64,000 nucleotides of DNA. It comes from Methanococcus maripaludis C5 (lineage in GTDB: Archaea > AGJL01 > Methanococci > Methanococcales > Methanococcaceae). Made by a program: the position numbers and the translations under genes. This document shows, in pieces, positions 1 through 64,000 of this stretch. Positions within the stretch are counted from its first letter, which is position 1, and each line of letters begins with the position of its first letter. The notes under the pieces are model-generated. The model did no database searches. It had not been told where the DNA came from and saw only the letters and a program-made list of their open reading frames with translations. The DNA is taken from contig NC_009135.1 of the NCBI RefSeq assembly GCF_000016125.1, positions 1,240,001-1,304,000 on the forward strand, given 5' to 3'.

Positions 1-175
1 CTACGACGGTAGATAGTAAAAGTTTCATATAGTCTCTCGGATTTAATTTATCAAATCCTTTCTTTTTACCTTCACAGTATGTTGTAAAATACCGTAAAAT
101 TTCAGAAGACGTTGAAATGGTTTTTGAACACAGTGAATTATATGGGGAAGATTCAAAATCAAGATCGCACTCCAT
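1..175 (-). CDS. Partial protein of unknown function, cut by the left edge
   Basis: Reading the minus strand from an ATG at 173-175 gives 58 uninterrupted codons to the window edge, starting MECDLDFESSPYNSLCSK. An AGAGGT ribosome-binding site lies 5 bases before the ATG. The visible part is hydrophilic. It has an RYFTTYCEGKKKGFDKLNPRDY stretch that loosely recalls helical N-terminal domains of recombinases, but this is too short to name a family. The gene lies just downstream of the chemoreceptor gene on the same strand, with only 32 bases between them, so the two may be co-transcribed. I do not recognise it. Confidence 0.6.
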   Translation of the reverse strand, partial: MECDLDFESSPYNSLCSKTISTSSEILRYFTTYCEGKKKGFDKLNPRDYMKLLLSTVV

Positions 176-207
176 TTTATACCTCTTGAAAAATAAAGAA
201 AAAGAAA

Positions 208-2397
208 TTAAATTTTAAACTGACTTGATTTTTTAGTTACTCGTTCTGCGACTTGAGTAACTTCTTCTGCAATTCCTCTGATTTCTTCAATAATTGAATT
301 CAGTTCTTCAGTTGAAGCAGTAACTTCTTCTGCAGTTGCAGTAAACTCTTCTGAAAGTGCAGCAATATCCTGTGCATTCTTTAAAGCGCCTTCGGTATTA
401 TCCGTAGCACTCTGTGCACCCTTTTTAATATCATTTATTTTGATTGCAGCATCGTTAACACTTCCTTTAATTCTTAAAAGTGCATCGTTTACTTCATCGA
501 TTGCAATTACTCCTTTATCGACTTCATCTTTTCCTTTTAATCCAAGATCCATTGTATCTTCAATTCTTCGATTTACGCCGTCAATTGTATGGTTAATGTC
601 TTCAACGGATTTTTTAATTTCTTCTGCAAGTGCTTTAATTTCACTTGCAACAACTGCAAATCCTTTTCCAGCATCTCCAGCACGTGCAGCTTCAATTGAA
701 GCATTCAATGCCAAAAGTCCAGTCTGTTCTGCAATATCTTTAATTAATCCGGTAACGTCGTTAATTTTTTTACCGTCATCACCAAGCATTTGAATTGCTT
801 TTCCTAATTCATCAATAACATTGGTTATTGACTGCATTCTTGTAATTGCGTTTTCAACTTTTTTAACTCCATTTTCAGAGTTTTCGCCGATTTCTTCGGC
901 AGCTTTGACTGTTTCTTCTGCTGCACCATAAACTTCTTTTGCAACACCATATGTATTTTCAAGTTGGTCTGACGCTTCTTGTAATTTTGCAGATTGATCA
1001 CTCGAAGCTTCTGCAACCTGATTTGCAGCTTCTGTAACTTGCGTTGCGGTTTCTTCTGCACTTTTAAGTTCGTCTTCAACTTTTTGAACCTGACTTGTTA
1101 ATAAGTCAACTTCTTCTCTCAGGTCTTTAATCAACTGTGCAACATTTGCAACTGCAGTGTTGATTGCTTTTTGAAGGGTGTTATTTTCAGTATTTTCATC
1201 AGCCCTTGCTGTAAAGTCCCCTTTTGCAACATTGTTCATTACATTGGTTACGTTATTAAGGAGATTTGCAAGTTCAACTTTATCCATATCCATAGTTTTC
1301 ATTAAATTCTTAATATTGCCAGCCATTCCATTGAATGAATCTGAAAGTTCTTGTAATTCATCGCCAGTTTTAACAGAGGTTTTGTAATCATAGTTACCAT
1401 TTCCAAATTCAGAAGTTCCTTTTTTGAGTTCTTCTATTGGTTTTGTAATTTTTCTTCCAGTGTACATTGCAATCAAAATCGAAAGCAATAAACCTAAAAG
1501 TGCTACGATTATAATCTGATTTCTAATTCCATTAATAACTGCTAAAAATGGACCTTCTGGAGTCCCTACAAAAATCATACCCACTACATTTCCATCCATA
1601 TCTTCTATTGGAGAGTATTTTGTAATGTATGACTGGCCTAAAACAGTTGCAGTTCCAACGTGTTCTTGGTGATTTAAAGCTTTATTATAAACTTCTTGTG
1701 ATGCAGTAGTCCCAGTTGCATCTCTTCCATTAGTTTGAACAGTTGTAGAAATTCTGACATTTTTAAGGAATATTGTAGCTTCATTTCCAGTAACCTGTTT
1801 AACTCGGTCTACCCAGTAATCATCTTTGTTTACGATATCTACAAGTGCTACACTTCCCACAAGTTTTCCAGAATTGTAAACTGGAGCAACTGCACATATT
1901 GCAAGAGCATCGTTTGCATTATCTACCTTATAATCGCTGTATTTTGAAGCCTCAGCTCCAGAAATTATCAAAAATGAACTTTGAACTCCATTTCCAAGTA
2001 ATTTTGATAATACAGGTTTTAAATTAGTTTGAACGTTATCACTTGATGATATGATATTTCCATATTCATCAGTAAATGCAATTAAATCCACTTCTGAGGA
2101 TTCTTTCATATTTTCTGCAAAATTAAATAATATTTCATCGTCGTTATTTGAAACTGCATCTGAAACTATATCTAAATTAGCAGTATAATCCGCATTAGTT
2201 TCAAACTCTGACATTACATTGTTTATCGTTTCTTCAAGTATTTTTAAATTAAAATCTACGCTGTTTTCACCTTGTATTTTCATTTCATTTGATATTTTGT
2301 TTGTTGAAACCCCTCCAACAATCATAAGTGGGATTACTGCACAAAGTATCATGAATACAAGTATTTTTGTACCAATTTTTTTAAAACTTATTTTCAA
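208..2397 (-). CDS. mcp: Methyl-accepting chemotaxis protein (transmembrane chemoreceptor)
   Basis: This is a 729-residue chemoreceptor that would sense a ligand outside the cell and signal to CheA/CheW. Membrane segments lie at about residues 10-30 and 288-310. Between them is an extracytoplasmic Cache-like sensor domain, followed by a HAMP linker (about 311-365) and a long coiled-coil signalling domain. The conserved hairpin tip sits near residues 555-590 ([20 protein letters not shown] and [12 protein letters not shown]). There is no C-terminal CheR-binding pentapeptide. The start is a TTG preceded by AGGTG at a 7-8 base gap. The ligand cannot be told from the sequence. No che genes are nearby, so this is an orphan receptor. 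A strong palindrome lies in its upstream region. Confidence 0.95.
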
Positions 2398-2430
2398 AAT
2401 TATACACCTAACATATGGATTGGGGAATAT

Positions 2431-2453
2431 ACTTAATTAACTGTTAATTAAGT
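2431..2453. promoter_or_regulatory. Perfect palindrome upstream of the chemoreceptor gene, possible operator
   Basis: Two 10-base arms (ACTTAATTAA and its complement) flank a 3-base CTG centre. The palindrome lies 34 to 56 bases before the chemoreceptor start. A TATA-like element (AATATATATC on the minus strand, about 2481-2490) lies just upstream, which would place the palindrome at or near the transcription start. That position would suit a repressor. It is not followed by a T-run, so it does not look like a terminator. Binding is inferred only from symmetry and position. Confidence 0.4.
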
Positions 2454-2605
2454 TTCTTTGATCCGTCTATTTATTGAGATATATATTGTTTTTATGTAGG
2501 TAGCTGAAAATAAAAGTTATTAACTTAAGTGGAGTACCCAATAGTAAAACCGATATATTAAAAAATAGAAAAATAGTTTATTAGTATTTAATTTTAAACT
2601 GCTAA

Positions 2606-3493
2606 TCATTTCTTATTATTCATAACTCGTAAATACTCTTTTTTTCTTGATTCCTTGTTTGAATGAACGTACCCGGAAGTAGTGTTTAAATTTGAATGAC
2701 CCATTATTTTTGATAAAACAATCAAATTCATTTCATCTTCACAGGCTAACGTTCCAAAAGTATGCCTGAAAACGTGAGGGGTAACGTCAAAAGGAATTTT
2801 ATCCTTAGTAACTTCTTTTAAATATTCTCTAAATTTATCAATTGCGTAATTTGTAACCTTTTTACCCTGTTCAGTTACAAAAAAGCAGTTTGTTTTTAAA
2901 TTTAAATTTTCTCGGTATGCAATATACTTTTTAAGATGATTTAAAAGCTCGTTATCGATAAATACATATCTATCTTTACCGCCTTTTCCATCTCGAATAT
3001 ATATTGATCGGTCTTCTAAATCCACGTCATTAAAAAGTATATTTTGAAATTCTGATATCCTAACACCAGTTTTTAAAAGAAACAACGTGTAAACGTAATA
3101 ATCATAGTTCATTACTTTTGCTAACACAGTTGCCACTTGTTTTTCACTTAAATTTATTCTTTCCTTTTTTTCAAACTTGAGAGTTTTTACAAAGGTTTTC
3201 ACTGGATTTTTAAATAAAAACTGGTGTTCCACCGCCCATTCATAAAATCGATTAACATCATTTAATCTTTTGATTTTAGTGTTTTTATTTACGGCTCTTC
3301 CGTCTCCGGTCTTGTTATATCCATTATAGAAGTTTATTGCATCTTCTATTGTGATATTTTCCCAGGTTTTATTTTCATCAAAATACCGCATAAATGCTTT
3401 TAGACCGGATTTATAGTACTTTACGGTATTTTGACTATGGCCCGAATGAAATTTTAAAAATTTTTCAACGAGTTTTTCTGAAGATTCATCCAT
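2606..3493 (-). CDS. Tyrosine recombinase (XerC/D-like integrase)
   Basis: This is a 295-residue site-specific recombinase. A SAM-like core-binding domain (about 8-95) is followed by a catalytic domain (about 108-290). The active-site set is visible: R145 (TGVRISEF), a lysine in the GKGGKDR loop (about 170-173), H240-x-x-R243 (TPHVFRHTFG), H266 (MGHSN) and the nucleophile Y275 (SGYVHS). It starts with ATG after GTGA, 8 bases past the stop of the upstream gene at 3502, so the two are probably one operon. It could serve a mobile element or resolve or invert local DNA. It could also be a cellular XerA-type enzyme, but the unusual partner gene and neighbouring small RNA favour an element-derived origin. 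Confidence 0.9.
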   Translation of the reverse strand: MDESSEKLVEKFLKFHSGHSQNTVKYYKSGLKAFMRYFDENKTWENITIEDAINFYNGYNKTGDGRAVNKNTKIKRLNDVNRFYEWAVEHQFLFKNPVKTFVKTLKFEKKERINLSEKQVATVLAKVMNYDYYVYTLFLLKTGVRISEFQNILFNDVDLEDRSIYIRDGKGGKDRYVFIDNELLNHLKKYIAYRENLNLKTNCFFVTEQGKKVTNYAIDKFREYLKEVTKDKIPFDVTPHVFRHTFGTLACEDEMNLIVLSKIMGHSNLNTTSGYVHSNKESRKKEYLRVMNNKK

Positions 3494-3501
3494 GATATCA
3501 C

Positions 3502-4050
3502 TTAATTTCTAGTAATTATTTCATAGTCTTCGCCCATTGGTAACATTAAATCCCTAAGTCTGAAATATACTTTACCTTCTTCCACCCTTTGCTCCACAGT
3601 AGCCCCAAATTCCCTATGATTTGCTAAAATATACTTAAAAAGATTTATTTTACGATCATCATTTGAATAATTCAATACAACGAGAATTTCATCCCAAGCA
3701 GTCCAGATATCTTCATCCTTACTTCTTAAATAATCCTTAATTTTAACATACATATCTTGAATTTCAGTATCTGTATAAATAGAAACTAAATAATCAGACA
3801 AATCTTGTAAAGCAGTTGTAACCTTATCGTTTGATTCATTTGAAGTGAATTGAACATTTTCCAAAAGCGATATTATTTTATCCAATTTTGTATCGGTACT
3901 TTCGTTACCTTTTTCATAAATTTTATCAACCATATTCATACAAAATTTTGCATAAGAGCCGACACTTGAGAAACCCTTGTCTTTTGCCATCTCTTGATAC
4001 TTTTTACGTTCACTATCATCAGTACAATATACTTGCAAAAGTACAGCCAA
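3502..4050 (-). CDS. Integrase-linked protein with possible ribbon-helix-helix N-terminus, function unknown
   Basis: This protein of about 182 residues is encoded directly upstream of the recombinase. Its first 40 residues (VYCTDDSERKKYQEMAKDKG then SVGSYAKFCMNMVD) have the strand-helix-helix pattern of small MobC/RHH-type DNA binders. The middle and C-terminal parts are acidic and helical and I do not recognise them. I chose a TTG start at 4050 because GGGGTGG lies 5 bases before it. A GTG at 4059 in the same frame sits inside that ribosome-binding site. A role as accessory DNA-binding factor for the recombinase is inferred from the N-terminus and the operon only. Confidence 0.7.
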   Translation of the reverse strand: MAVLLQVYCTDDSERKKYQEMAKDKGFSSVGSYAKFCMNMVDKIYEKGNESTDTKLDKIISLLENVQFTSNESNDKVTTALQDLSDYLVSIYTDTEIQDMYVKIKDYLRSKDEDIWTAWDEILVVLNYSNDDRKINLFKYILANHREFGATVEQRVEEGKVYFRLRDLMLPMGEDYEIITRN

Positions 4051-4108
4051 AAAAACCACCCCTTTATATACTAAATACCGTTTAATATATTGGATGAAAT
4101 GAATATTT

Positions 4109-4119
4109 AATTATATATT
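4109..4119 (+). promoter_or_regulatory. TATA-like element upstream of the C/D RNA candidate
   Basis: An AATTATATATT stretch is centred about 25 bases before the first base of the terminal stem of the C/D RNA candidate (4136), the usual distance in archaea. The surrounding 50 bases are almost pure A/T, so several registers are possible, including one at about 4121-4131. The same AT-rich block may also carry the promoter of the divergent recombinase operon. Confidence 0.35.
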
Positions 4120-4135
4120 AATATAATATATAAAA

Positions 4136-4225
4136 GACTCGATGATGATTGTCATCCCTGCTGACTTTAATTTGTTATATTAGTTGCAAATTAAAGAAAT
4201 GATGAATACAGGGTTCCTGAGAGTT
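4136..4225 (+). ncRNA. Box C/D guide RNA candidate with a hairpin between D' and C'
   Basis: All four boxes are present in order. Box C is ATGATGA at 4142-4148. A 12-base guide follows (4149-4160, TTGTCATCCCTG), then box D' CTGA at 4161-4164, box C' ATGATGA at 4199-4205, an 11-base guide (4206-4216, ATACAGGGTTC) and box D CTGA at 4217-4220. A terminal stem pairs GACTC (4136-4140) with GAGTT (4221-4225). The C-to-D' distance of 12 matches archaeal C/D RNAs, which direct 2'-O-methylation with fibrillarin, Nop5 and L7Ae. The D'-C' spacer is 34 bases instead of a few. It forms a perfect 10-bp stem (CTTTAATTTG with CAAATTAAAG) around a 12-base loop. Predicted targets contain CAGGGATGACAA and GAACCCTGTAT; I could not identify them. 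Confidence 0.6.
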
Positions 4226-4228
4226 GCT

Positions 4229-5593
4229 CTATTTTCTACCCCATTCATCATCAAATCGAATAATATCATCTTCTTCCAAGTATTCTCCGATTTGAATTTC
4301 AATGACTTCTAAAGGCACCATCCCGGGATTTTCAAGTCTGTGTTTGAACCCACCGTTTACAAAAGTGCTTTCACCATTGCTAACAAAATACTCTTCATTT
4401 TCAACCGTCACTTTTGCCATTCCTTTTACAACCACCCAGTGTTCACTCCTGTGATGATGTAACTGGCTACTGAGTCTTTTTTTAGGATTTACAGTTATTC
4501 TTTTTATTTTATAAAAAAATCCTTCCTCTAAAACCGTATATGAACCCCATGGTCGATAAACAGTCTGGTGAAATTGCGTTCTTTCATCTTCCATAGATTT
4601 TAATTTGGATACTATATTCTTAACACTTTGAGAACTTCCTTTTTTGCAGATCATTAGTGCATCTTTGGTATCAACCACGATACAATCATCAATATCTGAA
4701 AGTGCAACCATTTTTCCAGTTGGAGAATAAACCAAATTATTTTTTGAATTGATTGCTATGTTTGACTTTTCAATAATATTTCCAGACTCGTCTTTTTCAA
4801 ACTCATCGTAAATTGCATCAAAACTTCCAAGATCGCTCCATGAAACATTTAAAGGAACTACTGCAACATTTTTAGATTTTTCCATTAAACCATAATCTAT
4901 TGAAATATCAAGAACATTTTCATAAATTTCATCAATATCTTCAGATTCAAACGCAGTATATATGTCGTTAGAGTATTTTTTAACTTCTTCTACGAATAAA
5001 TCCGAATTAAATAAAAACATTCCGCTATTCCAAAGATATCCTTTTTTAATATACTCTTTTGCTGTTTTTTCGTCGGGTTTTTCTTTAAATTCCAGTGCTT
5101 TGTTACCGATTTCAAAACTTTCTCCAGGCATTATATATCCATAGCCCGTGTGGGGAGTTTTTGGAACTATGCCATACGTTACAAGATTATTTTTTGCCAG
5201 ACCTTTTGATTTATTTACGGTATCTACAAAAATTTCTTCGTTTCCAATTAAATGATCAGAGGGGAGTACAAGAACATCCTCGTTATTTCCGGCACTTTTT
5301 ACAGCATAATATATTGCAGGAAGCGTATTCTTTCCATTAGGTTCTATAAGTACATTATTTTCATTAAAATTGATCCCTAATTCTTCTATTTGCATTAAAA
5401 CTAAAAATTTATGTTTTTCGTTTGTAACTATTAATACGTCGTCAGGTTTTGCCAGATTTAAACTTCTTTCAAAAGTTTTTTGGAAAAGCGATTCTCCAAG
5501 CTGTTTTAATTTTATGAATTGCTTTGGAAAATATTCCCTACTCATTGGCCATAGCCTAGTTCCACTTCCACCTGCAAGAATTACGACTTTCAT
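4229..5593 (-). CDS. manC: Mannose-1-phosphate guanylyltransferase / mannose-6-phosphate isomerase
   Basis: This 454-residue bifunctional enzyme of the ManC/AlgA type makes GDP-mannose from mannose-1-phosphate and GTP, and may also interconvert fructose-6-P and mannose-6-P. The nucleotidyltransferase domain (about 1-290) opens with GGSGTRLWPMSREYFPKQF. The C-terminal cupin domain (about 345-454) carries RPWGSY and a metal-binding QLHHHRSEHWVVV block. The length is normal for the fused family. The start is ATG after GGGGAT. The gene stands alone on the minus strand, but its product feeds gmd and the mannosyltransferases of the glycan locus 4-5 kb to the right. Its stop lies 4 bases from the 3' end of the C/D RNA candidate. 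Confidence 0.93.
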   Translation of the reverse strand: MKVVILAGGSGTRLWPMSREYFPKQFIKLKQLGESLFQKTFERSLNLAKPDDVLIVTNEKHKFLVLMQIEELGINFNENNVLIEPNGKNTLPAIYYAVKSAGNNEDVLVLPSDHLIGNEEIFVDTVNKSKGLAKNNLVTYGIVPKTPHTGYGYIMPGESFEIGNKALEFKEKPDEKTAKEYIKKGYLWNSGMFLFNSDLFVEEVKKYSNDIYTAFESEDIDEIYENVLDISIDYGLMEKSKNVAVVPLNVSWSDLGSFDAIYDEFEKDESGNIIEKSNIAINSKNNLVYSPTGKMVALSDIDDCIVVDTKDALMICKKGSSQSVKNIVSKLKSMEDERTQFHQTVYRPWGSYTVLEEGFFYKIKRITVNPKKRLSSQLHHHRSEHWVVVKGMAKVTVENEEYFVSNGESTFVNGGFKHRLENPGMVPLEVIEIQIGEYLEEDDIIRFDDEWGRK

Positions 5594-5650
5594 GTTATCC
5601 CCTTTGAAATAATATATATCAAAATTATTTTAACCCAAATAAAAAGTTAA

Positions 5651-7024
5651 TTATTTTACCATTGATCCAACAATCACGTTGTCTTTTACACGGAGCACTT
5701 TTACTTTAACACGTTTTCCAATCAATTTATTAACTTCATGTTTATAATCGATTATCTGGATTACTCTGTTTTTTGATGCACCGATAACTTCCCCATTAAC
5801 CCGTCCATCCATTAAAAGGGTTACTGAAATCGTTTCGTTCAATTTAAAAGGACATGGCAACCTTTTCCGGCTGTGACTTCCGAAAAATCCGTGTAAAGGA
5901 ACCTCTAAATCCAAGTTTATTCCATCTTTAAGATATTCTTTATGATAAACATCCAAAAGATTGTAAAACTTTGGAAAATCCCAAACTCTCATTTTTGGAA
6001 TTTTTCTTCCAAACTGGTAAGTTAAACATAACTGCGGGCCGACAATCGGATTTTTCTTGTTTGTTATGGGGTTTATCGTAGTTTGTGGTGTTTTTTGATC
6101 CAATTCAACTGCAAAATCGAGCACTTTTTTAAATTCTTCGTCATTGTAATGTGGAAGTAGAAGTGGTGCAATCAAAAGATGAATTTTGGAATTTTTTATG
6201 TACTTCGCAATTTCTAAAATTTTTTCGATATCGTATTTTTTGCTTCCTGAGAGCCCTTTTGAGAACTTTTCATCGATTGCATTAATTGAAAGATTAATTC
6301 TGTGAAGTCCTGCCCCTTCCAAGTCATCGATCAGCTTTTCAGTTAAATTAACTCCGTTTGTCTGAATTGAAACTATTCCTTTGTTTTTATAGTTTATCTC
6401 GTTTAAATTTTGAACTAAATCTGGAAGTGGATAATACAATGAAGGCTCCCCCTGTCCATCTAGGTGTGCTTCAAGCTTTTTATAGCCTTTAAAATCTGCA
6501 ATTTTTTCGTATTCGGAAACTAAATAATCCATATCAACGTAATAGTCGTTTTTTCGGGATTTTGAGTGAATTCCTTCATCAACAGAACAAAAAGGGCAGT
6601 TAATATTACATCCGCTAAGCCCCCTTACCTGAATTACATTTGTACCCCTATCAATCAGCCCAAATGCGGTGTGCCCGATTAAAGGCGTTGGTTCTGTAAT
6701 ATAATAAGTTCTCCGGTTTGTTGTTTTATTCAAAAGTCCTTCTGAAATGCTTTGAGACATTTTATTCAATATTCCTGTCTTTAATGAACCTGTAAGCACC
6801 TGTGCAGACTCAGAATTGTCATTTACAAAATCTTTGAAAGTTAAAATTCCGTTTTCAAGAGATACATTATAATTCATTAAAACGCTTACTTCGTAAGTTT
6901 GGTTTATTTCGAGAACTAGAGTATTTTCATTCAATATTGAATTGGTAATCATCTTAAATTGATTTAAATCAAAAATCCAACAATTTTCATTCCATATATT
7001 ATTTTTATTTGCATTTCTCGTCAC
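5651..7024 (-). CDS. Radical SAM protein with C-terminal TRAM-like domain
   Basis: This 457-residue protein has a radical SAM [4Fe-4S] motif C139-x3-C143-x2-C146 (GCNINCPFCSVDEG) followed by a typical partial TIM barrel with DGQGEPSLY and SIQTNG strands. The last 55 residues (GRVNGEVIGASKNRV to the end) look like a TRAM RNA-binding beta barrel, as in MiaB/MTTase and TrmA-type RNA-modifying enzymes. It belongs to a family of uncharacterised archaeal Fe-S oxidoreductases (COG2100 type, from memory). The fusion suggests modification of RNA or of an RNA-bound protein, which is inference. The start is GTG with GGTGT four bases before it. Confidence 0.8.
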   Translation of the reverse strand: MTRNANKNNIWNENCWIFDLNQFKMITNSILNENTLVLEINQTYEVSVLMNYNVSLENGILTFKDFVNDNSESAQVLTGSLKTGILNKMSQSISEGLLNKTTNRRTYYITEPTPLIGHTAFGLIDRGTNVIQVRGLSGCNINCPFCSVDEGIHSKSRKNDYYVDMDYLVSEYEKIADFKGYKKLEAHLDGQGEPSLYYPLPDLVQNLNEINYKNKGIVSIQTNGVNLTEKLIDDLEGAGLHRINLSINAIDEKFSKGLSGSKKYDIEKILEIAKYIKNSKIHLLIAPLLLPHYNDEEFKKVLDFAVELDQKTPQTTINPITNKKNPIVGPQLCLTYQFGRKIPKMRVWDFPKFYNLLDVYHKEYLKDGINLDLEVPLHGFFGSHSRKRLPCPFKLNETISVTLLMDGRVNGEVIGASKNRVIQIIDYKHEVNKLIGKRVKVKVLRVKDNVIVGSMVK

Positions 7025-7108
7025 ATTTACACCGGAGATTTTTAAATATGTAAAAGTAGTAAGTATCCATATGATATAACTATATTTAATTAATTAAAAA
7101 GTGATTTT

Positions 7109-7639
7109 ATGATAAAAATACTCGATGCTTCAGCGTTTATCCACGGATACAACCCCTCAATCGAAGAAGGAGAGCACTACACTACAAACGGAATCGTTTC
7201 AGAAGTCGTTTCAAAAGAAGATATTGTAAAATTGGCAATCGAATACGGAAAATTAAAAATACTCAACCCAAAACCTGAAACCATTGAAAATGTAGTGAAA
7301 ACTTCGATAGAAACTGGAGACACTATTTCAAACAACGACATCGAAATACTCGCGCTTGCAATCGACCTTGGCGGAATTTTGTATACTGACGATTATGGAC
7401 TTCAAAATGTTTCGAAAAAATTAAAAATAAAATATGAAAATATCGTTGCAGCAGGGTCAAAGGACGATTTCGTCTGGAAAAAAATCTGCAAAGGTTGTAA
7501 AAAGATGTATCCAATAAATTACCTTGATGATGAATGCGAAGTCTGTGGAAGCCCACTTTATCGAAAAATGGTAAAAAATAGACTTAAAAAAGGTAAAAAA
7601 TTTTATGATAAAAAGAAAAAACCAAAAAAATTATTTTGA
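7109..7639 (+). CDS. nob1: rRNA maturation endonuclease Nob1
   Basis: This 176-residue protein has an N-terminal PIN nuclease domain and a C-terminal zinc ribbon, the architecture of archaeal Nob1, which cuts the 3' end of 16S rRNA late in small-subunit assembly. Acidic catalytic positions are visible at D6 (KILDASAF), around D77 (NNDIEILALA) and at D94-D95 (YTDDYGLQN). Zinc ligands are C127, C130, C143 and C146 (CKGC and CEVC). The lysine-rich tail (KKGKKFYDKKKKPKKLF) probably contacts RNA. The start is ATG after AAGTGA. It is divergent from the radical SAM gene, with an 84-base promoter region between them. Confidence 0.9.
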   Translation: MIKILDASAFIHGYNPSIEEGEHYTTNGIVSEVVSKEDIVKLAIEYGKLKILNPKPETIENVVKTSIETGDTISNNDIEILALAIDLGGILYTDDYGLQNVSKKLKIKYENIVAAGSKDDFVWKKICKGCKKMYPINYLDDECEVCGSPLYRKMVKNRLKKGKKFYDKKKKPKKLF

Positions 7640-7669
7640 TTATATTTACTTTTTAATTTAAAATTGACG

Positions 7670-7918
7670 TTATATTTTCAATTTTTCTTCGACTTTTTCT
7701 GCAGCTTCACTTACTTCTTCAGCAACTTCTATGATGTTTTCAGGAATTTCTTCTGCTTTTACTTCAGGGTTTATGCTTCTGAAACTGATTCCAAGTTCCC
7801 CATTTACGTCCATTGAACCAATTTTAAAGTTAATAATTTTTATATTCTGTTTCAAGTCCACTCGAAGTATTATTTCTTTGTCACTTAAGGAATTGATTAT
7901 TCTTTCAAAGTCGTCCAT
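7670..7918 (-). CDS. Small conserved protein of unknown function
   Basis: This 82-residue acidic protein has a good ribosome-binding site (GAGGGGAA before ATG). The first 50 residues look like alternating strands (EIILRVDLKQNIKIINFKIG). The tail is an alanine/glutamate-rich helix (NIIEVAEEVSEAAEKVEEKL) that could form a coiled coil. There are no cysteines and no membrane segment. It is convergent with nob1 and divergent from mtd. I do not recognise the family. The clear start signal supports a real gene. Confidence 0.65.
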   Translation of the reverse strand: MDDFERIINSLSDKEIILRVDLKQNIKIINFKIGSMDVNGELGISFRSINPEVKAEEIPENIIEVAEEVSEAAEKVEEKLKI

Positions 7919-8060
7919 AAAATTCCCCTCTTTTCGAATAACTTAAATCTTTTTCACGGTTTTATATCTGTATTTGGCATTATTTATACCTTTATTTTTT
8001 ACCACCATAATTTTATAATTACAGTTATTAATAGGGGTAATAAAGATTTCGAATAGCAAT

Positions 8061-8069
8061 TAATATATG
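8061..8069 (+). promoter_or_regulatory. TATA box of mtd
   Basis: TAATATATG lies about 55 bases before the mtd start, with a purine-rich BRE-like stretch (CGAATAGCAAT) in front. Transcription would begin near 8090, leaving a leader of about 30 bases that contains the GGTGATATA ribosome-binding site. Confidence 0.5.
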
Positions 8070-8121
8070 CCCTTGAATTCAAAGGTAATACGGAAAGGAA
8101 ATAATATCTTTCGGTGATATA

Positions 8122-8955
8122 ATGGTTGTAAAAATAGGTATTTTAAAATGCGGAAACATAGGAATGTCCCCTGTAGTTGATCTTTGTTTGGATGAAAGAG
8201 CAGACAGAAACGACATTGACGTTAGAGTTTTAGGTAGCGGAGCTAAAATGAACCCTGACCAAGTAGAAGAAGTTGCTAAAAAAATGGTTGAAGAAGTAAA
8301 ACCAGACTTCATTGTATACATTGGTCCAAACCCTGCTGCACCAGGTCCAAAAAAAGCTAGAGAAATCTTAAGCGCTGGCGGAATCCCTGCAGTTATCATT
8401 GGTGACGCACCAGGTATCAAAGACAAAGATGCTATGGCAGAAGAAGGACTCGGATACGTTTTAATCAAATGCGACCCTATGATCGGTGCTAGAAGACAGT
8501 TCTTAGACCCTGTTGAAATGGCAATGTTCAATGCTGATGTAATCAGAGTTTTAGCTGGAACCGGTGCTTTAAGAGTTGTACAAAACGCTATTGATGATAT
8601 GGTATTTGCAGTTGAAGAAGGAAAAGAAATACCATTACCAAAAATCGTAATCACCGAACAAAAAGCAGTTGAAGCAATGGACTTTGCAAACCCATACGCA
8701 AAAGCAAAAGCTATGGCTGCATTTGTAATGGCTGAAAAAGTAGCTGACATCGATGTTAAAGGATGCTTCATGACCAAAGAAATGGAAAAATACATCCCAA
8801 TCGTTGCATCTGCACACGAAACAATAAGATACGCTGCAAAATTAGTTGACGAAGCTAGAGAATTAGAAAAAGCAACTGACGCTGTTTCAAGAAAACCTCA
8901 CGCAGGCGCTGGACAAATCTTAAACAAATGTAAATTAATGGAAAAACCAGAATAA
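8122..8955 (+). CDS. mtd: F420-dependent methylenetetrahydromethanopterin dehydrogenase
   Basis: This 277-residue protein catalyses reversible reduction of methenyl-H4MPT to methylene-H4MPT with reduced F420, a core step of CO2-reducing methanogenesis in the cytoplasm. The sequence is the highly conserved Mtd family from end to end (start VKIGILKCGNIGMSPVVDL; GPNPAAPGPKKARE; end HAGAGQILNKCKLMEKPE) with no other domains. Length matches the family. It starts with ATG after GGTGATATA. The gene is monocistronic, with its own promoter and a T-rich tract after the stop. Codon choice is regular and GC is higher than in neighbouring genes, as expected for a highly expressed gene. Confidence 0.98.
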   Translation: MVVKIGILKCGNIGMSPVVDLCLDERADRNDIDVRVLGSGAKMNPDQVEEVAKKMVEEVKPDFIVYIGPNPAAPGPKKAREILSAGGIPAVIIGDAPGIKDKDAMAEEGLGYVLIKCDPMIGARRQFLDPVEMAMFNADVIRVLAGTGALRVVQNAIDDMVFAVEEGKEIPLPKIVITEQKAVEAMDFANPYAKAKAMAAFVMAEKVADIDVKGCFMTKEMEKYIPIVASAHETIRYAAKLVDEARELEKATDAVSRKPHAGAGQILNKCKLMEKPE

Positions 8956-8985
8956 ATTTACATTAAATTAAATAATATTTTACCA

Positions 8986-9014
8986 AACCATTTCTCTTTT
9001 TTTGATTTTTAAAA
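8986..9014 (+). terminator. T-rich transcription terminator after mtd
   Basis: After the mtd stop the plus strand carries ACCATTTCTCTTTTTTTGATTTTT, the oligo-T pattern that ends archaeal transcripts. It lies between two convergent genes. The A-rich run that follows could serve as the terminator for the opposite strand. Confidence 0.45.
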
Positions 9015-9036
9015 AAATTTATTTTAAAAAGAATAG

Positions 9037-9663
9037 TTATTTTTCGTTATAAAATTTTGGAAGGCTCCATTTGCAGAGCATTGCAACAATTCTGATCATT
9101 AAAACGACGATACTACAAATAACTGCACTTGCTTCGAAGCTTAAGTTTGATAAAATTGCCAGATAAAATGCAATTGCACCAATTATGGAACAGCTTGCGT
9201 AAAAGTCCTCAGTTAATGCTGAAGGGGTTTTTTGTAACAATATATCACTTATTATTCCACCGCCGACTCCAGTTAACGTTGCAAGTATGATTATTCCAAA
9301 AAATGATACTTCAAAGTTATATGCAATCATTGCACCGGTTGTAGTAAATGCAGAAAGTCCGATTGCATCAGGAATTTGGATTACATATTTGTTACTTACA
9401 TCATCTTTAAAAATTTTAAAAATTATTATTGCACTCCAAACTCCGATTAATGCAACCCCCATATCATTGGGAGATCTTAATGCATATGGAATTGTATTTA
9501 CGAGTAAATCCCTTGTAATTCCTCCACCAAGTGCAGTCATTATTCCAAGAACTATTATTCCAAGTAAATCTAAGCCTTTTTTAATTCCTTTTAATGCACC
9601 AACTACTGCAAATGCCAAAAGACCAACTATATTCATTATAAAAAATATGTTTTCTGTAATCAT
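9037..9663 (-). CDS. UPF0126 (YicG/TRIC-like) membrane protein
   Basis: This integral membrane protein of about 208 residues is built from two homologous UPF0126 repeats of three helices each. Glycine-rich repeat signatures are visible twice (GIMTALGGGITRDLLV and TLTGVGGGIISDILLQ). Bacterial relatives include a glycine transporter and TRIC-like cation channels, so transport of a small ion or solute is likely, but the substrate is unknown. I chose the ATG at 9663 (MITENIFFIMN) over the TTG at 9708. A TATA-like ATATATAAT lies at 9711-9719, so transcription should begin downstream of the TTG. Confidence 0.8.
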   Translation of the reverse strand: MITENIFFIMNIVGLLAFAVVGALKGIKKGLDLLGIIVLGIMTALGGGITRDLLVNTIPYALRSPNDMGVALIGVWSAIIIFKIFKDDVSNKYVIQIPDAIGLSAFTTTGAMIAYNFEVSFFGIIILATLTGVGGGIISDILLQKTPSALTEDFYASCSIIGAIAFYLAILSNLSFEASAVICSIVVLMIRIVAMLCKWSLPKFYNEK

Positions 9664-9785
9664 GTTTTTTCCAAATCGTTTATTTAAGTAATTACTCTCA
9701 GAACACAACCATTATATATTTTTAATGCATAAGTTTTGACAAAGATATTGATCGTTTTCACGCATATATAAATGGGGTAATAATT

Positions 9786-10475
9786 ATGAATAACAGGATT
9801 TTGGCAATAATCCCTGCATATAATGAAGAAAAATCCATAAAACTAGTTATTGAAAATATAAAAGATACTGTTTCTGGAATTCTTGTAATAGATGATGGAA
9901 GTGATGATGATACCACAAAATATGCTAAAGAAAGTGGTGTTGAAGTCATAACTTTTGAACATAACCGCGGTAAAGGCGCTGCAGTAAGGGCGGGATATAC
10001 ATATTTCGCCAAGTCAGATTATGACATAGCAATAATTATCGATGGAGATGGGCAGTATACAAAAGACGTAATTGAACCAGTATGTGGCCCATTAATTAAT
10101 AATAAAGCAGACCTAGTGGTAGGATCTAGATTTTTAGGAGAATATTATAAAAAAGTGCCCACAGGTAGAAAAATAAGAACATTTTGCAATAATATTGCAA
10201 CAGAAACTACAAGATTTATGTCTGGCTTACCGACAACGGATGCACAGAGTGGATTAGTAGCATTGAATAAAAAAAGTATTGACAAATTAAATTTAAAAGC
10301 TGAAAGATGGGGAATCCATCAAGAAATAATTATACAGGCTGGAAAAAAGGGTTTGAGATATACGGAAGTTCCGACATCTGTAAAAAATCGGATACATGGA
10401 GTTTCGAGAATTAAAGTTATAAAATACCCATTCACTGCATTTCCCGTAATGTTAAAAGCATGGATGAGACACTAA
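9786..10475 (+). CDS. Glycosyltransferase family 2 (dolichol-phosphate sugar transferase-like)
   Basis: This 229-residue GT-A enzyme has the DPM1-like layout: IIPAYNEEKSI at residues 7-17, VIDDGSDDDT, and the metal-binding IDGDGQY near residue 83. It probably moves a hexose from a nucleotide sugar to a polyprenyl phosphate on the cytoplasmic face. There is no C-terminal membrane domain. It is the first gene of the plus-strand glycan block and lies 15 bases before gmd. With manC and gmd nearby, the donor may be GDP-mannose; that is inferred. Confidence 0.85.
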   Translation: MNNRILAIIPAYNEEKSIKLVIENIKDTVSGILVIDDGSDDDTTKYAKESGVEVITFEHNRGKGAAVRAGYTYFAKSDYDIAIIIDGDGQYTKDVIEPVCGPLINNKADLVVGSRFLGEYYKKVPTGRKIRTFCNNIATETTRFMSGLPTTDAQSGLVALNKKSIDKLNLKAERWGIHQEIIIQAGKKGLRYTEVPTSVKNRIHGVSRIKVIKYPFTAFPVMLKAWMRH

Positions 10476-10490
10476 ATCAATGGTGACGTT

Positions 10491-11510
10491 ATGAAAATAG
10501 CATTAATAACTGGAATAACTGGTCAAGATGGATATTTTTTAACAAAATTACTTTTGGAAAAAAATTACGAAATACATGGGATTGTCAGAAGAAACAGCCA
10601 AAATTCATTGGGAAATCTTGATTATTTAACCAATAGTGAAAAAGAAAAACTAAACATTCATTGGGGAGATATTACCGACAATTTGTTTATGGATTCAATA
10701 ATTAAAAAAATCAAACCTGATGAAGTTTACCACCTTGCAGCTCAAAGTTTTGTAGGATTTAGTTTTGAAAATCCAAAATTTACATATGATGTAAATATTG
10801 GTGGAACGTTGAATGTAGTAAATGCCGTTAAGGAATATTCTTCCGATTCAAAAGTATATTTCGCTGCGACGTCTGAACTTTTTGGAAAAGTTCAAGAAAT
10901 TCCTCAGAAAGAAACTACTTCATTTTACCCGCGAAGTCCATACGGAGTTTCGAAATTAGCAGGCTTTTGGACCATTAAAAACTACAGGGAAAGTTACGAC
11001 CTATTCATGAGCAATGGAATATTATTCAACCATGAAAGTGAAATGAGGGGCCCTGAATTTGTAACTAGGAAAATAACGCTAAGCGTTGCAAAAATTTCAA
11101 AAGGTATTCAAGAATGCTTGGAATTAGGTAATTTGGATGCAAAACGAGATTGGGGATATGCAAAAGACTACGTTGAAGGAATGTGGAAAATACTCCAACA
11201 TGATGAAGCTGATGACTTCGTACTTTCGACAAACGAGACTTACACAGTTAGGAATTTTGTAGAACTTGCATTTAAATTTGCGGGCATCAATATTATGTGG
11301 GAAGGATGCGGAATTAATGAAGTTGGAAAAGATTCAAAATCTGGTAAAATATTGGTAAAAGTAAATCCCGCATTTTTCAGACCTGCAGAAGTTGAACTCT
11401 TGATTGGGGATCATTCGAAAGCTAAATCAATCTTAGGATGGGAACCTAAAACTAAATTTGAAGAATTAGTTGAAATAATGGTTAAAAAAGACTTAGAAAG
11501 GATTAATTAA
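10491..11510 (+). CDS. gmd: GDP-mannose 4,6-dehydratase
   Basis: This 339-residue extended-SDR enzyme converts GDP-mannose to GDP-4-keto-6-deoxymannose. It shows the NAD(P) loop GITGQDGYFL near the N-terminus, VRRNSQN for NADP binding, the catalytic YGVSK motif near residue 150, and the family's LFNHESEMRGPEFVTRK segment. It starts with ATG after GGTGACGTT. No reductase that would finish GDP-rhamnose, GDP-fucose or GDP-talose is adjacent, so the partner must be elsewhere, or the keto sugar may be used by an aminotransferase. It uses the product of manC at 4229-5593. Confidence 0.93.
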   Translation: MKIALITGITGQDGYFLTKLLLEKNYEIHGIVRRNSQNSLGNLDYLTNSEKEKLNIHWGDITDNLFMDSIIKKIKPDEVYHLAAQSFVGFSFENPKFTYDVNIGGTLNVVNAVKEYSSDSKVYFAATSELFGKVQEIPQKETTSFYPRSPYGVSKLAGFWTIKNYRESYDLFMSNGILFNHESEMRGPEFVTRKITLSVAKISKGIQECLELGNLDAKRDWGYAKDYVEGMWKILQHDEADDFVLSTNETYTVRNFVELAFKFAGINIMWEGCGINEVGKDSKSGKILVKVNPAFFRPAEVELLIGDHSKAKSILGWEPKTKFEELVEIMVKKDLERIN

Positions 11511-11557
11511 ATTTAATTAATAAAATATATGCCTCATAATATATATCGGGTAGAATG

Positions 11558-12631
11558 ATGAAAATTTTATTTATTTGTGGCGCAAAAGCCACCTATACTA
11601 GAAATTCTGTTATTTATAAAGGTTTAAAAGAAAACAATGTTGAAATCATAGATTGCACAAGCATAAAAAGTACATATGCTAAAAGATATATAGAAGTGGC
11701 CTTAAAATTCCTAACAAATATGAATAAAAAATATGATGTGGTATTTGTTGGATTTTTGGGGCAGCCTTTAGTTCCAATTATTAAAATATTAACAAAAAAG
11801 CCTATTTTTTTTGATGCTTTTATTTCTATTTACGATACTCTTTGTGACGATCGAAAAATTTTCAAACCCTCATCATTTTGTGGACAAGTATCATATTTTT
11901 TTGATAAGATCTCATGTAAAATTTCAGATGTGGTATTTTTAGATACAAAATCACATGTTGACTACTTTTTAAATACTTTCAATCTTCAAAACTCAAATTT
12001 TGAAAGAATTTTTGTGGGGGCAGATGATGAAATATTTTATCCCCGAAATACATTGAATAAAAATAATGATGAATTTACAGTATTTTACTATGGAACATTT
12101 CTACCCCTACAGGGTATCGATATTATACTCCATTCTGCAAAAATTTTAGAAAATTATTCTGATATTAAATTTAAAATTGTGGGCATAGGCCTAGAACATT
12201 CGAAAATAATAAAACTTGCAAAAGAATTAAATCTAAAAAATATTGAATTTATTGATTGGATAGAGTATGAAAAATTACCTCTAGAAATTGCAAATTCGGA
12301 TGTTTGTTTGGGGGGGCATTTTGGAACTGTTGCAAAAGGTCAACGTGTAATTTCAGGAAAAACGTTCCAGTTTTTATCTATGAATAGAGCCGTTATTGTG
12401 GGAAATAACCTCGCAAATTCGGAACTATTGGTTGATAAAAAAAATGCACTCTTTGTAGATCCCAATGATCCAAAAGACCTAGCAAATAATATATTATTAT
12501 TAAGAAATAATCCAGAAATAAAAGAAAATATCGCAAAGCAGGGCTACCTGACATTTAAAGAACATTGTACGCCTAAAAAGATTGGCAAAGATTTAAAAAA
12601 TATTATTGAAAAAAAATTGGGAAAATTATGA
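11558..12631 (+). CDS. GT-B glycosyltransferase (group 1 type)
   Basis: This glycosyltransferase of about 357 residues has a Rossmann-type N-terminal half and the GT4-type C-terminal half. Recognisable parts are FYYGTFLPLQGIDIILHSAK, KIVGIGLEHSKI and the sugar-nucleotide region SGKTFQFLSMNRAVIVGN with a following E (SELLV). Two ATGs are adjacent (11555 and 11558). The second is better spaced from GGGT. Its 3' end overlaps the next gene by 4 bases (ATGA), so the two are translated in tandem. Donor and acceptor are not determinable. Confidence 0.82.
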   Translation: MKILFICGAKATYTRNSVIYKGLKENNVEIIDCTSIKSTYAKRYIEVALKFLTNMNKKYDVVFVGFLGQPLVPIIKILTKKPIFFDAFISIYDTLCDDRKIFKPSSFCGQVSYFFDKISCKISDVVFLDTKSHVDYFLNTFNLQNSNFERIFVGADDEIFYPRNTLNKNNDEFTVFYYGTFLPLQGIDIILHSAKILENYSDIKFKIVGIGLEHSKIIKLAKELNLKNIEFIDWIEYEKLPLEIANSDVCLGGHFGTVAKGQRVISGKTFQFLSMNRAVIVGNNLANSELLVDKKNALFVDPNDPKDLANNILLLRNNPEIKENIAKQGYLTFKEHCTPKKIGKDLKNIIEKKLGKL

Positions 12632-13827
12632 AAATATTAGATGTTGCACCATGGGGAATATATCCTCCAAAATACGGGGGGCCAAACCGGATAAATAATA
12701 TAAACTTAGAACTGGCAAAGTTGGGACATGAAATACTACTGTTTTCCCAAGGTTTAGGAAATAATGAAAAAAATATTAAAAATTTCAGATCTTGGACAAC
12801 AAAGATTGATAAAAATTATTCAGAATTCCGATACGTGAACTTGTTGGAATTAGGTGTTAGGGCATTGATGCATTATCCCCTAAAAACCCCTCCAATATTT
12901 TCCGGATCATTTTTAAAAATATTTTCGCCAAAAATACTTTCAAAATCGATTGATAATTCAGATTTGATAATCGTGGAAAAACCGTGGCAATTTGAACATG
13001 TTTTTAAAAAGAATAATCAAGATAAACCAATAATAATTGATACTATTGATGTTGAATATTTTAGAGTTCAAAGTATTTTAAAAAATAAACCATTTTCCAA
13101 AAATATACTGGATATTGTAAAAGATAAAGAACAGTTTGCTGTTGAAAATTCGGACGCAGTACTCGCTGTTTCAGAAGAGGATGTAAAAAAATTTTCGGAA
13201 TATTATGGCATTTCAAAATCTAAACTTCATGTTGCCCCAAATGGAGTAAATACTAAAAAAATAAAACCTACTGATTACGACGAAAAGGAAAATTTAAAGT
13301 CAAAATATGGTTTCAAAAACAAAACAATTGTTTTATTTACTGGTTCGGAATATTATCCCAATATTGAAGCTGTTAGTCATATCATAAACTTTTCTAAATC
13401 TTTAAAAAATGAAAATATATTAATTTTAATCGTTGGTTCTTGCGGTAACCAATTTTCACACAAAAAATACAACAATATAATATTTACAGGAATCGTTGAT
13501 AAAATTGAAGATTATTTAAAAATTGCAGACATAGCACTAAATCCGATACTTTCGGGCGGAGGAAGTAATATAAAACTTTTTGAATATATGGCTGCAGGAC
13601 TTCCGATAGTTACCACCTATTTTGGAGCGAGAGGATCTAATTTAAAAAATAATGTCGATGCGATCATATCAGATATAGCAGATTTTTCGAAAAATATTGA
13701 ATTGATTGCAGATAATGAAGATTTTGCATTAAATATTGGAAAAAATGCTCGTAATCTTGCTGTTGAAAAATATAGTTGGGATTCAGTTGCAAAAAAAATA
13801 GATAATGTTATTAATAAATTATGTTAA
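12628..13827 (+). CDS. GT-B glycosyltransferase (group 1 type)
   Basis: This 399-residue GT4-like enzyme has an N-terminal glycine-rich loop (PPKYGGPNRINNINLELAKLG), a middle VAPNGVNTKKIKP hinge and a C-terminal donor-binding part (NPILSGGGSNIKLFEYMAAG then LPIVTT). It follows the preceding glycosyltransferase with a 4-base overlap. The pattern is normal for a cytoplasmic enzyme extending a lipid-linked glycan. The sugar specificity is unknown. Confidence 0.85.
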   Translation: MKILDVAPWGIYPPKYGGPNRINNINLELAKLGHEILLFSQGLGNNEKNIKNFRSWTTKIDKNYSEFRYVNLLELGVRALMHYPLKTPPIFSGSFLKIFSPKILSKSIDNSDLIIVEKPWQFEHVFKKNNQDKPIIIDTIDVEYFRVQSILKNKPFSKNILDIVKDKEQFAVENSDAVLAVSEEDVKKFSEYYGISKSKLHVAPNGVNTKKIKPTDYDEKENLKSKYGFKNKTIVLFTGSEYYPNIEAVSHIINFSKSLKNENILILIVGSCGNQFSHKKYNNIIFTGIVDKIEDYLKIADIALNPILSGGGSNIKLFEYMAAGLPIVTTYFGARGSNLKNNVDAIISDIADFSKNIELIADNEDFALNIGKNARNLAVEKYSWDSVAKKIDNVINKLC

Positions 13828-13856
13828 ATAACCAATAATACCGGGCGATACCAGAT

Positions 13857-16037
13857 ATGAAAATATTAAATCCATTTAAATTACAAAATTGGGAATATAA
13901 AAAATTTTTAATTTTGATTATGGGGCTCCAAATTTCATTTTTAGGGATCTTGGGCCTTAATTCACTAGGTACGGAAACCTCAATAGTGCGGCCACTTTTA
14001 GGATTTATATACCTGGCATTTATTCCAGGCTATATCTTACTAAGAATTTTTCAGATGCAAAATATTGAATCATTTAAATCTATTATATATGCGACAGGAC
14101 TAAGCATTTTTTTTGATATGCTGATTGGACTGTTGATAAATATACTTTATCCTATTTACGGCATTACAAATGTCCCATTTTCGGAATTTTCAGTATTGCT
14201 GAGTATTTTTCTATTTACAAATATCTTACTTTGTTTATCCTCATTAATATCAAGATTTGCACCTGAAAAACCACCCTACTTGGAAATTTACGACTTAAGA
14301 ATCCCATTATTGTGCAGTATTCTCCCAATTATATCATATATCGGATCATATCTTTCAAATTACTTCGAAAATAACTTATTACTTCTCTTGTTAATAATAG
14401 GGATCTTGGCAATTATCTCGAAATTATCACTTTTAAAAAATATAAAAAATGGAAATGAAATTCTCCTTTTTTCGATTGCATTATCACTTTTAATGATGAC
14501 CAGCCTTTCAGGGGGCGAATATATAAGGATTTACGATGGGGAAGGGATAGTCCCCAATGTAGTAATAGAAAAAGAACTTTTTGATTTTGATCATAATAAT
14601 AACTGTTATTCAGTACTTGGAAATGGAATACTTACACCCATGTTAATAAACTTTTTATCTGTAGACATTGTAGTGATATATAAATATTTCTTCATATTTT
14701 TATTGTCCCTAATTCCTGTTTCGATATATTATATGATAAAATCTCTAGAAATTTTTAAAAATAGCCGTGAAATATTTTTTTCTGCATTTTTATTCATGAC
14801 TTTATCCCCCTTCTTAAACACTATGCCTTTTTTAAAAAAACAGGGGCTTGCAATGTTTTTTTTGGCTTTGTTTTTCTTAACATTTTTTGAGAATAAAATT
14901 TTAATAAAAAATAAGATAATTCTAACATGTATTTTTTTAATATCAATTATCTGGAGTCACTATGGAGTAGCTGCATTAACTTTGGGAATTATATTAATTT
15001 CAACATTGCCTATTCTGATTATTGGATTAATTTATAAAGATAATAATCCCAAATTATTATTAAAATTACTTATAATCTATTTAGTAATCTTCTTTACATG
15101 GTATCCTAACGTATCCCAAGGTTCTTTGATTAAATCTTTATTTGATATCAGTTCGGGAATATATTTGACCATTACTGAATCTTTAAATATAGAAAATTCA
15201 AGAGGATATACAACTTTAACAACATTTAGTTCCCCCTTATATGCATTATTCAAATTATTGAACATTTCAATATTGTTATTAACATTTGTAGGATACTTTT
15301 GGGCACTTTTTGATTTTATTAAAGAAACCAGTAAAAAATTCAATAAAAAATTTTTACAGTATTTGGTATTTTCTTCAAATTATTTATTCATCCTGATGGC
15401 CACCATGATCCCAGGATTTGCAATAATGAACGTTTCGAGACTAACTGCAATGGCATATATATTGTTAGCCCCATATCTGATTTATTTGTCTACCAAAATC
15501 AGTAATATAAAAATATTTAAAAACAGGCCCCATATTGGAAAAAATATATTTTTCACGATTTTATCAATTAATCTATTAATTTCTTCAGGATTTATTGGAG
15601 AAATAGTAAAACAAGAACCTCTGCAAGTATCGTTGAGTAAAGAAACAATTAAAAATTCTAATTCGATCAGCACCTTGGGTAAATATTACTATTCCATAAC
15701 ACATCCACAGGACGTTTTCGGAACCAAATGGATTGCAAAACATAGGACCAAAGGTAACGATATTCACCTAACATTGGGATTTTTAGATACCCTCGGTGTA
15801 TTCCAACCATACGCCAATATAGAATGGAATTCATTAACCCCGATTAAAAAAGGGAATTACATAGATTTAGATGGATATTTATTTTTATATTCTGCAAACA
15901 CAAAATCGAATGTTGGTGTCGATAGAGACATTTATGGGAATACCGTAATATGGTATAATTCCTCAGGTTTAAAAGACGTTGTTATGGAAAATAATAAAAT
16001 TTATGACAATTCGGGCAGTCAAATTTATTTGAATTAA
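13857..16037 (+). CDS. Large polytopic membrane protein of the glycan locus (DUF2206-like)
   Basis: This 726-residue protein has about 14-16 hydrophobic segments between residues 15 and 590, then a soluble C-terminal part of about 130 residues with HRTKGNDIHLTLGFLDTLGV and several Y/W-rich strands. Its layout, with an IIWSHYGVAAL segment, resembles the DUF2206-type archaeal membrane proteins. Many-helix proteins with a terminal soluble domain in glycan loci are often GT-C-fold glycosyltransferases that use lipid-linked donors on the outer face, or polymerases. No clear catalytic motif is visible, so function is open. Its stop overlaps the stop of the opposing gene. Confidence 0.75.
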   Translation: MKILNPFKLQNWEYKKFLILIMGLQISFLGILGLNSLGTETSIVRPLLGFIYLAFIPGYILLRIFQMQNIESFKSIIYATGLSIFFDMLIGLLINILYPIYGITNVPFSEFSVLLSIFLFTNILLCLSSLISRFAPEKPPYLEIYDLRIPLLCSILPIISYIGSYLSNYFENNLLLLLLIIGILAIISKLSLLKNIKNGNEILLFSIALSLLMMTSLSGGEYIRIYDGEGIVPNVVIEKELFDFDHNNNCYSVLGNGILTPMLINFLSVDIVVIYKYFFIFLLSLIPVSIYYMIKSLEIFKNSREIFFSAFLFMTLSPFLNTMPFLKKQGLAMFFLALFFLTFFENKILIKNKIILTCIFLISIIWSHYGVAALTLGIILISTLPILIIGLIYKDNNPKLLLKLLIIYLVIFFTWYPNVSQGSLIKSLFDISSGIYLTITESLNIENSRGYTTLTTFSSPLYALFKLLNISILLLTFVGYFWALFDFIKETSKKFNKKFLQYLVFSSNYLFILMATMIPGFAIMNVSRLTAMAYILLAPYLIYLSTKISNIKIFKNRPHIGKNIFFTILSINLLISSGFIGEIVKQEPLQVSLSKETIKNSNSISTLGKYYYSITHPQDVFGTKWIAKHRTKGNDIHLTLGFLDTLGVFQPYANIEWNSLTPIKKGNYIDLDGYLFLYSANTKSNVGVDRDIYGNTVIWYNSSGLKDVVMENNKIYDNSGSQIYLN

Positions 16038-17062
16038 ATTTTAAGGCCATCATAAATGCCTTTAAAATAGTATTTAATTAAACCCAGTTCATTCCTCATA
16101 CCCAATCTAAATAACCGCCCAAATAATCTAAATGTAAGTAAATATATTAAACAATATATCTTTGAACCATGATTTTTTTTGACAAAATATAAATTATTCC
16201 TAGTAATCATATATATTAAAAAAGGAGAATACTCCCCAGAACTGGCAGAAACTTTATGTCTTACCTTAGATTTACATGCACACAATAATTTATAGCCCAA
16301 CTTTTTACATCTAGCAGATAAATCCGCATCTTCAAAATAACAAAAATAATCTTTGTCAAAACCTTTTAATTTATGCAATATATCTTTTTTAATTAACAAA
16401 GAACATCCTGTAATAAATCCACATTCTAAATTATCCCCTAACCCGCCAATATCTTCTTTTCTAAACTTATTATGCCATACAAATCCAGTTTTCAAATTCA
16501 TTCCGCCTCCACCGAGTGCCCATATAACATTATCCTTGCCTTCGTAATCATAATAATATATTTTACTGCCCACCATACCAACATTGGTACTTTTTGCAGT
16601 TTTTACCATTTCTGTTAAGAAATCTTTATCTACAACTGTATCATTGTTTAAAAATAAGACATATTCTGAATTTAAATTATTTATTACGAAATCAATCCCT
16701 ACATTATTACCCCCTGCAAATCCATAATTTTCATTATTTTTGATGAGGATTAGTTTTTTATTTGAAAGTTGTTTCATAAACTCCTCTTTTTTCTGGAAAT
16801 TATTTTTTAGGGCATCTTTTTCTGAAATTTCCCAGATTTCTATTGGATTAGTTTGTTGGACATTTTTGAAAAATTTAGAATGTACCTCAATTTCCCCTCC
16901 GCAGTACTCTTTTATTTTTTCTATTGATTCGTCTTCTGAACCATTATCTATTAAAACCACATTATAATCAGGATATTCTATTCTGTAAAGGGAATCCAAA
17001 CACTCTAGGGTATCTTCCCATCCATTCCAATTAAGAATTATTATCGATACTTGAGAATTCAT
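16034..17062 (-). CDS. Glycosyltransferase family 2 (rhamnosyltransferase-like)
   Basis: This 342-residue GT-A enzyme of the WbbL/rhamnosyltransferase type shows VSIIILNWNGWEDTLECLDS, VVLIDNGSEDES, FLNNDTVVDKDFL (DXD region) and CYFEDADLSARCKKLGYKL (ED acid motif). A hydrophobic segment lies near the C-terminus. It is the last gene of the minus-strand block that also encodes dTDP-L-rhamnose synthesis, so rhamnose is the likely donor sugar by context. It overlaps the end of the flippase gene by 4 bases. The stop codon overlaps the stop of the convergent membrane protein gene in the sequence TTAA. Confidence 0.88.
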   Translation of the reverse strand: MNSQVSIIILNWNGWEDTLECLDSLYRIEYPDYNVVLIDNGSEDESIEKIKEYCGGEIEVHSKFFKNVQQTNPIEIWEISEKDALKNNFQKKEEFMKQLSNKKLILIKNNENYGFAGGNNVGIDFVINNLNSEYVLFLNNDTVVDKDFLTEMVKTAKSTNVGMVGSKIYYYDYEGKDNVIWALGGGGMNLKTGFVWHNKFRKEDIGGLGDNLECGFITGCSLLIKKDILHKLKGFDKDYFCYFEDADLSARCKKLGYKLLCACKSKVRHKVSASSGEYSPFLIYMITRNNLYFVKKNHGSKIYCLIYLLTFRLFGRLFRLGMRNELGLIKYYFKGIYDGLKI

Positions 17063-18492
17063 TTTTTCGCCACTAACATCTTTTTAAATATATCTATATC
17101 AGTATTGTCAAAAACCCGGAATATGATGCCAAATGCATAACATAACATAAATGCGAACAAAGCCAATCCAGATATCTGAAATTTATTAATTGCCAACACA
17201 TATGCAAACACTGAAAATATTGTTATATATATTAGATTCAAAAACCAGCCATAATCTTTTATTTTTTCATTTAGATGATTTTTCAGATATAAAAACATTG
17301 CTAAAAATCCCAAAAATTCTGTCATTAACGTCGTCATGCTTGCTCCGACGTATCCGTATGTAGGTATTATCATAAAGTTCAATACTATATTTAAAATTGC
17401 ACTAAATGCAGTTATTTTTGTATAAATTAGAGGTTTATTTATTGAATTTAATGTGTATAACGTTGAATGGGCTAAAAAAGAAAATGCAGTTGCCCAAATG
17501 AGTATTTTTAATGCTATTGCTGAACCCATAAATTCATTGCCGTAAATTAAGGAAATAATATTTTCTGAAAATAAAGTAGTCAAACTACCCATAAAAACAC
17601 CCAATATTGCAAAATACTTTAACGAACGCCCATAAATAAGTTTTACAGCACCAGAATCCCTATATTTTTTTGACAATATTGGATACATTGTTGAAAAATA
17701 AACTGAAGGAATAAACAACAGCACATAAACAAGTCGGTATGCAGCACTATATAATCCAACAGAAGATTCGTCGATAAAATAAGAAATCATTATAGAATCC
17801 ATCCAAAAATAAATCGTAACAAATATCCCACTAAGTGCAAAAGGCCATGCGTTTTTTAAAAAGTCTTTCCAAAATGAAAAATCGGCAAAAAAATTAATTT
17901 TTGTAAAATTTAAATTAGTTATTACCATATTGTATATGAAAACAAAAATGTTTGAAAATAGGTAGGCATATGCGAAATAATACATCGGTGCATTACAATA
18001 TACTCCAACCATTGTGGATAGGAATATTAAAAAACTATTTATTAATCCACCAACTCCAAAATATGCCATTTTTTCGTGTGCTTGGTATATTGAATAAAAA
18101 ATATTATTATACGCCGAAAAAATAGTGTAAATAAATAATATGTATATGACATAGGTTGTTTCTTTAGGATACCCCATTATATTTGTCATACCTAATATTA
18201 ATAAAAAGGTAAAAATTGATAAAATAAGTTTGATGGCGATGCTATTTCCCAAATATTTTTCAGTTAAAGATGTATCTCTTGCAACTTCACGGATCGTTAA
18301 AGAATATGTACCCATATCTAAAAAAACACTAAACATTCCGGTAAGAGCTAAAGCAAAAGATATAATCCCAAAACTTTCGGTGCCCAGATATCGAGCCATA
18401 TATATCGTGTATAAAAATCCAAATGTCTTTGAGATAACATTTGAAAAAAATAGTATTTTTGTATTTCTAAATATTCTTTTTACAAGCGTCAT
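17059..18492 (-). CDS. Polysaccharide/oligosaccharide flippase (Wzx/RfbX-like)
   Basis: This 477-residue MATE/MVF-type transporter has about 12-14 transmembrane helices. It begins LVKRIFRNTKILFFSNVISK with the early MARYLGTESFGIISFALAL segment typical of the family, and ends with a short cytoplasmic tail. It would flip a lipid-linked glycan from the inner to the outer face of the membrane. It sits between the nucleotide-sugar dehydrogenase (40 bases upstream) and the GT2 gene (4-base overlap). Confidence 0.9.
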   Translation of the reverse strand: MTLVKRIFRNTKILFFSNVISKTFGFLYTIYMARYLGTESFGIISFALALTGMFSVFLDMGTYSLTIREVARDTSLTEKYLGNSIAIKLILSIFTFLLILGMTNIMGYPKETTYVIYILFIYTIFSAYNNIFYSIYQAHEKMAYFGVGGLINSFLIFLSTMVGVYCNAPMYYFAYAYLFSNIFVFIYNMVITNLNFTKINFFADFSFWKDFLKNAWPFALSGIFVTIYFWMDSIMISYFIDESSVGLYSAAYRLVYVLLFIPSVYFSTMYPILSKKYRDSGAVKLIYGRSLKYFAILGVFMGSLTTLFSENIISLIYGNEFMGSAIALKILIWATAFSFLAHSTLYTLNSINKPLIYTKITAFSAILNIVLNFMIIPTYGYVGASMTTLMTEFLGFLAMFLYLKNHLNEKIKDYGWFLNLIYITIFSVFAYVLAINKFQISGLALFAFMLCYAFGIIFRVFDNTDIDIFKKMLVAKK

Positions 18493-18532
18493 TTTATCAG
18501 TTTAATATTGGTAGTCTCAACTGCAGATTATA

Positions 18533-19846
18533 CTATAATCTCCAATAGTTAAATTTACCATTTACTTCTTTTTTATCGAATACTCCCTTTATATCAATAA
18601 ATACCGGATTATCTATTCCCCCAGTATAAAATTCATTCATTTTATCGATATTTATTTTCAAATATTCTTTGTGAGGCACTGCAAAAATTATGGCATCCAC
18701 ATTAGTTACGTCATCCAAATTAGTCAATTCTATTGAATACTCCCTTTTTGCTTCTTCAAAATCTGCTAAAGGATCCACAACCAAAATTTCTAATCCATAT
18801 TCGTTTAATTCGTGGATTAAATCTGCAACTTTGCTATTTCTCAGATCTGGAACATTTTCTTTAAACGTTAAACCCAAAACCAGAACTTTTGCACCTTTTA
18901 TTCTAACGCCTGATTCTATCATTTTTTTAACAGTTTTTTCTGCAATAAATTTACTCATTCTATCGTTAATTCGCCTTCCCGAAAGTATCAATTGCGAGGT
19001 GTGACCCACTTCTTCAGATTTATATGTTAGATAATAGGGATCTACACCGATACAGTGGCCGCCAACAAGTCCCGGTTGGAAGTTTAAAAAATTCCATTTT
19101 GTTCCTGCGGCCTCTAGAACCTCTTTCGTATCGATCCCCATTTTATCAAATATCATTGAAAGTTCGTTTACAAAAGCAATATTTACATCTCTTTGAGCAT
19201 TTTCAATTACTTTTGCAGCTTCTGCAACTTTTATCGATGTTGCCCGATGTACTCCTGCATCGATAATACTTCTATAAACATCTGCAACTACGTTCAAACA
19301 GTCTTCATCCTGGCCTGCAACAATTTTTACTATGGTTTCCAAAGTATTTTTTCGATCCCCCGGATTTATCCTTTCAGGAGAATAACCAACTTTAAAATCA
19401 CGTCCACATATCAATCCAGATTCTTTTTCAAGTATCGGTACACATATCTCTTCAGTAACTCCAGGATAAACCGTTGATTCATAAACTACAATAGAACCTT
19501 TTGTAAGATTCCTACCCAAAATCGTGCTTGCGCCCTCGATAGGGGTCAAGTTTGGAATATTATTTTTACCCACAGGAGTTGGAACTGCCACAATATGGAA
19601 TTTAGCATCTTTCAAATCAGACTCATTTGACGTGAATTTTATATTTTTTAAATTAGATAGTTTCTCATTTCCCACTTCATTTGTAAGATCTATTCCTTCC
19701 AAATATTTCTTTATTTTTTCAGAATTAACATCAAAACCTATTACATTAATTCCTTTTTCAGCAAATGCCACTGCTAGGGGAAGCCCCACATATCCAAGGC
19801 CAGTTATTGAGATTTTTTTTTGATTTGACAATAATTCTTGAATCAT
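18533..19846 (-). CDS. UDP-N-acetylhexosamine/UDP-sugar 6-dehydrogenase (TviB/WbpO-like)
   Basis: This 437-residue NAD-dependent enzyme oxidises a nucleotide sugar twice at C6 to a uronic acid. The NAD loop is ITGLGYVGLPLAVAFAEKG (about residues 14-32). The central domain includes YSPERINPGD, and the catalytic cysteine lies in GLVGGHCIGVDPYYLTYKSE near residue 270. That last block resembles the Vi-antigen TviB / WbpO group acting on UDP-HexNAc more than UDP-glucose dehydrogenases. The start is ATG after GGGGTGT and overlaps the rfbD stop by 4 bases. It would supply an acidic sugar to the glycan. Confidence 0.88.
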   Translation of the reverse strand: MIQELLSNQKKISITGLGYVGLPLAVAFAEKGINVIGFDVNSEKIKKYLEGIDLTNEVGNEKLSNLKNIKFTSNESDLKDAKFHIVAVPTPVGKNNIPNLTPIEGASTILGRNLTKGSIVVYESTVYPGVTEEICVPILEKESGLICGRDFKVGYSPERINPGDRKNTLETIVKIVAGQDEDCLNVVADVYRSIIDAGVHRATSIKVAEAAKVIENAQRDVNIAFVNELSMIFDKMGIDTKEVLEAAGTKWNFLNFQPGLVGGHCIGVDPYYLTYKSEEVGHTSQLILSGRRINDRMSKFIAEKTVKKMIESGVRIKGAKVLVLGLTFKENVPDLRNSKVADLIHELNEYGLEILVVDPLADFEEAKREYSIELTNLDDVTNVDAIIFAVPHKEYLKINIDKMNEFYTGGIDNPVFIDIKGVFDKKEVNGKFNYWRL

Positions 19847-20673
19847 TGTACACCCCTTAAATTGCTAATTAAACTAGTATCTTTAGGACGTTTTGCAACC
19901 CAATTAAGTTCAGAACTTTTAACTGGACTTATTAATTTACTATTTAAATTATAATCTTCTGAAATTTTTAATGCAAATTCATATCTACTTAATTTTTCAG
20001 ATCCTCCAAAATGGAGTATACCCGATAAATCGTTTTGCTGAATTTTTATCATAATCTCTGATAAATTGTTCAAATTTGTTGAGGTATTGTACTGGTCTGT
20101 AATAACATTTATTGGTTTTTCATATTTTAAATTTTCTAAAACCCATGTGAAAAAGTTTAATTTTACTGGACTAAATCCATAAGGAGTAGATATTCTAACT
20201 ATTGACTTATTTTCATAGTCCATTTCATTTAAAATCCGTTCTCCCTCAGCTTTTGTAAATCCGTAGTAGTTTATCGGATTTATGACATCTGTTTCAACAT
20301 AATTTCCATCCTCACCATCAAAAACGTAGTCTGTTGAAATATGGCATAATGTTGAACCGGTACTTTTACATGCTTTTCCGATATATCCTACGGAAATTGC
20401 ATTGGCCTTATAAGCTAATTCCTTTTCTTTTTCGCAAAAATCCACATTGGTCATTGCAGCAGTATTTATCACAAAATCTGGATTTATATCCTGTATTACT
20501 TTCTGAACTTTTTGTTCATTTGTAACATCCACTAGGCGTTTATCTAAAACCCCCTTGAAAAATCCGCTTTCACTTCTTGAAGCTATTGAAATTTTATACT
20601 CTCCTGTTTCAAAATATTTCTTAACAATTTCATAGCCAACCATTCCAAGACCGATTACTAGAACTTTTTCCAA
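19843..20673 (-). CDS. rfbD: dTDP-4-dehydrorhamnose reductase
   Basis: This 276-residue SDR enzyme reduces dTDP-4-keto-L-rhamnose to dTDP-L-rhamnose, the last step of that pathway. It shows an N-terminal VLVIGLGMVGYEIVKKYFE loop, PDFVINTAAMTNVDFCE, STDYVFDGEDGNYVETD and the active-site YYGFTKAEGE. It is slightly divergent from bacterial RfbD, but its place directly after rfbB settles the assignment. Confidence 0.9.
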   Translation of the reverse strand: MEKVLVIGLGMVGYEIVKKYFETGEYKISIASRSESGFFKGVLDKRLVDVTNEQKVQKVIQDINPDFVINTAAMTNVDFCEKEKELAYKANAISVGYIGKACKSTGSTLCHISTDYVFDGEDGNYVETDVINPINYYGFTKAEGERILNEMDYENKSIVRISTPYGFSPVKLNFFTWVLENLKYEKPINVITDQYNTSTNLNNLSEIMIKIQQNDLSGILHFGGSEKLSRYEFALKISEDYNLNSKLISPVKSSELNWVAKRPKDTSLISNLRGVQ

Positions 20674-20681
20674 AATAACAC

Positions 20682-21605
20682 CTAATATCTACCTAAATAC
20701 CAATTTATCGTGAATTTTAATGCTTTTTCGAACCCCCATTTTGGAGTCCAACCTAAATCTCTCATTTTAGTAGAGTCTAATGCATACCTTCGATCATGCC
20801 CTGGCCTATCAGTTACAAATTCAATCAAACTTTCAGGTTTATCTAATTCGTTTAATATAAATTTCACAATTTCCAAATTCGTTTTTTCGTAGCCTGAACC
20901 AATATTATAAACTTCACCATAATTTCCTTTATTGAATACAGTATCTATTCCCGTGCAGTGATCTTCAACATATATCCAATCACGAACATTTAATCCGTCG
21001 CCATATATTGGCAATTTTTCATTCCGGATTGCTTTTTTAATTAATACAGGAATTAATTTTTCAGGATATTGGTATGGGCCAAAATTATTTCCGCAATGTG
21101 TTATAAATGTGTTTAATCCATAGGTCTTATGGTACGCATTTACGAGAAGATCACTTCCTGCTTTTGTTGCGGAATATGGTGAAGATGGGTCTAATCTATC
21201 CTCTTCTTTGAAAAATCCGTTTTCAGTTGAACCATATACCTCATCTGTTGAAACGTGCAAGAATTTATCAATTCCAAATTTTCTAGCATATTCTAACAAA
21301 GTATATGTTCCAAAAATATTTGTTTTAACAAAATTTTCAGGATTTTTTATTGAATTATCAACGTGACTTTCTGCAGCAAAATGAATTATTGAATCAACAT
21401 CTTTCATTGCTTTTGAAACATCTTCTTCTGAACAAATGTCTCCCTGAATAAATTCTATCTTTCCTGAAATATCGGATAAATTCTCAAGATTTCCCGCATA
21501 AGTTAATTTATCCAACACCATTATTTCATAATCATAGTTTTGAACCATGTATCTAACAAAGTTACAACCTATAAATCCTGCACCGCCAGTAACTAAAATT
21601 TTCAT
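20682..21605 (-). CDS. rfbB: dTDP-glucose 4,6-dehydratase
   Basis: This 307-residue extended-SDR enzyme makes dTDP-4-keto-6-deoxyglucose. It shows ILVTGGAGFIGCNFVRYM at the N-terminus, HFAAESHVDNSI, STDEVYGS, and catalytic YSATKAGSDLL. The C-terminal half has the family GDGLNVRDWIYVEDHC. Length is a little short compared with bacterial RfbB (about 340-360) but all core motifs are present. It is separated from rfbA by 8 bases and from rfbD by 8 bases, so this is one operon. Confidence 0.95.
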   Translation of the reverse strand: MKILVTGGAGFIGCNFVRYMVQNYDYEIMVLDKLTYAGNLENLSDISGKIEFIQGDICSEEDVSKAMKDVDSIIHFAAESHVDNSIKNPENFVKTNIFGTYTLLEYARKFGIDKFLHVSTDEVYGSTENGFFKEEDRLDPSSPYSATKAGSDLLVNAYHKTYGLNTFITHCGNNFGPYQYPEKLIPVLIKKAIRNEKLPIYGDGLNVRDWIYVEDHCTGIDTVFNKGNYGEVYNIGSGYEKTNLEIVKFILNELDKPESLIEFVTDRPGHDRRYALDSTKMRDLGWTPKWGFEKALKFTINWYLGRY

Positions 21606-21613
21606 TAAAACAC

Positions 21614-22489
21614 CTACTCATTAGATATTCTTTCAAGATATTTGCCGTATTCCGTTTTTAATAGTGGTTTTGCTAGTTTTAAAAGCTGTTTCTTTGAAAT
21701 CCATTTGTTTTTATATGCAATTTCTTCGATACAACCAACCATTAAGCTCATCCTTTTTTCTATTGCGTGAATATAATTACTTGCATCTAAAAAGCTTTCA
21801 TGAGTTCCTGCATCGAACCAAGCAATTCCTCGGGGAAACAGTTCAACATCTAATTTATTTTTATCAAGATAAACATTGTTAACATCAGTTATCTCAAGTT
21901 CGCCCCTACCTGAAGGTTTAATTGATTTTGAGATATTTATCACGTCATTATCATAATAATAAAGACCTATTACGGCATAATTCGATGGCGGATTTTCTGG
22001 CTTTTCTATAACTTTTGTGACTTTTTTATTTTTATCAAACTCTAAAACACCATATCTATGTGGATCATTTACATATTGTCCAAAAACAATTGCTCCACCA
22101 TTATTTTCAATATTTTCATAAGATTTTTCCAAAATTCCCGTTAAACCACTGCCATAAACAATATTATCTCCTAAAATCAGACAAACGCTATCATCACCAA
22201 TAAATTCTTCCCCAATAATAAATGCCTCTGCAAGACCTTTGGGTTCCGCCTGTCCAGCATATGAAATATTGATTCCCAATTGATCCCCGTTTCCAAATAA
22301 TTTTTCATAGGCTGGTAACGCCTCGGGAGTTGAAATTATTAAAACTTCTTTAATTTTACTGAGCATTAAAACAGAAAGGGAATAATAAATCATTGGTTTA
22401 TTAAATAAAGGCATTAAATGTTTATTGCCTGCATAAGTCATTGGATAAAGCCTTGTTCCTGAACCGCCAGCTAAAATAATTCCTTTCAT
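21614..22489 (-). CDS. rfbA: Glucose-1-phosphate thymidylyltransferase
   Basis: This 291-residue enzyme condenses glucose-1-phosphate and dTTP to dTDP-glucose, the entry step of rhamnose synthesis. It shows IILAGGSGTRLYPMTYAGNK, CLILGDNIVYGSGL, the VIEKPENPPSNYAVIGLYYY block and RGELEITDVNNVYL, all diagnostic of RmlA/RfbA. Its start overlaps the stop of rfbC by one base. Confidence 0.96.
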   Translation of the reverse strand: MKGIILAGGSGTRLYPMTYAGNKHLMPLFNKPMIYYSLSVLMLSKIKEVLIISTPEALPAYEKLFGNGDQLGINISYAGQAEPKGLAEAFIIGEEFIGDDSVCLILGDNIVYGSGLTGILEKSYENIENNGGAIVFGQYVNDPHRYGVLEFDKNKKVTKVIEKPENPPSNYAVIGLYYYDNDVINISKSIKPSGRGELEITDVNNVYLDKNKLDVELFPRGIAWFDAGTHESFLDASNYIHAIEKRMSLMVGCIEEIAYKNKWISKKQLLKLAKPLLKTEYGKYLERISNE

Positions 22490-23052
22490 TATTCTTCACC
22501 ATACCTGAAATTTACATTTGAATCTACCAAATTTGGTAACAAAGAATCTTTTTCTGAAATTATTGGATCCACTACTGGCCAATCAATTCCAATTGTTTCA
22601 TCATTCCAAAGTATTCCTGCATCGCATCCTGGAACGTATTCTTCAGTGCATTTGTAAATTATTTCTGCTTCTGAACTTAAAACACAAAAACCGTGTGCGA
22701 ATCCATTTGGAATATATAACATTTTTTTGTTTTCTTCTGAAAGAATTTCCCCAACCCATTTTCCATATTTTGGAGAATTTCTTCGTAAATCAACTGCAAC
22801 GTCAAAAATTTCGCCTTTTATACACCGTACAAGTTTTCCCTGCGCTTTAGGATCATTCTGAAAATGTAGGCCCCTTAAAACCCCATATTTTGATTTTGAA
22901 TGATTATCTTGAACAAAATTTTCAGTTATGCCTGCATCAAAAAAGTCGCTGAATTTATACGTTTCTAGAAAAAATCCTCTTTCGTCAGGAAAAACTTTTG
23001 GTTCAATTAAAATTACTTCGGGAATTTTTAAATTTTTAAATATAAATGGCAA
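22489..23052 (-). CDS. rfbC: dTDP-4-dehydrorhamnose 3,5-epimerase
   Basis: This 187-residue cupin epimerase converts dTDP-4-keto-6-deoxyglucose to the L-rhamno form. It shows FPDERGFFLETYK, the catalytic histidine region VLRGLHFQNDPKAQGKLVRC, GEIFDVAVDLRRNSP and the FAHGFCVLSSEAEIIYKCTE block. It starts with TTG (LPFIFKNLKIPEV), placed by GGTGAAATA directly before it. It is the first gene of the seven-gene minus-strand glycan operon (rfbC-A-B-D, dehydrogenase, flippase, GT2). Confidence 0.95.
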   Translation of the reverse strand: MPFIFKNLKIPEVILIEPKVFPDERGFFLETYKFSDFFDAGITENFVQDNHSKSKYGVLRGLHFQNDPKAQGKLVRCIKGEIFDVAVDLRRNSPKYGKWVGEILSEENKKMLYIPNGFAHGFCVLSSEAEIIYKCTEEYVPGCDAGILWNDETIGIDWPVVDPIISEKDSLLPNLVDSNVNFRYGEE

Positions 23053-23089
23053 TATTTCACCAGAAATTTTTTAGATAGATATATCGTAT

Positions 23090-23102
23090 AACCATTTATA
23101 TT
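23090..23102 (-). promoter_or_regulatory. Promoter of the rfb/flippase operon
   Basis: On the minus strand the sequence CAATATAAATGGT gives a TATA box about 40-45 bases before the TTG start of rfbC. It is in the 82-base gap after the upstream surface-protein gene, the only sizeable gap on that strand before a run of seven closely packed genes. Confidence 0.45.
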
Positions 23103-23134
23103 GTTGACGATTAGAGTATAAAAAAAGTAAAAAA

Positions 23135-24577
23135 TTAAATTCTACTAAATATTGCATTGATAATTATTTTAACTGCATTTAAAACGCTTTTAATGGTATC
23201 AATGAATGAATCTTTTTCTTCAGTCGTGGTTTCAGTTACCTTAACTGCATAATACCCCGATTTTGTCACGTCTAACTTTAAAGTATTATCCTCTACATTA
23301 TAAGGTACATTAATCCATCCCTTTTTCGAATCATAATATATAACTTTTAAATTACCTGAAACATCAGATAATTCGATTTCTAAACTTAATGGATCGCTAA
23401 ACTCTGTATTTTCAGGATATATTACATAAGAAAGCGCAGTTTCAGGGATTTGAATTTCTTCTATTTTTATATCCCCATTTGTACTTATTTCAGTACCATC
23501 ATTTACAGTAAGAAGTGCATTTCCTGCGTTCAATATCATTGTACCCTGAACAATGTTTAATTCGACATTTTCTTCAGAAATGGTGCTTTCAGAACATCCT
23601 GAAGTTTCAGTTGATTCTTGTACATTTGAAACTTCTGAAGTTTCAGAGGAAATCTCTTCCGAAGGCTTTGAATATGTCAGATATAATATTTTTATATTTT
23701 TATTGTCGTATTCATCTTCTGAAACTAATTTTAATTCGTTTTTACCATTCAAAAGTTCAAAAGATCCAGTATAATGATCCCCAGCATTCTCGTAATCCAA
23801 CTCATTGTTATTCAAATATATAAAAAATTCAAATTCTGAATCATCTGTTACATCAACATCGAAATCTAACGATTTTGTAGAATATTCTGAATTTGAAGGC
23901 GCAAGAACCTTTATCACAGGTGGGCTTTTATCCTCGGTGGTCGTATTTGTTGTAGTTGTATTATCCGTATTAGTTGTAGCAGACGTAACTACTGGTGCAG
24001 GCGTTGAACCGGTAATCGTTACTTCTTTTGAAACTCCGCCAATATTCAAATAAATCGTCGTACCTTCATCAATTGCATCAGTATTGTAATGATATTCAAA
24101 ATCCCCATTTTCATCTGCATTAATTACTGTAGAAGCATAAATTTTAAGAATAACGGGCTTTGAATCATCCTTTATTTTACCCCCAATTTTTATATCATAA
24201 GTCCCTTCAGGAACATTTGATTTAGATACTGCTGCATTTCCCGAATAATCAGGAGTTCCACTTATGGTAACCCAAAAACCCATCTTTATACTTACATCTA
24301 AACTTTCAACATTTTCAGCAGTTACTTTGAAACCATTTGGTGTCTGAGGAATTTCTACCCCATAGAGTAAAGTTCCATAATATGGTTGACTAATTATCGG
24401 ATTTATTTCAAACCAAGCACTGCAGGACACTTCCTCATTAGGATTTGATTTTCCTGACAAAATTATAGTATCCCCAACTTCAGGAGTTTCTGGTGATAAA
24501 GTAACCTCAGAAACTGCAAAACTCGGAGAAATTAATATTAAAATTGAAAAAAAAAGTAAGACCATTTTTTTAATCAT
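23135..24577 (-). CDS. Secreted surface protein with Ig-like domains
   Basis: This 480-residue protein begins with a Sec signal peptide (KKMVLLFFSILILISPSFA, cut near residue 21). A beta-rich N-terminal half follows, then a Thr/Asn-rich linker near residues 198-217 (TNTDNTTTTNTTTEDK) with several possible N-glycosylation sequons. After that come an Ig/Y_Y_Y-like domain (about 218-305), a Ser/Glu-rich segment, and a second beta domain ending YYAVKVTE. The final 25 residues (SFIDTIKSVLNAVKIIINAIF) form an amphipathic or hydrophobic helix that could anchor it. It is a cell-surface protein of unknown role, probably translated with the CWB2-type protein gene upstream (52 bases apart). Confidence 0.8.
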   Translation of the reverse strand: MIKKMVLLFFSILILISPSFAVSEVTLSPETPEVGDTIILSGKSNPNEEVSCSAWFEINPIISQPYYGTLLYGVEIPQTPNGFKVTAENVESLDVSIKMGFWVTISGTPDYSGNAAVSKSNVPEGTYDIKIGGKIKDDSKPVILKIYASTVINADENGDFEYHYNTDAIDEGTTIYLNIGGVSKEVTITGSTPAPVVTSATTNTDNTTTTNTTTEDKSPPVIKVLAPSNSEYSTKSLDFDVDVTDDSEFEFFIYLNNNELDYENAGDHYTGSFELLNGKNELKLVSEDEYDNKNIKILYLTYSKPSEEISSETSEVSNVQESTETSGCSESTISEENVELNIVQGTMILNAGNALLTVNDGTEISTNGDIKIEEIQIPETALSYVIYPENTEFSDPLSLEIELSDVSGNLKVIYYDSKKGWINVPYNVEDNTLKLDVTKSGYYAVKVTETTTEEKDSFIDTIKSVLNAVKIIINAIFSRI

Positions 24578-24629
24578 TTAAAATCACCAAAAAATACTAT
24601 AAAAAAAAGAAATATTTATAGATTATTAA

Positions 24630-26624
24630 TTAAAGCGTTTCTTCAGTTTGTGCCATTGCCACAATTTTTTTAGTTGTTGTATCATAAGCGATTCCGATTA
24701 GGTATACTTCATCCCCAGTTCCGAAATCGAGGGTAAGTGTCCTGTTTACCACACTATTTGTAGTAACCGGAGTGTAACCCATTCCCATGGTACCATCTAA
24801 AAATGCTGCATCTAAAATACCTTGGACAGATGATGCAGTCATTGAAACAAGTTCTGAATCATCTATAATTTTCACAGATCCTTCATCTCCGACTATTGAA
24901 ACGTCGAAGTATTTATCTGATGAAGAATTACCCAATATTTCTAATTCAAACTCATAATTATCTTTATTTATTACCATTAAACCGTATCTTACCCCATTTG
25001 ATAGCGTATCATTTACGGTCATGGTCGTATAAAATTGATTGGTTGCAGGATTAAATCCAGTTACCTGAAGATCTAATTCATACATTAGGTTTTCAAATGC
25101 ACTGAATCCTAAAACGGTTGCAGTCGTACCAATTGTACCATTACCTAATGTTACAATAACGATATTTTCACCATAGGTGGTTGGAGTTATTGTAAAGTCT
25201 ACATCTCCAGATCCATCTGTTGTTTCTGTTGTTTTTTGAGCATTATTAAGCATTGAAATAAAGGTATCTGCATCCCCATCTAATAGGTCATTTATTGCAT
25301 CCCTAAATTCCTGTCTATTGGTAATTACGTGTGCTGTAACTTCTTTACTTGCGAGTGCTGTTGAACCATAAAATGTAGCAGTTACATCGTTACCGTATGT
25401 AAGAGCACCACATTCAATAGGATATAACAAATTAAGACCGCTTCCAGTTCCCTCGTAATAGATTCTAACGTTTCCTGATGAACCTACGTATGACTTTTGA
25501 ACCATATCTGTTTTTAAGGCCATATCGGGAAGCACTATGTTATCATCACCAGTTATCTCAATATTGTTTCCATCAGTTCCTGATGCAGACATATCTGCAA
25601 ATTTAACTTTTTCCACACTATCGATTAAAACTATAGTGTATTTTTGTGTAGCTGTGGTTGTGGAGGAACTTGAACTTGAACTTGAACTTGAACTTGAACT
25701 GGTTGTAGTTGTAGTTGTAGTTGTAGTTGTAGTTGCTCCTTCTTCAGATGCTGATTCAGAGATACTTTCTGAAACTTTTTCATTATCACTTGAAATTGAA
25801 ATTTCGGAGGTAATTTCAGTAGTTTTTGAAACAATCTCATCGATTGCACTTTCATCAATGTTTGTAACTGAAACTATTGTTCCAATTTCACCCGCAGCAA
25901 AGCTTTCTATTGCCGCAATAATTGGATTTTCAGTTTGTTCTGCACAAACGACTGATGCAGCCACTCCAATAATATCAGGATTTATTGCAGGTGCTGCAGA
26001 TAACACTGTTTTAACAATAGCTTCGACAGTTCCTGTTGCAACAGTTGTAGTTTTTGAAACTTCACTTACAGTTTTTCTAATTTCACTTGGGACATTGTTT
26101 CCCATGATAACTGCATTTTCCACATTTAGCGATTCTAGAAGTTCTTTAACTTCTCCATAGCTTTCTTGTGAATAATATAAAACTGGTGCACCGAAACTTA
26201 GTGCTGAAGGTGTAATATCCTCATTAAAACCTTCTGCAATTACGATATTTTCTGCAACTTCAGGTTTCTGAGTGATAAGTTTTTTAAACAATGCCGTAGA
26301 TGTTTCAACCCTAGTTTCTCCTGAAACACGTTCAACATTGGCAATTTTTGATTTTAATTGGTTTTCAACATTTTGACTAACTGCTTTAGGGCCACCAACA
26401 ATTATTGCATTTTTTGCATTTTTGATGGCATTTTCAGCACCTGTAGAAAGTTGGTCTGCAGGGGTGTATACAAATTTATATCCCATCTCTTTTGCATATT
26501 GAGCAGCAATAATTGCATCTGCAGGGGTCGATACAATTACAACTATCTCATCATTCAAAGCAAAACCCGTCGGAATTGCCCCGAGAATAAGCAAAATTGG
26601 GATTAGAAAATTAATAATTTTCAT
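24630..26624 (-). CDS. Large secreted surface protein with CWB2-like N-terminus and Thr/Ser linker
   Basis: This exported protein of about 664 residues has a signal peptide (KIINFLIPILLILGAIPTGFA). Residues about 25-205 resemble the cell-wall-binding repeat 2 family (AIIVGGPKAVSQNVENQLK and RVSGETRVETSTALFKKL, later ENAVIMGNNVPSEI). A low-complexity linker of about 11 Thr and 13 Ser follows near residues 297-324, then a long beta-rich C-terminal half. There is no cysteine-rich region or membrane anchor at the end. The start is the ATG at 26624, because AAGGAGGG lies 6 bases before it; a TTG at 26642 sits upstream of that site. It may be an S-layer-associated protein. It is probably not the main S-layer protein, which has a different signal peptide in this genus. 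Confidence 0.85.
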   Translation of the reverse strand: MKIINFLIPILLILGAIPTGFALNDEIVVIVSTPADAIIAAQYAKEMGYKFVYTPADQLSTGAENAIKNAKNAIIVGGPKAVSQNVENQLKSKIANVERVSGETRVETSTALFKKLITQKPEVAENIVIAEGFNEDITPSALSFGAPVLYYSQESYGEVKELLESLNVENAVIMGNNVPSEIRKTVSEVSKTTTVATGTVEAIVKTVLSAAPAINPDIIGVAASVVCAEQTENPIIAAIESFAAGEIGTIVSVTNIDESAIDEIVSKTTEITSEISISSDNEKVSESISESASEEGATTTTTTTTTTTSSSSSSSSSSSSSTTTATQKYTIVLIDSVEKVKFADMSASGTDGNNIEITGDDNIVLPDMALKTDMVQKSYVGSSGNVRIYYEGTGSGLNLLYPIECGALTYGNDVTATFYGSTALASKEVTAHVITNRQEFRDAINDLLDGDADTFISMLNNAQKTTETTDGSGDVDFTITPTTYGENIVIVTLGNGTIGTTATVLGFSAFENLMYELDLQVTGFNPATNQFYTTMTVNDTLSNGVRYGLMVINKDNYEFELEILGNSSSDKYFDVSIVGDEGSVKIIDDSELVSMTASSVQGILDAAFLDGTMGMGYTPVTTNSVVNRTLTLDFGTGDEVYLIGIAYDTTTKKIVAMAQTEETL
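25666..25731 (-). repeat. Two adjacent hexanucleotide tandem repeats coding for poly-Ser and poly-Thr
   Basis: On the plus strand, CTTGAA is repeated exactly 5 times (25669-25698), with partial units at both ends. It is followed by GTTGTA repeated 5 times (25702-25731). On the coding strand these read as alternating AGT-TCA (Ser) and ACA-ACT (Thr) codons. The unit length of 6 keeps the reading frame when copies are gained or lost, so the linker can change length without ending translation. Confidence 0.9.
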
Positions 26625-26700
26625 GAAAGTCCCTCCTTGCAAGGTAGTTATATTGGATTAAATATAGGTATATCCATATATTACATCAAACTATAAATAA

Positions 26701-27225
26701 TTAAGTCCAATCTACCACATCAATGTTTAACTTCAGGTTTAATATTTCGTTGTTTTGCGCATTATTTAGTTTTTCAGCGAGTGATTCCTCAGAAATTTTA
26801 TCTTTAAATACCAAAACTACTATCTGGTAATTACCGGGTTCCATTATTGAAAAATTTATATTTTTTTCCCATTGGGATTCCCAATCCCCTTCGATAAATG
26901 AAGATTTTGGTTCAAGACTTTTATTAAACTCAGTTAACATATGATCATCTTTTTCAGGATTTGAAGAATTCGTTTTCAAAACCCATATCTCCCCAAAATA
27001 TGTGACATTTCTACCCTCATGGTTAACAATGCCTAAGTTGAATACTCCTTCCTCGCCAACATAAATTTTAGAAGGATATTCATAAGCCATATTTTTCTCG
27101 CCCAACAAATAAATTTCAGTAAAATATTCTGATTGTTTAGGATGTCCCAAAACATACAAAAAACCCATAACCGCCATAAATAACAATAATGTTAAAAAAA
27201 TTGTTGAATATTGTGTATTTTTCAT
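26701..27225 (-). CDS. DUF1616 family membrane-anchored protein
   Basis: This 174-residue protein has one N-terminal membrane helix (STIFLTLLLFMAVMGFLYVL) and an outward-facing beta domain. EYFTEIYLLG, YPSKIYVGEEG and LGIVNHEGRNVTYFGE match the DUF1616 family, which is found in archaeal surface and glycosylation loci. It starts with ATG after AGGT. It is the last gene of a small minus-strand group with two membrane proteins, facing away from the MoxR operon. Its molecular role is not known. Confidence 0.8.
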   Translation of the reverse strand: MKNTQYSTIFLTLLLFMAVMGFLYVLGHPKQSEYFTEIYLLGEKNMAYEYPSKIYVGEEGVFNLGIVNHEGRNVTYFGEIWVLKTNSSNPEKDDHMLTEFNKSLEPKSSFIEGDWESQWEKNINFSIMEPGNYQIVVLVFKDKISEESLAEKLNNAQNNEILNLKLNIDVVDWT

Positions 27226-27233
27226 ATCAATAC

Positions 27234-27473
27234 CTACATAATTAATGAATAAATTCTAAGTACAACTACTATGGAAAATAATCCGGATAAAAAATAAAAC
27301 GTGATATTTAAAAGTTTTTTGTTTTTTTTTGTAATAAAAAAATGTCCTGTTTCCAAAAATAAATAAAATCCGATCAAAGATAATGACACATATAAATCAA
27401 AAGTATTCGAAAAAAGTGCAACCAATATAAACCAGCCACATATGAACATTAGCATTAAATTAATTCTTTTCAT
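27234..27473 (-). CDS. Small membrane protein of unknown function
   Basis: This protein of about 79 residues is nearly all hydrophobic, with three likely helices (NLMLMFICGWFILVALF, YVSLSLIGFYLFLETGHFF, ITFYFLSGLFSIVVVLRIY). I chose the ATG at 27473 because GGGGAA precedes it. An in-frame GTG at 27491 lies upstream of that site. The gene overlaps the end of the upstream gene and ends 8 bases before the DUF1616 gene, so the three are one transcription unit. No family recognised. Confidence 0.7.
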   Translation of the reverse strand: MKRINLMLMFICGWFILVALFSNTFDLYVSLSLIGFYLFLETGHFFITKKNKKLLNITFYFLSGLFSIVVVLRIYSLIM

Positions 27474-28194
27474 AGCATTCCCCAATTTCACTTAATAAAA
27501 TCTCTATATCGTTTTTAGACTCGACTAATTCATTGAAAATTATGATTTTATTTTTTGATTTTGAAATGGCCAATATTATCGAAGATACAATTGGTAAAAG
27601 ATAAAAATATTCGTCAAGATCTTTGAAGTCTCTTTTATTAAGTTTAATGCTAATTTTTCCGTTGTTAACATCTTCAAAATCTATTTTAGTCAACAAATCC
27701 ATTGAATATAATACATTAGACAATAAAGAATATAACACAGACGATTCTAATTCCAAAATATCCTTACCATATGTTTCTTCATAAATTTTTAAAAGTTCAT
27801 ATCCAATTGGAGGAGTAATTAAAACGCCCATTTCACTAGAACTACTTTGGTTTGTTATAAAAACAATATCTTGACTATAAGCAGACAGATTAATTTTAAA
27901 ATTTTTTTTTGCAGGGACAAATATCGCACCACATTTTAAATCAGAATTTGGCGGGATATATAATGGATGTCCTTTTAAATCCAGATTTAAAAAAAGTTTT
28001 CTCAGAAATTCAACATTTGATTTTGTTATTGCATTATGAATTTCTCGATCCATCATCTTTTGAGGGACCATTGATACTAAAATAATTGAAATTAAAACAC
28101 ATGCCATACCCAAATTTATAAAAGATATCATCGAGTTAATTAAACCATAAATTAGTACAAAAATTCCCAATATTAAAGTAGTTAATCCAGACAC
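27460..28194 (-). CDS. Membrane-anchored protein of unknown function in the surface module
   Basis: This protein of about 244 residues has two N-terminal membrane helices (LTTLILGIFVLIYGLINSMI and LGMACVLISIILVSMVP) and a cytoplasmic domain containing LKGHPLYIPPNSDLKCGAIFVPA. A hydrophobic patch near the end (YFYLLPIVSSIILAISKSK) could be a further membrane-associated helix. I recall similar proteins beside DUF1616/DUF58 genes in methanogens but cannot name the family. The annotated start is GTG at 28194. The frame stays open upstream and GGTGA lies farther back, so a non-standard ATC/ATT start a few codons earlier is possible. Confidence 0.7.
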   Translation of the reverse strand: MSGLTTLILGIFVLIYGLINSMISFINLGMACVLISIILVSMVPQKMMDREIHNAITKSNVEFLRKLFLNLDLKGHPLYIPPNSDLKCGAIFVPAKKNFKINLSAYSQDIVFITNQSSSSEMGVLITPPIGYELLKIYEETYGKDILELESSVLYSLLSNVLYSMDLLTKIDFEDVNNGKISIKLNKRDFKDLDEYFYLLPIVSSIILAISKSKNKIIIFNELVESKNDIEILLSEIGECYEKN

Positions 28195-28239
28195 ATTCTT
28201 CGAAATATTGATGATTTCACCAACCCATAGGATGAAAAA

Positions 28240-30072
28240 ATGAATTCGTATAAACCAAGAATATTATTACTTATATTTATAATCTATTTTTTTTCAACAG
28301 TTAGTGCAGCAAATATAACAGATGAACAATTTGAGTCAGATGACACATACATTTACACATATTTTAATAATTTTTTGATGGATTATACAAATTCTATCGA
28401 TAAAATGATTGTTGATGATATTACATATATAAACGACTCAGAATTTCTTTATGAAAAAATCAATTACATGGCTAAAGAAGTTATAACTTACGAATACAAT
28501 TCGATAAATAGTCCTGCAGGGGATGTAATCGACCCGTACTACAGTTTTTCCAAGGATTTAAATGAATTAAGCATATTAAACAAAGAATTTAATGAACAAC
28601 TTGAAAATAATACATTAAATAGCAAATATTCTGCAAAAATAACTGTAGTAAAGATATTATCGAAAATAGGCACAATGAGATCTACGTTAGATACAATAGA
28701 CAATATCACAACACTTCAAATAGACAACCGAATTTTAACATTTGATACTTCAGAAGTTAGAAAAAGTCTTGATTATTATGAATTAAAAATATTAAAAAAA
28801 GCAGAACTTCTAGAAGACTTGAAACCTAACGAAAATTTAACGTTATTTATTTCACCAGAAGTGCCGATAATTTACGAAGATACATTAATTTATGGAACTG
28901 GTAAAAATGGAAATGCCAAAATCGTAATAATCGGTCCTGAAAACATTGTTTATAATATTACGATAAATGAGAACAATTATCTTAAAAACCATGTTTTTGA
29001 GAAACCAGGAATATACAGACTTTATGCAGTTCAAGATGGGAAACGATCTGAAGTAGTTATAGCAAACGTTTCGAAAATACCTACGCAGATTATTATGGAA
29101 GGCCACTATATGATAGATATATTTCAAAATAAAAGTATTGGAGGTACCGTTGTTGATTTTCACGAAAATCCTGTTGATTCTGGGCATATAGTATTTGAAA
29201 ACGAAACTTTGGAATTAACTAACGGAATGTTCAAAAAAAATATTTATTCTGAAGTTGTATCCTCTGAAAAATATATTATTAAATTCCTAGAAACTGAAAA
29301 ATATCTTCCATCTGAAAAAATTATTGAAGTAATTTTTTCCAAAAAACCAGTTGCTATTAGAATATATTCTGAAACTCCCGAAACAAAAATAAATAGCCCC
29401 ATAACAATTTTTGGAGAATACTATGGACTTGATGATAGTTTAGAGCTAAAATTATGGTTAAATGGAAAATTAAACAGTACTTTTAAATCAGACTCCACTT
29501 TTGAAAAAGAACTCGTATTCGATAAATCTGGAACTTATGAGATATATGTAACATATGATGGAAATGAACAGTACAGTTTTTCGAAATCAAATACGATTAA
29601 AATAAAAGTAACTGAAAAATCAATGCCATTAATTTCGAACACTAAAAAACCATTTATTTTGTTATTTTTAGTTATCATTGGATTAATAATTGCGATTTAC
29701 AAAAAAATGAAAAAAAATGAAAAAGTTGATTTGAAAGAATTATCCTCTGAAAAAGAAACCTGTCTAACTTTTGAGGATTCTGAAACCCCCTATACGGATA
29801 CTTTAGAAATTCCTACTTCAAAAATAGAAACCAGCATTTCTTCAAAGTATATGGAACTATACAATAAAATAATTTCAAAATATGAAATAAGATCAAAACT
29901 TACTCCAAGAGAACTATTAAATTATATAAAAGAAAACAACTACCCCCTATACGATGAGTTAAAATTCATTACGGAAATACATGAAAAACATAATTATGAA
30001 AAATCCAAAATCGATAGAAATACTGAAAAAGGATATTATAAATCAGTCGATAATCTTTTGGAGATGCTATAA
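28240..30072 (+). CDS. Exported protein with Ig-like repeats, membrane helix and cytoplasmic DUF4129-like tail
   Basis: This 610-residue protein has a signal peptide (RILLLIFIIYFFSTVSA). An outer region of about 450 residues has an acidic helical part and three Ig-like segments (for example ISPEVPIIYEDTLIYGTGKN and AIRIYSETPETKINSPITIF). A single membrane helix lies near 476-493 (PFILLFLVIIGLIIAIY). The cytoplasmic tail ends in a small helical domain (about 540-608) with KLTPRELLNYIKEN, the DUF4129 pattern. It is the first gene of the MoxR operon. DUF4129 proteins regularly occur with DUF58 and MoxR genes. A transglutaminase domain, often fused in relatives, is absent here. Confidence 0.8.
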   Translation: MNSYKPRILLLIFIIYFFSTVSAANITDEQFESDDTYIYTYFNNFLMDYTNSIDKMIVDDITYINDSEFLYEKINYMAKEVITYEYNSINSPAGDVIDPYYSFSKDLNELSILNKEFNEQLENNTLNSKYSAKITVVKILSKIGTMRSTLDTIDNITTLQIDNRILTFDTSEVRKSLDYYELKILKKAELLEDLKPNENLTLFISPEVPIIYEDTLIYGTGKNGNAKIVIIGPENIVYNITINENNYLKNHVFEKPGIYRLYAVQDGKRSEVVIANVSKIPTQIIMEGHYMIDIFQNKSIGGTVVDFHENPVDSGHIVFENETLELTNGMFKKNIYSEVVSSEKYIIKFLETEKYLPSEKIIEVIFSKKPVAIRIYSETPETKINSPITIFGEYYGLDDSLELKLWLNGKLNSTFKSDSTFEKELVFDKSGTYEIYVTYDGNEQYSFSKSNTIKIKVTEKSMPLISNTKKPFILLFLVIIGLIIAIYKKMKKNEKVDLKELSSEKETCLTFEDSETPYTDTLEIPTSKIETSISSKYMELYNKIISKYEIRSKLTPRELLNYIKENNYPLYDELKFITEIHEKHNYEKSKIDRNTEKGYYKSVDNLLEML

Positions 30073-31070
30073 TGGAAAAATATTTTAAATACCTTCTTTT
30101 GGGACTCATCGGCGTATTATTGTTATCATTGCCTGCAGGAACGCCCTCTTTGAAGGCATATAGTAAATATAGTATATTTAATACTGGTGAACATGGATGT
30201 TCAAATATCGCTATTGAGTTTAATAATGCAGGTTTCGACATCGTTCCGATATATTCAAGTTATGACGAATACGATTTTAGTGAAAATGGAGTTATTTTCA
30301 TAATTGGCCCTCAAAGAGATTTTTCCAAAGAGGAAATAAATAATCTAAAAAAATTTTTAGAATCTGGAAACACAATAATTGTTGCAGATGATTTCGGAAC
30401 TTCAAACAGAATACTAAATGAATTACAAATTCCAGATCGATTTTCGGGAGAACGTATAAATGACATATTTTACAGAACTGACCAGAACGTAATTGAAGTT
30501 AAAAACCCCGAAATTTATGGTGGCGGAAGTGTTGTTACATATGTTCCAAGCTACATCAGAGGGTCGGGCACCATTGGAAAAACCAGTAACATCTCCAAAA
30601 GTGACCAAAAAAAAGGTTCTTTGCCCATTATATCAGAAATAATGTATTCCGAAGGTAAAATAATATTAATAGCTGATCCAGATATATTTACAAATCAATT
30701 ATCGGAATATAATTCAGAATTCATTGAAAATTTTATTTCTCGCTTAAATTATAATCAGATATATTTCGATGAAATTCATCATAATGATTTAAACTATGAA
30801 CTAAACATTTTTTACGTTCAAAAAACTATACCAAAAGAATACGTCTTAATGACAATATTGGCCATTACTTTTTCATTTAGATTCTTAAATAAAGAAACTT
30901 TCAGAAAAACTATTGAAAAATTTATTCCTCAAAAGTCAACTGATGTAAATAATTATACTGATAAAACACTTACGGACGTATCAAACAAACACAAAATAAA
31001 TTCAAAAGACCTAATAAGAGTAATTAACATTATAAAAGATGGTAAAAATGGAAGGAAAAGAATTTCTTAA
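30072..31070 (+). CDS. DUF4350 domain membrane protein
   Basis: This 332-residue protein has an N-terminal membrane helix (FKYLLLGLIGVLLLSLPAG), then a Rossmann-like DUF4350 domain with SKYSIFNTGEHGCSNIAIEF, FIIGPQRDFSKEEINNLKKF, NTIIVADDFGTSN and KIILIADPDIFTNQL. A second membrane helix lies near 255-272. Its start overlaps the preceding stop (TAATG). The tail overlaps the start region of the MoxR gene. The family resembles membrane proteins of the GldG/IFT52-like fold. Its position between DUF4129 and MoxR genes is the common arrangement. The biochemical role is unknown. Confidence 0.8.
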   Translation: MEKYFKYLLLGLIGVLLLSLPAGTPSLKAYSKYSIFNTGEHGCSNIAIEFNNAGFDIVPIYSSYDEYDFSENGVIFIIGPQRDFSKEEINNLKKFLESGNTIIVADDFGTSNRILNELQIPDRFSGERINDIFYRTDQNVIEVKNPEIYGGGSVVTYVPSYIRGSGTIGKTSNISKSDQKKGSLPIISEIMYSEGKIILIADPDIFTNQLSEYNSEFIENFISRLNYNQIYFDEIHHNDLNYELNIFYVQKTIPKEYVLMTILAITFSFRFLNKETFRKTIEKFIPQKSTDVNNYTDKTLTDVSNKHKINSKDLIRVINIIKDGKNGRKRIS

Positions 31071-31977
31071 AAAAGTCGAGAAAGAAATGGAAAAATGTAT
31101 CGTTGGTAAAGAAGACATTATAAAACTTCTTTTGGTATCGCTACTTTCCCGAGGGCATGTGGTATTAGAAGGGATTCCAGGTTTAGCAAAGACTACAATT
31201 GTTAAAAATTTTGCGAAAGTTTTTGGATTAAAATTTTCGAGAGTCCAACTGACCCCCGACACCATGCCGAGCGATATTATCGGAGTTTATTATTATAGTG
31301 AAAAAACAAAAGATTTCGAGATTAAAAAAGGCCCTATTTTTACAAATATATTACTTGCAGATGAAATTAATAGAACCCCTCCAAAGACACAATCTGCGAT
31401 GCTTGAATCAATGCAAGAAAATCAGGCTACTATTGAAGGAAATTCATTAAAACTTCCTGATCCATTTATATTAATGGCCACAATGAATCCTTTGGAATCT
31501 GAAGGAGTTTATGCACTTCCAGAAGCCCAGATGGATCGTTTCATGTTTAAAATAAAATTAGAATATCCGAAAAAAAATGAAGAAATAGAAATGTTAAAGA
31601 AAAAATATGAATGTTCTTTTGAAACCGTCTGCCCAGTCATATCCCATTTAGACCTAGAAAATGCTTTTGAAAAAGTAAATAATGTCCACATAACTGAGGA
31701 AATACTCCATTATATTTACGACCTTGTCCAAAAAACTCGTATCGATGAACGATTCATATATGGTGCATCCCCCAGAGCATCTGAACAGTTCTTATATGCT
31801 TCGAGAGCTGTTGCTTACTTAAATGGTAGAGATTATGTCTTACCTGATGACGTTAAAGAGATTGCAAAATACATTTTAAGACATAAAGTCAAACTAAAAA
31901 TAGATTATGAATTTGAAGGAATGAATAATGAAGATATAATCGATGAGATTATCTCCAATACGGATATTATAAACTAG
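31048..31977 (+). CDS. MoxR-family AAA+ ATPase
   Basis: This ATPase of about 309 residues has Walker A in GIPGLAKTTIVKNFAK, Walker B and adjacent arginines in NILLADEINRTPPKTQSAML, sensor 1 in ILMATMNPLESEGVYALPEA, and the MoxR lid in YGASPRASEQFLYASRA. MoxR enzymes act as chaperones that remodel or mature partner proteins and are typically encoded beside DUF58/vWA partners, as here. I chose the ATG at 31048. An in-frame ATG at 31039 is possible. Either start overlaps the DUF4350 gene in another frame. Confidence 0.93.
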   Translation: MEGKEFLKKVEKEMEKCIVGKEDIIKLLLVSLLSRGHVVLEGIPGLAKTTIVKNFAKVFGLKFSRVQLTPDTMPSDIIGVYYYSEKTKDFEIKKGPIFTNILLADEINRTPPKTQSAMLESMQENQATIEGNSLKLPDPFILMATMNPLESEGVYALPEAQMDRFMFKIKLEYPKKNEEIEMLKKKYECSFETVCPVISHLDLENAFEKVNNVHITEEILHYIYDLVQKTRIDERFIYGASPRASEQFLYASRAVAYLNGRDYVLPDDVKEIAKYILRHKVKLKIDYEFEGMNNEDIIDEIISNTDIIN

Positions 31978-31986
31978 TGATTTTCC

Positions 31987-33288
31987 ATGAAAAAACATGA
32001 TTTTTTAATATACATTACAGTATTGTTATTTATTGAAGGATACCTATTTACCAATATATTGCCCTTGTCATTTGGAATTATTATCTTATTCTATCTTTTT
32101 TTGGCAATGACTTCGTTTAATCCATTATATGAGTATGATATCATAGTTCCAGAAATGGACGTTATTGAAAATGAAAAAATAGTTATTAACTTAAAGATTA
32201 AAAATTTATCCACAAATCCATTAAACTTTAAAATTACTGAAAATAGTTCTGAATTTGAATGGAGTTCTAAAAAAAAAATGATTAAATCAGGCACACTTTC
32301 TGAAATAAAATTAGAACTAAAACCAATACATAAGGGATGTTTTTTAATTAACGAAATACCATTAAAAATTTCTGATCAATTCGATATTTTTGAAAAAGTA
32401 TCTTTAATCAATACCTCGCTTACAATTAATGTTTATCCGTCAAATGAACGTATTTTAAACGGATTAAATATGAACAAAAATATTAAACTTGGAACTGAAA
32501 TACTTAAATCACTTAAAATGGGACATAAAAGTTCTGAATTTGATTATTTACGGGATTATTTCCCAGGTGATGAATTTAAAAATATCAATTGGAAAGCTTC
32601 TTTAAAATTTGGTCGCCTGATATCAAAAGAGTTTTTAAAAGAAAATGAAGGAAATTTAACTATTTTAGTAGATGTAAGTCAGTCTTTTTTAAAAGATTTT
32701 AAAGGGGGGAATCTAAAAACCGATTATGTAAGTATGATTGTATTCCAAATTGCTTTTTATGCCTTAAAAAACTACAAATTTGTAAATATGGTATTTTTTG
32801 ATGACTCGGGCATAGTAAAATTCGCGCCAAATATCACTTCAAAACAGTCTTTAAAAAAATATCTTAAAAATAGGTTGGTACCTTCTGAAGGAACCCCGTA
32901 TATTCAAAATTCTCCAGATCGATCTTCCGAAAAACCTACTTTTTTAAGAATTTTAAAACCGATCTTGAAAAGATCGCCTGAAAAATTTTTTCACGTTACC
33001 AAGTTAATAGATCCTAAAAGTACCCCCCTATTGATAACCGATATTTCAAATATTAAACAAATTTTAACACTCCATCATGAAATCTGTAAAAAAAATTCAA
33101 AAATGTACATAATATCACCCAATCCATTATTATTTGGTATCGATGAAATCTCTGAAAACCGCATCCCCATAATATATAATCAATATATTGAGAGAGAGAA
33201 AAATTTATTTAAATTAAATAAATTATGCCCTACAGTAGATGTTGGCCCAAACGACCTTTTAAAAGAAATACTGGAGGAATTTAAATGA
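31987..33288 (+). CDS. DUF58 protein, probable partner of the MoxR ATPase
   Basis: This 433-residue protein has two hydrophobic helices near the N-terminus (about 7-40), a beta-sandwich region (about 50-150), and the DUF58 signature (SEFDYLRDYFPGDEFKNINW followed by KASLKFGRLISKEF) leading into a vWA-like domain with a partial MIDAS-type LVDVSQSFL. DUF58 proteins are encoded next to MoxR in bacteria and archaea and are thought to be their substrates or partners. It starts 9 bases after the MoxR stop and overlaps the next gene by 4 bases. Confidence 0.9.
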   Translation: MKKHDFLIYITVLLFIEGYLFTNILPLSFGIIILFYLFLAMTSFNPLYEYDIIVPEMDVIENEKIVINLKIKNLSTNPLNFKITENSSEFEWSSKKKMIKSGTLSEIKLELKPIHKGCFLINEIPLKISDQFDIFEKVSLINTSLTINVYPSNERILNGLNMNKNIKLGTEILKSLKMGHKSSEFDYLRDYFPGDEFKNINWKASLKFGRLISKEFLKENEGNLTILVDVSQSFLKDFKGGNLKTDYVSMIVFQIAFYALKNYKFVNMVFFDDSGIVKFAPNITSKQSLKKYLKNRLVPSEGTPYIQNSPDRSSEKPTFLRILKPILKRSPEKFFHVTKLIDPKSTPLLITDISNIKQILTLHHEICKKNSKMYIISPNPLLFGIDEISENRIPIIYNQYIEREKNLFKLNKLCPTVDVGPNDLLKEILEEFK

Positions 33289-33848
33289 AAATTCAAAATA
33301 TTAATAGTTTAGTCGCCACATTTATTGGAGGACTCTATTTTAAAACTTATTTTCCAATAATATTAATATTTATTGTTGTATTACAAAATCGCATCCCTAA
33401 AGAATTACTGTTTGTTGTTACAATTTATTTTATATTATTTGGTTATTTGTTTAATCCGGGACTAATGAATCTTTCATCATTGGGACCTTTTATAATAATG
33501 ATACTTATACCACATCTATGCATTTTAAAAGATTTATTCGAAATCAATGTCCAAAAAAACAGTTTAAAAATAAATATATTCATCCTAATTTTAATTTTAG
33601 TTGGATACATATATTTTGAATGTTTTTTATTAGGCATAGGATTATTATTCTTTATTAAATTTCAAAAATTAATTAATAAAACAATCATAGTATTTTTATT
33701 TCCAATTATTATCACATTTATTATTTTTTTAAAATACTATGAAATAATACATAAAAATTACATTTATGAAATTATCCTAATTACCGGTCTTGGAATTATA
33801 CTTTATTCAACATATATGTGCTATAATACAAAAAATATTAAAAGCTAG
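33285..33848 (+). CDS. Multi-spanning membrane protein of unknown function
   Basis: This 187-residue protein is almost entirely hydrophobic, with about six or seven membrane helices and short charged loops. The start overlaps the DUF58 stop (ATGA). It closes the five-gene DUF4129-DUF4350-MoxR-DUF58 operon and could be the membrane platform of that module. I recognise no motif. Confidence 0.75.
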   Translation: MKIQNINSLVATFIGGLYFKTYFPIILIFIVVLQNRIPKELLFVVTIYFILFGYLFNPGLMNLSSLGPFIIMILIPHLCILKDLFEINVQKNSLKINIFILILILVGYIYFECFLLGIGLLFFIKFQKLINKTIIVFLFPIIITFIIFLKYYEIIHKNYIYEIILITGLGIILYSTYMCYNTKNIKS

Positions 33849-33861
33849 TTTGGGTGTAAAA

Positions 33862-34590
33862 ATGATTTTAAGTATCGATATAGGCTCAACCACAACCAAA
33901 TTTGTACTGATGGAAGATAACAAAATAATAGACTATGAAATAAGGAATTTAGGGGTTGTGGTTGAAGAAATTGACGTTTTAAAAATGGTTGAAGAATTTA
34001 AGAAAGGAAGACCAGTTAAAAAAACAGTTGCAACAGGTTATGGAAGACATAAAATTTCTTTTGCTGATAAGGTTGTTCCAGAAGTAATTGCGCTTGGAAA
34101 AGGGGCCAACTACTTTTTTAAAGATGCTGACGGGTTAATTGATATTGGCGGGCAAGACAGCAAAATTTTAAAAATAAAAGAAGGTCAAGTTCTCGATTTT
34201 ATCCTCTCTGACAAATGTGCCGCAGGAACTGGGAAATTTTTAGAAAAATGCATTGATATTCTAAATTTAGATAAAGAATTAAATAAATATTCTTCTGAAA
34301 ATTGTGCAAAAATATCTTCGATGTGCGCCGTTTTTGCAGAAAGTGAAATAATTTCCCTCCTTTCTAAAAAAATACCGAAAGAAGAGATTATAATGGGAAT
34401 TTACGACAGTATTTCAAATAGAATCACCCCAATGGTTAAAAGAATGAAACTTGAAAATATTGTATTTAGCGGAGGGGTTGCTAAAAACAATATTTTGATT
34501 AGAGTACTTGAAAAACATCTTGGAAAAACATTGTTGATTCCAGAAGAACCCCAAATCGTCTGTGCAGTAGGGGCTTGCCTGATGGCTTGA
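33862..34590 (+). CDS. ATPase activator of the HgdC/DCCP reductase family
   Basis: This 242-residue ASKHA-fold ATPase binds a [4Fe-4S] cluster between two subunits and drives electrons at low potential to a partner by ATP hydrolysis. It shows ILSIDIGSTTTKFVLME, DIGGQDSKILKI, the first cluster cysteine in LSDKCAAGTGKFLEKC, the second in SSMCAVFAESEI and NIVFSGGVAKNN. It starts with ATG after GGGTG. The likely partner is the double-cubane-type protein 1.3 kb downstream. Amino-acid fermentation by (R)-2-hydroxyacyl-CoA dehydration is not expected in a methanogen, so this is better read as a DCCP reductase. Confidence 0.88.
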   Translation: MILSIDIGSTTTKFVLMEDNKIIDYEIRNLGVVVEEIDVLKMVEEFKKGRPVKKTVATGYGRHKISFADKVVPEVIALGKGANYFFKDADGLIDIGGQDSKILKIKEGQVLDFILSDKCAAGTGKFLEKCIDILNLDKELNKYSSENCAKISSMCAVFAESEIISLLSKKIPKEEIIMGIYDSISNRITPMVKRMKLENIVFSGGVAKNNILIRVLEKHLGKTLLIPEEPQIVCAVGACLMA

Positions 34591-34603
34591 TGAAACTATT
34601 TTT

Positions 34604-34652
34604 TATTTTTTAAAAATTTTAATTTTTTTATTATATTTTTATTTTTTAGATA
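34604..34652 (+). terminator. T-rich terminator after the activator gene
   Basis: Several runs of 5-7 T follow the stop codon within 60 bases (TTTTTTATTTTTTAAAAATT, TTTTTTTATTATATTTTTATTTTTT). This matches the oligo-U ends of euryarchaeal transcripts and suggests that the following transporter gene has its own promoter. Confidence 0.5.
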
Positions 34653-34678
34653 CGTGTTTATCATTTTAAAAATACAAC

Positions 34679-34691
34679 ATGCATATATATC
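34679..34691 (+). promoter_or_regulatory. Promoter and palindrome before the SatP-like gene
   Basis: GCATATATATCAG gives a TATA box about 48 bases before the start codon. A perfect 12-base palindrome (ATGATTAATCAT, 34702-34713) lies just downstream, where transcription would start, and could be an operator. The assignment is positional only. Confidence 0.4.
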
Positions 34692-34732
34692 AGAATTTAT
34701 AATGATTAATCATGATAGATTGAGGTAAAACC

Positions 34733-35326
34733 ATGCAAGAAAGACATGCTACACTGATAAATAAAAGTGCAAATCCTGCCCCGCTTGGACTTATGGGTTT
34801 TGGAATGACAACCGTGTTGTTAAATTTACACAATATTGGTTTATTTGAAATTAGCTCGATGATTCTTGCAATGGGAATATTTTACGGGGGATTATCACAA
34901 GTAATCGTCGGAATAATGGAATGGAAAAAAGGAAATACGTTTGGAACATTGGCTTTTACGTCATATGGGCTATTCTGGCTCAGTCTTGTCGGAATTTTAA
35001 CTTTGCCAAAATTCGGACTCACAAATACGCCAGAACCCATTGAAATGGCATTTTACCTAGGTTTATGGGGAGTATTTACTTTTGGAATGTTTCTTGGAAC
35101 ATTCAAAAAAAATAGGGCTCTCCAATTTGTATTTGGAACCCTCACAATATTATTCTTATTACTTGCAATAGGCGATATTAGTGGAAATTTAACGGTAACC
35201 CGTATTGCCGGAATAATAGGGATAATCTGCGGATCTTCTGCAATCTATACAGGATTTGCAGAAGTTCTAAATGAAACATATAAAAAAACAGTATTTCCAG
35301 TATTTCCAATAACTAAAAAACCATAA
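34733..35326 (+). CDS. GPR1/FUN34/SatP-family acetate/succinate transporter
   Basis: This 197-residue membrane protein has six helices. The family signature is visible early ([19 protein letters not shown]), with [20 protein letters not shown] and [10 protein letters not shown] further on. Relatives carry acetate or succinate with protons through the cytoplasmic membrane. Acetate uptake would suit a methanococcus, which can assimilate acetate. The gene has its own promoter and sits between the two double-cubane genes. Confidence 0.88.
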
Positions 35327-35410
35327 AATTCATTGTTCTTTTTTAATAGCTTAATCATATATACGCGATTTTAAAAAAATTAATATTGTATATTTGTATA
35401 GGGGGTATTT

Positions 35411-35719
35411 ATGAATGGGGAATTTTTTCTGATTTTAATTATAAGTCAGCTTTTTTTATGGATTTTTGCAACCAAAATCGGAATTGGAAAATCTGTTTCT
35501 TTTATTTTCGGATCTATTTTAATAATAGTGGCATATTACAGGTTATTATTTATGGATCCTAATATAGAGCTTGTCTGTTCAGCAAACAATTTTGGAATTA
35601 TTAAAAATGGAATTGTTAACTGTAGTTTATCTTCAAAAGAATTTTTTATTGTTGCAATTATTCCTTGGATTGGACTTTTATACGATGCATATGTTCCAAA
35701 ACTAAAGCAGTTTTACTAA
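35411..35719 (+). CDS. Small membrane protein of unknown function
   Basis: This 102-residue protein has three likely helices (FFLILIISQLFLWIFATKIG, FIFGSILIIVAYYRLLF, EFFIVAIIPWIGLLYDAYV) and a short loop with two cysteines (VCSANN and NCSLSS) that could form a disulphide outside the cell. GGGGGT precedes the ATG. I do not recognise it. Confidence 0.65.
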   Translation: MNGEFFLILIISQLFLWIFATKIGIGKSVSFIFGSILIIVAYYRLLFMDPNIELVCSANNFGIIKNGIVNCSLSSKEFFIVAIIPWIGLLYDAYVPKLKQFY

Positions 35720-35753
35720 ATTTTAAAGTTTCACTCTTTTTAAATTATTTTTT

Positions 35754-35765
35754 ATGGTTAACCAT
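35754..35765. promoter_or_regulatory. 12-base perfect palindrome in the gap before the double-cubane gene
   Basis: ATGGTTAACCAT is fully symmetric and lies 172 bases before the downstream start codon. A TATA-like TTTATATTTTATAAA follows at about 35838-35852. It may be an operator or simply a chance feature in AT-rich DNA. Confidence 0.25.
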
Positions 35766-35936
35766 ATTGTCAAAATATTGCATTTTTAATTTTTCTAATT
35801 TTGTTTTTTAACATTAATAAAATTAATAGATACGTTTATATTTTATAAATAAAACCTTATAAATTAAGTAAACTGCATGAAATGTTTTGATATTAGTAAA
35901 TTTAATAAGTAACCCTCGATTAAAAATGGTGAAACG

Positions 35937-37058
35937 ATGGAAGAGTTAAACTCCATAAAAAAAATTAATGAAGCATTTACAAAAAGAAAAGATGAATTAT
36001 ATGCGCAAAAAGACGAAGGAAAAAAAGTATTTGGGCTATTTTGTACATTTGTTCCAACAGAATTAATTTTGGCAGCTGACGCAATTCCGGTAGGACTTTG
36101 TGGTGGAAAAGAAGCTACAATACCTTCTGCAGAAGAAATTTTGCCAAGAAATATTTGCCCATTGATAAAATCCTCATTTGGATTTAAAAAAGAAAAATCA
36201 TGTCCTTACTTTGAAGCTTCTGATGTCGTTCTTGGAGAAACCACTTGTGACGGAAAGAAAAAAATGTTTGAACATATGAGCGAAATGGTCAAACTCCATG
36301 TAATGCAGTTACCGCACTTTAGGGACGATAGATCTAAAAAAATGTGGCTCGAAGAAGTTGAAGACTTAAAAAAATTAATTGAAGAAGAAACTGGAAATGA
36401 AATTACTGAAGAAAAATTAAAAGAAGCTATCGACAAAGTAAACAACTTAAGAAAGCTGTTCTACAAAATTTACGAATTAAGAGCAAATAATCCTTCCCCC
36501 ATAAACGGAAAAGATTCATTAAAATTATTCCAACTCGCATACCTCTTAGATATCAACACGATAGAATCACTTCTTGAAGAAGTGGTATCTGAACTTGAAG
36601 AAAGAGTTAAAAAAGGAGAAGGCTACTCTGGAAAACGAATTTTAATTGCAGGCTGTCCAATGGTTGCAGGAAACACAAAAATCCCAGAAATCATTGAAGA
36701 TGCAGGTGCTGTAGTTGTTGGAGAAGAAAGTTGTACTGGAACAAGGCAGTTTGAAAACTACGTTGACGGATACACGATTGAAGCGCTTTCCGACAGGTAC
36801 TTTAATATTTCTTGTGCATGTAAATTCAACAACGAAGAAAGAATCGATAGACTCAAAGAACTTGTAAAAGAACAGAAAGCTGATGGTGTTGTTTACTACA
36901 CCCTCCAATACTGCCACACATTTAACGTGGAAGGTACTTTAATTGAAAAAGAGCTCAAAAAATCAGGCATTCCAATTATAAGAGTAGAAACCGATTACTC
37001 TGAAAGTGACAAAGAGCAGTTAAAAACAAGACTCGAAGCATTTGTAGAAATGATTTAA
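35937..37058 (+). CDS. Double-cubane cluster protein (HgdB/FldC-like, 2-hydroxyacyl-CoA dehydratase superfamily)
   Basis: This 373-residue single-subunit member of the 2-hydroxyacyl-CoA dehydratase family resembles the double-cubane [8Fe-9S] cluster proteins described in anaerobic bacteria. Conserved cysteines are visible in [49 protein letters not shown] and YCHTFN. It would accept electrons from the ATPase activator (33862-34590) and reduce a small, difficult substrate. The physiological substrate is unknown. It starts with ATG after GGTGAAACG. The leader may be long, since the nearest TATA-like site is about 90 bases upstream. Confidence 0.87.
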
Positions 37059-37189
37059 TTCAAATAATATTACTTTTTTTAAATTTCCAAAAAACATTTT
37101 ACTTTTTGAAGTCCTTGAAATAACAATTCAAAAATTTAAAATAACTTAAATTCAATAAAGTAATTGTAAATTTTAAAAGGGGATAGTTT

Positions 37190-38071
37190 ATGACCAAAAA
37201 ACTAGTTATTGGTGTTTTTTGCCTGATATCTATTCTATTAATGTGCGGATGTGCAGATACAGATAGTGGAAATCAGGCACTTGATGAAGTTAATTCTGGT
37301 AGTGAAGATGTTGTTTCAGAAGGTGCTGAATATATTGGTACTTTTTATGCGACACAGACAGATGATTCCTTGAAATTCACACTAATTTTTAATGATGCTG
37401 AAAATAAATTAGTAACTGCAACAGGTAACGCAAAATTAATGATATATGACGAGTTTGATAACAGACTCTTTGAAAAAGAATACGTTGTTGATCCTTCAAA
37501 AGCAGGATCTAACAGTAAATACACACTTGTGGTTTCCTTAGATAATGTTGAAAAAGGAATGACTGACTCAGGATATGCTGAAGTAGTATTTACCTCAGAA
37601 AACGATAAAGTAATAAATAAAATTGCAGAATCTATTCAAATTCCATACTACTCTAAAGAAGAAATTTCAAACATTGCTGAAGAAGAATATTTAGAAAATG
37701 CCGTTGAAAGCGGAGATTCATACGAACTTGATGACGTGGAAATAACTGTTTTGAGAAGCGGCTTTTACACGATATACGGCGAAGAATCTGAAAAAATATT
37801 CCGTGTTGATATTAAAATCGAAAATAAATATGGTCAGCCAAAAGACTTCAGAGCTTCAGAAGTTAGTGTATATGACAAATACGAAAATAAATACCGATAT
37901 GTTTCGGGAGGTTCCTTGGACGAAATTTCAGAAATACCTTCACTTGATACAGTAGATGGCTACTGGTTCTTCGAAGATGTTCCTGAAAGTATGGAAAATC
38001 CAAGACTGTTCTTCAAAAATGGAAGAGACGATAATGGAGACTGGTTAGTCTACGACTTTACTCTCGAATAA
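37190..38071 (+). CDS. Lipoprotein of unknown function
   Basis: This 293-residue protein has a lipoprotein signal (KLVIGVFCLISILLMCGC, with C21 as the probable lipidated residue), a Ser/Asp-rich spacer and then two beta-rich domains. The second contains DSYELDDVEITVLRSGFYTI and resembles DUF4352-type Ig-like exported domains, though weakly. It would be tethered to the outer face of the membrane. AAGGGGAT precedes the ATG. It is monocistronic as far as can be seen. Confidence 0.75.
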   Translation: MTKKLVIGVFCLISILLMCGCADTDSGNQALDEVNSGSEDVVSEGAEYIGTFYATQTDDSLKFTLIFNDAENKLVTATGNAKLMIYDEFDNRLFEKEYVVDPSKAGSNSKYTLVVSLDNVEKGMTDSGYAEVVFTSENDKVINKIAESIQIPYYSKEEISNIAEEEYLENAVESGDSYELDDVEITVLRSGFYTIYGEESEKIFRVDIKIENKYGQPKDFRASEVSVYDKYENKYRYVSGGSLDEISEIPSLDTVDGYWFFEDVPESMENPRLFFKNGRDDNGDWLVYDFTLE

Positions 38072-38123
38072 TTATTTAAACTATTTTTTACTTTTTTATT
38101 TTAAAAGATTTTAAGTGAAATTT

Positions 38124-38795
38124 ATGAAAATTGCATCGCTTTATTCTGGCGGAAAAGATTCTGCTTATGCGCTATTTTGGGCACTAAATCAGGGCTGGGA
38201 TGTTAGATATTTGGTAAATGTAGCTTCGAAAAATAAAGAAAGCTATATGTTTCACATTCCAAATGTTGAATTAACTGACCTAGTTTCAGAAAGTACTGGA
38301 ATCGAAATGGTAAAAGTAATCACCAAAGGAGAAAAAGAAAAAGAAATTCTTGATTTACAAAAAAACCTTGAAAAATTAGATATCGATGGAATTGTAAGTG
38401 GTGCCCTTGCAAGTGAATATCAACGAGCAAGAATTGACCATATTTGTGAAGAAATCGGAATAAAATCGTTTGCACCGCTTTGGCATAAGGATCAAGAATT
38501 AATTTTAAGAGATACCTCAAAATTTTTTGATTTTAGAATGGTTAGCGTTGCAGCTTACGGGTTAGATAAAAAATGGCTTGGAAAAAGAATCGATGAAACA
38601 AATATTGAAGAACTATTGAAAATAATGGAAAAATATCAGATAAATAAAGCTTTTGAAGGTGGGGAGGCAGAAACTTTCGTATTTGATGCTCCATTCTTTG
38701 AAAAAAAAATTGAAGTTTTGGATTATGAAATTATATGGGATGGAGTTAGCGGAAGTTACAATATAAAAGATGCTGAGCTTGTTTCAAAAAAATAA
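38124..38795 (+). CDS. dph6: Diphthine-ammonia ligase-like ATP pyrophosphatase (Dph6/DUF71)
   Basis: This protein of about 223 residues has a PP-loop motif ([17 protein letters not shown]) and the C-terminal Dph6 block [17 protein letters not shown]. The family amidates diphthine on elongation factor 2 to give diphthamide. A role in another ATP-dependent amidation cannot be excluded. The start is the ATG at 38124 after AAGTGA; an in-frame GTG at 38115 is part of that ribosome-binding site. The stop abuts the stop of the convergent gene. Confidence 0.85.
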
Positions 38796-39224
38796 TTAAC
38801 TAACATCTATTATTTTTGTAAATGTCGTTCCAAATTCTCCTGAAACTACCACTCTTTTGTCATCAATTGTTGTTGAATTATAAATCGTTTCGAAATATAT
38901 CTGTGTTCTTGAAAGAGGTTCTACATGCGTTGTTTCCATGAATGGATTATTTAACACATCTCCATCAAAAATAACAGTCCATTTTGAAGTATTTTCAAAA
39001 ATATTTCCATTATTAAATACAGTAATGTTAACAACTCCTAAATCAATTCCCTCATACTGGATCGTAAGATTTTCTTTTGAATGTTTCAACAAATAGTATG
39101 CATGATCATCATTTGCACTTAAAATATTGTTTAAATTTGATTCGAAAGTTCCGTAAATTACATTTAATGAAATTAGCAAAATTATTGAAAGAAATGCAAC
39201 TCCGTAAATTTCTGAAAAACCCAT
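38796..39224 (-). CDS. Orphan ArlF/FlaF-like exported protein
   Basis: This 142-residue protein has an N-terminal hydrophobic helix (VAFLSIILLISLNVIYGTF) right after MGFSEIYG, and then an Ig-like beta domain (NLTIQYEGIDLGVVNITVFN and GTTFTKIIDVS). This resembles ArlF/ArlG, the stator-like archaellum proteins that contact the S-layer. No other archaellum or pilus gene is near. It starts with ATG after AGTGA. The assignment rests on the general pattern and could also fit other pilin-like exported proteins. Confidence 0.6.
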   Translation of the reverse strand: MGFSEIYGVAFLSIILLISLNVIYGTFESNLNNILSANDDHAYYLLKHSKENLTIQYEGIDLGVVNITVFNNGNIFENTSKWTVIFDGDVLNNPFMETTHVEPLSRTQIYFETIYNSTTIDDKRVVVSGEFGTTFTKIIDVS

Positions 39225-39334
39225 ATTTTCACTATTTTTAAGTTTGATATTAAAAAAAGGTTTTTCAATGTTTAAATAGGGTTTGTGTATATGTATTTAT
39301 CCAAATATATAAATATTATTTTTTAAAATAGAAA

Positions 39335-39411
39335 TGGTGAGTCCGGGGAGATTCGAACTCCCGATCACCGCCGTGTCAGGGCGGTATCATAGCCAACTAG
39401 ACCACGAACTC
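39335..39411 (-). tRNA. tRNA-Val (anticodon GAC)
   Basis: The minus strand folds as a full cloverleaf. The acceptor stem pairs GAGTTCG with CGGACTC. The anticodon stem CCGCC/GGCGG encloses the loop CTGACAC with anticodon GAC, reading GUC/GUU. The T arm is GGGAG-TTCGAAT-CTCCC. Discriminator A is followed by an encoded CCA. The body without CCA is 39338-39411. An AAAATATAAA box about 40 bases upstream is a plausible promoter. Confidence 0.95.
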
Positions 39412-39529
39412 ACTTAATCACTATAAAAAGATAATTTATTTAATATTTATATTTTTCTATAATTCATAAGTTTATATGAATGATTTAATCATTTTTCAAA
39501 TTAATTACAATCAGCCACATAACTTTCAC

Positions 39530-41023
39530 TTATTTATCCTTGTTTTTATTTGAAAGGCTTGTTACATAGGCATTTAAACCGCCTGCAATTGCAATGACCT
39601 TTTTATTACCATGGAATACCTTTTCACTGAAAATTTTTTCCCTATCTTTTGCTTCCAATGCATAATTTAGCATTGCTTTTCTAAATGAGCATAAATTGTC
39701 TTCAACGTAGTGTGTTGAAAGGTTTCCCTTTAAGAAATTGTCTTCCTCAATAACTGCCCTGTGGAAAGGTATGTTTGTAATTATTCCAAGAACAATATAT
39801 TCAGAAAGCGCTCTTTTCATCCTCTCAATTGCTTCTTCCCTTGTAAGCCCATAAGTAATTATCTTTGCAACCATTGAGTCATAATACGGAGGAATTTCAG
39901 CTCCGCCAAATACGCCACTATCAAGCCTTACACCTGGACCTCCTGGAGACCTGTAATATTTTATTTTTCCAGGGGATGGAACGAAATCATTTATTGCATC
40001 TTCGGCATTTACCCTGCATTCTATTGCATGACCCCTAAAGCTAATTTCATCTTGGTTGTAGGATAATTTTTTCCCTGCAGCAATTTTTATCTGCTCTTTT
40101 ACAATGTCTACACCAGTAACTACCTCAGTTATGGGGTGCTCTACCTGAACTCTCGTATTCATTTCAAGGAAATAAAATTCGCCATTGCTGTATAAAAATT
40201 CAACTGTACCAACGCTGTGGTAATTTATGGCTTTAGCAGCTTTTACAGCAGCAGTTCCCATTTTTTCTCTTAAATCTTCAGTCATGATTGGAGATGGGGA
40301 CTCTTCAATTAATTTTTGGTGTCTTCTTTGAATAGAACATTCCCTGTCTCCAAGGTGAATTACGTTTCCAAATTTGTCTGCAACAACCTGTATTTCAATG
40401 TGTCTTGGTTTTTCAAGGTATTTTTCAATAAATACTGTTGAATCACCAAAAGCACTCTGTGCAATTGATTTTGTAGACTGTATCGTATCAATGAGTTCTT
40501 CTTTGTTGTAAACCACGTTCATTCCGATACCGCCACCACCTGCAGATGCTTTGATAATTACGGGGTATCCGATCTCGTCTGCAACTTCGATTGCCCCTTC
40601 TTCACTTTCGATTGGTTCTTCTCGTCCAGGAAGTACTGGAACTCCCGCTATTTTCATTGCTTTCTTAGCATTGATTTTACTGCCCATAACATTAATTGCG
40701 TTTGTTGGTGGGCCGATAAATTCAATACCTCTTTTGTTACATTCTTCTGCAAATTTTACATTTTCAGATAAAAAACCATATCCTGGGTGAACTGCATCAA
40801 CACCTGTTTTTTCAGCTACTTTTAATATTCTTTCCATGTTAAGGTAGCTTTTTGATGCGGGAGGCTCCCCTATCGGGTAACATTCATCTGCGATATTTCT
40901 ATAGAGTGAGTGCTCGTCAGCTTCAGAAAAAACTGCAACAGTCTTTATTCCGAGTTCCTTACATGCTCGAATTACCCTAACTGCAATTTCTCCCCTATTA
41001 GCTATCAATACTTTTTTAAACAT
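39530..41023 (-). CDS. pycA: Pyruvate carboxylase subunit A (biotin carboxylase)
   Basis: This 497-residue ATP-grasp enzyme carboxylates biotin on PycB. It shows the N-terminal [20 protein letters not shown], the glycine-rich ATP loop [35 protein letters not shown] and [17 protein letters not shown]. The biotin-carboxylase C-terminal domain follows ([13 protein letters not shown]). In methanococci this enzyme makes oxaloacetate for the incomplete reductive TCA pathway. It lies 45 bases after pycB on the same strand, so it is the second gene of a pycB-pycA operon. Confidence 0.97.
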
Positions 41024-41068
41024 AATATTACCTTCTGGAATTGCTGTATTGTTAATTAAATGCTTAAA

Positions 41069-42778
41069 TTATTTTATAATCATCAATATGTCGCCTACGT
41101 TTACAGATTGACCTTCTTTAACGATTATTTTTTCAACAGTTCCACTTACAGGACATTCCACTGGATTTTCCATCTTCATAGCTTCTAAAACTAAAATCTG
41201 GTCGCCTTGTTTAACTTCTGCGCCCTGTTTAACTTTTACTTTTGTAACAATTCCCCTAAATGGTGAAGTCATTGCACCTTCTGTTTCTGCAGTTATTATT
41301 TCTTTTTTCTCTTCTTTTTTAATTCCTGAACTGTATACTGGTTCTACTTTTACATTGAAAGAGTCCCCATCAACTTCAACGATATATTCGTTTGGAATTT
41401 CCATGAATTTTGAAACATCCTTTTCTTGAGGTATTGATTCTGCTTTTACTTCCCCCCTCAAGAATTTAATCGCAACTTGAGGGTATAAAGCGTAAGTTAA
41501 AATATCTTCTTCTTTTAAAACTATTCCTTTTTCGAAAGCTTCTTTTTCTCTTAGTTCGTATTCTGGTTCAAGTAAATCTGCAGGTCTGCATGTAATTTGC
41601 TTTTCACCATCCTGAAGTGCTCTTTTAACGAGATCTTTACTGATTGGTGCAGGTGATTTTCCATAGTATCCTTTTAAGTAGTTAGATACTTCGTTCGTGA
41701 TGATTTTGTACCTTTCATCAGTTAAAACATTCATAACTGCTTGTGTTCCAACAATCTGGGATGTAGGGGTTACCAATGGGGGGTATCCAAGATCTTTTCT
41801 CACGTTTGGAATTTCGTCTAAAACTTCATTGAATTTATCGAGTGCACCTTGTTCTTTTAATTGAGATACGAGGTTTGAAAGCATTCCTCCGGGAACCTGA
41901 TATCTTAAAATTCTAGCATCGACTCTTTCGGAAATTGAATTTATTAAATATTTGTATTTGTTCCTAATTTCATCAAAATAGTTCCTAATTTCCATTAACA
42001 ATACAAGATCTAAAGTTGTATCGTATTTGGTACCTTTTAAAGCAGCTACAATGCTTTCTACAGGAGGCTGGGATGTTCCCATTGAAAGAGGTGACATTGC
42101 ACAGTTTAATACATCAATTCCTGCTTCTACAGCCGATATGTAAGTTAAAGGGGCAATTCCTGCTGTACAATGACTGTGTAAATCGATTGGAATTGATACT
42201 TCTTCTTTTAATCTACCAATAAGTTCTTTAGCATCGAAGGGCCTTAAAAGTCCTGCCATATCCTTGATACATAAGGAATCGCAACCTAATTCTTCAAACT
42301 GCTTTGCAAGTTCTATAAATTGTTCTGTTGTGTGAACCGGGCTTGTTGTGTATGAAATAGCACCTTGAACTTCAGCACCGTATTTTTTAACAGATTTTAC
42401 TGAAAATTCAACGTTTCTGATATCGTTTAAAGCATCGAATATTCTTACAATATCAATACCGTTTTCGACAGATTTTTGAATAAATTTATCAACAACGTCG
42501 TCTGGGTAATGCCTGTATCCGACCAAGTTCTGGCCACGTAAAAGCATCTGTAAGGGCGTGTTTTGAACTTTTTTCTTTATTTCCCTTAATCTTTCCCATG
42601 GATCCTCGTTTAAATACCTAATACATGAATCAAAAGTAGCGCCACCCCATACTTCCATCGAATAGAATCCTACTTCGTCCATTTTCTCTGCAATAGGTAG
42701 CATATCTTCCGTTCTTAACCTTGTTGCCATTAAAGACTGATGAGCATCTCTGAAGGTGGTATCGGTTATTTTCACCAT
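41069..42778 (-). CDS. pycB: Pyruvate carboxylase subunit B (carboxyltransferase with biotin carrier)
   Basis: This 569-residue protein has an HMGL-like TIM barrel (about 1-300: ITDTTFRDAHQSLMATRLRT and IDLHSHCTAGIAPLTY), a conserved carboxyltransferase domain, and a C-terminal biotin carrier domain with the lysine to be biotinylated at K535 (LEAMKMENP). It transfers CO2 from carboxybiotin to pyruvate. It starts with ATG after GAGGGATAACC. A TATA box (about 42801-42812) lies close upstream, giving a short leader. Confidence 0.97.
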   Translation of the reverse strand: MVKITDTTFRDAHQSLMATRLRTEDMLPIAEKMDEVGFYSMEVWGGATFDSCIRYLNEDPWERLREIKKKVQNTPLQMLLRGQNLVGYRHYPDDVVDKFIQKSVENGIDIVRIFDALNDIRNVEFSVKSVKKYGAEVQGAISYTTSPVHTTEQFIELAKQFEELGCDSLCIKDMAGLLRPFDAKELIGRLKEEVSIPIDLHSHCTAGIAPLTYISAVEAGIDVLNCAMSPLSMGTSQPPVESIVAALKGTKYDTTLDLVLLMEIRNYFDEIRNKYKYLINSISERVDARILRYQVPGGMLSNLVSQLKEQGALDKFNEVLDEIPNVRKDLGYPPLVTPTSQIVGTQAVMNVLTDERYKIITNEVSNYLKGYYGKSPAPISKDLVKRALQDGEKQITCRPADLLEPEYELREKEAFEKGIVLKEEDILTYALYPQVAIKFLRGEVKAESIPQEKDVSKFMEIPNEYIVEVDGDSFNVKVEPVYSSGIKKEEKKEIITAETEGAMTSPFRGIVTKVKVKQGAEVKQGDQILVLEAMKMENPVECPVSGTVEKIIVKEGQSVNVGDILMIIK

Positions 42779-42868
42779 GGTTATCCCTCGCTTAATAACA
42801 TAAATATATATAAAAAAGACAGAAACGAGTTTCCTCTTGTTTTAATTAGATTCTCATTTGGTTATATT

Positions 42869-42943
42869 AAATTAGATATTTATATGTTTTTAAGGAAATC
42901 ATCGAAAAAATATACATTTTTTGACGAAAATTAGATATTTATA
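42869..42943. repeat. 16-base direct repeat upstream of pycB
   Basis: AAATTAGATATTTATA occurs twice, at 42869-42884 and 42928-42943, 59 bases apart, in the 213-base gap between pycB and tRNA-Glu. The copies are exact. They lie 91-106 and 150-165 bases upstream of pycB, behind its promoter, and could bind a regulator. AT-rich composition makes chance repeats more likely than usual. Confidence 0.5.
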
Positions 42944-42991
42944 ATTTATTAATCTAAATATACCAATTAATTTAACCAATATTAAAAAAAG

Positions 42992-43066
42992 TGCTCCAGC
43001 CGGGATTTGAACCCGAGTCCCGGCCTCGAAAGGGCCGGATGATTGGCCGGACTACACCACTGGAGC
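42992..43066 (-). tRNA. tRNA-Glu (anticodon TTC)
   Basis: The minus strand gives acceptor stem GCTCCAG/CTGGAGC, discriminator A, anticodon loop CTTTCGA between CGGCC and GGCCG with anticodon TTC, and a T arm GGGTTCAAATCCC. The D arm has the long GTAGTCCGGCCAATCAT form common in methanogen tRNA-Glu. CCA is not encoded; the next bases on that strand are CTT. It lies 27 bases after tRNA-Arg and probably shares its transcript. Confidence 0.95.
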
Positions 43067-43093
43067 ATGTTTATATTTCTTGAAAAGTAGTAA

Positions 43094-43171
43094 TGGCGGA
43101 CCCGGAGGGATTCGAACCCCCGATCCCCGGCTTAGAAGGCCGGTGCCGTATCCAGACTAGGCCACGGGCCC
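43094..43171 (-). tRNA. tRNA-Arg (anticodon TCT)
   Basis: The minus strand gives acceptor stem GGGCCCG/CGGGTCC with one G-U pair, discriminator G, an encoded CCA (43094-43096), anticodon loop CTTCTAA between CCGGC and GCCGG with anticodon TCT reading AGA, and T arm GGGGG-TTCGAAT-CCCTC. AGA is the dominant Arg codon in this window. It is the first gene of the Arg-Glu tRNA pair. Confidence 0.95.
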
Positions 43172-43220
43172 CCGTCTCCATTTAGTGTTTCAAGAGCATA
43201 GTATAGGAAGGGTATTCTAG

Positions 43221-43240
43221 TATATAAATGTTTCGGCCAA
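43221..43240 (-). promoter_or_regulatory. Promoter of the tRNA-Arg/tRNA-Glu unit
   Basis: On the minus strand CGAAACATTTATATAC fits the archaeal BRE-TATA consensus (CGAAA followed by TTTATATA) closely. It is about 50-60 bases before the mature tRNA-Arg 5' end. Transcription would start near 43195, leaving a 5' leader of about 25 bases for RNase P. Confidence 0.65.
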
Positions 43241-43288
43241 ATATACATTTGTAGATTTAGATACTCACCAGAACGGAAGAATTTGGAT

Positions 43289-43804
43289 TTAATCGGTCAA
43301 ATAACGAATAGAATCATTTATCAATCTTTTGTGATCAAATGCGAGTTCCATGCTCATTAATTCGTCTAAACTAAATATTTTAGCATCTTTTGCATCGTCA
43401 CCGCTTTTTAAATTTCCATTTCCATCGACTAAAAATGCAACAGTTACAGTATGCCCCCTTGAATCACGGTTTGGATCGCTATAAACTCCAATAAGATTTA
43501 AATTATTAATATCAAGACCAGTTTCTTCTTTTGCTTCTCTTTTTGCTGCATCTTCAACTTTTTCACCATATTCGACAAACCCCCCAGGAATTGCCCAAAA
43601 ATCCTTGTAAGGATCGTTTTTTCGTTTTATAAGAACTATTCCAAAATTATATTTTATCAAAATATCTACGGTTAGGTTTATGCACCGATATGGTTCTGCA
43701 ATAACTTTTTTAGAATACTTTTCATCTAAAAACTGGAGGATATCATTTAATACTTCTCGTTCTATCGATTCGTCTTTTATTTTTAATAATAAATTATATT
43801 CCAT
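43289..43804 (-). CDS. NUDIX hydrolase
   Basis: This 171-residue enzyme has a complete Nudix box (GGFVEYGEKVEDAAKREAKE then ETGLDI) around residues 91-116, in the ADP-ribose pyrophosphatase/MutT-like group. It hydrolyses a nucleoside diphosphate linked to another group; the exact substrate is not visible. A 45-residue N-terminal helical extension precedes the core domain. It starts with ATG after GGTGATTTT. It is divergent from the cobT-like gene. Confidence 0.9.
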   Translation of the reverse strand: MEYNLLLKIKDESIEREVLNDILQFLDEKYSKKVIAEPYRCINLTVDILIKYNFGIVLIKRKNDPYKDFWAIPGGFVEYGEKVEDAAKREAKEETGLDINNLNLIGVYSDPNRDSRGHTVTVAFLVDGNGNLKSGDDAKDAKIFSLDELMSMELAFDHKRLINDSIRYLTD

Positions 43805-43924
43805 AAAATCACCGTGCTAGTATTTTTCTAAAAACTCCCATAATAAATTAACACAAAAAGAAAAATAGAAAACAAAGTAAAGTATGAGATGCTAGATATA
43901 TTCAGAAAATTAAAGGGAGAAATT

Positions 43925-44977
43925 ATGCCAATTATTTCAATTAACGAAAACGGATTTTTAGATAAACTTAAAGGTACTAATGGATTATTTTCATGCATTA
44001 TATCTTCAATAGAAACTACAAAATACGTTGGAATATCTGGAGTCAATAAAAGTGTCATAGATTACACCCCTGCAGCAGATATGGAACTTGTAACTATCGG
44101 GGAAAGCCTATCTCTAAAACATCCTCCAATAGATGCAACCGGATGTCCAAGCCCAGCAACAATTACAAGAGCAGCAGTTGACCTCTTAAAAATTCCTATA
44201 ATGACAATAGATGCTGGAAGTTACGTAAAGCCAAAAATCCCATACATTTCAGTAGATCAAAGACCAACAGGAGATATTCAAAAAGGTCTTGGAATGGATA
44301 ATTCGAAAGAATTATTAAATTTAGGAAAAATAATTGGAAATAACAATATTTACGATAGTTTAGTGATCGGTGAAAGCGTTCCAGGGGGAACTACAACTGC
44401 ACTTGGTGTTCTTTTAGGTTTGGGCTATGATGCGAGGGACAAAATAAGCTCAGGTTCAGTTGAAAACCCGAAAGACTTAAAATTAAGTGTTGTTGAAAAC
44501 GGACTTAAAACCTGTAAATCAGAAGATGTTTTTGATGTTTTAAATGCGGTTGGAGACAAAATGATGCCAGTTGTAGCAGGTATGACTATTTCTGCAGTAT
44601 CAAAAGGTAAACCCGTTTTACTTGCTGGAGGAACGCAGATGGCATCTGTTTTAGCAGCAATTAAAGAAATTAGTCCTGAAACACTGAAAAGTGGACTTTT
44701 AGGAATAAGTACTACTGAATTTGTGTTAAATGACAAAAATGCGGATTTAAAAGATATTATGGAACAGATTGGAGACGTTCCACTATTTGCATCTAAATTC
44801 GGATATGAAAATTCAAAAATCGACGGATTGAAAGCATACTGCAGTGGTTCAGTTAAAGAAGGTGTTGGCGCAGGAGGAATTGCAACTTACTGCTACTCAA
44901 ATGGTTTAAACCCCGAAGACATAAGATATTATGTAGAAAAAAACTATGAAATATGGTATTCAAAATTTATTCAATAA
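43925..44977 (+). CDS. Nicotinate-nucleotide dimethylbenzimidazole phosphoribosyltransferase-like protein (CobT family)
   Basis: This archaeal CobT-like protein of about 350 residues (TIGR00303 type) is expected to activate the lower ligand base of cobamides to the alpha-ribotide. It shows GISGVNKSVIDYTPAADMEL, SVDQRPTGDIQKGLGM, the glycine-rich GESVPGGTTTALGVLLGLGY and GAGGIATYCYSNG at the end. It starts with the ATG at 43925 after GGGAGA. An upstream ATG at 43889 lacks a good site. Other cobamide genes here are cbiC (48867) and cbiL (62038), unlinked. Confidence 0.85.
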   Translation: MPIISINENGFLDKLKGTNGLFSCIISSIETTKYVGISGVNKSVIDYTPAADMELVTIGESLSLKHPPIDATGCPSPATITRAAVDLLKIPIMTIDAGSYVKPKIPYISVDQRPTGDIQKGLGMDNSKELLNLGKIIGNNNIYDSLVIGESVPGGTTTALGVLLGLGYDARDKISSGSVENPKDLKLSVVENGLKTCKSEDVFDVLNAVGDKMMPVVAGMTISAVSKGKPVLLAGGTQMASVLAAIKEISPETLKSGLLGISTTEFVLNDKNADLKDIMEQIGDVPLFASKFGYENSKIDGLKAYCSGSVKEGVGAGGIATYCYSNGLNPEDIRYYVEKNYEIWYSKFIQ

Positions 44978-45008
44978 TTTTTCGATTTAAGAAGTATGGT
45001 GGTTACTC

Positions 45009-45455
45009 ATGAAATCTAAGGTTATAGTTCTTGCAGAAGATTCTAAAACATCGCCATCAAGGCTTTTTAGGTATTTAAACTCGCTAGAATACGATATAAA
45101 TGTAAAAGAAACGTGTTTTGGTGCATTTATTGAAGGCGCAGACGATGTTGTTGATGAAGTAGTAAATCTTGTTAGAAACCTTGAAAAAAATAAGATTTTT
45201 TGTAAGGATAGGGGATTTCCAATATGGGATCAGAGAAGGTGCAGGGCATTTAGAAAAGGGGGCCCAAGAGAAGGTTTTCACCAGCTTGAAGCAGAACAGA
45301 AAATACTCGACAGGATTTCAAGGGCGCTTGATGCAGTAGAAAACGGCGAAATTAGCGAAGATAATCTTGAAGAAAAATTTGTAAAGTTACAACCTAAAAA
45401 ACTCAAAGTAGATGCTTTTGAAAAAATTGCAAACGAAGTTTTAAAGGAAAATTAA
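45009..45455 (+). CDS. Methanogenesis marker protein 6
   Basis: This 148-residue protein is found in methanogens. The diagnostic stretch is KETCFGAFIEG with KVIVLAEDSKTSPSRLFRYL before it and ICFKD-like KIFCKDRGFPIWDQRRC and RAFRKGGPREGFHQLE after it. It is implicated by co-occurrence in methyl-coenzyme M reductase function or activation, but its exact activity is not something the sequence shows. The start is ATG after GGTGG. It begins 31 bases after the cobT-like gene and 16 before hjc. Confidence 0.9.
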   Translation: MKSKVIVLAEDSKTSPSRLFRYLNSLEYDINVKETCFGAFIEGADDVVDEVVNLVRNLEKNKIFCKDRGFPIWDQRRCRAFRKGGPREGFHQLEAEQKILDRISRALDAVENGEISEDNLEEKFVKLQPKKLKVDAFEKIANEVLKEN

Positions 45456-45471
45456 TTATTTTTGGGAAAAT

Positions 45472-45879
45472 ATGGCGCATAAATATCAGAAAGGATCAGC
45501 ATTTGAGCGAGAACTGAAGAAAAAACTTGAAAATCATGGCTTTGCAGTTATCAGAAGTGCTGGAAGTCATGGTGTAGATTTGGTTGCAGGAAAAAAAGGA
45601 AAAAAACCAATAGTAATCGAATGCAAGTCCACTTCAAAAGATAAATACTACATTCCAAATGAAGACGTTGAAAAACTCTTAGAATTTTCAGAAACTTTTG
45701 ATGGAATTCCCTACATTGCATTAAAAATCAACAGAAAATGTTTATTTATCAATCCCTATCTTTTAACATCAGCAGGTAAAAATTACGCACTTGATTACGA
45801 AAAACTATGCCCTATCGCGCTTGATATCAAAGATGTTGCAGAAGATAGTGTTCAAAAAAAGTTAGATTCTGAAATTTAA
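45472..45879 (+). CDS. hjc: Archaeal Holliday junction resolvase Hjc
   Basis: This 135-residue endonuclease with the PD-(D/E)xK fold cuts four-way DNA junctions. It shows KGSAFERELKKKLENHGFAV (catalytic E), SHGVDLVAGKKGK (catalytic D) and IVIECKSTSK (ExK). Length and order of motifs match Hjc. It follows marker 6 by 16 bases and is likely co-transcribed. Confidence 0.93.
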   Translation: MAHKYQKGSAFERELKKKLENHGFAVIRSAGSHGVDLVAGKKGKKPIVIECKSTSKDKYYIPNEDVEKLLEFSETFDGIPYIALKINRKCLFINPYLLTSAGKNYALDYEKLCPIALDIKDVAEDSVQKKLDSEI

Positions 45880-45929
45880 TTTATTATTGCTATTTTACAA
45901 TTTTTTAAATTTAACTAAAATGACATAAA

Positions 45930-46343
45930 TTAATCAATAGTGTTTAACAAGATTTTTGTTATTGAAATGCTAAGATATGCTGCTCTTTTTGGCTTGATTA
46001 TTATTGAAGAATGGTCGTCTTCCTTGTGAATGCCTATCAATATCGACGCAGTTCTTTTTTCGTCTGCGGGAAGTATTGCTATTGATACTCTGCTTTCATT
46101 TGCAAAACAGGTTCCAACATCCTGTATTTTCTGAAGTTTTATACCTTCTTTTTTGAATTTACGGTTTATCTCTTCAGCAGAAACTACTCCATGATTTAAA
46201 AGTGTTACAAACAGTGATGATGTTTCTAAATCCATCGAAACAGAATCTAACAAACCTTCTTCCTCATTGGTCAGATTAAAAATAACTTCATTGTTTTCAT
46301 AAGCCAAATCCAAAGACTTTCCCTGTGCACCAGATATACTCAT
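45930..46343 (-). CDS. Conserved protein of unknown function
   Basis: This protein of about 137 residues has no membrane segment and no clear motif. It has an alternating alpha/beta pattern: SLFVTLLNHGVVSAEEINRK, then SRVSIAILPADEKRTASILI. I chose the ATG at 46343, five bases after GGTGA. The GTG at 46352 lies inside that ribosome-binding site. It is convergent with hjc and lies downstream of the trmJ-like gene on the same strand. Confidence 0.65.
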   Translation of the reverse strand: MSISGAQGKSLDLAYENNEVIFNLTNEEEGLLDSVSMDLETSSLFVTLLNHGVVSAEEINRKFKKEGIKLQKIQDVGTCFANESRVSIAILPADEKRTASILIGIHKEDDHSSIIIKPKRAAYLSISITKILLNTID

Positions 46344-46414
46344 TCCCCTCACCTTTACCGCCTTACTTTAGATAGTATTTATTATCCTTTGCAATATTTA
46401 AAAAACTTTCCATA

Positions 46415-47119
46415 TTATTTCGGATATTTATCTTTGAAAACGCCTATCAACGAATTTGCTTCTTTTCCCGAAATAAACGCCCTACCAACAATTCTTTTAA
46501 AAATCGTCTTGCAAATATCTTTTCTATATTCTGGCACGTCTTTTGAACGATCTACAAACTCGTTAAAAAATCTAAGAAGAGCATTTTTCTCGTCAATTGA
46601 TGCATTTTTCATATTTAAATCGTAAGGAATATTTTCTGAAAGTGATTCAAAGTAAATTTCATACAGTAATACTGAAACAGCGTGAGAAAGATTCATTATT
46701 GGATAGTTATTTGATGTTGGAACTGAAACCAAGATATCGCAGAGCTCAACGTATTCGTTTTTTAATCCATCGTCTTCTCTTCCGAAAACGATTCCCAATC
46801 TACCATTAAGTTCGACGTGTTTTTTTGCAAGTTCTCGGGGCGTAATTGGAACCCGATTTACATTTCTATCCCCGCAAACTGCCCCTGTTGTCGCAACTGT
46901 AAAATCAATATCAAAAATTGCATCTTCGAGTTTTGAATAAAATTTAGCATTGTTTAGTATGTTTTTCGCATGAACTGCCCTAATATATGCTTCTTCATCT
47001 AAAACATCGGAAGTTCCAACTATTCTTAATTCTTCGACATCAAAATTCATCATGTTTCTTGCAATTGCCCCCAAATTTCCACCGTATTTGGGATTAACCA
47101 GTATAACTACAGTTTTCAC
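46415..47119 (-). CDS. SPOUT RNA 2'-O-methyltransferase (TrmJ-like)
   Basis: This SpoU/SPOUT knotted methyltransferase has the three family motifs: VVILVNPKYGGNLGAIARNM at the N-terminus, GRLGIVFGREDDGLKNEYVE, and VPTSNNYPIMNLSHAVSVLL. Closest relatives methylate the ribose at tRNA position 32 using SAM. I chose the GTG at 47119 because TGTGATAAT precedes it and the family normally begins here. An ATG at 47179 would add 20 residues without a clear ribosome-binding site. Confidence 0.85.
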   Translation of the reverse strand: MKTVVILVNPKYGGNLGAIARNMMNFDVEELRIVGTSDVLDEEAYIRAVHAKNILNNAKFYSKLEDAIFDIDFTVATTGAVCGDRNVNRVPITPRELAKKHVELNGRLGIVFGREDDGLKNEYVELCDILVSVPTSNNYPIMNLSHAVSVLLYEIYFESLSENIPYDLNMKNASIDEKNALLRFFNEFVDRSKDVPEYRKDICKTIFKRIVGRAFISGKEANSLIGVFKDKYPK

Positions 47120-47287
47120 ATTATCACAAACTTTTTGGTTAACTTCATATTTTAATTTTCTTTTATGATTATTGTGCATTCTAACTAAATATCACTTATT
47201 GTTGAAAATTTTAAAAATAGAAGTTTAAAAATAGATTAATTTAACACTTCACCCGAAAACCAGAAAAACTAAAAAATGGGTTTATAT

Positions 47288-48001
47288 CTAAATAATAAGC
47301 TGATAAAATAAAACTGCAAAAGTTCCGCCACTGAGTGTTGCCATGAAATTGACATGTTCATTATTCATTAATCCTTTTCTCTCAAAAATGGCGCCGAGTA
47401 AACTATCTGCAAAGTTTCCAATCATTCCAGAAATCGTTGCAGTCCAAAATATTGCAGTATCATTAAAAAGAGCGTATGCAAGTATTCCTATTAAAAAAGA
47501 ACCGAGTAACCCGGCAAAAGTTCCACAAACCGTTATTGCACCATCAGTTCCTGTTTTTGCAGTTTTGAAATTTGTTATAAGTCTTGGAGTTTCCCTTGAA
47601 AGCATCCCAAGTTCTGATGAAAACGTATCAGAATTTGCAGCTGCAATAGCTCCGATATATCCAACAAGAGCCATTTGTTCAGTAATTAAACCTGTAGAAT
47701 AAGCCAAAACAAATAAAACTGCCATCAAACCATTTGCAAGCACGTTTTTTAATGATCTTCTTGATTCCGCCATTTTTATTGTCTTTTTAAAACCGTAACC
47801 CATTTTACTTACGAGGCTTCCAAGGACTAAAAACGTGATAAGAAGCAATAACCACTTTAAATCTGCTAAAAATAATATCGTAAATGCCATTATCGAAGAT
47901 CCAACTATTCCTAATTTATCGAGGTACTTCTTTTTATGAATTAGTGCCGCGAGTATCAACGTAATAGATGCAGAGTAAATTATCTTCAATAACATGTCCA
48001 T
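47288..48001 (-). CDS. DUF92 (TIGR00297) membrane protein
   Basis: This membrane protein of about 237 residues with six or so helices belongs to the DUF92 family. A conserved core is visible: ANSDTFSSELGMLSRETPRL followed by TGTDGAITVCGTFAGLLGSF and MIGNFADSLLGAIFERKG. A plant/cyanobacterial member acts as phytyl-phosphate kinase, so a CTP-dependent polyprenol or prenyl-phosphate kinase role is possible but unproven here. The start is the ATG at 48001, 5 bases after GGTGA; the ATG at 48013 overlaps that site. Confidence 0.85.
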   Translation of the reverse strand: MDMLLKIIYSASITLILAALIHKKKYLDKLGIVGSSIMAFTILFLADLKWLLLLITFLVLGSLVSKMGYGFKKTIKMAESRRSLKNVLANGLMAVLFVLAYSTGLITEQMALVGYIGAIAAANSDTFSSELGMLSRETPRLITNFKTAKTGTDGAITVCGTFAGLLGSFLIGILAYALFNDTAIFWTATISGMIGNFADSLLGAIFERKGLMNNEHVNFMATLSGGTFAVLFYQLII

Positions 48002-48441
48002 TAAATTCACCATATATGCATAAATACAAAAGATTCTTAAATCTTACGGTATCAATCGTAACATGTAAATTAATTATTATATTTAAAATACCAGAAAAAC
48101 TAGATGATTTTGAGTATTAGCCTTTTTTTCTTTAAAATCCTTAATTGTCGCATGAATATTATTAATATTGGGTAATCATTCAAAGTTTCTTATAACTTTC
48201 TTTGATAAATCATCCAAAAACTACTCAAAGATTTTAACACGCGTAATTTCAAAAAATAATTATGTGTAACGCAGTATATAAACTATTACGATATATAAGT
48301 CCGCAAAAATTAGTAAAAAACTGTTTTTAAAATTTTTTGAATATTTATATTGATAAATTTTTAGTCATTTTGAAAATATCATTTTTATATACCATTTAAT
48401 CCATATCGGTTATTCGAAATAAAATTAAGGTGATTTTACTC
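48002..48441. other. 440-base intergenic region between DUF92 and HIT genes
   Basis: No protein-coding frame with a plausible start was found. The right end carries a good promoter for the HIT gene (TTTATATACC at about 48384-48393, BRE-like purines before it, GGTGA near 48431). Two more TATA-like sites (GTATATAAA about 48274 and GATATATAAG about 48290) face the same way and could drive a short RNA from about 48300. The left part holds the promoter of the DUF92 gene. Nothing else stands out. Confidence 0.5.
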
Positions 48442-48834
48442 ATGTGTATTTTTTGCGATATTGTTAAAGGAGACATTCCTGCAAGAATAATTTACGAAGA
48501 TGACAAGTTTTTGGCATTTATGGATGCATTTCCAAGAGCTGTTGGCCACACACTGATAATTCCAAAAGAACATTTTGAAACTTTTGATGAATTACCAAAA
48601 GAACTCGCATGTGAAATGATGGCAGTAATTCACAAAATTGTAAAAAAACTCGAAAAACTAGAAATGGATGGTTACAACCTTTTAAATAACAATAAACAGG
48701 TTTCAGGCCAAGAAGTTCCGCACGTTCACTTTCATATTATCCCAAGATATGAAAATGAAGGATATCCTGTTTACGTTTTAAAAGATCCAATAAACGTTGA
48801 TCTTGATTCAATTTACGATAAAATAATGGAATAA
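48442..48834 (+). CDS. HIT family nucleotide hydrolase
   Basis: This protein of about 130 residues has the histidine triad HVHFHIIPRY near residue 97 and the typical N-terminus (CIFCDIVKGDIPARIIYEDD, with a CxxC that often binds zinc). HIT proteins hydrolyse nucleoside phosphoramidates, AMP-lysine or dinucleotides. I chose the ATG at 48442, preceded by GGTGA. An in-frame GTG at 48430 overlaps that site. Confidence 0.92.
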   Translation: MCIFCDIVKGDIPARIIYEDDKFLAFMDAFPRAVGHTLIIPKEHFETFDELPKELACEMMAVIHKIVKKLEKLEMDGYNLLNNNKQVSGQEVPHVHFHIIPRYENEGYPVYVLKDPINVDLDSIYDKIME

Positions 48835-48866
48835 TTTAAAAATAAAACTTAAATAAAAAATAAATT

Positions 48867-49505
48867 TTAAATTCTTTCGTTTTTGCTTAATGCAATAATT
48901 CCGTTAATTACTGAAACTGCAACAGGAGTTCCGCCTTTTGGACCAATGGTAGAAATTGATGGGATATCGGTGGTCCTTAATAATTCTTTTGATTTTGCTG
49001 CTTTTACAAAACCAACTGGGGCCCCAACAACCAATTTTGGAGTTATCCCTTCTTCTTTATTCAATCTTATAACTTCAAGAAGTGCAGTTGGCGCATTCCC
49101 AATAACTACAATTCCTCCATCAATTAATTCTTTTGATGCTCGAATTGATGCTACTGCTCTTGTGATATGCTCTTTTTTTGCCAGTTCAAATACTTCTTTC
49201 TCAGAAATTGTACACATTACATCATTGTACCTAATTCCTGCTTTTACCATTGAAATATCAGCAATTATTGGGTTATTATCATTTAATGCAACAAGTCCAG
49301 TTTCAATTGGGTTATTATCAAAAACAACAAGTTTTGAATATTCTGGATCAGCAGTTGCATGAACTACTCGTTCAATTATTCCCATTTCTTCGTTGGAATA
49401 TAAAATAACATTTTTTCCAAGAACTTCACTTATTTTTGTTTTTACAATCTCTCTTGATCGATCTGCAATGTCTTTTCCATCCTTAGTTACGGCTCCCATA
49501 AACAT
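48867..49505 (-). CDS. cbiC: Precorrin-8X / cobalt-precorrin-8 methylmutase
   Basis: This 212-residue enzyme moves a methyl group from C11 to C12 of the corrin ring in cobamide synthesis. It shows the catalytic histidine in RVVHATADPEYSKLVVFDNN, ADISMVKAGI, and the end motif GGTPVAVSVINGIIAL. Methylcobamides are needed by the methyltransferases of methanogenesis. It starts with ATG after AAGTGATAAT and is 8 bases from the next gene upstream, so it is likely part of a minus-strand operon with the 49514 and 49821 genes. Confidence 0.93.
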   Translation of the reverse strand: MFMGAVTKDGKDIADRSREIVKTKISEVLGKNVILYSNEEMGIIERVVHATADPEYSKLVVFDNNPIETGLVALNDNNPIIADISMVKAGIRYNDVMCTISEKEVFELAKKEHITRAVASIRASKELIDGGIVVIGNAPTALLEVIRLNKEEGITPKLVVGAPVGFVKAAKSKELLRTTDIPSISTIGPKGGTPVAVSVINGIIALSKNERI

Positions 49506-49513
49506 ATTATCAC

Positions 49514-49804
49514 TTAAAGAACTGAAAGTATAATTTTTTTGTCACTGTCTTCGGGAATGTGTGCTACTTCTAAAACATCCCTTGAAATATTTTCCATATC
49601 AAATTCCATGAGTCCAAATGTTTTATTATCTGTATCAACTCGATAATGAGTTCCTTCTTTTGAATCGATGGTTCCTTCAACATGGCATCGTCCAAAATAA
49701 ACTTCTATGTAGTCCCCTTCATCTACTTCGTTATCCATGTACTCCTGCATCTTTTCTTCGGTAACTTCCATCGTAATTATTTCAGTGTAATCTGGTTCAC
49801 CCAT
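49514..49804 (-). CDS. Small acidic protein of unknown function (methanogen conserved type)
   Basis: This protein of about 96 residues is strongly acidic. The core (DEGDYIEVYFGRCHVEGTID followed by THYRVDTDNKTFGLMEF) looks like a small beta barrel. It resembles methanogen-only DUF families such as DUF2097, though I cannot be certain. The start is the ATG at 49804 with GGTGA 5 bases away. It sits between a DUF63 gene (16 bases) and cbiC (8 bases). Confidence 0.7.
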   Translation of the reverse strand: MGEPDYTEIITMEVTEEKMQEYMDNEVDEGDYIEVYFGRCHVEGTIDSKEGTHYRVDTDNKTFGLMEFDMENISRDVLEVAHIPEDSDKKIILSVL

Positions 49805-49820
49805 TATTTTCACCTAAATA

Positions 49821-50627
49821 TTAGACTCCCATAACTGTCCTAAATAAGTTTCGAAGACCTGGCGCAAGTCCAAGAGCCATTACAGTTATTTTCAAAATGT
49901 TCCTTAAATTATCATCCTTAACTTCTTTGTTGAATATATCCAAAACAAAGAGTACTACAAGCATTTTTAATGGTATTATACTGTAGGGCCCCAGATAATC
50001 CATGAAAAGTCTTGGAACAGGGTGCTGTTCCCAGTAACCAAACACTCCAATTCCAACAGATGTTGCAGATGCATCTACGAGCTGTGAAAATATTGCATAT
50101 TTATCTATTCGCTCAATTTTTACTTTACTTAGCTTTTCAACAATATATATTAGTGCATAGTAACTTGCAGTCAAAATTCCAAAAACATACACAATAGCTT
50201 CCGGATGAGTTATTCTACTCGAAAACTCGAAAAGCATGTACAGAACTGGTACTACTGCCATTGCTATTGAAAGTAGATAATATTTCTTTTTTAGAAGTAT
50301 TCCTGAAATAATTATTGAAAGCATGTAGTAAATACCAATTGTAACAACTATTCCTGGCGTAACTGTGTAATACAGTCTTGGAAACAGTCCTGCATCAACC
50401 AATGCCCTCATTAATGTTATTAAAATCACGTAAAATACGGTAACTTCTGCAAATCTGCGGTCAATTGCTATTTTAAGTTTTAAACAAACCCGATAAAATG
50501 TATAAACCATTACAAAGAGTAAAATTCCGTAAGTAATTTCCTGAATTAAATTATAACCCTGTTTGGTATCTATCGGGTAAATGTAGTACCGGTATATAAA
50601 TTCCCTAATTAAGAGCATCTCATTCAT
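49821..50627 (-). CDS. DUF63 family membrane protein
   Basis: This 268-residue protein has seven or so helices. The N-terminus (FIYRYYIYPIDTKQGYNLIQ) and the later PEAIVYVFGILTASYYALIY and DASATSVGIGVFGYWEQHPV blocks match the archaeal DUF63 family. It starts with ATG after GGTGACTTA. Function is unknown. Confidence 0.85.
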   Translation of the reverse strand: MNEMLLIREFIYRYYIYPIDTKQGYNLIQEITYGILLFVMVYTFYRVCLKLKIAIDRRFAEVTVFYVILITLMRALVDAGLFPRLYYTVTPGIVVTIGIYYMLSIIISGILLKKKYYLLSIAMAVVPVLYMLFEFSSRITHPEAIVYVFGILTASYYALIYIVEKLSKVKIERIDKYAIFSQLVDASATSVGIGVFGYWEQHPVPRLFMDYLGPYSIIPLKMLVVLFVLDIFNKEVKDDNLRNILKITVMALGLAPGLRNLFRTVMGV

Positions 50628-50719
50628 TAAGTCACCGTAAATAAGACTAAATCAATAAACTGTAATCAAAATAACTATGAATAATTCTATTTAATTCTAC
50701 CGATATTAAAAAATTAGGT

Positions 50720-52237
50720 TTAGAATTTGCTTATTCTCTCAATAAGCATTCCTTCAACCTTTACAGGATAAACTCTTCTTGCAAGATTTATTGCTGAAAC
50801 AAGCCTTTCTTCTGATCCGGAATAGATTGTATATAAAACATCTCCCTGTTTTACTTTATTTCCAATCTTTGAATTCAATAAAATTCCTGCTTTTTTATCC
50901 CTTGGAGCTCCAGCTTCTTTAACCACGTTTGTAATTGCAGTGTTACTTATATCTGTAATATACCCATCAATTGGCGCAAGAATTTCTTCAACATAATCTC
51001 CAAGTTCTATTTCTTCGGGTTTTTTCGGAGTTCCACCCTGTTCAGTTATAATCTGATTAAATTTTTCAAGTGCTTTTCCGGATTCTAAAATTTCCCATGC
51101 TAAATTTTGACCTTCCCCAATCTGTGCAGCCCCTCCGAGTTCAAGAAGAATTCCTGCAAGAGATAGTGCCTTTTCAATTAAACTTTTTGGAGCATTTTTT
51201 GGATCTTGAAGTGCTTCGATTGCTTCTCTTGCTTCGAGTGCAGGTCCAATTGCCCTCCCAAGTGGCTGCCCACCGTAAGTTAACACACATTCCACCTTAA
51301 TATTGAGCGATTCCCCAAGTTCAATAAATTTCCTTGCTAATTTTGCCCCTTCTGCTTCATTTTTAATTTTTACCCCTTTTCCAACGGGAATATCAATTAC
51401 AGTATATTTAATTCCTGTTGCAATCTTTTTTGCCATAACACTTGCAAGAAGCTGTGGTTGAGGGTCTATTGAAACCGGCCGTTCTACATTTATAATTATA
51501 TCATCTGCAGGAGCTAGATTTACGCCTCCACCCCATGCAAGACATCCATTTGTAGTTTTTACTATTCTTTTAATCTCTTCTTCTTTCAATTCAACATTTG
51601 TGAGCACTTCCATTACATCTGCGGTTCCAGCAGGTGAAGTTATTGCTCTTGATGACGTTTTTGGAACAGTAATTCCTGCTGCTGCAAGTATCGGGATTGA
51701 AAGTAAGGCGTACTTATTTCCAGGAACTCCACCAATGCTGTGAATATCCACAACTAAACTCTTTTCCCAAGCAATCATGTCCCCAGTTTCTGCGATTCTC
51801 TTGGTCATTTCGCTTATTTCATCCATATTCATTCCATTTATGTACGTAGACGAAACAAAAGCAGATAATTCAATGTTTGAGAGTTTTTTAGATACAATTT
51901 CATCAATTATCGTTCTTATTTCATGCGGATTTAAAACCTGGCCATCCATCTTCTTTTTTATAAATGGAATTGATTCAGGTTTTTCTGCGTGTCTTAATTT
52001 TACTTCTTCCCCTTCTGAAATGGAAATTTCTGCAAGTTCACTAACAAGCATTCCAACTTCGCCTTTGTTAACCATAGTTTTTGTGGAATAAATGTTTCCA
52101 ATGACGGAACCTGCGTGTGACTCAATCAATACCCTATCTTGCGGATAGTACGAAGTTCCTTTTAAGTCCTCTTCGTTGACAATTACCGCATTTTCACCTA
52201 GATCAAGGTCTATGAATTTTGCGTTTAAAAATAGCAT
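50720..52237 (-). CDS. deoA: AMP phosphorylase
   Basis: This 505-residue archaeal thymidine-phosphorylase-family enzyme converts AMP and phosphate to adenine and ribose-1,5-bisphosphate. In archaea it feeds the ribose bisphosphate isomerase/RuBisCO nucleotide salvage route. It has an archaeal N-terminal extension of about 80 residues, then the phosphorylase signature (VDIHSIGGVPGNKYALLSIP, TSSRAITSPAGTADVMEVLT, GKGVKIKNEAEGAKLARKF). Length fits the archaeal form (about 500) and not the 440-residue bacterial enzyme. GGGAGGGG precedes the ATG. Confidence 0.92.
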   Translation of the reverse strand: MLFLNAKFIDLDLGENAVIVNEEDLKGTSYYPQDRVLIESHAGSVIGNIYSTKTMVNKGEVGMLVSELAEISISEGEEVKLRHAEKPESIPFIKKKMDGQVLNPHEIRTIIDEIVSKKLSNIELSAFVSSTYINGMNMDEISEMTKRIAETGDMIAWEKSLVVDIHSIGGVPGNKYALLSIPILAAAGITVPKTSSRAITSPAGTADVMEVLTNVELKEEEIKRIVKTTNGCLAWGGGVNLAPADDIIINVERPVSIDPQPQLLASVMAKKIATGIKYTVIDIPVGKGVKIKNEAEGAKLARKFIELGESLNIKVECVLTYGGQPLGRAIGPALEAREAIEALQDPKNAPKSLIEKALSLAGILLELGGAAQIGEGQNLAWEILESGKALEKFNQIITEQGGTPKKPEEIELGDYVEEILAPIDGYITDISNTAITNVVKEAGAPRDKKAGILLNSKIGNKVKQGDVLYTIYSGSEERLVSAINLARRVYPVKVEGMLIERISKF

Positions 52238-52371
52238 GATGCCCCTCCCGCAGATTATTATTAAAATTATTAAATTAACTCTAAACAGTTTATATTTAAA
52301 TTAAAATAAAAACTTTGTTAAAAAATTTTATAAAAAAAGAAATAATCAAAAAATAATAATTCTAAAGAATA

Positions 52372-54363
52372 TTAGTGGATTTTGCTTCCAACAGGAAGGT
52401 CCCTGTCAAGTGCCAACAAACTTACAATGCTGTCATCTTCTGCTGCTAAAAGCATTCCTTGTGACTCAACACCGCATAATTTTGCAGGTTTTAAGTTGCA
52501 GATGATAATTACCTTTTTTCCAACAAGTTCTTCTGCTTCATAAGCTCCTTTTAATCCAGAAACAATCTGTCTCTTTTCATCGCCCAAATCAGCGGTGATT
52601 TTGTAGAGTTTTTTTGATCTTGGAACTTCTTCAACTTCTAAAATCTGTCCAACTCTCAAATCAATGTTTCCAAAGTAATCAATATCAATAATATCCATTT
52701 TTTCACCAGATTTCACTTTTTTAGACTTTTCGTCTGATTTTGTTTCGGCCTTTTTCGTAGCTTTCATGAGGTTTTCTTTCATTCTCGAAATATCTTCATC
52801 GCTTACCTTGGTAAATATAACTTTCGGTTTTTTAAGAGGATTTCCCCTAACTTCTAAATCGAGTTCTTCGTTCATGTATTCAAGAAGAAGAGCCGTTTTT
52901 TCAGGCATGAATGAACTTAAAAGATAAACTATGTATTTTAAAGCGACTGAACATGTATACATTACTTCTTTTAACCTTTCTTCGTCTTTAATCGCCCACG
53001 GTGCCATTCCCTGAAAGTAACCGTTTCCTTCTTTTGCCAAATGAATAATTTCCATTAAAGCGTCTTTGAAGTTGTATTCTCTAATTAATGAATCAACGCG
53101 ATTTAATGTATCTTCACATTTTGAAATTAACTTTTTATCTTCGTCTTTTAACTGATTTAAGTCCACAACTGGAGTACTGCCAAATTTACGTTCTGTAAAT
53201 ACGAGAGTCCTGTGTGTAAAGTTTCCAATAATATCAATTAATTCAGTATTGATCCTTTTTTGGAAATCGTCCCATGAAAAGTCAGTATCCCTATTTAATG
53301 GAGCATTTATCATGAAAAAATATCTTAAATAGTCAGAACTAAAGTTTTCAATAAAGTCCTTAACCCAAACAACCCAGTTTTTACTTGTACTCATTTTTTT
53401 GTTTTCAAGTGTCAAGTAACCGCCACTAACAACTGCATTTGGCATTTTGTATCCGCCAATTCCTTTTAAAATTCCTGGCCAGAATACTGCGTGGTGTACT
53501 GTAATATCCTTTCCAATAAAGTGTGATATTTTTGAGTCTCCAGTATTTTCAAGCCAATAATCTTTCCAGAGGTCTCCAAGTTGTTTTGTAAAAGATACAT
53601 ATCCAATTGGAGCTTCGATCCAGACGTACATCACCTGATCGTCGCATCCAGGAATTGGAACACCCCATTTTATGTTTCTTGAAACGTCCCAGTCGTGAAG
53701 TTCTTCGATCCATCTTAAAGCCATGTTTTTTACGTGTTCCGGCATTTCTGGAGAATTTTCGATATATTCTTTTAAAACATCCTGCATTGCGCTTAATTTA
53801 AAGAAATAGTGCGTAGTTCTTTTGATTTCGGGTTTTGAATTACAGTGTATGCAGTAAGGGTTTACAAGTTCTGTTGGTTCAAGGTGTCTTCCGCAAACCT
53901 CACAGTGGTCCCCCCTTGCTTCGCCTTCGCAAAATGGACAGATTCCTTCAACGTACCGGTCTGCAAGGTACATGTCACATTTTTCGCAGTAAAACTGTTC
54001 GATTTCCTTTTCGTAAATGTATCCATTTTCTTTTAATTTTGAATAGAATTCCTGAGCAGTTTCGATGTGTATATCGCTGTGAGTTCTTCCAAAAGTATCA
54101 AAAGAGACATTTAAACTATCAAGGTCTGCTTTTATTGCATTATGGTATCTATCAACAATATCGATAGGTTTTACGCCTTCTCTCTCAGCAGTTAATGTGA
54201 TTGGAACTCCGTGGTTGTCGGTTCCCCCCACATGAATGACTTCTTCCCCTTTAAGTCTTAAATATCTTGTATAGATGTCTGCAGGGATGTAGGTACTTCT
54301 CGCATGCCCAAGATGAAGAGGCCCATTCGTATATGCCAGTGCAGTTGTAACTAAATGCTTCAT
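52372..54363 (-). CDS. metS: Methionyl-tRNA synthetase
   Basis: This class I synthetase of about 663 residues has HIGH as HLGH ([17 protein letters not shown]), four zinc-binding pairs (CEKC, CPFC, CEVC, CIHC), KMSKS as KKMSTSKNW, and an anticodon-binding domain. A C-terminal EMAP/Trbp111-like OB fold ([20 protein letters not shown] to the end) is linked by a charged segment. The start is the ATG at 54363 with TTGGAGGA 5 bases away. An upstream frame extends to 54423 without a usable start signal. Confidence 0.96.
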
Positions 54364-54469
54364 CTTAATCCTCCAAATAATCGTAAAATTTATTAACATT
54401 CGTACAAAATGAATTGTAGACATTTTATTAATAGATATTTGTGAAATTCAAAACCGATTTTCAAAAACG

Positions 54470-54502
54470 ATATATAAATTAATATAGATAATATTTATAT
54501 CT
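54470..54502 (+). promoter_or_regulatory. Tandem TATA boxes upstream of gap
   Basis: CGATATATAAATT (about 54469-54480) and AATATTTATATC (about 54489-54501) lie 70-100 bases before the gap start and could give two start points. The short motif TAATAGATATTT occurs on both sides, at 54429-54440 and 54520-54531. The metS promoter must also lie in this 207-base divergent gap. Confidence 0.4.
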
Positions 54503-54570
54503 AAGTTCGAACTTTTTAATAATAGATATTTTCCAAATAGGGGTAAAAATAGGTATAAACTGGTGATTTT

Positions 54571-55593
54571 ATGGTAAATGTATTGATAAACGGTTACGGC
54601 TCTATCGGTAAAAGGGTTGCCGATGCAGTAGCTAAACAGGACGACATGAAAGTTATTGGAGTTACAAAAACCAAACCTGACTTTGAAGCGAGAATGGCTG
54701 TTGAAAAAGGATACAAATTATTCGCAGCAATCCCTGAAAGAAAACATCTTTTTGAAGAAGCAGGAATTCCTGTTGAAGGAACACTCGACGATATCATTGA
54801 AGATGCAGATATTGTAGTTGATGGGGCCCCTAAAAAAATTGGAAAAGCAAACCTCGAAAACGTATACAAAAAACACGGCGTAAAAGCAATACTCCAAGGT
54901 GGTGAAAAAGCAGGTGACGCGCAAGACTCATTTAACTCACTGTGGAGCTACGATAGATGCTACGGAAAAGATTACATCAGACTCGTGTCATGCAACACCA
55001 CAGGACTTTGTAGATCAATGTATGCAATTAATTCAGTTGCCGACATTTTAAAAGCAAGAATAGTCTTAATAAGAAGAGCTGCTGACCCTAACGACATAAA
55101 AACAGGTCCGGTAAATGCAATCGTTCCAAACCCCGTAACTGTTCCTTCACACCACGGACCTGATGTTGTTTCTGTTATTCCACAACTCGATGGAAAAATC
55201 ATGACTTCCGCAGTTATCGTTCCAACAACATTGATGCACATGCACTCAATAATGGTAGAAACTTCTGGAACGAACAGAGACGAAATAATAGATGCACTTG
55301 CAAAAACACCAAGAATATTAACATTAAAAGCTTCAGAAGGATTTGATTCAACTGCAAAGATCATTGAATACTCCAGAGACCTTGGAAGAAGCAGATACGA
55401 CCTAAACGAAATTGCAGTATGGGAAGAAAGCGTAAACGTTGTGGACAATGAAGTTTACATGATGCAGGCAATACACCAAGAAAGCGACGTTATCCCTGAA
55501 AACGTGGACTGTATCAGAGCAATGCTCGAAATGGAAAGCGATAACTTAAAATCAATCGAAAAAACCAATAAAGCAATGGGTTTAATTAAATAA
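54571..55593 (+). CDS. gap: Type II glyceraldehyde-3-phosphate dehydrogenase (phosphorylating)
   Basis: This 340-residue archaeal GAPDH interconverts glyceraldehyde-3-phosphate and 1,3-bisphosphoglycerate with NADP, mainly for gluconeogenesis. It shows [20 protein letters not shown], the active-site cysteine C141 ([11 protein letters not shown]), and [11 protein letters not shown]. The C-terminal part has ARD-type [13 protein letters not shown]. Length and motifs match the archaeal type II family. The start is ATG after GGTGATTTT. Confidence 0.97.
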
Positions 55594-55662
55594 CTTACTT
55601 AAATCTGCTTTTTTAATTATTTTAACATTAATGTTTAAACTTGAATTTACACGTGATATTTT

Positions 55663-56043
55663 ATGAAATACCTAAGAGGGCATTCTTTTGAAGAATTTGT
55701 CGAAAAAATAGAGAATTTAGACGCTGAAGAGGATGCACTATATATAAACACAGAACTCTCTAAAAACCTCATAATTGAAATTCTGGAGAGTTGTGAGGTT
55801 AAAAAAATTATTTTGCCCGAATCCAAATTTAAAAGGACCAATAAAAAAGTACTCGGGGCTTTGAAAGAAATTGGAATTGAAGTGGAGTCAATTAAACCTG
55901 CCACCGGACGGCCAACAACTAAAAAAGAAATTGTGGAGAAATATATTGAAAAAACTCCAAAAGAAATTTCTGAAATTACACAAATTCCAATAAAAACTGT
56001 TGAATATCACTATTACAAAATTAAAAAGGCTATTTCACAGTAA
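55663..56043 (+). CDS. DUF1699-like protein with C-terminal helix-turn-helix
   Basis: This 126-residue protein has an N-terminal domain (about 1-80) resembling methanogen DUF1699, with VKKIILPESKFKRTNKKVLG matching its conserved ILPES/PPS-Y-RT pattern. The last 45 residues (GRPTTKKEIVEKYIEKTPKE and ISEITQIPIKTVEYHYYKIK) look like a helix-turn-helix. It may be a transcription regulator. It starts with ATG after CGTGAT, 69 bases after gap, and could be co-transcribed. Confidence 0.7.
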   Translation: MKYLRGHSFEEFVEKIENLDAEEDALYINTELSKNLIIEILESCEVKKIILPESKFKRTNKKVLGALKEIGIEVESIKPATGRPTTKKEIVEKYIEKTPKEISEITQIPIKTVEYHYYKIKKAISQ

Positions 56044-56201
56044 ATTGGATTAATTAACGAGTAAATATTTCGTAATATTTATATAATTTTAATAATATCC
56101 TATAATTGTTGCTTCGTGTTTGTTTTAAGGAATATTCTATTTTTTCTCCATAAACAAAATTAGCTGTTTATGCATTTTAGAAAGTTTTAAGGTGATTATT
56201 T

Positions 56202-57986
56202 ATGCAGAACGACCATTTTAAATCAGAAATGGAAGAATTACTTGGAATTGACCCTGAATTTCGAGAAATTCTACTCAAAAACAAAAATTTAAACGAATTA
56301 AGAATTGAAGTTTATAATTACTTAAATTCCATTGAATCTAGACTTTATTTTGAAAATACCGAGTTTCCAAAACTCGAGATAATAAATATGAAAGAATGCA
56401 TTAAAACATTTAAAAATATTATTTCCCCAAAAAATGAAAAATTAGCAGGATACAGTGCATTAAAATCATTGTGGAAACTTTTTAATGGAAAATATGTGGA
56501 CGTTGGTGTTGGATTTTTAAATGAATTTATCTACCTTTTGAAAGGAATAAGTGGAAAGTCTGAGATGTATGAAGGAGACTTTCCAGAATTTTTAAAGTTA
56601 AGTGGAAGAATTGCTGCGATAGAAAGGTCTTCAGAACTCGATAAACTATATACTAAAGTTGAAAACTTTATAAACCAGTACCCGTCTGGACTTTCCAAGG
56701 AAATTACTGAAAAACGAGAAGAAAATAAACAGAGAATCCTTAACTATTTTGATTCAACGGAAAATGATTGGAATAACTGGAAATGGCATATGGAAAATAA
56801 TATAACTGATTTAGAAACTCTGCAAGACTTATTGGATCTTTCAGAAAGTGAAATATCTTCAATTAAAAAAGCATGCGAAAATTCAATTCCATTTGGAATA
56901 ACCCCCTACTATGTTTCGTTGATGGATGAAACTTCAAGTAGGGAGTTTGATCATGCGATACGGGCCCAGGTAATTCCTCCGACACGATACGTTGATAAAA
57001 CACTTGAATCACGAACCCGTGGAAATAGCCTTGATTTTATGGGTGAGAACGACACGTCACCCGTTGACCTTGTAACTCGAAGATACCCGATGATTGCAAT
57101 AATGAAACCGTATGAAACCTGTGCTCAAATCTGCGTATATTGTCAAAGAAATTGGCAGATCAAGGACGTGCTCTCAAAAGATGCCCTTGCACCAAAAGAA
57201 ACTGTTTTAAATGCTATTGAGTGGTTTAAAAATCATGAATCCATAAAAGAAGTTTTAATTACGGGTGGAGACCCTGCTTTATTGGATGACGAATATTTAG
57301 ATTGGATTTTATCAGAATTTTCACAAATAAAACATGTTGAGCGAATTAGAATCGGTACAAGAATTCCAGTAGTGCTTCCCCAAAGAATAACCAAAAACTT
57401 TGTAGAAATACTTGCAAAGTACAATGAACCAGGGATCCGGGAAATTGCAGTGTCAACACACGTAGAACACGTTTATGAAATTACAAAGGATGTACAAGAA
57501 GCTGTTTCAAAACTGAAAAATAAAGGAATGTCTGTATATAATCAGCAGGTGTTTACCGTTGAAAACAGTAGAAGATTTGAAACCTCTGCACTTAGAAAAG
57601 TATTGAAATTAATTGGAATCGATCCATATTATCTATTCAATACAAAAGGAAAAGATGAAACTATAGACTATAGGGTTCCAATAGCAAGAGCACTTCAGGA
57701 ACGGAGTGAAGAAGCTAGATTACTTCCAGGATACTGTAGAACTGACTGTACAGTATTTAATGTACCGAAACTTGGAAAAAACAACCTCAACTACTGCCAA
57801 GACCATGATTTGATAATGATAATGGAAGATGGAAGCCGGATTTACGAATTCCACCCTTGGGAGAAGAACATCACACTTACAAAAACATATATCTACAAAG
57901 ATGTACCAATTCAAAACTATCTTGATGAATTAAAAAGGCGTGGCGAAGACATTAACCACTACAAATCGATCTGGTATTATTTCTAA
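56202..57986 (+). CDS. Divergent KamA-family (lysine 2,3-aminomutase-like) radical SAM protein
   Basis: This 594-residue protein has an N-terminal helical extension of about 230 residues. A KamA-like radical SAM core follows, with C307-x3-C311-x2-C314 (ETCAQICVYCQRNW), then GGDPALLDDEYLDWIL and HVERIRIGTRIPVV. The PLP-binding GGGGK motif of lysine aminomutases is not present. The equivalent region reads FNVPKLGKNNLNYC, in which K may be the PLP lysine. Several C-terminal cysteines (YCRTDCTVF and YCQDHD) may bind metal. Substrate unknown; a canonical lysine or glutamate aminomutase is not assured. It starts with ATG after AGGTGAT. Confidence 0.8.
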   Translation: MQNDHFKSEMEELLGIDPEFREILLKNKNLNELRIEVYNYLNSIESRLYFENTEFPKLEIINMKECIKTFKNIISPKNEKLAGYSALKSLWKLFNGKYVDVGVGFLNEFIYLLKGISGKSEMYEGDFPEFLKLSGRIAAIERSSELDKLYTKVENFINQYPSGLSKEITEKREENKQRILNYFDSTENDWNNWKWHMENNITDLETLQDLLDLSESEISSIKKACENSIPFGITPYYVSLMDETSSREFDHAIRAQVIPPTRYVDKTLESRTRGNSLDFMGENDTSPVDLVTRRYPMIAIMKPYETCAQICVYCQRNWQIKDVLSKDALAPKETVLNAIEWFKNHESIKEVLITGGDPALLDDEYLDWILSEFSQIKHVERIRIGTRIPVVLPQRITKNFVEILAKYNEPGIREIAVSTHVEHVYEITKDVQEAVSKLKNKGMSVYNQQVFTVENSRRFETSALRKVLKLIGIDPYYLFNTKGKDETIDYRVPIARALQERSEEARLLPGYCRTDCTVFNVPKLGKNNLNYCQDHDLIMIMEDGSRIYEFHPWEKNITLTKTYIYKDVPIQNYLDELKRRGEDINHYKSIWYYF

Positions 57987-58000
57987 ATATTGGTGAAATA

Positions 58001-59029
58001 TTGGTATTCTGCATCAAAATTAATTCCAAAATGGGCGAAAAAACACGAAAAATCATGCTTGACAATAATTTACTTAGCAAAAGCCATAAATTAAAAAAAG
58101 AAGGGGAATTTTTATATATTCCTTTAACTTCCATTGATTTCGATAAAAACATTTTTGAAGATGAAAATATCGAGTTTGAAATTTCAGAACTCGATGAAAA
58201 CAATATTTCAAAGATTGATATTGAAAAAAAGGCCAGTTTTAAAGATTACCTCTTAAAAAACTTTAAAACTGAAGTCGATGGAAATTCAATAGCTCATGCA
58301 TATGATATAATTGGAGATATTGTAATTTTGCAGATTTCTGAGGAAATATCTCCAGAAATTCGGAAAAAAATTGGAGAAAACGCCCTAAAATTAATTCCTT
58401 CTGTAAAAGCTGTTTTTAGGCGAGAAAGCGATGTTAAGGGGGATTTTAGAGTTCGGGATCTTGAACACCTTGCTGGTGAAGAAAAAACCCTTACAATGTA
58501 CAAAGAAAATGGGTACAGGCTTTTAGTCGATGTTTCTAAAGTTTACTTCTCACCCCGACTTGGATGGGAGAGAAAAAGAATAATGGATCTCGTATCTTTT
58601 GATGACGTTGTAGTTGACATGTTCTGCGGAGTTGGACCCTATTCAATTGCATGTGCAAATGCAAAAAAAATCTATTCAATAGATATAAACCCCGATGGAA
58701 TTGAACTTTTAAAACAAAATATCGTGTTAAACAATTTTGAAAATAAAATAGTTCCAATTTTAGAAGATGTAAGAAATGTAGATGTGAAAGGAACACGAGT
58801 TATAATGAATTTACCAAAATACGCCCACGAATTTGTAGATAAAGCCCTTGAAATTGTTGAAGAGGGCGGAATAATCCATTACTATACCGTAGGCTCAGAA
58901 TTTAGTGAAGGAATTGAACTTTTCAAATCAAAGTGCGATTGTGAAGTTGTTGATAAAAGAACCGTGAAATCATATTCTCCGAGAGAATACGTCTTTGTAA
59001 TTGATTTTAAAATACTAAAAAAGAACTAA
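58001..59029 (+). CDS. trm5: tRNA (guanine37-N1)-methyltransferase Trm5-like
   Basis: This 342-residue SAM-dependent class I methyltransferase puts a methyl group on G37 of tRNA, which keeps reading frame. It shows the Trm5 core: KGDFRVRDLEHLAGEEKTLT, KVYFSPRLGWERKRIMDLVS, the SAM loop DMFCGVGPYSIACANAKKIY and the N-L-P motif in MNLPKYAHEFVDKALE. The start is TTG directly after GGTGAAATA. It starts 14 bases after the KamA-type gene. A functional overlap with wyosine synthesis enzymes is possible. Confidence 0.9.
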   Translation: MVFCIKINSKMGEKTRKIMLDNNLLSKSHKLKKEGEFLYIPLTSIDFDKNIFEDENIEFEISELDENNISKIDIEKKASFKDYLLKNFKTEVDGNSIAHAYDIIGDIVILQISEEISPEIRKKIGENALKLIPSVKAVFRRESDVKGDFRVRDLEHLAGEEKTLTMYKENGYRLLVDVSKVYFSPRLGWERKRIMDLVSFDDVVVDMFCGVGPYSIACANAKKIYSIDINPDGIELLKQNIVLNNFENKIVPILEDVRNVDVKGTRVIMNLPKYAHEFVDKALEIVEEGGIIHYYTVGSEFSEGIELFKSKCDCEVVDKRTVKSYSPREYVFVIDFKILKKN

Positions 59030-59046
59030 AAACTTAAAAATATTTT

Positions 59047-60501
59047 TTAAAAGAAACTGTCCAAAGTCGCCTGTTTCTTTGGATCTTTTTTCTCTTTTTC
59101 TTTGGTATCTGCTTTTTCTACAGATTTTTCGATGGTTGTGATTACTTCTTTTAAAGGTTCTGGAGGTTCTGAAATTCTTGGCCGTTTTGGAATGATTGGC
59201 ATTGCTTCTTTTGTTTTTTCCTTTTTCTTTGGAGTTTCCGTTTTAACTTTCGGTTTTTTCCCAGCAATTACTGAAAATATATTCTTTGCAATTGTTTTGT
59301 TAGTCAAAAACTCCATTTCTAGTTTTGTAAGTTCATAATATTCCACAAGTTCTGCAGAAACTTCCGGATTTGATTCAAAAATCACAACTAAATAATCCAG
59401 GGTATTTCTTGCCCTTTTTGTTGAAGTATGAGTTTTTAAAGCTATTTTTTTCAAAATATCTTTCATTTTTTGCCGGCTACCTTTAGTTCTGCTGAGCTTT
59501 GTAAAGATAGTTGGAGGGCCATACCTAGTAAATCCGCGATACTTCTCTTCTTTTGCAAGAGCGGTTCCGGCAGTCATCAGCGCTGAAGCGTATCTCCAAA
59601 GCCCAAAATACTGTCTTTTAAATACCCTTCCCAAAAATACATCTGATTTTGAGAGGTAATCATATCCGCCTGCAAGATCTTTGTATCTTAAATATTCTTT
59701 TGGTAAATTTTCAGAGATCCATTCTTGAATAGTTCCTAGATCTTCTTTTACATCCCTTGTAGCACTTGTTGCAATGTCGTAGTGGGTTGTTTTCATTATT
59801 ATTCTCATTGCATCAAAAATACTCTTTTCACTGTCCCTATCAGGGAGTTCTTTTGCATCTTCGACTTCGAGGGATCCGCCCGTTGCCAATGATTGTAAAT
59901 CATTTATTGCAGCCCTTAAATCTCCACCAGAGTGGCTAGCAATCGTTTTGATTACTTTTTCGTCTATTTCGAAGCCCTCTTTTAATGCAATTTTTCTTAA
60001 AACCGGAGGAATTGAGTTTGTATGGACTGAACCAACATTAATTAAATTTACATTATTTCTAAGTGTCATCAAAGCAGGCTTGTATACATCGTTTGCAGTT
60101 AAAATTACCGGGTTTTCTGCTGTTTTTAAAACTTTTATTATTTCAGCTACCCCGCCCCGATCATCATTTCCAGAAAGCCCGTCTACCTCATCTAAAACGA
60201 TTAAAGTCCTCTTTCCGGTAAGTGATTTTGAAGTTGCCGCAGTTCCCACAACTTGCGCAATTACATCTTTATTTCGCTTGTCACTTGCATTAAGTTCGAT
60301 TACATCAAATGCATAGTCTTTTGCGATTGCATGAGCTAGGGTAGTTTTTCCTGAACCAGGAGGTCCCGCCAAAAGTATTGGTTTTTGTTTTTGACCATTT
60401 ACAAATGATTCTATCCAATTAATAAGGGCCTGTTTAGTTTTATTGTGTCCTGCAACGTCATTTAACGATTTTGGCCTGTATTTCTCAACCCACTCTTCCA
60501 T
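59047..60501 (-). CDS. rfcL: Replication factor C large subunit
   Basis: This 484-residue AAA+ clamp-loader subunit places PCNA on DNA. Walker A is at residues 45-53 (AGPPGSGKTT). Walker B follows in LIVLDEVDGLSG, and sensor 1 is in PVILTAND. After the RFC lid and collar domains a Lys/Pro/Glu-rich tail ends in a PIP box, QATLDSFF (477-484), that binds PCNA. It lies immediately downstream of the DUF447 gene, with no gap. Confidence 0.96.
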   Translation of the reverse strand: MEEWVEKYRPKSLNDVAGHNKTKQALINWIESFVNGQKQKPILLAGPPGSGKTTLAHAIAKDYAFDVIELNASDKRNKDVIAQVVGTAATSKSLTGKRTLIVLDEVDGLSGNDDRGGVAEIIKVLKTAENPVILTANDVYKPALMTLRNNVNLINVGSVHTNSIPPVLRKIALKEGFEIDEKVIKTIASHSGGDLRAAINDLQSLATGGSLEVEDAKELPDRDSEKSIFDAMRIIMKTTHYDIATSATRDVKEDLGTIQEWISENLPKEYLRYKDLAGGYDYLSKSDVFLGRVFKRQYFGLWRYASALMTAGTALAKEEKYRGFTRYGPPTIFTKLSRTKGSRQKMKDILKKIALKTHTSTKRARNTLDYLVVIFESNPEVSAELVEYYELTKLEMEFLTNKTIAKNIFSVIAGKKPKVKTETPKKKEKTKEAMPIIPKRPRISEPPEPLKEVITTIEKSVEKADTKEKEKKDPKKQATLDSFF

Positions 60502-61047
60502 TTAAACACCTAGCTTTTTTGCAAGTTCAATATATTTAGTGCCGCCGACTTTTTTAATAATTTTCATTAATTTATCCATTTCTTCTTTCAATTCTTCTTT
60601 TGAAATCATACATTTTCGGGAATATAAAACTGCCATTTCTACAATGGCCCCATCTGCACGGTTATAGGGAGTTGTATTGCAGTTTAGTATTTTTTCAAAA
60701 ATAGGTTTTCCTTCAACAATCATTAGTTTGGAACTTCCAAATTCATTTTTTGTTTCAACTATTTTTCGATTTTGAATCTCGATTAATTCTACTTTAAACG
60801 AATCCGTTAAATACGGTATTTTTTCGCCGTTTTTGTCCAGATATTCGTAATCCCCTGAATCATCGAGAACCGATTTTGCAATTAAATAAGGACTGCAAGT
60901 ATTTAAAATATAGAACTTATCTTTTTGTAAATTTTCAAAAGTGTGTGAACCTTCATACAAATGCAAGGTTACCAAATCCCCTTTCAAAAAAGCCCCGATT
61001 GGTGCCTGATTAGATTTTCCCGAAGTTATAACGACTTCATATTTCAT
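60502..61047 (-). CDS. DUF447 family protein (split-barrel flavoprotein-like)
   Basis: This 181-residue protein matches the archaeal DUF447 family: TSGKSNQAPIGAFLKGDLVT at the N-terminus (FMN-binding split barrel pattern), FYILNTCSPYLIAKSVLDD and IVEMAVLYSRKCMISKEELK in the C-terminal helical part. The family probably binds FMN; no substrate is known. Its stop abuts the ATG region of rfcL, so the two are translated together. GGGTATCT precedes the ATG. Confidence 0.85.
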   Translation of the reverse strand: MKYEVVITSGKSNQAPIGAFLKGDLVTLHLYEGSHTFENLQKDKFYILNTCSPYLIAKSVLDDSGDYEYLDKNGEKIPYLTDSFKVELIEIQNRKIVETKNEFGSSKLMIVEGKPIFEKILNCNTTPYNRADGAIVEMAVLYSRKCMISKEELKEEMDKLMKIIKKVGGTKYIELAKKLGV

Positions 61048-61166
61048 AGATACCCACTGTCATCAATCAACTATACTATTATATCACTACATTGATTTTA
61101 TATGTTAGTATCGCTTATTAAATTTAAAAGGTTCATTTTACTCATTTAATTCTTTTCGGTGACATT

Positions 61167-62018
61167 ATGCGATGTTCTGCAGTTTCCCTAGGCTCGGGAA
61201 CAATAATTAATGCAATTGCAACGGGTTTTGGCTCTGCATTTGGTGTTGATTTAAAAATAAAAGCTGATGTTGAGTTAGTTGATAACTGCAAAAAAATTAT
61301 AAATGGGATTTCAATAGATAATCCTACTTTAAAACCAAGTCTTGTAGAAAGATGCGTTAAAAACGTTTTAGACCACTTCGAAGTTGATTATTCTGCAAAA
61401 ATTTCAACGAGTGGAGATATTCCTATAAAATCAGGGCTTAGTAGCAGTAGTGCTGCTTCAAATGCCGCTGTTTTAGCTACAATCGGTGCTCTTGGTGAAA
61501 AAGTCGATTCAGATTTGGTTTTAGATCTTGCAATAAAATCTTCTTTTGAAGAAAAATTAACGATTACCGGAGCGTATGATGACGCTACTGCATCATATTT
61601 TGGAGGAATTACCGTATGCAATAATATGGAAAGAAAAATACTGAAAAAAGATGAGTTTAAAGAAGATATAAAAGTTATTGTATTAATGCCGGAATTTCAA
61701 AAGAATGTTGATGTAAATAGAATGAAATTGATTAAAGATTACGTAGAAATTGCTTTTGAAAAGTGCATGGAAGGAGATTACTACAAAGCATTGTTTTTAA
61801 ATGGATTGCTCTATTCTTCTGCATTGAATTTCCCGTCAAACATTTCTGTCGATGCTTTAGAAGCGGGTGCAATTACTGCAGGGCTTTCTGGAACAGGTCC
61901 ATCATACGTTGCCCTTTGCTACAGTGAAGATAAAAAAAACGTTGAAAATGCACTTAAAAAATATGGAAACACAGTGATTACTAAACCAAGTACTAATGGA
62001 GCGAGAATACTTTACTAA
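61167..62018 (+). CDS. aroK: Archaeal shikimate kinase (GHMP family)
   Basis: This 283-residue GHMP kinase phosphorylates shikimate in aromatic amino acid synthesis; it is unrelated to bacterial AroK in fold. It shows [20 protein letters not shown], the ATP-binding [20 protein letters not shown] near residues 88-107, and the C-terminal [23 protein letters not shown] follows GGTGACATT. It lies 19 bases before cbiL and is likely co-transcribed with it. Confidence 0.94.
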
Positions 62019-62037
62019 ATAATTAACTGGTGAAATA

Positions 62038-62724
62038 ATGGTCGATAAAATATATGGAATTGGTGTTGGTCCAGGAGATACAGATTTACTAACATTAAAA
62101 GCAGTCAAAATACTTCAAAATGTGGATACAGTATTTGTCCCAATTTCAAAGGAAGGAAAAGCTTCTGTTGCATACGAGATAATAAAAGATATTCTTCCTG
62201 AAAACAAAAAAGTGGTCGAATTGCTTTTTCCAATGAGTAAAGATATTGAATTTTTACAAAAACACTGGAATAATGCTGCAAAACAGGTAATGGAAGAAAA
62301 CGGAACCGTTGCAGTTGTAACTATCGGGGATGCAACCCTTTACAGCACATTTTCTTATGTCTGGCATATTTTTAAAGAAAATGGAATTGATGTAGAAATT
62401 ATAAACGGAATTTCTTCACCATTTGCCGGTGCAGGTGTTTTAAATATTCCTTTGGTAGAAGGGGATGAAAAATTAGCAATTTTACCTCAAGGAAAAGATT
62501 TAGAACGGTATTTAGAAGAATTCGATACGTTAATTGTGATGAAAACCAATGATCTTGAAGAAAAACTGAAAAATTTAAAAGATAAAAAAGATAAATATTT
62601 AGTTGGTGTTGTAAACCGAGTAACATCAAATAATCAAAAAACGGCTTTAGGAAAAATTGATGAAATTGATTTTGAACCATTTAAAGATTATTTATCATTG
62701 GCAATTATTAAAAAATTAAAATAA
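62038..62724 (+). CDS. cbiL: Cobalt-precorrin-2 C20-methyltransferase
   Basis: This 228-residue tetrapyrrole methylase methylates C20 of cobalt-factor II in the anaerobic cobamide pathway. It shows KIYGIGVGPGDTDLLTLKAV at the N-terminus, VAVVTIGDATLYSTFSYVWH and NGISSPFAGAGVLNIPLVEG. These are typical of CbiL, including the DATLYST block. ATG follows GGTGAAATA. It lies after aroK. Confidence 0.93.
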   Translation: MVDKIYGIGVGPGDTDLLTLKAVKILQNVDTVFVPISKEGKASVAYEIIKDILPENKKVVELLFPMSKDIEFLQKHWNNAAKQVMEENGTVAVVTIGDATLYSTFSYVWHIFKENGIDVEIINGISSPFAGAGVLNIPLVEGDEKLAILPQGKDLERYLEEFDTLIVMKTNDLEEKLKNLKDKKDKYLVGVVNRVTSNNQKTALGKIDEIDFEPFKDYLSLAIIKKLK

Positions 62725-62802
62725 GTTTTAATTAATTCATACATCGATACTTTTTTATCCAATTTGTTCAAATATTAGCTTAATCGTTAATGGTGGTAAG
62801 AT

Positions 62803-64000
62803 ATGATAAGTGATAACGTCAAAAAAGGAGTTATAAGATCTCCAAACCGAGCTCTTTTAAAGGCTTGCGGATATTCAGACGAAGACATGGAAAAACCATT
62901 TATTGGGGTTGTAAACAGCTTTACAGAAGTTGTTCCTGGCCACATTCACTTAAAAACATTATCAGATGCAGTTAAACATGGTGTTTATGCAAATGGAGGA
63001 ACACCATTTGAATTTAATACAATCGGAATTTGTGACGGTATTGCAATGGGTCATGAGGGTATGAAATATTCATTACCATCAAGAGAAATCATTGCAGATG
63101 CTGTCGAATCAATGGCAAGAGCACACGGATTTGATGGTCTTGTTTTAATTCCTACGTGTGATAAAATTGTTCCGGGAATGATAATGGGTGCTTTAAGATT
63201 AAATATCCCATTTATTGTAGTTACTGGAGGGCCAATGCTTCCAGGAGAATTCCAAGGTAAAAAATGCGAACTTATCAGCCTTTTTGAAGGGGTTGGTGAA
63301 TATCAGGTTGGAAAAATTACTGAAGAAGAATTAAAGAGTATTGAAGAATGTGCATGTCCAGGCGCTGGAAGTTGTGCAGGGCTTTACACTGCAAACAGTA
63401 TGGCTTGTCTTACAGAAGCTTTGGGACTATCTCTTCCAATGTGTGCAACAATACATGCAGTTGATGCTCAAAAGGTTAGAATTGCTAAAAAAACTGGCTC
63501 AAAAATTGTTGACTTGGTAAAAGAAGACGTAAAACCAACAGATATATTAACAAAAGAAGCTTTTGAAAACGCTATTTTAGTTGACCTTGCACTTGGAGGA
63601 TCGACAAACACAACATTACACATTCCTGCAATTGCAAACGAAATTGAAAATAAATTCATAACTCTCGATGATTTTGATAGACTAAGCGATGAAGTTCCAC
63701 ACATTGCATCAATCAAACCCGGTGGAGAACATTATATGATTGATTTACACAATGCTGGAGGCATTCCTGCGGTATTGAAGGTATTAAAAGAAAAAATTAG
63801 AAATACAAAAACCGTTGATGGAAGAAGTACTTTGGAAATTGCAGAATCTGTCAAATACGTAAATTACGACGTTATCAGAAAAGTTGAAGCTCCGGTTCAC
63901 GAAACTGCAGGTTTGAGAGTTTTAAAAGGAAATCTTGCTCCAAACGGTTGTGTTGTAAAAATCGGTGCAGTTGACCCAAAAATGCACAAACATGAAGGGC
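62803..64000 (+). CDS. ilvD: Dihydroxy-acid dehydratase, cut by the right edge
   Basis: The first 399 codons of dihydroxy-acid dehydratase, which dehydrates 2,3-dihydroxy acids in branched-chain amino acid synthesis. It shows [20 protein letters not shown], the Fe-S cysteine blocks [40 protein letters not shown] and [20 protein letters not shown], and [16 protein letters not shown]. Full-length enzymes have about 550 residues, so roughly 150 are missing. ATG follows GGTGGTAAGAT. All visible cluster-binding residues are intact. Confidence 0.96.

Follow-up and report, generated by a model that had tools for sequence, protein, structure and literature searches.

The window analyzed here is the whole stretch of 64,000 nucleotides at positions 1,240,001 to 1,304,000 of the Methanococcus maripaludis C5 chromosome (G000:C1:1240001-1304000). 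The genome, labeled G000, has 1,789,046 bases in two contigs, with 1,780,761 bases in the chromosome. At window positions 4136-4225, flanked by two genes of the opposite strand (3502-4059 and 4229-5593), we found the layout GACTC-G-ATGATGA-12 nt-CTGA-34 nt-ATGATGA-11 nt-CTGA-GAGTT, with the following features.

4136..4140, + strand: terminal stem, 5' half, GACTC (sequence, RNAfold minimum free energy structure), then the 3-nt bulge G-A-U of a canonical K-turn
4142..4148, + strand: box C, ATGATGA (sequence; unchanged in 6/6 other orthologues of the genus)
4149..4160, + strand: D' guide TTGTCATCCCTG, 12 nt (12/12 Watson-Crick pairs with 23S 2484-2495; guide/target co-change; Rfam sR55)
4161..4164, + strand: box D', CTGA (sequence)
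4165..4198, + strand: D'-C' spacer, 34 nt (sequence)
4165..4174, + strand: 5' arm of the D'-C' hairpin, CTTTAATTTG (sequence, RNAfold, shuffles)
4175..4186, + strand: loop of the D'-C' hairpin (sequence, RNAfold)
4187..4196, + strand: 3' arm of the D'-C' hairpin, CAAATTAAAG (sequence, RNAfold, shuffles), then AA at 4197-4198
4199..4205, + strand: box C', ATGATGA (sequence)
4206..4216, + strand: D guide ATACAGGGTTC, 11 nt (best 23S duplex at 2457-2467, helix 88 5' strand, bulged)
4217..4220, + strand: box D, CTGA (sequence)
4221..4225, + strand: terminal stem, 3' half, GAGTT (sequence, RNAfold)

The RUGAUGA C and C' boxes and the CUGA D and D' boxes stand in the order of archaeal C/D RNAs, and the distances from C to D' (12 nt) and from C' to D (11 nt) fall within the 10-12 nt rule (PMC3608112). 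The ends pair by four Watson-Crick pairs and one G-U pair and, together with the 3-nt bulge, complete a C/D K-turn (GACUC-GAU-GA ... CUGA-GAGUU). Both the terminal and the internal stem are present in the minimum free energy structure of the whole RNA. Re-reading the sequence confirmed every figure given in the initial annotation: four exact boxes, spacings of 12 and 11 nt, the GACTC/GAGTT ends, the 34-nt spacer and the perfect 10-bp stem. A T-rich tract lies 3' of the sRNA, and T-runs occur likewise in the orthologues.

The downstream neighbor (4229-5593, - strand) is a gene of the GDP-mannose-pyrophosphorylase/mannose-6-phosphate-isomerase type (Pfam NTP_transferase and MannoseP_isomer), located between the sRNA and a radical-SAM gene at 5651-7024. 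It was probably inserted in G000, because the sRNA and the radical-SAM gene are directly adjacent in G002, G003 and G004. On the upstream side are a tyrosine recombinase and a small ORF without a Pfam match (2606-3493 and 3502-4059, - strand); this pair has the same place in G004, is absent there in G002 and G003, and is possibly a mobile unit beside the sRNA gene. GCTCGATGATGATTGTCATC recurs in G004 at C1:626480-626504, where no D' box follows it; this second copy seems to be the 5' half of the sRNA in decayed or partial form.

The D' guide and its 23S rRNA target

All 12 nt of the D' guide are complementary to 23S 2484-2495, and none of 60 shuffled guides equalled 12/12 in a search of 16S, 23S and 36 tRNAs. 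In the Rfam archaeal LSU model the matched region forms the 3' side of the CCCUG/CAGGG pairing (helix 88), and the five-nucleotide rule predicts G2488 as the methylation target. In the alignment with E. coli 23S, G2488 corresponds to C2422 and C2460 to C2394; the E. coli annotation begins 3 nt early, going by A2451, and the numbering was set accordingly.

We observed that guide and target change together. The rRNA of G005 and G006 has CAGAG, and their guide has CTCT (GGG to GAG in the rRNA, CCC to CTC in the guide); in the distant genome G044 the rRNA CCGGG is accompanied by the guide CCCGG. Such concerted changes are strong evidence that the pairing is real.

The survival of the boxes in close relatives could be followed through the genus, where all four are kept in each of the six other genomes. 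Outside the genus, orthologues with the same D' guide were found in sister genera (G008, G010, G013, G018, G019, G021 and contigs L061-L063, L069 and L071) and in a Thermococci contig (L066). The C box and D' guide of sR55 of Pyrococcus (Rfam RF01307; guide UGUCAUCCCUGCUGA) are nearly identical to those of the RNA at 4136-4225; therefore, the two share the 23S helix 88 target. On the other hand, the sR55 model has 65 positions compared to 90 nt here, the D guide differs, and the match shows no D'-C' hairpin. With 24.1 bits (E 0.0002-0.00045) against a gathering score of 35, the RNA stays outside formal sR55 membership. In yeast, snR48 methylates G2791 and G2793 of 25S helix 88 (PMC5389607), the same helix as the predicted Gm2488; unlike the RNA at 4136-4225, this eukaryotic snoRNA has a degenerate D' box and modifies two nucleotides.

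That no Rfam family is reached at the gathering score might suggest boxes arising by chance in an AT-rich intergenic region, with no gene at 4136-4225. Across 36 genomes of the phylum, however, the four-box pattern with a long D'-C' gap occurs 44 times and its reversed control never, which argues against chance, as do the orthologues, the guide/target co-change and the synteny; we attach next to no probability to this explanation. The reading as a box C/D guide RNA, made initially from the boxes, is now backed by the 12/12 target in 23S, the co-change, the orthologues of the genus and the relationship to sR55.

As judged from these comparisons, the RNA is very likely a box C/D sRNA, the Methanococcus orthologue of sR55 type, guiding methylation of G2488 and having its C'/D' motif closed by a stem throughout the genus. 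The locus would encode a stand-alone sRNA that is presumably transcribed; L7Ae, whose gene we found in G000, would bind both kinks, and Nop5-fibrillarin would then assemble there. Pairing of the D' guide with 23S 2484-2495 would direct 2'-O-methylation of G2488 in helix 88.

The D guide and the opposite strand of helix 88

For the D guide, ATACAGGGTTC, we found no contiguous target above shuffled guides in 16S, 23S and the 36 tRNAs; a tRNA match was dropped because it lay on the antisense strand. With bulges allowed, the best 23S duplex fell at 2457-2467 in the 5' strand of helix 88 and comprised 7 contiguous pairs besides a bulged C. The D guides of the genus read ATACAGGGTTN or are ACACAGATA-like, and among more than 200 windows the 5' strand of helix 88 ranked first as a partner in G000 and G003, second in G005, third in G002, fourth in G004 and eleventh in G006.

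For the sister-genus D guide GACCTGGGGTAG the best partner is CTACCCCGGG, which lies just 3' of the first target (G010, G013), so that the RNA is there an ordinary double guide. The C'-D guide of Methanococcus would have lost this ancestral neighboring target (23S 2501-2510), which is still matched in the sister genera, and would now form at most an imperfect duplex with the opposite strand of helix 88.

The initial annotation had suggested a possible placement of the two guides on either side of one rRNA helix and set 9 or more paired bases as the threshold for a target. The placement agrees with our results: in helix 88 the D' guide pairs with the 3' strand, and the D guide pairs best with the 5' strand. 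The extent of pairing agrees for the D' guide (12/12 in 23S) but not for the D guide, whose 7 contiguous pairs and bulged C fall below nine. Pairing of the D guide with the 5' strand is thus partially supported as a potential. Methylation by the D guide at helix 88 is unlikely, since the duplexes have 6-7 contiguous pairs in a shifting register; a clamp or a relic is as good a reading.

We also considered that both guides act on helix 88: on the 3' strand the D' guide would methylate G2488, and on the 5' strand the D guide would act as a clamp or methylate C2461/C2462, beside the E-site nucleotide C2460 (E. coli C2394), so that the RNA would serve as an rRNA folding chaperone. The 5' strand is indeed the best or near-best D-guide partner (ranks 1-4 in five genomes, 11 in G006), CCCUG and CAGGG are paired in the Rfam model, and in G005, where the helix has CUCUG, the D guide follows with CAGA. 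Still, the target is bulged, with 6-7 contiguous pairs in a register that depends on lineage, and the scan for contiguous pairs did not single it out (null fraction 0.17). Moreover, the 5'-strand match follows in part from the 5-nt complementarity between the two guides. We consider joint action on helix 88 improbable, at roughly one chance in a handful.

The D'-C' hairpin in orthologous and sibling RNAs

The spacer is 34, 34, 34, 47, 53, 53 and 55 nt long in the seven genomes of the genus and about 3-8 nt in the orthologues outside it (sister genera and the Thermococci contig). Because the sister genera and the Thermococci contig have the same D' guide with short spacers, the D' half is the ancient part of the RNA and the long spacer a derived trait of the genus. 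Spacer sequences have little in common between G000/G002/G004, G003 and G001/G005/G006, and yet each folds back from the boxes.

Compared alone with 1000 dinucleotide shuffles, the spacer gave p values of 0.001 for G000, <0.001 for G004 and G003, 0.005 for G001 and 0.004 for G005; the hairpin was not above shuffles in G002 (p 0.14, one U-U mismatch) or G006 (p 0.12). Within G001/G005/G006, two pairs change on both sides in a compensatory manner and 95% of cells pair compared to 34-41% for slid partners, a covariation that, with three sequences, was reached by 66 of 500 column shuffles. The initial claim that a hairpin replaces the short spacer is upheld by the short spacers of sister genera, by the low p values in 5/7 genomes and by recurrence in other RNAs. 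A short D'-C' loop would have been swapped, at the level of the genus, for a hairpin of variable sequence. By closing C'/D' as stem I, this hairpin would make the motif a K-turn or near K-turn instead of a K-loop.

In principle, the flanking helix decides between K-turn and K-loop for an archaeal C'/D' motif (PMC8413462). Here the stem begins at the first base after CTGA, so that a helix adjoins the tandem sheared G.A pairs. Four nucleotides (AAAU) are left unpaired before the C' GA here and also in G003, one more than the canonical 3. The "full kink-turn" of the initial annotation is therefore accurate for the stem, which abuts the D' box exactly, but not for the C' bulge; a full K-turn at this C'/D' motif is plausible but not ideal. 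Relative to the archaeal K-loop C'/D' motif (Nolivos 2005, as cited in PMC3608112), boxes and guide geometry are alike, while a stem stands in place of the loop.

Pattern scans of G000, keeping only matches with a D box and terminal pairing (for L097 the D box was taken as the CTGA after GATCTG), gave seven C/D RNAs: the RNA at 4136-4225, L093, L095, L096, L097, L099 and L100. The same number was found by RNA-seq in M. maripaludis C5 (PMC4644070); the RNA at 4136-4225 is probably one of these seven, already counted. A D'-C' stem is present in four of the seven, namely in the RNA at 4136-4225 (10 bp) and in the three listed below (L096, 11 of 12 bp; L099, 7 bp; L095, 4 bp, a length that does not allow significance by itself in the shuffle test), while the three other siblings retain K-loops.

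C1:675081-675138: L095, D'-C' stem, C' box TGAAGA
C1:729036-729108: L096, D'-C' stem, C' box TGAAGA
C1:984371-984434: L099, D'-C' stem, C' box TGAAGA

In all three, exactly 3 nt separate the stem from the C' GA, the spacing of a canonical K-turn. Their C' box reads TGAAGA, and in some orthologues TGACGA, instead of TGATGA, the U facing the D' U being replaced by A. Thermophile relatives have the same guides mostly with short spacers; the L096 family is an exception, with stems in another genus too (e.g. CTGAGATGTATACATTAATATATCTCAG in G013). The f2 family has a CC/GG mini-stem. The family of L097 (guide TGTTATCCCCGG), hairpin-less in G000, has an apparent 6-bp D'-C' stem, TTGGGG CTTC CCTTAA, in a sister genome (G010:C1:748955-749016), apparently a further independent gain. 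Among 25 other archaeal genomes, a search for long-spacer C/D RNAs gave three pattern matches, none a clear C/D RNA.

The siblings also have 23S matches for their D' guides: 11 nt to G1984 for L096, 12 nt to G2510 for L097, 11 nt to C1995 for L100 and 10 nt to G1771 for L095. By eye, L095 also has an 8-nt match that would presumably place a methyl group at 16S E. coli G1494. PMC4644070 names 16S G1494 as an M. maripaludis site. The D guide of L099 matches 11 nt in the anticodon region of the intron-bearing tRNA-Met(CAU), with Cm34 predicted. L099, with its 7-bp stem, may resemble haloarchaeal sR-tMet, a likeness that concerns L099 and not the RNA at 4136-4225. Cm34 is known in an M. maripaludis tRNA-Met, assigned to the initiator (PMC7668247).

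Meaning of a stem-closed C'/D' motif

Loop 9 of L7Ae has been linked to K-loop binding (PMC8413462), and the L7Ae of G000 retains the archaeal loop-9 residues LEV. Because these residues are kept and three sibling RNAs keep their K-loops, the stem is an option and not a need. The hairpin as an adaptation to mesophily or a response to lost K-loop binding was rejected as the sole cause, given the LEV residues and the stems of the L096 family in another genus (including G013, possibly a thermophile).

Most likely, the stem stabilises the C'/D' kink, freeing it from loop-specific contacts. The hairpin might instead be a merely tolerated insertion, with the C'/D' motif still a K-loop and any AT-rich self-complementary filler sufficient. 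This would suit the sequence, loop and length (34-55 nt) of the spacer, all unconstrained across species, the mismatch tolerated in G002 and the bulge of 4 nt rather than 3. It does not account well for pairing that recurs beside the boxes with unrelated sequences in four RNA families, with compensatory changes, nor for the exact K-turn start on both stem sides in three families; we therefore hold mere tolerance to be unlikely. The same structural change was gained repeatedly in separate RNA families.

The RNA at 4136-4225 is, then, of a known kind, with a recurrent variant of the C'/D' motif. In the literature C'/D' is described as a K-loop and an RNA with two K-turns has been called non-natural (PMC3608112). 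In the openly accessible main texts that we searched, stem-closed C'/D' motifs recurring in Methanococcus are not described, and a term search of the main text of PMC4644070 returned no mention of D'-C' hairpins.

The dispute over mono- versus di-sRNPs hinges on the type of sRNA, one with an internal loop or one with two K-turns (PMC3608112), and RNAs with both kinks stem-closed have so far been studied in an artificial two-stranded form. We suggest, as a long shot, that natural Methanococcus C/D sRNAs with both kinks closed by stems may form mono-sRNPs instead of di-sRNPs, and that the second guide of the RNA at 4136-4225 may clamp the opposite strand of helix 88 without methylating it. One tractable mesophilic archaeon offers four natural stem-bearing RNAs and, within the same cell, K-loop siblings that can serve as controls; the question of mono- versus di-sRNPs is therefore open to study with physiological RNAs.
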